Source: Candidatus Poribacteria bacterium (GTDB taxonomy: Bacteria; Poribacteria; DTPJ01; WJIO01). From it: DNA of 32,745 bases. Below are positions 1 to 32,745 of the stretch, in pieces. The position numbers and the translations under genes are program-made. The stretch's first letter is position 1. Each line of letters begins with the position of its first letter. The stretch covers positions 1 to 32,745 of the forward strand of contig WJIO01000208.1 in the NCBI GenBank assembly GCA_014730235.1, given 5' to 3'. Below the pieces are notes generated by a model. That model ran no database searches, was not told the DNA's origin, and saw only the letters and a list, made by a program, of their open reading frames with translations.

Positions 1-308
1 GTTTATCAGGTGAGAAATTTTTAAGTAAATATACCAGGAATAAATATTTACTTGTAATAGTTGCCTCTGTTATTGCTATACAAATATGTATTATTTACAT
101 TACACCGTTAAATAAAATTCTTGGTCTAGTTCAATTAGGTTTAAAAGATTGGATAATTGTGACAATAGCTGTGTCTTTGTGTCTTATACCTGTGGAGAAT
201 TTTGCGGATAAAATATTCGTTAATAAAAAGCAGAAAGACGATATTAACAATATTAATGATATTCCAGATATGGAAAAAGACCATCTGGAAAACGAAGAAG
301 ATGAATGA
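1..308 (+). CDS. P-type cation-transporting ATPase, C-terminal fragment
   Basis: This is the 3' end of a gene that begins before the window. The ORF track misses it because it has no start here. The reading frame beginning at base 3 is open to the TGA at 306-308. It encodes about 101 residues with two hydrophobic segments (LLVIVASVIAIQICIIYI and WIIVTIAVSLCLIPVE) separated by NKILGLVQLGLKDW, followed by a highly charged tail (KKQKDDINN...NEEDE). The pattern of a helix, a short '.PLN.ILG...L...DW' loop, a helix and the end of the protein matches the C-terminal membrane domain (Cation_ATPase_C) of calcium-type P-ATPases. These pump cations across the membrane at the cost of ATP. The catalytic DKTGT motif would lie upstream of the window, so the ion cannot be inferred. 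The gene ends 7 bp before the convergent next gene. Confidence 0.7.
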   Translation, partial: LSGEKFLSKYTRNKYLLVIVASVIAIQICIIYITPLNKILGLVQLGLKDWIIVTIAVSLCLIPVENFADKIFVNKKQKDDINNINDIPDMEKDHLENEEDE

Positions 309-315
309 TTTTTAA

Positions 316-1032
316 TTAAATGTTAAATAAATTATTATTATCTTGATAATCATCATCATCCACATCCAACTCCGTTATTCCACCTTCCCAATCCCTGTGA
401 ATTTGCTCCTGCCATTTTCTTAATATAGTCAATTCGCGACTTTGTTGCAGTTCATTTTCTGAAAAACCATGTTTCTGATAAAAATCATTTATTAGCTCTA
501 TGGCATGATTTACATTCTCCATAGCACCGGCATAATCACTTCTATTTATGCAATCAAGACTTGCCGCTCTTGCTCTTTCCATAAGTACAAAGGGTCTGTA
601 TTTTTCATGGGATTCTATATATTCTTTGTTATCACTATATCCACTTATTATGTCCATTAGACTAAGATTATGTTCGGCATTTTCCCTGGCCTGTTCATAA
701 TCTCCAAGAGCAAAAAAGCATATTCTTCTATGGTAATACTGGATTAACTCATCATCCAGTTCTTCCATATCTTTTTTGTTTAATTTGAAGTTAGAGGCAT
801 CACCGTATTTTTCAATAAACTCTTTAATAAGAGATTCGTAATACTGAAGCAGAGATTTTGAATTATGCGGAGTCTTTCCATCAGGTCTACCGTTGGTTTC
901 CATCTGCAAAATTCCCATATCAATCCTTATTTGGATCTTCTCTTTCCCATCATCACCCAGTATTTTTCTTATAATTAAAGTATCCGGTTGATATTTCCAT
1001 GATTTAAGTATATTGGTTATGTCTTTTTCCAT
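316..1032 (-). CDS. Unknown soluble helical (TPR-like) protein divergent from lexA
   Basis: I do not recognise this family. The 238-residue product is charged, has no signal peptide or membrane segment, and its C-terminal two thirds look helical. Two stretches resemble TPR helix pairs: YYHRRICFFALGDYEQARENA, and DYAGAMENVNHAIELINDFY preceded by RARAASLDCINRS. It ends in an acidic tail (ELDVDDDDYQDNN). The ORF track starts at a GTG (1044), but AGGTGG overlaps that codon and is correctly spaced for the ATG at 1032 (MEKDITNIL), so I use the latter. A strong promoter (TTGACA-17-TATATT, 1072-1100) serves it. The gene is divergent from lexA, and a 19-bp candidate LexA site lies 5 bp upstream of its -35 box. 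SOS control is therefore possible, but that is inference. Confidence 0.75.
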   Translation of the reverse strand: MEKDITNILKSWKYQPDTLIIRKILGDDGKEKIQIRIDMGILQMETNGRPDGKTPHNSKSLLQYYESLIKEFIEKYGDASNFKLNKKDMEELDDELIQYYHRRICFFALGDYEQARENAEHNLSLMDIISGYSDNKEYIESHEKYRPFVLMERARAASLDCINRSDYAGAMENVNHAIELINDFYQKHGFSENELQQSRELTILRKWQEQIHRDWEGGITELDVDDDDYQDNNNLFNI

Positions 1033-1071
1033 AATTATCACCACCTGTAATTTATTATATCTCCTAAAATA

Positions 1072-1100
1072 AATATATCACTACAAAAGCTTATTGTCAA
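1072..1100 (-). promoter_or_regulatory. Sigma-70-type promoter for the 238-aa gene
   Basis: On the minus strand, TTGACA (1095-1100) and TATATT (1072-1077) are separated by exactly 17 bp. This is a near-consensus promoter about 40 bp upstream of the ATG at 1032. Confidence 0.7.
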
Positions 1101-1105
1101 TGGAA

Positions 1106-1124
1106 ATACCTGATGTTCGGATAT
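1106..1124. promoter_or_regulatory. Candidate LexA operator (SOS box) between lexA and its divergent neighbour
   Basis: Read on the minus strand, this is ATATCCGAACATCAGGTAT. It matches the palindrome ATATCTGAACTTCAGATAT at the recQ promoter in 16 of 19 positions. It sits 5 bp upstream of the -35 box of the divergent gene and 14 bp upstream of the lexA -35 box. A weaker half-site (ACATCTTAAC, 8 of 10 against ATATCTGAAC) overlaps the lexA promoter spacer at 1142-1151. Assignment to LexA is inference from position. Confidence 0.45.
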
Positions 1125-1138
1125 GGGAAAATTTAAAC

Positions 1139-1167
1139 TTGACATCTTAACGTATGTATAGTATATT
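1139..1167 (+). promoter_or_regulatory. Sigma-70-type promoter for lexA
   Basis: TTGACA (1139-1144), a 17-bp spacer and TATATT (1162-1167). The box lies about 50 bp upstream of the lexA start. An AT-rich direct repeat (GTTAATTTT twice, about 1176-1198) lies in the leader; its role is unknown. Confidence 0.75.
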
Positions 1168-1216
1168 ATATATAGGTTAATTTTTAGTTAATTTTAATGT
1201 AAAGAGGCTTGATATA

Positions 1217-1825
1217 ATGCGAAAAAAGCTGACTAAAAGACAAAAACAAGTTCTTGATTTTATAGTGGACCATATTCAGAATTCAGGTTATCCTCCAACA
1301 GTCCGTGAGGTAGCCAATGAACTGGGAATTTCGTCCAAGGGTGCTTATGATCATCTAACTGCAATAGAAAAGAAAGGATATATTAAGCGTGATCCAGCAA
1401 AACCTCGCGCTATTGAATTAATGGATTTTGTTGCAAATAGAATTAACGGGCCCTTGATTGAAATACCTGTTGTTGGTAAAGTTGCCGCTGGTGAACCTCT
1501 TTTAGCAAACCAGAACATTGAGAGAACTATTAGCCTATCCAAGGATCTGGTGCGAACTGAAAATCCTTTTGCATTAAGAGTAAAAGGTGATAGTATGATT
1601 AACGCTGGAATCCTGGAAGGTGATTTTGTTATTGTAAAGCAACAAAAAAATGCTGATCAAGGTGATATAGTAGTGGCTTTAATTGGTGAAGAAGCTACAG
1701 TAAAACGTTTCTTTAAAGAGAAAGATCACATTAAACTTCAACCTGAAAATACAACAATGGAACCAATAATTACTAATAATGTAAATATAATGGGTAAAGT
1801 TGTTGGTCTTTTCCGGGAAATGTAG
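1217..1825 (+). CDS. lexA: LexA repressor, SOS regulator
   Basis: LexA is the SOS repressor. It binds operators as a dimer and cleaves itself when activated by RecA-ssDNA. The 202-residue product has the normal family length. The N-terminal winged helix-turn-helix (about 1-65) includes TVREVANELGISSKGAYDHL. The self-cleavage site is A91-G92 in VGKVAAGEPLLA. The S24 peptidase dyad is visible as Ser126 (KGDSM) and Lys163 (EATVKRF). An Ala-Gly cleavage site plus Ser and Lys argues for a functional, inducible repressor. The start is ATG with GAGG upstream, and a strong promoter lies at 1139-1167. A perfect 37-bp palindrome follows directly after the stop. The gene is divergent from an unknown gene, with a candidate operator in between. 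Confidence 0.97.
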   Translation: MRKKLTKRQKQVLDFIVDHIQNSGYPPTVREVANELGISSKGAYDHLTAIEKKGYIKRDPAKPRAIELMDFVANRINGPLIEIPVVGKVAAGEPLLANQNIERTISLSKDLVRTENPFALRVKGDSMINAGILEGDFVIVKQQKNADQGDIVVALIGEEATVKRFFKEKDHIKLQPENTTMEPIITNNVNIMGKVVGLFREM

Positions 1826-1828
1826 AAA

Positions 1829-1865
1829 CATTGCATGCACCTCGTATTACGAGGTGCATGCAATG
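1829..1865. terminator. Perfect 18-bp-stem palindrome between convergent lexA and oxidoreductase genes
   Basis: The arms CATTGCATGCACCTCGTA and its exact complement flank a single T. It starts 4 bp after the lexA stop and ends 17 bp before the convergent stop at 1882. It is probably a bidirectional terminator, although no clear T-tract follows on either strand. Confidence 0.6.
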
Positions 1866-1881
1866 AATCTTTATGAATGTT

Positions 1882-2913
1882 TTATCCGTTTGAAAATTTT
1901 CTGCATTCACTGATAATCCTCATAACCTCGCGAGTTTCTTCCACAGGCACAAAAGATTTATGCCCCATAACAAAATATTCATAGCATTTCTGGTAAAAAT
2001 CAACAGAATGGTATTCGGATATGGGAATAATTTTCTCCTGCCAAGGTATAGTTTCTCCACTGCCATACCTTCGGTTTTTTGCTGCAAGACCTTCCTGAAT
2101 ATTTATATCTTCAAGTTCTTCTTCCTCATAATATCTTATTTTCCAGGCTTTTTGTTCTTCATCAAAGACAACACTCCCGCGCTTGCCTAATATTTGCCAG
2201 GGACGTATAGGATGAGCTGAAGCTTGATTAATCTCTAGATCTATAATAATCCCGCTTTCTGTCTCAATAATGGCTTTAACCACATCATCAGCATCCCCAA
2301 GACTGGCTATTGAACGTAAAAAACAAACAATGCGCTTCGACTTTGATCCGGAAAGATGGAGTGTCTGATCAATATAATGCGCTCCGTAGTTATTTAGCAT
2401 ACCACCGGCATTTTGCCTAAAAGCCTGCCAATCATTACGCCTGTTATAGCCAGAATTCGCCCTTCTGATCATGAAAACCGGTCCTATGATCCCACTGTTT
2501 ATAATATCTTTAAGGGCGATAAATTCGTTTCTGGCTCTATGGGGTTGATAAATCATCATCTTTTTACCATATCTGTTCATTGAATCAATCATAGCATCTG
2601 CTTCATCCAGTGATGAGGCCATAGGTTTGTCACAGAATACATGACAATCATTCTCAAAAGCCGCAATTGTATGTTCACAATGAAATTTCGTTGGTGAAGC
2701 AATAACTACCAGATCGATTTCCTGCGCTTTAAACATATTATTATGATCTTCGTAAGTTTTTACCCCAAATTCCAATCTGGCTTCATCAAGTCTTTCTGCA
2801 ACTGGATCTACTACAGCCATAAGCTCAAAACCCTTATTTTTAACTATTTCCGGGACATGGAATCTCCATCCAATGCGTCCCAGACCAACTACAGCAGTGC
2901 GAAGGATTTTCAT
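1882..2913 (-). CDS. Gfo/Idh/MocA-family NAD(P)-dependent oxidoreductase
   Basis: This is a soluble sugar or polyol dehydrogenase of the Gfo/Idh/MocA family. The 343-residue length is typical. The Rossmann fold has G10-L-G-R-I-G15, with Asp36 after the second strand suggesting NAD preference. The conserved Lys is K96 in CDKPMA (the usual EKP motif). The C-terminal substrate domain carries GGMLNNYGAHYIDQ, with G170/G171, H179 and D182 as likely catalytic residues. AGGAG lies at good spacing before the ATG. The gene starts 18 bp after the upstream secreted-protein gene, whose 3' end overlaps the ribosome site region, so the two form an operon. The substrate cannot be read from the sequence; the setting suggests carbohydrate catabolism. 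Confidence 0.9.
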   Translation of the reverse strand: MKILRTAVVGLGRIGWRFHVPEIVKNKGFELMAVVDPVAERLDEARLEFGVKTYEDHNNMFKAQEIDLVVIASPTKFHCEHTIAAFENDCHVFCDKPMASSLDEADAMIDSMNRYGKKMMIYQPHRARNEFIALKDIINSGIIGPVFMIRRANSGYNRRNDWQAFRQNAGGMLNNYGAHYIDQTLHLSGSKSKRIVCFLRSIASLGDADDVVKAIIETESGIIIDLEINQASAHPIRPWQILGKRGSVVFDEEQKAWKIRYYEEEELEDINIQEGLAAKNRRYGSGETIPWQEKIIPISEYHSVDFYQKCYEYFVMGHKSFVPVEETREVMRIISECRKFSNG

Positions 2914-2931
2914 TTTATTTCTCCTGGAAAA

Positions 2932-4392
2932 TTATGGAAATAAATACCAGAGACAATCTTGTGATACATATATCAAATAACCTTTGGTTGGTGACATCTC
3001 AATCAATTCATTATTTAAATAATTGCGCTCATAAGAAAACATTAACCATTGATTCGCTATTGCATTATATGTAAATATTTTTGGATATCCAATCTCTATA
3101 GATGAAATCGCATCCTCAACCAGTTGATCTCTCGATGAGTTATAACCTATTATATTCCAGCCTTTTGTAAGCATAATATCGGTTTTAGCGGATTTTTTAC
3201 CTTCAATTAAAAGGACGGCATCATCATTCATATCAATCCAGTATCCCCTGCCTGCTTCTAATATTTCAAGGGTATTATATGATTCAGGATAACCGAAAAT
3301 ATATTGTAGCCATCCATGAGTGGGAATATATGTAAAAATACTATTACAAGAAGCTTCTATAGACTTAAAAACTGAACTTATACTATTGTCTTCTATATCC
3401 AGTGGTATTGATACCAGATTCCATCCAGCCCAGAGATTTAGTTCCATTTTCTGAATTTTTAAGTTAGCTGGTTCAATATTCACAAAGTAATGGGAGTCTG
3501 GAAATATAGTTTCATTACCTGCCAGATCAACTGCCTGAAAATAATATTCTGCAACACCAGTTTCGGTATCAGGGGGGATATTTCCATAGTAGATATGGCT
3601 ATCATATGGCGAAAACATCTTTATATCTGTAAAATTAATATCACCCGGCTTTTTCAACATCAAGTTTGTGATTGATAATCTAAAATTATCTGTAATTTCT
3701 GCCTGAAGAAATGCTCCAGCTTCAACAGCTTCAACAGGATTAGATGCAATAACGGGATATACATTATCTTTTACACTGGAAGTACTTGTAGTTTTATTCC
3801 AACAGGCGTTAAGCTCTATCAATGCTGTTATAATTTCATCTTTCTCTATTAGTCTAAGAGTTGAGGCATACAATCTAATGGATTTTCCGATTTTGCAGGC
3901 AGGTAAAGTAGATACATCTGTAATTATTTCTATTGAGTCGCTTTCTACGCGAGAAGAAAAATTGTCCATATACATATCATTTACCTTGAAGGATAATATG
4001 CCGATTTGTGAATTATTATAAATCCATCTGTGAGTGCGTATAAAGTTATATGTATCACTTATAGGATAGGATGCTTTCACAATTAATTTATATGTTTCTT
4101 CAACAATATATTGACCTTTCTCTCCCATATATAAATATGCAGGGGATATATACTCACCAGTATTAGAAATTTTATCAAAAGAAGTCTTTCCACCCGGACT
4201 TGTAACTCTGATTACACCCGATACATCAAAATTTATCGTTATAGGAAATACAAAACCTGCTGGCAAAGTTATTGATACTATACTTGGTTCTGAATATAAA
4301 TATTTTATGTTCCAACTCTCGCTACTGGCAAATACTGAGAAGTTAATAGAACATAATATAATCAAACACACTTTAACATATAAAGCTTTCAC
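2932..4392 (-). CDS. Secreted Ig-like / WNLVSIPL-repeat protein
   Basis: The 486-residue product has a signal peptide (MKALYVKVCLIILCSINFSVFA) and is exported. After a beta-rich region of unknown type comes an Ig/FN3-like module (about 205-305) with the usual pattern ending in AEYYFQAVDLAGNETIFP. The C-terminal third holds two copies of a repeat beginning AGWNLVSIPL and KGWNIIGYNS. Each runs through IFTY...W and ends in GYWIDM or GYLIYV. This WNLVSIPL-type module is common in extracellular proteins of large-genome environmental bacteria; its function is unknown, probably adhesion or cell-surface binding. No enzyme motif is seen. Translation starts at GTG (4390-4392) with a poor Shine-Dalgarno match. 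It is the first gene of an operon with the oxidoreductase. Confidence 0.75.
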   Translation of the reverse strand: MKALYVKVCLIILCSINFSVFASSESWNIKYLYSEPSIVSITLPAGFVFPITINFDVSGVIRVTSPGGKTSFDKISNTGEYISPAYLYMGEKGQYIVEETYKLIVKASYPISDTYNFIRTHRWIYNNSQIGILSFKVNDMYMDNFSSRVESDSIEIITDVSTLPACKIGKSIRLYASTLRLIEKDEIITALIELNACWNKTTSTSSVKDNVYPVIASNPVEAVEAGAFLQAEITDNFRLSITNLMLKKPGDINFTDIKMFSPYDSHIYYGNIPPDTETGVAEYYFQAVDLAGNETIFPDSHYFVNIEPANLKIQKMELNLWAGWNLVSIPLDIEDNSISSVFKSIEASCNSIFTYIPTHGWLQYIFGYPESYNTLEILEAGRGYWIDMNDDAVLLIEGKKSAKTDIMLTKGWNIIGYNSSRDQLVEDAISSIEIGYPKIFTYNAIANQWLMFSYERNYLNNELIEMSPTKGYLIYVSQDCLWYLFP

Positions 4393-4475
4393 TTTGAATA
4401 TATATCCCCTTTACCTTTGTTTATAAGAATTCAGCATGAAGAAACAGATGAAAATGCTCAAATAATATAGCTCTA

Positions 4476-4524
4476 TGTCATTCCTGCTTCAAGCTTTTTC
4501 AAAAAGCTTGAAGCAGGAATGACA
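4476..4524. repeat. Decayed MITE core: 24-bp-arm hairpin (copy A)
   Basis: TGTCATTCCTGCTTCAAGC and its exact complement form 24-bp arms around one base. Flanking GATGAAAATGCTC and AGCATTTTCATT extend the symmetry, but the GGYTCTTCCGG ends of the intact copies are missing. It lies between two minus-strand genes and could act as a terminator for the gene starting at 5075. Confidence 0.75.
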
Positions 4525-4604
4525 GCTTGATAGCATTTTCATTTGCTAGTGTCCCTTTAAGCACTGCAACATCTGGTTTTAGTTAATTTTAGAAATATCA
4601 GTAA

Positions 4605-5075
4605 CTAATTTAATTCATCTTCCTTGGTTTTTGCCATGACGCTATAAATATTAATATATGGCTCCCCTGCATGCTTCTTCATCATATCACCGAATTCCCT
4701 GAGTCCGGAGCCAGTCATTTGAGTCAGCTGCATAAAAACCTGGAGTTTCCCCATCTCAGCCAGCATTATATAATCGTAAGCACCCGGATCTCTCTCAGCT
4801 TTTTCTGAACCAGGTAATGGCATTCTTTTTAAAATCCTCATATCCAAACCATCAATCTTACTCATTTCCGGAATCAGTTTTTCTTTAAGTAAAGCTTCTG
4901 CTTCTTTGGAATCAGCATTATCAGTTAACTTTAATCCTCCCAACACAACAATTGGACCGCTCATAAGTCCTGCCTGAGGTTTACCTCGTTCCTGAGCGAA
5001 AAGATTAGTTCCAGCGCTTAAAACCACTGCAATAAAAAGACCGATAATAATTCCAATCAATATTTTCTTCATCAT
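4605..5075 (-). CDS. Small exported protein, possible dimeric alpha/beta-barrel fold
   Basis: I do not recognise a named family. The 156-residue product starts with a clear signal peptide (MMKKILIGIIIGLFIAVVLSAGTNLFAQ), so it is periplasmic or secreted. The mature part alternates strands and helices (GPIVVLGGLKL; AEALLKEKLIPEM; YDYIMLAEM; FMQLTQMTGSGLREFGDMMKKHAGEPYINIYSVM). This pattern is compatible with a ferredoxin-like dimeric alpha/beta barrel, but no catalytic signature can be read. AAGGAGA precedes two adjacent ATG codons; the second (5072) is better spaced. A short inverted repeat, GCGGT-ATAG-ACCGC (5086-5099), lies just upstream of the Shine-Dalgarno. The gene appears to be a single transcription unit. 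Confidence 0.65.
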   Translation of the reverse strand: MMKKILIGIIIGLFIAVVLSAGTNLFAQERGKPQAGLMSGPIVVLGGLKLTDNADSKEAEALLKEKLIPEMSKIDGLDMRILKRMPLPGSEKAERDPGAYDYIMLAEMGKLQVFMQLTQMTGSGLREFGDMMKKHAGEPYINIYSVMAKTKEDELN

Positions 5076-5272
5076 CTTTCTCCTTGCGGTATAGACCGCT
5101 ATAAAACTTGTGGTTTTGGTAGAAATTGCTTCGTCATTTCAACTACTTACTGAAAATTCTATAGTTAAATTGAGTTTCCCACACCTGACTGGATATATAC
5201 TAACTTATTTCTTTGTCCGTTTCAAGGGGTTCATTCAAGTTGTATTATTTGTATGTCTATCATAAAAACATA

Positions 5273-5340
5273 AAAGCTTGAAGCAGGAATGACAAGCTGA
5301 GAGAATTTTCAATTATAACTACACTGAACCCGGAAGAGCC
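5273..5340. repeat. Half MITE, right arm only (copy B)
   Basis: This has the right half of the dispersed element: AAGCTTGAAGCAGGAATGAC, AGCTGAGAGAATTTTC, and the end ACACTGAACCCGGAAGAGCC. The left arm is missing from about the hairpin centre. The flanking 5100-5270 and 5341-5460 show no gene, RNA or further repeat that I can support. Confidence 0.75.
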
Positions 5341-5468
5341 AAAAAAGATAAACGAAAAGGGTATATATTGTTAATCAGCGGCAGAGGCGGAAGAATTGAT
5401 AGGAATTAAAATGCCTGATCTCAATAATCCCTCACCTATTATTGCCTCGCCGTCTCTCTGCATATCTA

Positions 5469-5497
5469 TTGACACATGCCTAAAAGTGTGGTAGATT
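5469..5497 (+). promoter_or_regulatory. Sigma-70-type promoter for the secreted hydrolase
   Basis: TTGACA (5469-5474), a 17-bp spacer and TAGATT (5492-5497) lie about 43 bp upstream of the TTG start at 5540. It is the only strong promoter seen in the 464-bp spacer 5076-5539. Confidence 0.65.
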
Positions 5498-5539
5498 TTG
5501 TTATAAGCAAAAATATTAACTTTAATCCTGGAGGTATAT

Positions 5540-8014
5540 TTGTTTTTCCTGATTGTCTCAATTTTATTTTGTTTAATAATACCTCAGCATGTATTTGGTG
5601 AATTTACTATAGTTGAAAATGGACAGCCAGTCTGCTCAATTGTAGAATCTGATTTATTTTCATTGCAGGAGCGGTATGCCTTAGAAGAGATTAATCATTT
5701 TATAGAAAAATTTACTGGTTCAACACTGGATATTTTATCAGATTACCAGGAACTTCCGGCTGGCAATTTAATTGTTATAGGATTCACAGGCAGCAACAGA
5801 TATATAGCTGATCTTGAAAACAGAAGATTAATGAGGATAAATCCGCCATTATCTGAAGAGGAATATGTTATTAAATCTATAAATGACAACGGCAGGAAAA
5901 TAATGTTAATCCTTGGGGGTGATGAATCGGGTTTAATATACGGTATATATGACTTTATCGAGAAAATTATACAGAGCATAACTGGATTTAATCTGGTGGA
6001 TATAGATTTTCATGTGCCAAGGGTTAAAAATCTGGTAATTGAAGATCTGGATGTGCGGTTATCACCTTTTTATCCTGTCAGGTGTGCGCTTTCCTCGGAA
6101 GATCCTGTATGGATGAGCAGACACAGACTTAATATTAGCGGCGCAGAGGGTGTATGGAGTGGTACGGGGATTGATGACGGACTGGGTACAGCTTTTAAAT
6201 ATGTCTATGACAGCCAATTTGACACCATGCAGGATGAGTCATTAGATGCCCGTTGGGGACGTATTCTTGATCTTCGTCGAAGGATAAAGGAACTAGGAGT
6301 AAGGGGTGTGGAATCATACCTGTTCATGTATGTAATGGGAGAACCTACTAAGGCTATTATGCGGAATCACCCGGAACTGCTTGAAGAAAGGGTTTATTAT
6401 CCCCATTCCCGGAATGGCTCATATTATACCCCCCTTTCATGGACAAAGCCGGAAGCTCGCGAAGTGATGAAAGAACTGGTGAGAAGCATTGTGAAGACAT
6501 ACTCTCAATGGCTTACTGGATTTCATCTTCGGGCCTGGGGTGGGGAAACCCGTGCCCCTGATGGAAATAACGAGGAACTACAGGATTTATTATGGGATAT
6601 TTACATGGATATAATAGAGACAGCCAGAGAGGTAAAACCTGAATTTAAGATTATAATATCCGGTTATGACCAGTCCTGGCTTAAAGACCCGGATGGCCGT
6701 CACGCCAGAAAATTGCCAAAAGGAACAGTGCTAATGCAGAAGTGGGGGATAGACGGTGAACCCACAAACAATCCGGCTGTGGATGTGGACTTTATCAATG
6801 ATATAGGTGATATGGGACATTATATCATGGTGCTTTCCCATGATGTAGAAGAAGTAATGCCGCTGTGGATGCTGGAAAGCGATCTGTTTGTTGAAGGGGT
6901 GAGGAGGTATTCCAATAATCCAGTTGTTAATGGTTTAGGTGGATTTACCTTGCAAGGAATGGAAGGATTGGCCCATCTGGATAAAATCATAAGCGCACGA
7001 ATGAATTGGAATCCCAATGTAAATTATCAGTTACTAACAAGGAATTACCTTACAAGCTATTATGGAAAAAGAGCGGCAAGATATATAAAGGAGTCTTTAA
7101 CTATAAATACTGAAGTTCTTGCCGAATATTTTTCTGACTATGCTGGAACGCTTCTAATAACCGGCCAGTATGGCAACGGTTCAAGGGGTTATGCCACCCG
7201 ATTCTGGAATATTATAGGAACTTCATCAGTGAAAGATATAATTACTATGCCTAATTTTAATACAGTTGAATATGCCAAAAGAAGACTGTCATACCTGTTG
7301 CCAAAACAACAAGAATCGGCAAATGAAATGACTCTGGCTGACAAATTCGATTCTCCCACGACTTATCAGTCAAGACTGGATTATTCCGACGCTGTACATA
7401 TAATGAAAATCTGGGTGAGGTTTTTTGAATCCAGAATGAGACTGCTGGAAGCCCGGGAACTTGGCTTGCGAAACGGTGACATTAACCAGATAGCCCAGAA
7501 AATAACCAGCGCTATAGAATATATAAAAGAAGTACAATCAGAAATTGGCGGGATAAATAATTTTACTAACGTATTTACCCATGATAACGATTCGTCCCGA
7601 CAATCACTGCTGGATTTGCTGGATGAAGAGATCGCATATCTAAAATCCCTCGATCCGGAAGATATATTAATTAACTCAGGAACGGAAAAAGCAGGAAAAG
7701 CTGATAGTGAAAAGATCGAATTTAAAATAACGGAGGTGTTCAACCATCCAAATCCCGCCCGGGATTCGGCTTCTTTTTGTTACAAACTTACCAGCGAGGC
7801 GGATGGTGTGGAAATAACAATATACACGATCACAGGAAGAAAAATCCGTTATATACAAAGCGCATCGGCAAAAATGGGATACAACGAAGAAGATTGGAAG
7901 ACTAGGGATGATAGCGGAAATAAATTATCCAACGGTACATATATTTATAAAATAGAAGCCAAAAGAGGCGATGAAAGGGTTACAAAGACTGAAAAGCTTT
8001 CTGTTATGAGATAA
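5540..8014 (+). CDS. Secreted GH67/GH20-like glycoside hydrolase with C-terminal FlgD/sorting-type Ig domain
   Basis: The 824-residue product has a signal peptide (MFFLIVSILFCLIIPQHVFG). Residues about 25-150 resemble the N-terminal alpha/beta domain of alpha-glucuronidases and hexosaminidases, including LGGDESGLIYGIYDFIE. The following region (about 160-560) looks like a TIM barrel (SPFYPVRCALSS; GFHLRAWGGETRAP; IISGYDQSW), and helices follow. The last ~95 residues (NHPNPARDSASFCYKL...GVEITIYTITGRKIR...LSNGTYIYKIEA) match the FlgD-Ig/type-IX-sorting-like beta domain found at the C-termini of many exported enzymes. It probably attacks a polysaccharide outside the cell. The substrate and catalytic acids are not certain. 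Translation begins at TTG, supported by GGAGG five bases upstream. A weak AT hairpin (8022-8040) follows the stop. Confidence 0.7.
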   Translation: MFFLIVSILFCLIIPQHVFGEFTIVENGQPVCSIVESDLFSLQERYALEEINHFIEKFTGSTLDILSDYQELPAGNLIVIGFTGSNRYIADLENRRLMRINPPLSEEEYVIKSINDNGRKIMLILGGDESGLIYGIYDFIEKIIQSITGFNLVDIDFHVPRVKNLVIEDLDVRLSPFYPVRCALSSEDPVWMSRHRLNISGAEGVWSGTGIDDGLGTAFKYVYDSQFDTMQDESLDARWGRILDLRRRIKELGVRGVESYLFMYVMGEPTKAIMRNHPELLEERVYYPHSRNGSYYTPLSWTKPEAREVMKELVRSIVKTYSQWLTGFHLRAWGGETRAPDGNNEELQDLLWDIYMDIIETAREVKPEFKIIISGYDQSWLKDPDGRHARKLPKGTVLMQKWGIDGEPTNNPAVDVDFINDIGDMGHYIMVLSHDVEEVMPLWMLESDLFVEGVRRYSNNPVVNGLGGFTLQGMEGLAHLDKIISARMNWNPNVNYQLLTRNYLTSYYGKRAARYIKESLTINTEVLAEYFSDYAGTLLITGQYGNGSRGYATRFWNIIGTSSVKDIITMPNFNTVEYAKRRLSYLLPKQQESANEMTLADKFDSPTTYQSRLDYSDAVHIMKIWVRFFESRMRLLEARELGLRNGDINQIAQKITSAIEYIKEVQSEIGGINNFTNVFTHDNDSSRQSLLDLLDEEIAYLKSLDPEDILINSGTEKAGKADSEKIEFKITEVFNHPNPARDSASFCYKLTSEADGVEITIYTITGRKIRYIQSASAKMGYNEEDWKTRDDSGNKLSNGTYIYKIEAKRGDERVTKTEKLSVMR

Positions 8015-8165
8015 TCTTGTCCTTAATTCTTCAAATTAAGTTTGGCAAGGTTGATGTAGGTTGGATTGAAATATCTTACCTTGACTAATAATCATAAGTT
8101 TGTTAGGATTTTTATATACAATTATGCATTTTACCATTAACGGATTATAAATATCGGAGGTTGTA

Positions 8166-10052
8166 ATGGGTAAAGGATACAACGGAAAAATTCTTAGAGT
8201 TGATCTGACAGAAGAAAAAACATGGATAGAAGAACCCGGAGAAGAAATTTACAGAACATATCTGGGCGGCGCAGGACTGGCTGCTTATTATATCATAAAG
8301 GAACTCCCCAAGGGAGTTGATCCCCTTTCACCGGATAATATGCTTGTTCTGGCATGCAGTGTAATAACCGGCACACCAGTACCCGGCGCATCCCGTTTTA
8401 CGGCTGCTGCCAAATCACCCCTCACCGGTGCTTATGGTGAAGCCGAAGCCGGCGGATGGTGGGGACCCGAATTGAAATGGGCGGGATTTGATGCCATAAT
8501 CATAAAAGGCAAAGCGTCAAAACCCGTTTACCTGTGGATTAAAGACGGTGAAGTTGAGATTAGAGACGCAGGTAAGATATGGGGTATGGAAACCGGAGAT
8601 TCTCAGGATGCTATAAAGGAAGAATTGGATGAGGAAAAAGTCCGTATTCTTCAAATCGGCCCCGGCGGTGAAAAGATGGTTCGCTATGCGTGCCTTATAA
8701 ACGAATTAAAACACGCCAATGGTCGAACAGGCATGGGCGCGGTGATGGGATCAAAAAACCTCAAGGCTATAGCTGTCCGGGGAACAAATAAGATTGAGAT
8801 GGACGACAAGGAATCAGCCCGGGAAGTCATAAGATGGCTGCGGGAAAACTATACATGGCAAACCGGCGACATGCACGATATGGGAACAGCAAGATTAACA
8901 CCATCCCTTTCTGAAAACGGTATACTCCCGACGCGCAATTTCAGAGAAGGTGCTTTTGAAAAAGCTTATGATATCAGCGGCGAAAAGATGAAGGACACGA
9001 TACTGGTAAAGCGCGGTACATGCTATGCCTGTTCTGTGGCTTGTAAACGAGAGGTAGAGGTAAATGAGGGACCTTACACAGTAAACAGAAAATACGGAGG
9101 TCCTGAGTATGAAACAGTTGCCTCATTGGGTTCTCTCTGTGGAATTGGTGATCTTGCTGCCGTATCCAAAGGCAACGAGCTTTGCAACAGATATACCCTG
9201 GATACCATATCCACAGGCGTTTCTATCGCCTTTGCCATGGAATGTTACGAAAATGGTTTGTTGACAAAAGAGGATACCGGAGGTATTGACCTGAGATTTG
9301 GCAATGCCGATGCTATGGTGAAAATGGTGGAGATGATCGGCAAACGGGAAGGATTGGGTAACTTGCTGGCCGAAGGTGTAAGAATAGCGGCTCAAAAAAT
9401 CGGTAATGGAGCGGAAAAATATGCCGTGCATGTAAAAGGCGAGGAAGTTCCTATGCACGAACCAAGGGGTAAGAGAAGCCTTGTTTTGGCCTACTCTTTA
9501 TCTCCCACCGGCGCAGACCACATGGAAGCCCCCCACGATGTCGTTTACGAGATGTTTAATTCGGAAGGACAGCACCCCTTGGCTCCTATGGGCTTAGTAG
9601 AGCCTGTGGACACAATGGAAATGGGACCACAGAAAGTAAGGGCTTTCTACTACGCAAAACAGTTGTTTGATTTTTATAACTGTATAGGCATGTGTGACTT
9701 TGTTGGTGTACCAATAGGCCCTCTTGCAATAAATCAGGTGGTTAAACATATAGAAGCCGTTACTGGATGGAATACAAGCCTGTGGGAACTACTGAAGGCT
9801 GGTGAAAGATCAAACGTAATGATGCGTATATTCAATTTCAGGGAAGGCCTGACAAAAGAGGATGACAAGCTGCCAGATAGACTTCACCAGGAACTTGAAA
9901 GCGGTGCTCTTGAAGGTGAAAGAATAGAAGAAGATAAGTTTGAGGAAATGAAGAAAACATATTACCGGATGGCCGGTTGGGATGATGACGGATACCCGAC
10001 GGAAGCTAAGCTGGAGGAGCTTGGTTTGGAATGGATAGAAGAATTTGTATAA
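8166..10052 (+). CDS. Aldehyde:ferredoxin oxidoreductase family protein (tungsten/molybdopterin)
   Basis: This is an AOR-family enzyme, which oxidises aldehydes to acids (or the reverse) using a tungsten bis-pterin centre and one [4Fe-4S] cluster. The 628-residue length is normal. The N-terminal AOR_N domain starts GYNGKILRVDLT, and LGGAGLAAYYI and CSVITGTPVPGASRF are typical. Pterin-region signatures include KHANGRTGMGAVMGSKNLKA. Cluster ligands are C286, C289 and C293 (CYACSVAC), with C510 in NCIGMC as the fourth. At that motif the usual Asp is Asn505. GPEYET and ADHMEAPHD contain the likely active-site Glu and His. GGAGG lies five bases before the ATG. No ferredoxin, MoaD-like or cofactor gene is adjacent, so it works with partners encoded elsewhere. 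The substrate is unknown. Confidence 0.93.
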   Translation: MGKGYNGKILRVDLTEEKTWIEEPGEEIYRTYLGGAGLAAYYIIKELPKGVDPLSPDNMLVLACSVITGTPVPGASRFTAAAKSPLTGAYGEAEAGGWWGPELKWAGFDAIIIKGKASKPVYLWIKDGEVEIRDAGKIWGMETGDSQDAIKEELDEEKVRILQIGPGGEKMVRYACLINELKHANGRTGMGAVMGSKNLKAIAVRGTNKIEMDDKESAREVIRWLRENYTWQTGDMHDMGTARLTPSLSENGILPTRNFREGAFEKAYDISGEKMKDTILVKRGTCYACSVACKREVEVNEGPYTVNRKYGGPEYETVASLGSLCGIGDLAAVSKGNELCNRYTLDTISTGVSIAFAMECYENGLLTKEDTGGIDLRFGNADAMVKMVEMIGKREGLGNLLAEGVRIAAQKIGNGAEKYAVHVKGEEVPMHEPRGKRSLVLAYSLSPTGADHMEAPHDVVYEMFNSEGQHPLAPMGLVEPVDTMEMGPQKVRAFYYAKQLFDFYNCIGMCDFVGVPIGPLAINQVVKHIEAVTGWNTSLWELLKAGERSNVMMRIFNFREGLTKEDDKLPDRLHQELESGALEGERIEEDKFEEMKKTYYRMAGWDDDGYPTEAKLEELGLEWIEEFV

Positions 10053-10074
10053 ATAAAAACACATTAAACATAAA

Positions 10075-10148
10075 GGCTCTTCCGGGTTCAGTGTGGTAAA
10101 GATAGGAAACTTCTTTATGCTGTCATTACTGTTTTCGCCGGAAGAACC
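10075..10148. mobile_element. Short MITE with perfect 8-bp target duplication (copy C)
   Basis: The 74-bp element starts GGCTCTTCCGGGTTCAGTG and ends CGCCGGAAGAACC. It is flanked by AACATAAA on both sides (10067-10074 and 10149-10156). It keeps the left arm through GTCATTACTG and has lost most of the right arm. It lies between the AOR stop and the terminator at 10151, and its right target copy is part of that terminator. Confidence 0.8.
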
Positions 10149-10150
10149 AA

Positions 10151-10190
10151 CATAAAAAGACGACTTCTATATAGAAGTCGTCTTTTTATG
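10151..10190. terminator. Perfect 40-bp palindrome, bidirectional rho-independent terminator
   Basis: The arm CATAAAAAGACGACTTCTAT is followed directly by its exact complement, giving a GC-containing stem (GACGACTTC) flanked by A- and T-tracts on both strands. It separates the plus-strand AOR gene from the minus-strand operon that ends at 10200, and suits both. Confidence 0.9.
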
Positions 10191-10199
10191 TTCAGATTT

Positions 10200-10376
10200 T
10201 TATAATATTCCCCAACGTTCCGCAGCCCTTCTCATTATTCTTATAGAATGCCAGTCAACACCAGTATTTGAGCCATTTTTCTCATAAAAATTTGTATTTT
10301 CCACCTGATCTAAATTTCCCTGATTTGATTTGATTTTAGAGATTTTATCTTCCACTTCATAGAATGTAATAGTCAT
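10200..10376 (-). CDS. Small unknown protein, 58 aa, second gene of operon
   Basis: This ORF is absent from the supplied track because of its length. It has an excellent AGGAGG Shine-Dalgarno before ATG (10374-10376). It reads MTITFYEVEDKISKIKSN... and ends ...IRIMRRAAERWGIL. It is hydrophilic, with a charged, probably helical C-terminus, and has no signal peptide or cysteines. It begins 24 bp after the stop of the 336-residue gene, and the bidirectional terminator follows 9 bp after its own stop. This marks a two-gene operon. Function is unknown. A small partner or antidote for the large protein is one possibility, with no direct evidence. Confidence 0.65.
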   Translation of the reverse strand: MTITFYEVEDKISKIKSNQGNLDQVENTNFYEKNGSNTGVDWHSIRIMRRAAERWGIL

Positions 10377-10400
10377 TTTATTATTCCTCCTGTAATATTC

Positions 10401-11411
10401 CTATTGATCACTACTAAACATTTCAAAAGCAGTGGCTTTTATCTCGCGATTTTTCTCTACCAGCCATTTCCATGAACAATCCCCACCCCGGTTTTCAGCC
10501 AATAGGAAATTAAATAATATTGCTTTATTTCTTTCGTTGGGTTTGCCCAGTATTCTATGGATATTAAAAGCCAATTCGCCCCTTGGCAAAGCACCATCAG
10601 CCCATGTATTTATGGCATTATGACACTCTTTGATGAAATTTTCCCATTTACTTACCGGAAGATTATCTTCAGGTAAATTCCCCCGCCATTTAAGAGCACC
10701 AATACTGGAAATCTGAATATCCATATAACGTGTAAATCGGTGTATACAAGGTGGAGAACTGGCTTTTAATATACCTTCCATTATTTCCCGCAGGTTTTCA
10801 TCTCCCATTTCAAGAACCTTTTGTTTTGCTTCTTCCACAAAAGAGTTTATCTTTCCCGGAATGTAAGGTTTATATTCCACGCCGCCTCTTGTAATATAAT
10901 AAGAAGTATAATCCTCATAATCTATCGGTGTCTTTTTCCCGTTATCACCCATTCCTGACAAAACTACTCCCATTAATCTTGCCGCAAGATTAGCGGAAAA
11001 GACCTCTGCAAGAGCTTCTTTTTCTGGAGAATGTTCCCCAAGCCACTGGTTGATCTTTTCAATTACAACTTTATCCGCTTTTATATTATTTTGGAAGTCA
11101 AAACCCAACCATTTTTGAACGCCTAACAAATAGCTGTTTATTAGAGACCACCGTTCTGGAGTCAACTGGTTGTGATAAATTAAATATGTCGGCTTGCCTG
11201 TTCTTACGGCTTTGCATATATGGAGGATATTATTTTTATACTCAGCGTTACCCCAGCAGAAATATGCCGCTTGTGCCATAATAGCCAGAGTATTGTCATT
11301 TACCTTACCAAATTTTTTCTCAAAATCCTTAACTCTGACTTTGAATCTATAATCCATTTTAAGCATAGCTTTACCAAAATCAATTATAGATATGGAAGCT
11401 TGATTTACCAA
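10401..11411 (-). CDS. Unknown 336-aa protein under an operator-controlled promoter
   Basis: I do not recognise this family. The product is soluble, with no signal peptide or membrane helix, and is rich in Trp (for example QKWLGFDF, LKWRGNLP, DCSWKWLVEKN). Predicted secondary structure is mostly helical in the first half (DNTLAIMAQAAYFCWGNAEY; EALAEVFSANLAARLMGVVLSG). No nuclease, NTPase or HTH signature stands out. Translation starts at TTG (11409-11411), supported by AGGAGGG seven bases upstream. A consensus promoter (11477-11505) with a palindromic operator at the transcription start (11455-11476) controls it, and a 58-residue gene follows. Such tight control suggests conditional expression. 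A divergent oxidoreductase gene (11667) has its own promoter. Confidence 0.75.
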   Translation of the reverse strand: MVNQASISIIDFGKAMLKMDYRFKVRVKDFEKKFGKVNDNTLAIMAQAAYFCWGNAEYKNNILHICKAVRTGKPTYLIYHNQLTPERWSLINSYLLGVQKWLGFDFQNNIKADKVVIEKINQWLGEHSPEKEALAEVFSANLAARLMGVVLSGMGDNGKKTPIDYEDYTSYYITRGGVEYKPYIPGKINSFVEEAKQKVLEMGDENLREIMEGILKASSPPCIHRFTRYMDIQISSIGALKWRGNLPEDNLPVSKWENFIKECHNAINTWADGALPRGELAFNIHRILGKPNERNKAILFNFLLAENRGGDCSWKWLVEKNREIKATAFEMFSSDQ

Positions 11412-11454
11412 TTTGGACCCTCCTAAATATAAGCGATATACAAAACCAGAATTA

Positions 11455-11476
11455 ATACTTAACGTTTGTTAAGTAT
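11455..11476. promoter_or_regulatory. Palindromic operator at the start of the 336-aa gene transcript
   Basis: ATACTTAAC and GTTAAGTAT form perfect 9-bp arms around GTTT. The site directly abuts the -10 box (11477-11482), so it covers the expected transcription start. A bound dimeric regulator would block initiation there. The regulator is not identifiable in the window. Confidence 0.6.
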
Positions 11477-11505
11477 ATTCTACTAAAATTTTATAATCTT
11501 GTCAA
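11477..11505 (-). promoter_or_regulatory. Consensus sigma-70 promoter for the 336-aa/58-aa operon
   Basis: On the minus strand: TTGACA (11500-11505), a 17-bp spacer and TAGAAT (11477-11482). The leader to the TTG start at 11411 is about 60 bases and begins inside the palindrome. Confidence 0.8.
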
Positions 11506-11530
11506 GTATAAAATTGGAAATAAATTTGGC

Positions 11531-11559
11531 TTGATTGTTAATACTATACCAATTATAAT
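11531..11559 (+). promoter_or_regulatory. Sigma-70-type promoter for the 326-aa oxidoreductase
   Basis: TTGATT (11531-11536), a 17-bp spacer and TATAAT (11554-11559). It is divergent from the neighbouring promoter at 11477-11505 and leaves a leader of about 100 bases, in which I see no clear riboswitch. Confidence 0.7.
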
Positions 11560-11666
11560 AATACCGCCAATCGAGAATGTATTTTCATTTTCGAAAAAGC
11601 AAAATATGGACTTGGCAATCTGGTTTTTAATGGTAAGAGGATAAATCTCAGGAAGGAAAATTTACA

Positions 11667-12647
11667 ATGGTAAAATGTGCTCTTATAAGCGGTAAAGGCA
11701 TGGGTATAATGCACGGGAAAAATTTTGACAGTAATCCTGATGCCGAGGTTGTGGCTGTTTGTGAAATGGATCCGGAACTTCTTGCAAAGGCCAAAGAGGA
11801 ATTCGGAGTGCCGGGTTATGCGAGTATCGAAGAGCTTCTTGAAAACTGTGATGCAGAATTAATGCTGCTTATAGTAAATGAAACCCGACGTATTCCACCT
11901 TTACGTCAGTTAATAGCCGCTGGACGCAACGTGTTTACGGAGAAACCCCTGTGCGGTTTGGAGGGTCAGAACAGAGTTAAGGAAGAGGATGCAGCTATTG
12001 CCGCACCAGCCATAAAGGAATGGCGCGAATCCGATGTTAAATTTGGTATAGATTACAATTATCGCTTTTTCCGACACTTTAAAAAGCTTCACGAAGACGC
12101 TGTAGAGGGTAAATTTGGCAACATAAGGATGGTAAGAGCCAGGGCTCATTACGCCTGCTGGTCTCATGTTATTGACCAGATATTATGGACAATGGGTTTG
12201 CCTGAATGGGTCAGCGTTATGGGTGATCCCAGCGAATCCGGCGGCTGGCAGCGCATGATCCATATGAAATGGGTCAATGGTGCAATAGGCTCTCTGGACG
12301 GCGGTGAAATGTGGGGTTGGGATGACGATCCCCTGCGTATTATGATCGTGGGAGACGAAGGTTATGCCGAAGCTCGCGGTCTGGATGGCTGGTATCGACG
12401 CCGCAAGGCCTTTAACTCGGAAGAGCTGGAACTCTGGCAGGTGGAAGAAGGTGTCCAGGAATATAGGGAATCCTTCGGTAGAATGGCCAATGCTGTGGTT
12501 GAGTGTATGAAAGAGGATAAACCCTTCCCGGCTGATGGCAATGACGCCTGGAATGAGATATTATTTGAAGCTGCTGTCTACCGTTCGGCTGTTAATGACG
12601 GACAGAGAGTTTTCCTGAGGGATGTGGAAGATTCGGTTATGTCATAA
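11667..12647 (+). CDS. Divergent Gfo/Idh/MocA-family oxidoreductase
   Basis: This is an NAD(P)-dependent dehydrogenase of the Gfo/Idh/MocA type, 326 residues. The nucleotide-binding loop is unusual: ISGKGMGIMHGKNF replaces the standard GxGxxG. Downstream, AVCEMDPELLAKAKEEFG is typical. TEKPL contains the conserved Lys, but it is followed by an insertion (GLEGQNRVKEEDAAIAAP) before the usual DYNYRF strand. The catalytic His/Asp segment reads AHYACWSHVIDQIL and lacks the Gly-Gly run. It is a distant family member whose substrate I cannot name. AGGAAGG precedes the ATG, and a strong palindromic terminator follows. The GH9 gene lies 71 bp downstream in the same direction, so a link to glucan use is possible. 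Confidence 0.85.
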   Translation: MVKCALISGKGMGIMHGKNFDSNPDAEVVAVCEMDPELLAKAKEEFGVPGYASIEELLENCDAELMLLIVNETRRIPPLRQLIAAGRNVFTEKPLCGLEGQNRVKEEDAAIAAPAIKEWRESDVKFGIDYNYRFFRHFKKLHEDAVEGKFGNIRMVRARAHYACWSHVIDQILWTMGLPEWVSVMGDPSESGGWQRMIHMKWVNGAIGSLDGGEMWGWDDDPLRIMIVGDEGYAEARGLDGWYRRRKAFNSEELELWQVEEGVQEYRESFGRMANAVVECMKEDKPFPADGNDAWNEILFEAAVYRSAVNDGQRVFLRDVEDSVMS

Positions 12648-12652
12648 AAAAT

Positions 12653-12690
12653 GATTCATGGTCAATGAGTTTACTCATTGACCATGAATC
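12653..12690. terminator. 17-bp-stem hairpin after the 326-aa oxidoreductase gene
   Basis: GATTCATGGTCAATGAG and its exact complement enclose TTTA. It sits 5 bp after the stop. Only TATATATAC follows, so termination may be partial, which would let some transcripts reach the GH9 gene. Confidence 0.6.
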
Positions 12691-12718
12691 TATATATACA
12701 GACTTCCGGAGAAAATGA

Positions 12719-15073
12719 ATGGAAAAAAATACAATTTGGTTTTATATATTAATTATTTGCGTTCTTGGACTAGCTGAAGCACAGGCAGAGGAAACACCTT
12801 CGAATATTTATGTAAATACAGTAGCAAAAGACATCATAAGCCTGGAAATCAAAAGCAGGCAGCATGTGGAATACGGTCACCAGATACCCTATGAAAAACA
12901 GGATGGCGATAAGATAAAGAAAAGCGGAATAAATACTTTATTATACAGAGATAGAAAACACATTGGTTACCTGATAGGAAAAGATAAGGATATATTATTC
13001 ACCCTGGATAAGCTTGCAGGAAAATCGCTGGATATATCTCCCATAACAAAACCCGAAAACTGGACTATTATATCAACTGACGATCAAAACTACCTCCAGA
13101 TTAAATCAGTCCATCCATCCAGCATCCATCGCAAATCCAAACCTACGGATTTTGGTCGCACAGGTCAATGGAAGTTCGACGCGCCGGTTGACCATTTTAT
13201 TTACCTTAAACTATCGCACCCTCTTCAGATTGGACACCATTATTCTCTCCTGCCAGTAAATTCAGATTTAAAACCTATGGAATTTACCTGGAATCCATCA
13301 AAACAGCGCAGTGAAGCCGTCCATGTTAGTCATCTTGGGTATCGTCCCGATGATCCTGCCAAGGTAGCTTTTCTGTCATGTTGGATGGGCGACGGTGGGG
13401 GATTATCCTACTCAGAGGTAGTGAAATTTCATGTCCTGGATAATTCCAGCCATGAAAGCGTGTTTGATGGTACAGTGAAGCTGTCAAAAGCCGCTGATGA
13501 TAAGACCGAAGATGCCTATAAACGCAATTACAACGGCACAGATGTATATATTATGGATTTTTCAGATTTAGATAAACCGGGCACTTATAGGATATATGTG
13601 GAAAATATAGGATGTTCATATTCTTTCAGGATTCAAGAGGATGTATGGCAGGACGCGTTCAAGGTATCAGCAAAGGGATTTTATCACCAGCGAAGCGGCA
13701 TACCTCTGGAACAGCCGTATACAGATTTTGATCGCCCAAGACCATTTCATCCTGACGATGGCCTTACCGTCCACACCTCTACTGCACCCCTTATGAATAC
13801 CGGCAACGGATTAAATAAAAACGACTCGAATTTTGGCAATCTGGTCAAAGGTAAAACCGATGAAGTTGTAGAGAATGCCTGGGGTGGTTACATGGACGCT
13901 GGAGATTGGGACAGGCGTATCCAGCATCTAGTCGTCACCAGACATCTGCTGGATCTGGCCCGGTTATTCCCGGATTATTTCCATAAGCTGTCCTTGAATA
14001 TCCCCGAATCAGGAAATGATCTGCCCGATGTAATTGACGAAGGACTTTTCAATCTTGATTGCTACCGTCGTATGCAGACACCAGATGGAGGTATAAGGGG
14101 AGGAATAGAATCGACAGAACATCCAAAAGTCGGTGAAGCAAGCTGGCAGGAATCCCTGACAGTTATGGCCTACGCGCCGGGAGTCTGGTCAAGCTATCTC
14201 TACGCTGCTACAGCCGCAAGAGCAGCCAAGTTGCTGGAAAAGCGCAAACCTGAGTTAAGCCAGACATATCTGGAAAGTGCAATCCGGGCAATGGAATGGG
14301 CGGAAAAAGAACTCCCAAAACTGGAAGAAGAGCCTCCTCACGATGTCCGGGATGCCCGAAATCTGGCTGCGGCTGAATTATGGCAGATTACTAACGATGA
14401 AAAATGGCATGAGCTTTTCCTGGATACCACAGCTTTTAAAGGACCAGGTGTTGAAACCTTTGTATGGCAAGAGCACGAACAAAGAGAAGCTGCCTGGGTC
14501 TACTCAAACACAGAAAATACTGATCCTGATATAAAGAAAAACTGCACAAACGCATTAATTAAAGAAGCGGATCAGCGTGTTGAACAATGCTATAAAATTG
14601 GTTTCCGATGGACCAAATATCCCTGGGCACCAACTGGTTATGGTGTTTTATCTGCACCTGATGGTGTTGGACTGGTAAGAGCACACATTTTAACCGGTGA
14701 TGATAAATACCTCAAAGCGGCAGTTCTGTCCTGCCAGACTGGGACTGGCGCAAATCCTATAAATATATGCTATACCACAGGTCTTGGATATAGACAACCC
14801 CAACACCCTCTCCATATAGATTCAAGAATTACCCACCAATCACCTCCACCGGGAATAACCGTCCTTGGCCCTATTGACACGAAAAATAAAAACCAGGAGT
14901 GGGCCCGGATGCTGGTGGATAAATTCTGCTATCCGCCAGTTAAGAAATGGCCCACCATAGAAGCCTACTGGGATGTATTCTGGTATCCAATAATCTGTGA
15001 ATTTACTGTCCAGACCCCAATGGCCAGAAATGCCTATGTGTGGGGTTATCTTGCCGCAAGACAGGAAAGATGA
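12719..15073 (+). CDS. Secreted glycoside hydrolase family 9 (endoglucanase-type)
   Basis: GH9 enzymes hydrolyse beta-1,4-glucans with inversion. The 784-residue product has a signal peptide (about 1-23, ending AEAQAEE). A beta-rich N-terminal region (about 28-195) of unknown type precedes a CelD_N-like Ig domain (about 198-305, VHVSHLGYRPDDPAKVAFL) and an (alpha/alpha)6 catalytic domain (about 310-784). GGYMDAGDWD supplies the conserved Asp pair D393/D396 (nucleophilic water activation). The C-terminal CEFTVQTPMARNAYVWGYLAA matches the region of the catalytic acid, here E761. DVIDEGLFNLDCYRRMQTPDGG is also typical. GGAG stands seven bases before the ATG. The order of Ig domain before catalytic domain is that of theme-C GH9 enzymes. 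Exact specificity (cellulose, xyloglucan, laminarin-like) is not readable. Confidence 0.88.
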   Translation: MEKNTIWFYILIICVLGLAEAQAEETPSNIYVNTVAKDIISLEIKSRQHVEYGHQIPYEKQDGDKIKKSGINTLLYRDRKHIGYLIGKDKDILFTLDKLAGKSLDISPITKPENWTIISTDDQNYLQIKSVHPSSIHRKSKPTDFGRTGQWKFDAPVDHFIYLKLSHPLQIGHHYSLLPVNSDLKPMEFTWNPSKQRSEAVHVSHLGYRPDDPAKVAFLSCWMGDGGGLSYSEVVKFHVLDNSSHESVFDGTVKLSKAADDKTEDAYKRNYNGTDVYIMDFSDLDKPGTYRIYVENIGCSYSFRIQEDVWQDAFKVSAKGFYHQRSGIPLEQPYTDFDRPRPFHPDDGLTVHTSTAPLMNTGNGLNKNDSNFGNLVKGKTDEVVENAWGGYMDAGDWDRRIQHLVVTRHLLDLARLFPDYFHKLSLNIPESGNDLPDVIDEGLFNLDCYRRMQTPDGGIRGGIESTEHPKVGEASWQESLTVMAYAPGVWSSYLYAATAARAAKLLEKRKPELSQTYLESAIRAMEWAEKELPKLEEEPPHDVRDARNLAAAELWQITNDEKWHELFLDTTAFKGPGVETFVWQEHEQREAAWVYSNTENTDPDIKKNCTNALIKEADQRVEQCYKIGFRWTKYPWAPTGYGVLSAPDGVGLVRAHILTGDDKYLKAAVLSCQTGTGANPINICYTTGLGYRQPQHPLHIDSRITHQSPPPGITVLGPIDTKNKNQEWARMLVDKFCYPPVKKWPTIEAYWDVFWYPIICEFTVQTPMARNAYVWGYLAARQER

Positions 15074-15202
15074 TAAAGGCATTTTATTTGCTTTTACAAA
15101 ACAATTGATATGTAAACCTTTCAGTTGATTTTTTTCGTCTTTAATAGCAGGGAATATTTACTTTACGATGAAAGTTTGAATATATGTAATAATAAAATAT
15201 TA

Positions 15203-15365
15203 GGTTCTTCCGGCTTGAGTGTGGAAGTGTAAAAAACATCGTCCAATTAAGAAAAAAATATCCTCCATTTGTCATTACTGCTTCAAGCTTTTTCAAAAAG
15301 CTTGAAGCAGGAATGACAAGCTGAGAAAATTTTCAAATTATTACCACACTCAAGCCGGAAGAGCC
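15203..15365. mobile_element. Full-length MITE with perfect 8-bp target duplication (copy D)
   Basis: The 163-bp element has 22-bp ends: GGTTCTTCCGGCTTGAGTG at the left, matched by CACTCAAGCCGGAAGAGCC at the right. It is flanked by AAATATTA on both sides (15195-15202 and 15366-15373). The core is the CTGCTTCAAGCTTTTT hairpin. It has no coding capacity. It fills most of the 331-bp GH9-htpX spacer; 15074-15194 holds nothing else I can support. Confidence 0.88.
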
Positions 15366-15404
15366 AAATATTATAAATAACTTTTGAAGGAGATGAAGTT
15401 AAAC

Positions 15405-16253
15405 ATGAATACAATCAAGACTGGTATGTTAATGGTTTTGCTTACGGTCTTGCTGGTACTTATTGGCAGTTTCTGGGGGCAAGAAGGTGCTATATTTGCC
15501 TTCGCTTTTGCCATCATATTAAATTTTGGTACTTACTGGTTCAGTGATAAAATCGTATTGTCAATGTATCGGGCCAAAGAAGTTGATCCGCAGCAAGCAC
15601 CTGAGCTATACAGAACTGTAGAAAATTTATCAAAACGGGCAGGTCTTCCTATGCCGAGGGTTTACATTATATCCTCAGATACTCCAAACGCCTTCGCCAC
15701 TGGAAGAAATCCAAAAAATGCCGTTATAGCTGTTACCACAGGGCTTCTAAGGGCACTTGATCAGGACGAAGTTAAAGGTGTTCTGGCCCATGAATTATCC
15801 CATATTAAACATCGGGATACACTTATAAGCACCATAGCCGCTGCAATGGCCGGAGCTATAACCATGCTGGCCAGTATGGCCCGATGGGCGGCAATATTCG
15901 GTGGTTTTGGTGGCGGCGACGATGATGATGGTGGAAATATACTTGGCTTGCTGTTTATGGCCATATTAGCACCTCTGGCGGCTCTTATGGTACAGATGGC
16001 CATATCCAGGTCCCGGGAATATGCGGCGGACAAAAGCGGAGCTGAGATTTCAGGATCTCCAAATGGCCTCGCCAACGCTCTCAGAAGAATGGAAGCTGCT
16101 GTTCAGCATAGACCTTTAAATGCAAATCCATCTACAGCTCATATGTTTATCGTTAATCCCCTGAAGCAAAGCTTTGTAACAACGCTTTTCAGCACTCATC
16201 CCCCTATCCAAAAACGAGTTGCACGTTTAGAAGCCATGTCTTCAGAAAGATAA
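15405..16253 (+). CDS. htpX: HtpX-type membrane zinc metalloprotease (M48B)
   Basis: HtpX degrades misfolded membrane proteins in the cytoplasmic membrane. From the ATG at 15405 the product has 282 residues, the family norm, and starts MNTIKTGMLMVLLTVLLVLIG. The ORF track begins seven codons earlier at TTG, but GAAGGAG lies over those codons and homologues begin at MN.(I/L)KT. Two N-terminal membrane helices are followed by the zinc site H129-E130-x-x-H133 (LAHELSH) and Glu205 in SREYAADKSG. Two further hydrophobic segments flank an acidic glycine-rich loop (FGGGDDDDGGN). The conserved tail is FSTHPPIQKRVARLEAM. A MITE lies directly upstream, ending 40 bp before the start, and may have replaced or moved promoter elements. 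Confidence 0.95.
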   Translation: MNTIKTGMLMVLLTVLLVLIGSFWGQEGAIFAFAFAIILNFGTYWFSDKIVLSMYRAKEVDPQQAPELYRTVENLSKRAGLPMPRVYIISSDTPNAFATGRNPKNAVIAVTTGLLRALDQDEVKGVLAHELSHIKHRDTLISTIAAAMAGAITMLASMARWAAIFGGFGGGDDDDGGNILGLLFMAILAPLAALMVQMAISRSREYAADKSGAEISGSPNGLANALRRMEAAVQHRPLNANPSTAHMFIVNPLKQSFVTTLFSTHPPIQKRVARLEAMSSER

Positions 16254-16285
16254 TTAAAACCCTTAAAAATTTGTTAAAATTACTG

Positions 16286-16406
16286 GTTCTTCCGGATTTA
16301 ACGTGGTGATAATTTGAAAACTCTCTCAGCATATCATTCCTGCTTAGCAGGAATGATATGTTTATAAAGTTTTTTTCATTTTTACTACACTTAACTCTGA
16401 AAAGCC
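16286..16406. mobile_element. MITE with perfect 8-bp target duplication (copy E)
   Basis: The 121-bp element starts GGTTCTTCCGGATTTAACG and ends TTAACTCTGAAAAGCC. It is flanked by AAATTACT on both sides (16278-16285 and 16407-16414). The core hairpin differs from other copies: CATATCATTCCTGC-TTA-GCAGGAATGATATG. The right target copy contains the stop codon of the LamG gene, so the element abuts that gene's 3' end and probably acts as its terminator. Confidence 0.87.
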
Positions 16407-16409
16407 AAA

Positions 16410-17219
16410 TTACTTAATTGACTTAACTCCCGACCACAATGCCGCTAATTTTCCAACTGCGTCCACAGCAAAATTTGTCTGAGCTTCAAAATTCTTGAGA
16501 ATTTCTGCTTCAGTTAATCTGCGGTTGTATATCTTTAATTCATCCATCACCCCGGCGAAATAGCGATCTTGAGGCGGCATAGCGCCAATTATCCAGGGAA
16601 TATCAAATAACAAAAGCGGCTCTTTCAGAGCATCCTGAGGTGAATAATTAGGGGTCTCTTCAGCGTTTATATAAAGTCTGGGAAGACCATCATCAGCATG
16701 ATCCCATGTTACGGCCACGTGAACCCACTGATCTACCCATTCTTCGCTTCTTGTTCCCACCTGTGTTTCCGCATAAGCTGTACCGTTGGTGTGTCCAAGA
16801 TAAACCCCTAAACCGTAACTTGGATTTATTGAAAACTGTACGTAACGTTTATTTTGTCCCTGGTCGTATCTGGCAATAATTATATTTCGGTTTGGATCTT
16901 CCTGCCACTGACTGATTTTGATCCATGCTTCCAGGGTTATAGCATCTGTTATATCAAGCTTTTCATTAGCATCAATGGTAATCATACTACTTTTTCCATT
17001 GAATTCCAAACCTTCGTTTATTTTACCTTCAACAACATCAACATCCTTGGCTGAACCACTTATGTTTGCCCAAACATCCTTTACATTATTGTCGTTGACA
17101 GTGGGTTGATCAAACGTCCAGTAAGCCACCAGGCCGTCAGTGACAAAATCTTCAGCCAGAGAATAATTCAAGCAGCAAATTAACATAAAAAACGCAAATA
17201 GTATTTTTCTTCTATCCAT
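16410..17219 (-). CDS. Secreted LamG/concanavalin-like protein with conserved C-terminal tail
   Basis: The 269-residue product has a signal peptide (MDRRKILFAFFMLICCLNYSLA) and a single LamG jelly-roll domain (about 28-240). The usual landmarks are LVAYWTFDQ, GLEFNGKSSMITI, ITLEAWIKI, WVHVAVTWD, PRLYINAEE and AGVMDELKIYNRRLTEAEI. Such domains bind carbohydrate or act as surface adhesion modules; no catalytic residues are evident. The last residues, VGKLAALWSGVKSIK, match the end of the other LamG protein in this window (TGKISGLWGRIKSDH), suggesting a shared sorting or anchoring tail. It lies 11 bp downstream of the ceramidase-like gene, and its AGGAGGAGGG site starts right at that gene's stop, so the two are co-transcribed. 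Confidence 0.85.
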   Translation of the reverse strand: MDRRKILFAFFMLICCLNYSLAEDFVTDGLVAYWTFDQPTVNDNNVKDVWANISGSAKDVDVVEGKINEGLEFNGKSSMITIDANEKLDITDAITLEAWIKISQWQEDPNRNIIIARYDQGQNKRYVQFSINPSYGLGVYLGHTNGTAYAETQVGTRSEEWVDQWVHVAVTWDHADDGLPRLYINAEETPNYSPQDALKEPLLLFDIPWIIGAMPPQDRYFAGVMDELKIYNRRLTEAEILKNFEAQTNFAVDAVGKLAALWSGVKSIK

Positions 17220-17230
17220 ACCCTCCTCCT

Positions 17231-18613
17231 CTATTTTGCAGGATTATCAGAAATCAGCAATTTCCTCATGGCTTCCATTAGAACTTTCTCCACCTGTGGA
17301 GCAACCCGGGATACATAGCTGGTTTCATATCCTCCCTGTGAATATGAAATCTCAGTGCCAATATAACCAGGACCGTAATCACCATAAGCCGCCATACATA
17401 CGGTTTTATCCGGCAGCATCTCCTGAGATGCCAGTTGGTACTCAACAAAAAGCTCTCCGGGCATATGAATAATGTATGTGTCACTCAATTGAAGACAGCT
17501 TAGCTGAATTTTTTGACCTGATTTACATCCCTGCGTCCATACCAGGTCTCTGGCTGCCCTGATCCTGCTGCGTATATCCGCATCCGGGTCACTGAGGGTC
17601 TTTTCCAGTTCTTCTTCACCATTAACCAGATGATCCCGCAGAGGCAGAGCAACAGGTATAGTTTTCCATTTCAGATCATCTGCTACAATAGGGATTTTTA
17701 CAGCGTTTTCCCATGCCTTCTCCATACCTTCTAACATTCTTTGGGCCAGTATAAGCCGGTTTACCGGCGAACCGTCGTTATATTTACCCGCCGCCACGTT
17801 TCCTCCCGCGCCGTTAAAATGAATATGGAACACATCCGGCAGTGTGGCTTCCCGGATTGATCTGGCCATACCCACAAAATCAGTGCTGACAGCTCCACTT
17901 CCATAAAAACTCTGTGGATGTGTCGCATAATATGTCATAGAGACTATGGCATGTTCTGAACACCAGAAAATAATATTCCGCAGATATGGGTCTATAACAC
18001 CTTCAGGAGCGGCTATAGCCTCTTCATCTCTGCATGAGCTATATCTTACATGTTTCACTTTGCCATCAGGCCCTAAAACGCGTCTGTTGGAAGCCACCTT
18101 TTCTACTTTCGCTTTGCCTACAGACATATGGGTAACTTCTACAGGTGATTTTAAAGCCTGACGTATAGCCTCGGATGTTCTGGTGATGGTGTGTCTGGTA
18201 AATTCCACCATAAACATGGATCCGCCAATGCCATGCTCAGAAAGCATTTCCTCTGCGGCAAAATCGCACCCGGGGGTGTCGTGCTGATGGACGGTATGGA
18301 CGCACACCCGATCTGGCGTAGTTCCTGCGGATTTTGCAAGCTCCTTTTTCCATTCATCCTGTCCACTGTTACCAATACCAACCCAATCTACAGCGCATAG
18401 CAATACAGGTGATTCATCGGTTATAAAAATTACCCCTCTGACCGTAAGACGGTCTATTATCTTTTTGGCGGGTTCAACTCCACCGCCGCAGAGGGGAGTA
18501 TCCAAAGGTGGTGTCGCATCCACCCGAAAAGTAGCAATTGAGAGATTTTCTGGTTCAACCTCAGTATTTCCATAAGCTAAAATAAGCGAAAGACATATTC
18601 CTAATTCAAGCAT
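17231..18613 (-). CDS. Neutral/alkaline ceramidase-like protein (N-terminal domain family)
   Basis: Neutral ceramidases hydrolyse N-acyl bonds in ceramide at a zinc site. This 460-residue protein has the signs of the ceramidase N-terminal domain: an early FRVDATPPLDTPLCGG, VIFITDESPVLLCAVDWVGI, the His-rich VHTVHQHDTPG (H106, H109, H111 as likely zinc ligands), YYATHPQSFYG and FHIHFNGAGGNVAAGKYND. It is shorter than true ceramidases (about 650-700) and lacks the C-terminal domain. Such short versions are common in Planctomycetes- and Poribacteria-like genomes, and their true substrate is unknown. The N-terminus is hydrophobic (MLELGICLSLILAYG) but lacks basic residues, so export is uncertain. 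AGGAG precedes the ATG. It heads an operon with the LamG gene. Confidence 0.82.
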   Translation of the reverse strand: MLELGICLSLILAYGNTEVEPENLSIATFRVDATPPLDTPLCGGGVEPAKKIIDRLTVRGVIFITDESPVLLCAVDWVGIGNSGQDEWKKELAKSAGTTPDRVCVHTVHQHDTPGCDFAAEEMLSEHGIGGSMFMVEFTRHTITRTSEAIRQALKSPVEVTHMSVGKAKVEKVASNRRVLGPDGKVKHVRYSSCRDEEAIAAPEGVIDPYLRNIIFWCSEHAIVSMTYYATHPQSFYGSGAVSTDFVGMARSIREATLPDVFHIHFNGAGGNVAAGKYNDGSPVNRLILAQRMLEGMEKAWENAVKIPIVADDLKWKTIPVALPLRDHLVNGEEELEKTLSDPDADIRSRIRAARDLVWTQGCKSGQKIQLSCLQLSDTYIIHMPGELFVEYQLASQEMLPDKTVCMAAYGDYGPGYIGTEISYSQGGYETSYVSRVAPQVEKVLMEAMRKLLISDNPAK

Positions 18614-18638
18614 TTTTTACTCCTGAGTTGAAATTAGT

Positions 18639-18761
18639 GCTTCTTCAGGGTTTAGTGTGGTAAAAATGAGGTTCTTCAGAGTTTAGTGTGGTTATAATTG
18701 AAAATCCCCTCAGATTGTCATTCCTGCGAAAGCAGGAATGACAAGCAAAGTGGGTTTTTCC
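18639..18761. repeat. Rearranged MITE with duplicated left end (copy F)
   Basis: Two left ends stand in tandem: GCTTCTTCAGGGTTTAGTGTGG and GGTTCTTCAGAGTTTAGTGTGG. They are followed by TTGTCATTCCTGC-GAAA-GCAGGAATGACAA, the core hairpin. The right end has decayed and no target duplication is seen. It lies between two minus-strand genes and may terminate the upstream LamG transcript. Confidence 0.7.
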
Positions 18762-18825
18762 TGTATAATTTGTGATTTTCTTCATTACAACATTAGTAAA
18801 CAGTGATCGGTTCTCAATTTATAGC

Positions 18826-19623
18826 TCAATGATCACTCTTAATTCTTCCCCACAAACCGGAGATTTTACCCGTTGCTTTTACAGCCAAAACGCTGTTCAT
18901 AGCCTGAATGATCTCGGCATCAGTTAATTCTGCCTTGAATACAGCCACTTCGTCAATAATTCCTATAAACGGCGAATTCCATGTGTTGCCGTAACGATGC
19001 ACCCCGACATATAAAGGTTGTGTTCCGTTTACTGTTCCATCTCTTTCGTGATTGACTGACTCTTTTAATTCCCCATCAACATAGAATTTCAACTCAGTAT
19101 CGTTTTTTACCCAGGCCACATGATGCCAATTATTCGCAGTGATTACAGCATCCATAGCATCATAGCCAAACATACCTTTAATGCTGTCTCTGAATTCCAC
19201 AAAAAGGTGGTCAGTTCCCGACTTGATAAATAATGAGGCTGTTTCCATACCATCACCAGCGACGGGCACACGCTTGGAAATAATCAACTGTGATTGGGCT
19301 GTGTCTAATTCATAAGTCTTTATCCATGCCGTATATGTAAATGGACCATCATCAAAACGAAGACTTTCATCGTCGGGAACTTCCACATACTGAGTAATAT
19401 CTCCCGCAAACTCCAGGGCTTTTCCCGATTTACCCACAGTCCACTGCACGTCACCGTTTATCACACCATGATTTTCATTTCCTGAACTGTCCCTGGCCTC
19501 AACACCCGCACCTTCATCAAATGATAAGTATAACAACAGATCATCATCTCTTACGGCATAAACTCCTGTAGTAATGGTGATGAAAAATAATATTACCAGA
19601 ATCCTTATAAAATATCCTTTCAT
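18826..19623 (-). CDS. Secreted LamG-domain protein with conserved C-terminal tail
   Basis: The 265-residue product has a signal peptide (MKGYFIRILVILFFITITTGVYA) followed by one LamG/concanavalin-like domain (about 28-240): LLLYLSFDEGAGVEARDSSG, GKALEFAG, FTYTAWIKT, NNWHHVAWVKN, LKFYVDGELK and GIIDEVAVFKAELTDAEI. It is a carbohydrate-binding or surface protein without visible enzyme residues. After the domain comes MNSVLAVKATGKISGLWGRIKSDH. The GK[LI]..LW..[IV]KS ending is shared with the LamG protein at 16410-17219, although the two are otherwise diverged, so the tail itself seems to be under selection. GGGAGG lies six bases before the ATG. It precedes the ceramidase operon, separated by MITE F. 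Confidence 0.85.
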   Translation of the reverse strand: MKGYFIRILVILFFITITTGVYAVRDDDLLLYLSFDEGAGVEARDSSGNENHGVINGDVQWTVGKSGKALEFAGDITQYVEVPDDESLRFDDGPFTYTAWIKTYELDTAQSQLIISKRVPVAGDGMETASLFIKSGTDHLFVEFRDSIKGMFGYDAMDAVITANNWHHVAWVKNDTELKFYVDGELKESVNHERDGTVNGTQPLYVGVHRYGNTWNSPFIGIIDEVAVFKAELTDAEIIQAMNSVLAVKATGKISGLWGRIKSDH

Positions 19624-19813
19624 AATATCCTCCCTTATAATTTATATACAGCATAATTTTCATTGGCATAAAGCCTTTTCATATTTACTGTAATCGTTAA
19701 AAAATGGATATAATTTATTTGTCATCATTATAAAGGTATTTTCTAAACACATTTTTCATTTTTTAACAATTACATTTACTATATAAAAGTTGCAGGATTA
19801 AAGCAAGAAAAAA

Positions 19814-22783
19814 TCATCTTTCTTTGGGCATTCGTGGAAATAAGGTTTCCAGCAGTCCTATGACATATTCATTTACCATAGGTTTTATAGTCATTTTAAT
19901 CTGCAAATATGCCTCATAAGGTGTTATCCTGCCGGCTATCATGCTGGTTATAATATCGTCATGGGCGGATAAGTTTATATTTGCTTTTTCTGTTTTATCT
20001 GAAATTTTCACCTCGCTTTCGGAAATGTCTATACAAGCCCGGTATTTCTTACCTATAATATTAATTTTTCCACTCCATAATTTGTAGTCACTGTCTTTTA
20101 TGCGCTTTGATAAAAGCGAAGATATTTCTTTAAGCAGCATAGGTAGATTTATCATCTTAAACATCTTTACACCTCCGCTGCGCTCAAGCTGGTATCCATA
20201 ACCCAGGAGAATATCCCTGATATATTTCTTTTCTGCAAGATCACCTCTGAACATCAGAATTTTTGTAAAACCTTTATCCAGAAGGTTGTTATGAGTTGCG
20301 CATAATAAAGCCATACCTATACCTTTTCTGTTATCCGTTTCTTTTACATGTAAATCCCATAAAATCGCCTCTTTTTTATCATGACCTTGTCCGGTTTTAG
20401 TGAATCCAATTATTCCACTATCTTTTTCTGCCACTTTAATGACAGAACCGGGATTTTTATGGCTTTTTATTTTTATCGCTTCTACATCCAACATGTCTGA
20501 GTAAGTCTCTCTGGCTATTTCTGTCATTTTCACTTCATCCCCTGGCGAAAAATCCCTTATGTTGATTCCCTCCACTACTTTTGCTGTTTCTCTTTTTAGT
20601 TTTCCTGTCATATGAAAGCTTTGGCCTACGTCAATAAACCCAAAACTCCTATACATGGCATGGGCGTTATTTCGTGTTCCGGTATGGAGATAAGCGCAGG
20701 AACAATTTTTAATCAACGGATGCTCCATCATTTGCTTCATTGTCCATCTGGAAAGCCCCTTCCTGCGATACGCCGGATGAGTATGCACCCACTGCACATA
20801 AGCTCCGTTGACATGAATATTGCCGGGAAAATGGCTTATGCTGTCCATATCCATGTAGATATTAGCAACCCTTCGGCCCTGTATAGTGGGAAACATCCGC
20901 AGGTGGTCTTCTTCATATTCAATATCCATACTTAATATATTTTTACCATTTTTATCTTTTAATTCATCCAGGGATATTTTACATCCGGCCTTTTGAAGGG
21001 CATATACAGCATCAAGCTGAAAGAGATAATCCTGCTCTCTGGCTGTATCAAGCAAAAGTTCCTTAGCTGAATTAATCCCATGACGCACAAGAGCCAGAGA
21101 AGCTATTGCAGACAGAGCCAAATCTTCATCATTGCAGGCAATATCTTCAAGGACAGATACGGCCCGGCTGTCAGAAACTGTTGAAAGATACATAGCGGCG
21201 GTTGTACGTTTATATCTGTTTTCTGATTTCAGGTCAGTCATAATTTCTTTTTGGGGTTTCTTTATATCAATATACCAGCGAATTAAGCTACAGATAGCCT
21301 TATTTCTTTCACTCGCAGATTGATTTCTGTCCGCGATGGCTTTTTCCAGAATTTTTGGCACTTCGCTTTTAAATTCATCGCTGTCAAACGGTTTAATCGG
21401 CAGCGGGTGCATTGTCGTTCCTATTTCTTTGAACCAGGGATAAAGATCAGTCTCTAACCCTCGACTGAGAAAATAAATAAATATATCCATTTCGGAAAAA
21501 TATCCCGGTTTTAGTATTTTTTCAAAATCTTTATCCTTTTCTGTTGCTGCTTTTACTAGTTTTACCAGCGAATCATCACCGTATTTTTTTATAATTTTGT
21601 TTAATATCCACAAGGATTTGGGATGGTATATGTATGTCTTTGTGATGTCAAAATCTTTATCCTCTATATGATCGAAGATTTTCTGGTATATTTCCTCTGC
21701 TTCTTTCTCATAACCCAGTAACTTCATAGCCGAAAGACCGAAAAACTGCCTGATAACATCAAAACTAAAGCCAGCGTACCATATTATTTGTCCCAGTGAT
21801 CCAAAATCCATCTGGCTTGCCATTTCAACACCCAGGGCATAAGCAAGCTTAGCATCATTCATACTGACTCCAATAGAGATGATTGAGTCTCCCCAGTTAA
21901 AACGATGTATGGCTGAATTATTTATTTCTATTGTATAACTGGCATCTTCTCCCTTTGGAAATTTGTTAATTATATCTGTCTTAATTGTTTTTGCAAACTC
22001 CAAACATTTGTCCACCCTATCGTTGGTGAAATCATTATAATTTATAAATATCCCGTTATCTTCCTTTGATCTGTATTCCAGGGATATTTCATCGGGTACG
22101 TTTTCGTTACTCTTGATCCGGGATATATGATTACAGGATAACCAATCAATAAAGGTCTTGCATAATCTTAGGTTATAATACGAGAATTCCAGGTCGTTTA
22201 TTATTACAATCCTGCCTTTACCATATTTCAAAAATGCGCCAACGGGTTCTTTTGTATCAGCGTTTTCCAGAAAAACCTCCCCATTATCAGGTACACTGAT
22301 TATACAGCAATTAGCTACAGGTATATATTCAAGATCCAGACCTTTTAAGGCTGGATGAGAAAGCATGCGCAGGCTTTTTTTGTGGTATCCATCCAGTAAA
22401 TTGCTTCCGTCAAAAACTATTTCACCACTACAGCTTTCCAGAGGTAAAAATTCAGCACCAAATATCCGGGCAATTTTATTCATGCGCATAACATAAACAT
22501 TGTCGTCTACATATTTCTGGTATCTACTGCTGCTGGATGCTAAAAGCAATCCACCTCCGTTTTCCACGAATTTTTTTATAAGGTAAATCTCATCATTCCT
22601 GTATTCCAGGGGTGAGTAACCACAAATAGTTACAACATCGTAATTTTTCAATACCGACCATTTGAGATAATCCCTGTTATCAGTCGTAATGTAAATATCA
22701 TCGGGTTCAAGATCGACCAAAGCTTTGGACCAACCTGAATCTCTGGATTGTTCCACAAGGATATGAATTTTCTCACAAGCCAT
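19814..22783 (-). CDS. Giant fusion: ThuA/DUF4350-like + gluzincin-like remnant + HEAT + tandem GNAT + SCP2 (Eis-like)
   Basis: The 989-residue product is cytoplasmic, with no signal peptide. Residues 1-220 resemble the class-I-amidotransferase-like fold of ThuA/DUF4350 proteins (YDVVTICGYSPLEYRNDE; FVENGGGLLLASSSSRY; FLKYGKGRIVIINDLEF). Residues about 225-470 resemble an M60/gluzincin-type domain, but where HExxH would stand there is ALGVEMASQ, so it would be inactive. About 505-610 looks like HEAT repeats (RTTAAMYLSTVSDSRAVSVLEDI). Two acetyltransferase domains follow: GNAT1, with HPAYRRKGLSRWTM near 665, and GNAT2, with TDNRKGIGMALL near 812. The last ~85 residues (LWSGKINIIGKKYRACIDI...ITPYEAYLQIKMTIKP) look like SCP2. 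The GNAT-GNAT-SCP2 order is that of Eis-type N-acetyltransferases. A weak AAGGA site precedes the ATG. It is divergent from the signalling cassette. The acceptor substrate is unknown. Confidence 0.75.
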   Translation of the reverse strand: MACEKIHILVEQSRDSGWSKALVDLEPDDIYITTDNRDYLKWSVLKNYDVVTICGYSPLEYRNDEIYLIKKFVENGGGLLLASSSSRYQKYVDDNVYVMRMNKIARIFGAEFLPLESCSGEIVFDGSNLLDGYHKKSLRMLSHPALKGLDLEYIPVANCCIISVPDNGEVFLENADTKEPVGAFLKYGKGRIVIINDLEFSYYNLRLCKTFIDWLSCNHISRIKSNENVPDEISLEYRSKEDNGIFINYNDFTNDRVDKCLEFAKTIKTDIINKFPKGEDASYTIEINNSAIHRFNWGDSIISIGVSMNDAKLAYALGVEMASQMDFGSLGQIIWYAGFSFDVIRQFFGLSAMKLLGYEKEAEEIYQKIFDHIEDKDFDITKTYIYHPKSLWILNKIIKKYGDDSLVKLVKAATEKDKDFEKILKPGYFSEMDIFIYFLSRGLETDLYPWFKEIGTTMHPLPIKPFDSDEFKSEVPKILEKAIADRNQSASERNKAICSLIRWYIDIKKPQKEIMTDLKSENRYKRTTAAMYLSTVSDSRAVSVLEDIACNDEDLALSAIASLALVRHGINSAKELLLDTAREQDYLFQLDAVYALQKAGCKISLDELKDKNGKNILSMDIEYEEDHLRMFPTIQGRRVANIYMDMDSISHFPGNIHVNGAYVQWVHTHPAYRRKGLSRWTMKQMMEHPLIKNCSCAYLHTGTRNNAHAMYRSFGFIDVGQSFHMTGKLKRETAKVVEGINIRDFSPGDEVKMTEIARETYSDMLDVEAIKIKSHKNPGSVIKVAEKDSGIIGFTKTGQGHDKKEAILWDLHVKETDNRKGIGMALLCATHNNLLDKGFTKILMFRGDLAEKKYIRDILLGYGYQLERSGGVKMFKMINLPMLLKEISSLLSKRIKDSDYKLWSGKINIIGKKYRACIDISESEVKISDKTEKANINLSAHDDIITSMIAGRITPYEAYLQIKMTIKPMVNEYVIGLLETLFPRMPKER

Positions 22784-22931
22784 CTTTTAATCCTTTCGCA
22801 GCTAAACTTGATTTTCACAAATACTATATTAACCAATTTAGCATGCACTAAAAGCACTTGAATAGACCGATCTTCATGATGTGCAACGACTAAGCAGTAG
22901 AGATATATTGATCTTCCTTTCTAGGGGTTTT

Positions 22932-22982
22932 ATGGAGAAAAATAATATAACTGAATACTTGTTGTGGGGGAGTTTAGATTGA
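22932..22982 (+). CDS. Possible 16-residue leader peptide coupled to the vWA-LysM-FHA gene
   Basis: ATG GAG AAA ... GAT TGA encodes MEKNNITEYLLWGSLD. AGGGG lies four bases upstream. Its stop overlaps the next start by one base (TGATG), the classic arrangement for translational coupling. Against it, the start also sits in a possible -10 box (TTGATC-17-TATGGA), and both cannot be true. This is a tentative call. Confidence 0.25.
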   Translation: MEKNNITEYLLWGSLD

Positions 22983-24871
22983 TGAAAAAGATAAAAGCAT
23001 TAATATCCCTATTTGTGATTCTTTTTGTATTTCTGACTTTCAACTGTTTTGCTCAGAATAATAACACACAACCAAACGCTGATTTATGTTTTGTTATAGA
23101 TGTTTCCGGAAATATGACCGATGATGACACTGTATCTCTAATTAACAATATTACCGCAAAAACACTAAAAAGTGTTTCTGCAAACAGCAGGATATGTTTT
23201 ATAAAATTTTCAGCAAAACCCGAGCTTGTTATTCCCTTTACAAATATTTCAGAAGAGGATATGCTGGACAAATTTAAACAAACATTTGCCAGTTCCGAAA
23301 CTGAGAAACCGGCTCAAGCCAGAAATATAGTTGTAAAAAAGGGTGATACTCTGTGGGATCTGTCGGTAAAGTATTATGGTAATCCCTTTTTATGGAGAAA
23401 AATTGCAGAAGTAAACAACATCAGCAGATCAAAAGAATCCGATATACCTGTTGGTACTAAAATAATAATTCCGGATTTAGAGAGAAAGCTTCATATTGAC
23501 TCTCCTGAAAATTCTGAACACTCAAATATACCATCGGCTATAGAGAGAGCTATATATGAGTTAAAGCAAAATGGCAGAGCAGATTCCTCAAAAAGTATAA
23601 TTCTAATAACTAATGGCCTGATTAATATTGAAGACAGTCCAAAGGCAGTGGAAAAATACAGGTGGCTTAAGGAAGATCTGGCAAAAGAAAGCAAAAATGC
23701 AGGTATAAAAATATTCAGCTTTTTGTTTCATGAAAACGCAGAATTTGAGCTTATGCAAACTCTTGCCCAGAGAACCGGTGGTGATTATTATCGAATAAAA
23801 CAAACTGAAAACATAACTCCTGCCGTAAATAGCATGATAAAAATACTGCATAAAACTGAGGAAAAACCCACCCCCCAACCTCTGGTAAAACAAAAGGTTG
23901 TAAAAGATGAAAAAGCTGGCATTCCGTTAAGTTTGATTATCGCATCTGCCGCCGGTCTAGTTATTCTGGGTTCTGCTGCAGCATTTGTTTTGACCAAAAA
24001 GCGCAAAGGTTCCGGTGTTAGTAAGGGTAAAATCCCAGAAGCCTGTCTTGTGGATGTTGAAGGAGTTACCGATAATAATACATATATTATTGATAAACCC
24101 TTTGTTACCATTGGTAGATTAAAAGGAGACAACGTTGATATAGTAATTAATCAAAGTACTGTATCCAGTACTCATGCCCAGATAAGGTATAGAGACCGCC
24201 GCTTTTATCTTGTGGATCTGGGAAGCACCAACGGTACATATCTGAACGAAGAAAAAGACCGCATAACCGGCGAAGTAAGTCTTGAAAGCGGAGACATAAT
24301 CATTCTGGATCAATATAAGTTTAGATTTATGATACGGGGTAAGGCTTCTCAACACAAAACAACAGATAAAAGACAGGTGGTAAAACCACAAACCCAAACT
24401 GTGCAACCCCCTAAAAGCGGCGTAACACAGATAAATCCAGCCCATCGAACAGGAACAATGATTTCCACAGGTAAAAATGATGAATCAGCCAAGGATATAA
24501 AAATGCCTGAAGCGTATCTTGTAGATACAGGAAGCGTTACAGGTGAAAGGATGTATAGAATTTCAAAACCGCTGATGAGGATTGGACGACTGAATCGAGA
24601 GGATATAGATATTATTATCGAAAAGAATACGGTTTCAGCTATCCACGCCCAAATTGAATATAAAAATAACAAATTTTTCATTTCAGATCTGGGTAGCAGA
24701 AATGGAACCTATCTGAACGATACAAAAGAAAAGATAACAACCGAAACGGAACTTAACTGTAACGATATATTATATTTTGATCAATATAGATTTAAATTCC
24801 TGGTGCGCGGGCAAAATGATCAAAACAAAACTGAAATTAGTGTAAAGAGTAATCAAACAACTACCAGTTAA
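22982..24871 (+). CDS. Transmembrane vWA protein with LysM insertion and two FHA domains
   Basis: This is a membrane adaptor of a phosphosignalling cassette, 629 residues from the ATG at 22982. GGGGGAG sits nine bases upstream, whereas the ORF-track GTG start overlaps that site. A signal peptide (about 1-24) precedes the first half of a vWA domain (34-106: ADLCFVIDVSGNM, with a DxSGN variant of the MIDAS DxSxS). A LysM domain (about 116-165: VVKKGDTLWDLSVKYYGNPFLWRKIAEVNN) interrupts it. The vWA second half follows (about 180-290: SIILITNGL; IKIFSFLF; GGDYYRI). One membrane helix (about 316-338) leads to two FHA domains (about 354-453 and 510-610) with GR, S.xHA and the STNGTYLN or SRNGTYLN motif. 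The outside would bind peptidoglycan and the inside phosphothreonine proteins. The kinase gene starts about 40 bp downstream. Confidence 0.88.
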   Translation: MKKIKALISLFVILFVFLTFNCFAQNNNTQPNADLCFVIDVSGNMTDDDTVSLINNITAKTLKSVSANSRICFIKFSAKPELVIPFTNISEEDMLDKFKQTFASSETEKPAQARNIVVKKGDTLWDLSVKYYGNPFLWRKIAEVNNISRSKESDIPVGTKIIIPDLERKLHIDSPENSEHSNIPSAIERAIYELKQNGRADSSKSIILITNGLINIEDSPKAVEKYRWLKEDLAKESKNAGIKIFSFLFHENAEFELMQTLAQRTGGDYYRIKQTENITPAVNSMIKILHKTEEKPTPQPLVKQKVVKDEKAGIPLSLIIASAAGLVILGSAAAFVLTKKRKGSGVSKGKIPEACLVDVEGVTDNNTYIIDKPFVTIGRLKGDNVDIVINQSTVSSTHAQIRYRDRRFYLVDLGSTNGTYLNEEKDRITGEVSLESGDIIILDQYKFRFMIRGKASQHKTTDKRQVVKPQTQTVQPPKSGVTQINPAHRTGTMISTGKNDESAKDIKMPEAYLVDTGSVTGERMYRISKPLMRIGRLNREDIDIIIEKNTVSAIHAQIEYKNNKFFISDLGSRNGTYLNDTKEKITTETELNCNDILYFDQYRFKFLVRGQNDQNKTEISVKSNQTTTS

Positions 24872-24910
24872 ATATAACTTCAGGAAAACAAAGTTTGAAT
24901 GAGGGACAAA

Positions 24911-27900
24911 ATGTCACTTTTTTCCAAAATTGGGGATTTCTTCAGAAATTTTATCGGCGGTAAATCCAAAAAGTCCAACACCGAAGTTCCCACAGAAAAT
25001 AAACCTGCTGCAGGAACCGCACTCCGAACAGAATTAAGAACACAACTCAGAACAAAAATGAGTCCCATAGCTCCGGAATTAAGCGCAAAACAACTGGCTG
25101 AACAGCATGGATGGATGGACGGCCAAAAAAGTCAGCTTAGAATCTGGGAAAAGGGGGATATCATACTCGATACGTATCAAGTACTAAATGTGATTGCCGG
25201 TGGTATGGGATATGTCTATATTGTTGAGCACATGGACTGGAATGTTAAGATGGCTGTTAAATCTCCAAACCAGATGATGCTCTCGGATGAAATTCTTTTT
25301 ACACGTGTTCTTAAGGAAGCCGATTCCTGGATTGAATTGGGATTACACCCCCATATAGCTTACTGCTATTATGTCCGTCAATTGGAGAATATACCCCATA
25401 TATTTATTGAATATGTAGACGGTGGTAGTATGCGGGATTGGATCGTTGAAGGCAAATGCAAGGATCTGAAAGTCGGTATTGATCTGGCAATACAGTTTTG
25501 TCATGGTATGATTTACGCCCACAGCTTTGGTATGATCCATAGGGACATAAAACCGGAGAATATTCTTATCACACAGGATGGAACTCTGAAAATAACGGAC
25601 TTTGGTATAGCAAGAACCGGAGGCACAGAAGAAATCGAGATTAATTCCGATATAGAGATAGATGAAGAATTAAAACCTGATAATAAAAATACTACGTCTG
25701 TAGGTTCTATCATGGGAACTGCTGAATATATGTCCCCTGAACAATATAGGGATCCACATGGTGTAGATAAACGTGCTGATATTTATTCTTTTGGTGTATG
25801 TTTATATGAAATGTTCTGTAATGGCTTTCCTTACAGCAGTCCAGTAGAGGGACGAAAACCAGAGGAAAAACCTTTTGAACCCAGAAAAATGAGAAAAGGT
25901 TTGCCCGAAACTCTGGAAAGTATTTTGAAAAAAAGCGTCGCCTGGGATCCGGAAGAACGGCTTAATTCCTTTGATGAAATGCTGGAGATGCTGGTAGCTG
26001 TATACTATGAGGAATTTAATGAAGTAGCGCCTCATGCCCAGTTGAGAGATGCGGGACTAAGGGCTCAGGGTTTGAATAACAGGGCTGTTTCGTATGTGGA
26101 ATTAGGAAGGAAAAAAGAGGCTATAAAGCTATGGAGGGAAGCACTTAAGGAAGACCCTCAACACATAGAGGCAACTTATAACCTTGGTATAACCCTCTGG
26201 CGCAATGGTGATCATACAGACGATGAGCTTATACAGCAGTTAAGAGCTATAAAAACAAGCCATAAAAATCTCTGGCTTATTGACTATCTTATCGCCCTGG
26301 TGCATCTGGAAAGGGGTGACGCTGAATCATCTATACCACTTTTAAGAGAAGCCGCAACAAAACTGCCCCCGGATACAAGCGATGCTGCTCAGATTCAATC
26401 CGCTCTGGAACTGGCTCAATCCTCTGAAATTGTAGCAGCCAGATGTATAAGAACTTTTGACGGGCAAAATTCTGACATCAGGTCTGTATGTCTGACAGAG
26501 GACAGCCTGTATGCTGTATGCATATGTGAAAATGGAATAATTTACCTTTGGGACGTAAGTTCAGGAGAAATGCTACAGGAAATTCAGGCCCATAACAGCG
26601 AGGCCCATTCTATTTGTTTCAGCAACGATGGACTCTATATGGCTTCATCCAGCAATGACAAGACAGTGAAGCTGTGGGATGTTGAAACGGGAAATTGTGT
26701 TCGTACTCTTGAAGGTCATAAAGGATATGTTAATTCTGTACATATAAGCAGGGATAACAAATATATACTTTCCGGCAGCTCTGATGAAACCATGAAGTTG
26801 TGGAGCATAGAAAACGGTCAATGTGTAAACACTTTCGAACATGATAATGATGTTATCAGATCTGTATATCTCAGCGAAGACAACTCAAAAGCCGTTTCAG
26901 GAAGTAATGATGGTATAGTAAGAATATGGGACGTTAAGATAGGTGAATGCCTGAAGCTTTTAGAAGGCCATGCCGGTTATGTAACTTCTGTTTGTATGAG
27001 TGGAAATGGTAAGAATGTGCTTTCAGGAAGCCATGATAAATCAGTTTGTTTCTGGAATCTGGAAACAGATGAGTGTCTGAAAAGATTTGAAGGTCATAAA
27101 AGTTTTGTATGCTCTGTCAGTCTAAGCACAGATGGTCGCTATGCCTTATCTGGAAGCGATGATAAAACCATAAGGCTCTGGGATACTCATACCGGAAAAT
27201 GCCTTCGAACTCTGGAAGGTCATGATGGTTTTGTCAGGGATGTTCATCTGAGTTCTGATGGGCGATACGCCCTGTCAGGGGCTTCTGATAGAACACTTAT
27301 GCTCTGGGAACTGCCGTTAAGATGTCTGAGAATATTTGAAGGACATGAATCAGAAATTCATTCCGTTTGCATAAGCTCTGACGGAAGATATGCAATAACA
27401 GGAAGCGGTATATATGGTCAGGATAATGTCCTTCGACTGTGGGATGTCTGGACAAAGCAGTGCCTAAAGACATTCAAAGGACATACAGGCGTCGTATCCT
27501 CAGTATTTATGAGCAGGGATGGTTCTCTGGCTGTCTCAGGAAGCTATGATAACACTGTCAGATTATGGAATATGGAATCCGGGCAATGTATGAGGGTTTT
27601 TGAAGGACATTCTGATTATGTCAACACTGTATACATAACCAGAGATAACCGTTATGTTATTTCGGGCAGCAGTGATAATACCATAAAAATATGGGACACA
27701 GGTTCCGGATTGTGCCAAAAAACCCTTAAAGGTCATTCAGGATATGTAAACTCCGTATATACCACAAGTGATGATCTTAACCTCATCTCAGCAGGTAATG
27801 ACAAAAGCCTGCGTTTTTGGAATATAGAATCTGGTGAATGTATAAAAGTTTTTGAAGGTCATAATGACAATGTAAATTCTGTATGTATAACTAAAGATGA

Positions 27901-29410
27901 CAAAAGAGCTTTATCTGCCAGTGATGATAACACTGTCCGTATCTGGGATGTAAATACAGGTGAGTGTTTGAAAACTCTGGAGGGTCACAAAGGTTCAGCA
28001 ACGTCTGTATGTGTTAGCGAAAACAGCCGATATGCTCTGTCGGGAAGTAAAGATAAAACCCTTAGACTTTGGAATATAGAAACAGGTCAATGTCTGCGTA
28101 CTTTTGAAGGGCATACGGAAGAGGTAACTTCTATATATATCAGCGATGATCAAAGCTATGTGCTTTCGGTGGGCAAAGACAGAAATATGATAATGTGGGA
28201 GCAGCCTTTTGAACAATCAGGAACCTTCCCGCTCCGGCTTTCCAGGTCTATGTCCCACGCAGATCTGGTGGAGCTTGAAGCAAAAGCCAAAGAACTTTTG
28301 TCTAAAGCCGAAGATGCCTTATCTCAAAAAAGACTTAATGAAGCTCTTAATTTTGCCCAGGAATTAAGGGAATTGCCCGGTTATGAAAGGGCTGCCGAAA
28401 GTATGGATTTCTGGCGCAGACTATCTATGGTTTGTGAAAAGACAGGTGTCAAATCAGCATGGTACGTAAGAACCATGGAAGGACATAAAGATGGTGTATC
28501 ATCAGTAGTTATTACCGATGACGGAAAATATATAATTTCAGGTAGTATGGACGATACAATTAAGTTATGGGAAACGGAAACTGGTGAATGTCTTAAAATT
28601 TTTGAAGGTCATACCATGGACGTTCGGGCCATATCCATTAACTCCAACGGTAGATTCATCCTTTCTGGTGGAAGAGATAACACCATGAGATTGTGGAACG
28701 TTGAGTCCGGTGAGTGTCTCAGAGTATTTGATGATGGTGTTGGAAGTGTCTCATCAATTGATTTGAGTAAAGACGGGCGATTTGCCATATCCACAGGTGT
28801 TTCCAGTGAAGATAATAAGTCTGAAAATCTTATAAAACTGTGGAATACACTTACAGGTGAATGTCTGAAAATATTTGCCGGTCATACTAAATGGGTAAAT
28901 TCTATATGTCTTAGTGAAGATGAAAGGTATATTCTTTCAGGCAGCTATGATTCTGATCTGAGACTCTGGGAAATGTCAACAGGAAGGTGTATTAAGATAC
29001 TTGAAGGTCATGAAAGCTCTGTAAGTTCCGTATCATTCAGTCCTGATGGAGCTTACGCCCTTTCTGGTGGACATGACGGAACAATCAGATACTGGGATGT
29101 AACATCAGGGGAGTGTCTGAAGATATTGGAAGGTCATAATGATTGGGTCAATTCTGTAAAGTTTACTAAAGATGGTGTTTATGCCTTATCGGGTAGCAAA
29201 GATAAATCTGTCAGGTTATGGAATATAAAAACGGGTAATTGTCTGCATATTTTTGAAGGACATACCCACTGGGTTAATTCTGTATGTATAAGCTTTGATG
29301 GTCAATACGCAGTATCTGCAAGTGAGGACGAATCAATAAGGTTGTATGAACTCGATTGGGAACTGGAAGCAAAACAGTTGGCCAAGGCGTTTAATTATAA
29401 TAGGAGATAG
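24911..29410 (+). CDS. Ser/Thr protein kinase with helical region and 21 WD40 repeats
   Basis: This is a cytoplasmic Hanks-type kinase, 1499 residues from ATG 24911. The track start at 24899 is 12 bases earlier, but GAGGG five bases before 24911 favours the later one. Numbering here follows the track ORF. The kinase domain (about 92-370) has the loop AGGMGYVY, K121 (MAVK), HRDIKPEN (D216), DFG (D234) and MSPEQY, so it should be active. An acidic insert (IEINSDIEIDEELKPD) follows DFG. TPR-like helices (about 385-510) lead to 14 WD40 repeats (515-1108), a helical linker (1109-1190, LVELEAKAKELLSKAEDAL) and 7 more repeats (1191-1503). The blades have the consensus EGH...VNSV...DG.Y.LSGS.D.T.RLWD...G.CL. 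There is no transmembrane helix. It sits between the FHA adaptor and a PP2C phosphatase in one operon. Confidence 0.95.
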   Translation: MSLFSKIGDFFRNFIGGKSKKSNTEVPTENKPAAGTALRTELRTQLRTKMSPIAPELSAKQLAEQHGWMDGQKSQLRIWEKGDIILDTYQVLNVIAGGMGYVYIVEHMDWNVKMAVKSPNQMMLSDEILFTRVLKEADSWIELGLHPHIAYCYYVRQLENIPHIFIEYVDGGSMRDWIVEGKCKDLKVGIDLAIQFCHGMIYAHSFGMIHRDIKPENILITQDGTLKITDFGIARTGGTEEIEINSDIEIDEELKPDNKNTTSVGSIMGTAEYMSPEQYRDPHGVDKRADIYSFGVCLYEMFCNGFPYSSPVEGRKPEEKPFEPRKMRKGLPETLESILKKSVAWDPEERLNSFDEMLEMLVAVYYEEFNEVAPHAQLRDAGLRAQGLNNRAVSYVELGRKKEAIKLWREALKEDPQHIEATYNLGITLWRNGDHTDDELIQQLRAIKTSHKNLWLIDYLIALVHLERGDAESSIPLLREAATKLPPDTSDAAQIQSALELAQSSEIVAARCIRTFDGQNSDIRSVCLTEDSLYAVCICENGIIYLWDVSSGEMLQEIQAHNSEAHSICFSNDGLYMASSSNDKTVKLWDVETGNCVRTLEGHKGYVNSVHISRDNKYILSGSSDETMKLWSIENGQCVNTFEHDNDVIRSVYLSEDNSKAVSGSNDGIVRIWDVKIGECLKLLEGHAGYVTSVCMSGNGKNVLSGSHDKSVCFWNLETDECLKRFEGHKSFVCSVSLSTDGRYALSGSDDKTIRLWDTHTGKCLRTLEGHDGFVRDVHLSSDGRYALSGASDRTLMLWELPLRCLRIFEGHESEIHSVCISSDGRYAITGSGIYGQDNVLRLWDVWTKQCLKTFKGHTGVVSSVFMSRDGSLAVSGSYDNTVRLWNMESGQCMRVFEGHSDYVNTVYITRDNRYVISGSSDNTIKIWDTGSGLCQKTLKGHSGYVNSVYTTSDDLNLISAGNDKSLRFWNIESGECIKVFEGHNDNVNSVCITKDDKRALSASDDNTVRIWDVNTGECLKTLEGHKGSATSVCVSENSRYALSGSKDKTLRLWNIETGQCLRTFEGHTEEVTSIYISDDQSYVLSVGKDRNMIMWEQPFEQSGTFPLRLSRSMSHADLVELEAKAKELLSKAEDALSQKRLNEALNFAQELRELPGYERAAESMDFWRRLSMVCEKTGVKSAWYVRTMEGHKDGVSSVVITDDGKYIISGSMDDTIKLWETETGECLKIFEGHTMDVRAISINSNGRFILSGGRDNTMRLWNVESGECLRVFDDGVGSVSSIDLSKDGRFAISTGVSSEDNKSENLIKLWNTLTGECLKIFAGHTKWVNSICLSEDERYILSGSYDSDLRLWEMSTGRCIKILEGHESSVSSVSFSPDGAYALSGGHDGTIRYWDVTSGECLKILEGHNDWVNSVKFTKDGVYALSGSKDKSVRLWNIKTGNCLHIFEGHTHWVNSVCISFDGQYAVSASEDESIRLYELDWELEAKQLAKAFNYNRR
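26441..29407 (+). repeat. WD40-coding tandem repeat array, 14 + 7 units of about 126 bp
   Basis: Twenty-one in-frame units code for WD40 blades. Units 1-14 span about 26441-28222 and units 15-21 span 28469-29407. Most are exactly 42 codons; units 8 and 17 are longer through insertions (GSGIYGQDNV and STGVSSEDNKSEN). The 14+7 count fits three seven-bladed propellers. Confidence 0.9.
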
Positions 29411-29449
29411 TATTGCTTGATGTCTATACTGAATAAAAGAGGTAAAAGC

Positions 29450-30241
29450 ATGAAAATTCTGAAAGACATGTTCAATCGGAGAACATCTAAAGTCAAAGAC
29501 ATCGCATACTATGGAATAACGGATACGGGTAAACAAAGGGATAAAAACGAAGATAGCTATCTCCTTATGCCTGAAGCTGGGATATATGTTGTCGCTGATG
29601 GTATGGGCGGCCACAACGCCGGAGAGATTGCTAGTGTAAATACTATTAAAGTTATAAAAGATTACTTTAATAATGGTATTATTTCCAGTATGCGTCAGAA
29701 CAGGAACACAGTCTCGGAAAATTTGAAAAGAGCTGTTCTTATGGCCCATAATGAAATTATAGATTTAAGCCAGCAGGAAATCGGTCATAACGGCATGGGA
29801 AGCACTATTGCTCTGTCTTTCATATATAACAACATCCTTCACACCTGTCATGTAGGCGACTCCCGGGTTTACGTTATCAATGATACAGGAATAACCCAGA
29901 TAACCAGTGACCATTCCACAGTAGCAGAATTAGTGCAATCGGGGAAAATGACCTCAGAGGAAGCCCGTCTAAGCCCCTTAAAGAATCAGATTACCCAGGC
30001 AGTTGGCACACCCCTTATTATCGAACCCGAATATAACCATACCTACAGGTTAAAAAAGGATGATATGATTCTCCTGTGTTCTGACGGTCTATGGGATATG
30101 CTCTCGGATAACCAGATATACATAATCGTTAATCGGGGAAAAACACTGGAAAAGATATGCAAGGATCTGGTTTACATGGCAAATGACGCCGGGGGTGACG
30201 ATAACATTACAATAGTGCTTCTAAAAATAAAAACCAATTAA
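29450..30241 (+). CDS. PP2C-family Ser/Thr protein phosphatase
   Basis: This protein phosphatase of the Stp/PrpC type removes phosphate from Ser and Thr using two metal ions. The product has 263 residues from ATG 29450, which has AGAGGT six bases upstream. The track start (TTG 29417) and ATG 29420 are alternatives with a distant AGGAGA. All PP2C metal and phosphate motifs are present in order: GKQRDKNEDSY, VVADGMGGHNAGE, GMGSTIALS, CHVGDSRVY, ITSDHS, CSDGLWDML and GGDDNITIVLL. No signal peptide or membrane helix is seen, so it acts in the cytoplasm. It lies 39 bp after the kinase gene and so is almost certainly its antagonist, dephosphorylating the kinase and its targets. Confidence 0.95.
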   Translation: MKILKDMFNRRTSKVKDIAYYGITDTGKQRDKNEDSYLLMPEAGIYVVADGMGGHNAGEIASVNTIKVIKDYFNNGIISSMRQNRNTVSENLKRAVLMAHNEIIDLSQQEIGHNGMGSTIALSFIYNNILHTCHVGDSRVYVINDTGITQITSDHSTVAELVQSGKMTSEEARLSPLKNQITQAVGTPLIIEPEYNHTYRLKKDDMILLCSDGLWDMLSDNQIYIIVNRGKTLEKICKDLVYMANDAGGDDNITIVLLKIKTN

Positions 30242-30268
30242 TCCTACCAATGACATTTCCACCTTCAC

Positions 30269-32410
30269 TTATACATTGCTCCTGTTACGAAAACATGCAA
30301 GACTTATTCGTATCAGCGAATAATCTATTTTACCATTAAGAAACTCAAATATAGGTTTCAATCTTTCCATACCCACCTCTTCAGCAGCTTCAAGTATTTT
30401 TTCGTCAGTCTCTGCATCAACCCAGGGTGATGGATCGTCTATACCTTCGTTTTTTATATATTCTTCAAGATAATTTGATACTGTTGATAGTGCTCGATCT
30501 ACCGATTCAGCAACTTCCGGGATGGATATATCCTGTTCAAATAATTCAAATGCTTTTAACTTGGCAGTATTTACTTTGCGGCGTTTCCTTTTTAGCTGTA
30601 TATTAGTTTCAATGTCGTTATTATCGCAGTAGTCGGATATGGCTTTGACAAAATCTTTACCGTAAGTTGCGCATTTTTTCTGACCTACTCCGGTAATCTT
30701 CAGGAAACCTTTAAGTGTGGTAGGTCTTTTTCGGGCCATATCTCTTAACGAAGCATCGCTAAACACTACAAAAGCTGGAACACCCTGTTCATCGGCCTTT
30801 TCCCGACGTAAAGACTTTAGTATATCGAAAAGGTTAATGTCCACACCATCCCATGCTTTAGCGTCTTTTCTGGACTGCTTGTCGGCTTTTTCAACAGTTT
30901 TCAGCAGGTTTGGGGTTTCCTCACCTTTGAATACCAGCCAGCCTTTTTCTGTCAGGCTGATTGCGTTATATTCTCCCGTTCTCTGAAGGTATCTCTGGGC
31001 TATAAGCTGTTCGATCCAGCTGCGGATGGATTTCCTGCTTTCGTGTGAAAGTAAACCCCATGTGCTCTGTTTATCGTGTCCGAATTTAAGTATACGTTTT
31101 TCTTTAGAGCCAGCAAGTACCCTGACCACATGGACAGCCCCGAATCTGCCCTTTAACCTGGCCACACAGGACAGGATTTTTTGTGATACTATAAGGGAAT
31201 CCTCAAGCTGTTCCACCTCGTTAAGACAGATGTCGCAAGCTTCACAGGATTCTTTGTCGAACTCCTGACCAAAGTATGTTACTATGGCCTTATGCCTGCA
31301 CATGCTGTTTATGCAGAAATTATACATATCGCTGAGTTTTTTAAGACCGGCGTTTGTAACATCCGCATCCGAATTGCTCAGGATAAATTTCCATATGGCA
31401 AAATCACTTCCGGAAAAAAACAGATGACAATCGGCTTTCAGACCATCCCTGCCAGCCCGGCCTGTCTCCTGCTGGTAATTCTCCAAGGATTTAGGCATAC
31501 CAGCATGGATTATATAGCGTATATTGGACTTATCAATACCCATCCCAAAGGCGATGGTAGCTACTATGATGTCAGCTTCGTCCCTTATAAATGCATCCTG
31601 GTTGCTTTTACGCTCTGTATCAGACAAACCCGCATGATATGGCAGGGCTTTATAACCCTTTTCAAGTAGCTCTTCACACAATTCATCCACATCTGCCCGG
31701 CGTATGCAGTAGATAATACCTGATTCGTTTTTATGTTCGTCAATAATGGAACAAACCTGTTTTAATCTGTCATCCCTGGGAACTACGCTGTAAGAAAGGT
31801 TGGAACGATCAAACGAACCTATAATAACTTCCGGATCATCCAGCTTTAATCCCTGAACTATATCATCCTGAACTTGCTTTGTTGCCGTTGCGGTAAAGGC
31901 ATGTATGCTGGTTCCGGGAAAAGCGCTTTTTAGAATACTCAGTTTGCGATATTCCGGTCGGAAGTCGTGCCCCCACATGCTGATACAGTGGGCTTCGTCT
32001 ATGGCAAAAAAAGAAATCTGGACTTGTTTCAGAAAGGTCATGAAGCTATCAAGGATAAGTCTTTCAGGAGCAACATATAACAGCTTTATCCTTCCCTGAA
32101 AAACAGCATTTGCCACTACCCGTTTTTCCTCAACAGAAAGACTGCTGTTGATAAACGCCGCCGGAACTCCGCAGTTATTCAAAGTGTCAACCTGATCCTT
32201 CATAAGGGATATTAATGGTGATACCACCACAGCCATCCCCTCCATACACATAGCCGGAGACTGAAAACAAAGGGATTTTCCCCCGCCTGTAGGTAATACA
32301 ACTACTGAATCCCGGTTATTAAGAACACATTCTATAGCCTCCTTCTGAAGAGGTAAAAAGTTGTCGTATCCCCAGTATTTTTTTAATATTTCATATAACT
32401 TAATCATCAT
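30269..32410 (-). CDS. recQ: RecQ ATP-dependent DNA helicase with C-terminal HTH extension
   Basis: RecQ unwinds DNA 3'-5' during recombination and fork repair. The 713-residue product is longer than E. coli RecQ (about 610). The helicase core has Walker A TGGGKS (41-46), DEAH (138-141), the aromatic-rich loop AHCISMWGHDFRPEY and motif VI QETGRAGRDG. A zinc site follows (C in SMCRHK, then CEACDIC), then the winged-helix RQC and an HRDC domain (VPAFVVFSDASLRDMA...GFLKITGVGQKK). The last ~110 residues (KAFELFEQDISIPEVAESVDRALSTVSNYL) form a helix-turn-helix extension seen in a subset of RecQs. The start MM has a weak Shine-Dalgarno. It is convergent with the phosphatase gene, 27 bp apart. A promoter and a candidate SOS box lie upstream. 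Confidence 0.96.
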   Translation of the reverse strand: MMIKLYEILKKYWGYDNFLPLQKEAIECVLNNRDSVVVLPTGGGKSLCFQSPAMCMEGMAVVVSPLISLMKDQVDTLNNCGVPAAFINSSLSVEEKRVVANAVFQGRIKLLYVAPERLILDSFMTFLKQVQISFFAIDEAHCISMWGHDFRPEYRKLSILKSAFPGTSIHAFTATATKQVQDDIVQGLKLDDPEVIIGSFDRSNLSYSVVPRDDRLKQVCSIIDEHKNESGIIYCIRRADVDELCEELLEKGYKALPYHAGLSDTERKSNQDAFIRDEADIIVATIAFGMGIDKSNIRYIIHAGMPKSLENYQQETGRAGRDGLKADCHLFFSGSDFAIWKFILSNSDADVTNAGLKKLSDMYNFCINSMCRHKAIVTYFGQEFDKESCEACDICLNEVEQLEDSLIVSQKILSCVARLKGRFGAVHVVRVLAGSKEKRILKFGHDKQSTWGLLSHESRKSIRSWIEQLIAQRYLQRTGEYNAISLTEKGWLVFKGEETPNLLKTVEKADKQSRKDAKAWDGVDINLFDILKSLRREKADEQGVPAFVVFSDASLRDMARKRPTTLKGFLKITGVGQKKCATYGKDFVKAISDYCDNNDIETNIQLKRKRRKVNTAKLKAFELFEQDISIPEVAESVDRALSTVSNYLEEYIKNEGIDDPSPWVDAETDEKILEAAEEVGMERLKPIFEFLNGKIDYSLIRISLACFRNRSNV

Positions 32411-32479
32411 GTTAATATCTTAGTTTGCTTTATTTAGCCCTCTCAATGAAATTGTATACGATTTTATTAAACCATCTAC

Positions 32480-32508
32480 AATATATCAGAATAGGATTTT
32501 TCAGTCAA
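32480..32508 (-). promoter_or_regulatory. Sigma-70-type promoter for recQ
   Basis: On the minus strand: TTGACT (32503-32508), a 17-bp spacer and TATATT (32480-32485), about 70 bp upstream of the recQ start. Confidence 0.7.
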
Positions 32509-32514
32509 CTTATA

Positions 32515-32533
32515 ATATCTGAACTTCAGATAT
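32515..32533. promoter_or_regulatory. Candidate LexA operator (SOS box) upstream of recQ
   Basis: ATATCTGAA-C-TTCAGATAT is a perfect 19-bp palindrome, 6 bp upstream of the recQ -35 box. It matches the site at 1106-1124 between lexA and its divergent neighbour in 16 of 19 positions, at almost the same distance from a TTGAC-type -35 box. Confidence 0.5.
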
Positions 32534-32566
32534 GAGTTCGGACAGAAACCCATGAGAGTTTTTATT

Positions 32567-32728
32567 GGTTCTTCCGGGTTCAGTATGGTAATAATTTGAA
32601 AATGCTCTCAGCTTGTCATTCCTGCAAAACTCTTATTCCTTTTTGCTTAAGCTTTTTCAAAAAGCTTGAAGCAGGAATGACAGTATAAAAAAGTTTCTTA
32701 TCTTTACCCCACTCAAGCCGGAAGAGCC
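32567..32728. mobile_element. Chimeric MITE with mismatched ends (copy G)
   Basis: The 162-bp element begins GGTTCTTCCGGGTTCAGTATGG (the GGGTTCAGT end type) and ends CCACTCAAGCCGGAAGAGCC (the CTTGAGTG type of copy D). Its core has TTGTCATTCCTGC on the left and AAGCTTGAAGCAGGAATGAC on the right, separated by extra bases. No 8-bp duplication flanks it. Together with the recQ promoter region it accounts for the 335-bp end of the window. Confidence 0.82.
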
Positions 32729-32745
32729 AATTATTTCATCGAAAA

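Follow-up and report, generated by a model that had tools for sequence, protein, structure and literature searches.

In Pseudomonas aeruginosa the kinase PpkA has an extracellular vWA domain and acts together with PppA and Fha1 (PMC3224232). Elements added at the metal-site side of a bacterial vWA domain have also been described. PilB of Streptococcus sanguinis, which has been likened to RrgA, carries arms beside the vWA MIDAS, a kind of insertion used in ligand-binding proteins (PMC8179133). As for LysM domains, PMC4083421 describes the binding of GlcNAc polymers as established for the family, and in the fungal type III CVNH-LysM lectins (MoCVNH-LysM) the LysM is inserted into another domain (PMC4392113). 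We have analyzed a gene of a Candidatus Poribacteria bacterium, located in a window of 32,745 nucleotides (the whole stretch of DNA analyzed), in which a LysM domain is nested within a vWA domain. The arrangement is real, and it is an unusual combination of known parts. The literature that we searched contained no description of a LysM inside a vWA.

Gene and domain layout

The gene (22982-24871, forward strand, as for all features below unless indicated) encodes a protein of 629 amino acids in a frame that is open throughout. A Shine-Dalgarno-like GGGGGAG precedes the ATG at 22982, from which we count all residues; an alternative GTG start at 22964 is possible. The order of the protein is signal peptide, first half of a vWA domain, LysM, second half of the vWA, one transmembrane helix and two FHA domains. 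The signal peptide (residues 1-24, 23053 being its last base from 22982) has a positive start and a hydrophobic stretch, with a probable cleavage after CFA. The first vWA half (residues 33-103, 23078-23290), delimited by the Pfam VWA match and by the secondary structure of the model, contains strand 1 with the MIDAS motif DVSGN (23099-23113), helix 1, strands 2 and 3 and helix 2. Linker 1 (residues 104-115, 23291-23326) leads into the LysM (residues 116-167, 23327-23482) and linker 2 (residues 168-179, 23483-23518) leads out of it. The second vWA half (residues 180-292, 23519-23857) starts with MIDAS loop 2 (S181), followed by helix 3, strand 4 with ITNG (23594-23617), strands 5 and 6 and the last helix.

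The transmembrane helix (residues ~314-338, 23921-23995) coincides with a hydropathy maximum of 2.34 over 19 residues. Behind it stand FHA domain 1 (24104-24307, Pfam 67.8 bits) and FHA domain 2 (24578-24778, 59.2 bits); both match the family profile and both have the phosphothreonine-binding residues (GR, S, H and the N of NG). Since a signal peptide and a single transmembrane helix come in this order, the vWA and the LysM are predicted to be periplasmic and the FHA pair cytoplasmic. On the reverse strand of the window, 19814-22783 encodes a 989-aa protein with two matches to GNAT acetyltransferases and HEAT-like repeats.

A single vWA domain split by a LysM

Pfam VWA matched the protein in two stretches (E 1.4e-11, the best stretch being 34-115), and between them, at residues 117-164, Pfam LysM matched over its cut-off with E 6.7e-9 in context. 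When the LysM was excised and searched alone the E value was 3.4e-10, and the score for PF01476 was 36.0 bits against a cut-off of 20.9. Taken separately, the two vWA halves scored 27.3 bits (profile positions 1-78) and 23.0 bits (74-167). The original prediction, which had placed a LysM inside a vWA, proposed a profile search with the LysM removed, and the result agrees with it: once the LysM was cut out the two halves gave one continuous Pfam VWA match of 47.3 bits over positions 1-167 of 174. The interval that it gave for the LysM, 23300-23520, does contain the domain, although it takes in the linkers as well. We also aligned the protein with 19 vWA domains from its own genome and its relatives, and strand 1 with its DxSxS, strand 2 and strand 4 were in register in every row. 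One alignment that combined many LysM rows with the vWA rows (A1) was discarded, as vWA strands had slid onto the LysM, and the other two (A2 and A3) were checked through anchor residues before structure prediction.

The same picture emerges from the predicted structures. With vWA rows only, AlphaFold2 assembled the two halves into a complete vWA (block pLDDT mostly 83-96) and modeled the LysM poorly. When ten LysM rows were added the LysM folded too, with block pLDDT mostly >80 and the expected beta-alpha-alpha-beta order (in model numbering, strand 85-88, helices 95-103 and 106-115, strand 131-134). The linkers formed low-pLDDT blocks, 63 and 49 against about 90 elsewhere; linker 1 did so in both models, and in linker 2 the pLDDT fell to <50 at model residues 140-146. 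Foldseek and VIA-align found matches running through both halves to BatB, CMG2/ANTXR2 and VWF A1. The top Foldseek match was of the BatB/BatA type (3ibs, E 7e-10), and VIA-align to solved vWA domains gave Z of about 21 with 170-185 residues aligned over model range 1 to ~264. The pTM of the model was 0.72, and the orientation of the LysM to the vWA is not fixed by it. Thus, in the models, the vWA appears as one fold made from both halves and the LysM as a confident, separate excursion on floppy linkers, the opposite of the result that the original prediction had named as its refutation. The rows given to AlphaFold2 were whole vWA domains themselves, so the comparison of split and joined Pfam scores is the more independent test. 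The host domain is therefore a member of PF00092 by whole-domain profile and by fold, and the insert a member of PF01476 by a profile score above cut-off and by its beta-alpha-alpha-beta fold.

Insertion site and metal site

The segment ISEEDMLDKFKQTFA corresponds to vWA helix 2 (residues 89-103). Linker 1, the LysM and linker 2 come next, and then H180-S181-N182, the counterpart in the alignment of the GGTN loop in which the MIDAS threonine stands. The insertion takes the place of the short segment joining helix 2 to MIDAS loop 2 and, lying directly before this second loop, it is on the metal-site side of the domain. The location among the MIDAS-loop helices that had been proposed was therefore close to the exact site.

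The MIDAS residues of the protein are D40, S42, N44, S181 and N211, where the canonical set is D, S, S, T and D, so that DVSGN, S and N stand in place of DxSxS, T and D, a difference at three of the five positions. Among the 19 comparison domains DxSxS and the final D are retained without exception, and the T in 17. A canonical MIDAS is needed for a metal-dependent vWA and not for membership of the fold. The three changes suggest that metal binding by this vWA may be weak or lost. It is known that vWA domains without a canonical MIDAS are still able to bind proteins.

Genomic neighborhood

Just downstream, 24899-29410 encodes a Hanks-type Ser/Thr kinase (Pfam and motifs) of 1503 aa with 21 WD40 repeats and no transmembrane helix, whose kinase domain has HRDIKPEN and DFG. 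It is followed by a PP2C-type phosphatase at 29417-30241 (Pfam PP2C, E 7.3e-18). The three genes are on the same strand, 27 and 6 bases apart, a spacing that makes them a putative operon. The WD40 kinase was the sole Pkinase match at 1e-10 in the 5.5 Mb genome. Among the FHA matches of the genome the two in the vWA-LysM protein were by far the strongest, and two weak ones were found elsewhere. Near its N-terminus the kinase has a repeat of the LRT type, ALRTELRTQLRTKM (window 25013-25057), that bears threonines (residues 42-52), and these are possible docking sites for the FHA domains. For the vWA-LysM protein PADLOC gave no match, and what it reported for the neighbors was limited to generic matches to kinase, WD40 and PP2C.

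Relatives and other nested LysM domains

We did not find a second vWA with a nested LysM among 84 genomes of the phylum. In the same way, none appeared among the top hits when 84,980 species were scanned with pattern seeds, a limited test since exact peptides were required, and tblastn against plasmids gave no match. The architecture thus rests on one genome. These searches gave no ortholog with a nested LysM and hence no sign that it is maintained by selection.

What does exist are proteins with signal peptide, vWA, transmembrane helix and FHA and no LysM. There is one in the same genome (contig C372, 521 aa) and one in another genome of the phylum (G059, contig C747, 489 aa). They share with the present protein the order of outer vWA, transmembrane helix and inner FHA, but they have a canonical MIDAS and a single FHA besides lacking the LysM. 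The C372 gene (L248:1302-5663) adjoins a tubulin-like gene of the Tubulin_2 family rather than a kinase.

Several other candidates were rejected. Matches in WOR-3 and other genomes (L022, L024 and L026), which seemed to extend over the LysM and the second vWA half, were N-terminal LysM proteins of another kind and not vWA proteins; four viral matches (L132, L133, L141 and L142) were amidase-SPOR-LysM proteins; and the LysM matches of the phylum that we examined were N-terminal LysM coiled-coil proteins. Where other families of the phylum gave FHA matches, these belonged to other proteins, except for the C747 protein. A weak LysM match, to an 813-aa frame of a further genome (G016, contig C199), is less clearly of another kind; the only ORF >400 aa listed there was beta-mannosidase-like.

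A different nested LysM was found in an M28 peptidase of the same genome (L259:4119-8240, contig C188), which contains remnants of a PA domain and LysM modules. This peptidase is conserved in 28 of the 29 genomes searched (relatives at L267-L275). Two LysM-like modules are common to all ten aligned genomes. A third (residues ~423-470) occurs only in this genome and G001, which belong to the same order, and the eight genomes of other families lack it cleanly. The third module is therefore an inserted LysM for which relatives show the empty site. It makes the vWA case less odd, although the origin of the latter is not proven thereby. The statement that LysM is usually a terminal module is a fair generalization, to which this peptidase and the fungal lectins add known nested cases. 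The peptidase also has acidic D-rich repeats of the DGIDNDNDGDIDEDGE type that resemble calcium-binding repeats and are located inside its LysM modules or immediately behind them. Taken together, the vWA and the M28 cases indicate that loops of other extracytoplasmic domains can receive a LysM in this lineage, and annotation pipelines that assume LysM at the ends of proteins would read such cases as two broken domains.

Proposed role and alternative explanations

Our preferred reading, to which we assign a probability of about 0.5, is that the protein is a peptidoglycan-anchored transmembrane adaptor, likely a single-pass membrane protein, that docks phosphothreonine proteins through its FHA domains, the LysM being mainly a tether and positioner. 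By binding to peptidoglycan glycan strands, the LysM would hold the vWA and its top face at the wall, where the vWA would touch another envelope protein. On the cytoplasmic side, the FHA pair would dock threonine-phosphorylated partners of the neighboring kinase, perhaps the LRT-repeat tail of the kinase itself, and phosphorylation might assemble or release the complex at a place defined by the wall. One membrane protein would then combine attachment to the wall, contact with proteins and recognition of phosphothreonine, with the wall-binding part inside the protein-binding part. If this function were confirmed, it would be a route from the state of the cell wall to Ser/Thr phosphorylation other than the PASTA-domain kinases.

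Of the other explanations, taken from the best to the worst surviving, one is that the vWA is a decayed domain that now serves as a mere passive carrier, so that the LysM alone does the outer work of wall attachment and the signaling is purely cytoplasmic. The MIDAS substitutions and the lack of a conserved ortholog would fit with this, but the good scores of the fold and the packing of the two halves in the model show that it is not eroded, and a non-canonical MIDAS is compatible with protein binding; we consider it unlikely.

It is slightly less probable still that the three genes form the threonine-phosphorylation switch of the type VI secretion system (T6SS) of this genome, similar to PpkA-PppA-Fha with the outer vWA on the FHA protein and not on the kinase. 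The genome does encode a T6SS, on contig C254 (L287), with TssM/IcmF, TssA, TssB, TssC, Hcp, TssE, TssF, TssG and a ClpV-like ATPase. Within the phylum a TssC turned up in just one other genome, G001, so that the system is confined to two genomes, both of this order. A kinase (the only one detected), a PP2C phosphatase and an FHA protein occur together in this T6SS-bearing genome, which is the parts list of the Pseudomonas set (PMC3224232). Against it, the trio is on a separate contig (C135) and outside the T6SS locus, and the stretch of C254 that was read had no kinase or FHA match. Besides, neither the FHA part (at 1e-6) nor the PP2C (at 1e-20) was matched in G001, an assembly that is incomplete (88%, 900 contigs), and relatives of the PP2C are common in T6SS-free genomes. 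Because of this separate location and the negative result in G001, control of the T6SS by the trio stays a hypothesis.

More doubtful again is the LysM as an allosteric gate, in which peptidoglycan binding would move helix 2 and the MIDAS loop, alter the binding of ligand or metal by the vWA and relay this through the transmembrane helix to the FHA domains. The insertion immediately precedes the second MIDAS loop, and ligand-binding proteins make use of insertions beside a MIDAS, as with the arms of PilB, compared with RrgA (PMC8179133). Yet the changed metal site (3/5 positions) and the loose look of both low-confidence linkers place this gating below the tether, a role for which such linkers are no less suited than for an allosteric lever. 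The effect of peptidoglycan on metal binding put forward in the original prediction is for these reasons not upheld. A wall-occupancy sensor that extends this scheme, with peptidoglycan altering the vWA face and a signal through the membrane making the FHA domains capture the only Hanks kinase or let it go, possibly to control the T6SS, is the most speculative version and quite improbable.

Finally, a chimeric assembly or a chance Pfam match, which the draft state of the genome (451 contigs) and the single copy of the architecture might suggest, is hardly credible for one open frame with both domains over curated cut-offs, a VWA match that becomes continuous after LysM removal, one modeled fold and a GC of 0.33 in the insert against 0.35 and 0.36 in the flanks (GC3 being likewise similar), a likeness by which composition shows no sign of a chimera.

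Comparison with known systems

A known set with similar parts is PpkA-PppA-Fha, where an extracellular vWA, a transmembrane helix, a kinase, a PP2C phosphatase and an FHA protein also belong to one regulatory set (PMC3224232, PMC3953482). The trio differs from it in that the vWA is on the FHA protein, a LysM has been added, the kinase has WD40 repeats and no transmembrane helix, and the genes lie away from those of the T6SS. MoCVNH-LysM resembles the present protein in having a LysM within another domain of an extracellular protein, but there the host is a CVNH lectin with the LysM between its repeats, the organism is a eukaryote and there is no signaling part. In PilB and RrgA, too, a bacterial vWA has extra elements on its MIDAS face, although their arms are not LysM and their MIDAS is functional and binds Mg. 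The BatB/BatA aerotolerance proteins have only the vWA fold in common with it, without LysM or FHA. The vWA-LysM protein is thus made of known parts newly combined, with precedents both for the nested LysM and for insertions on the MIDAS side.
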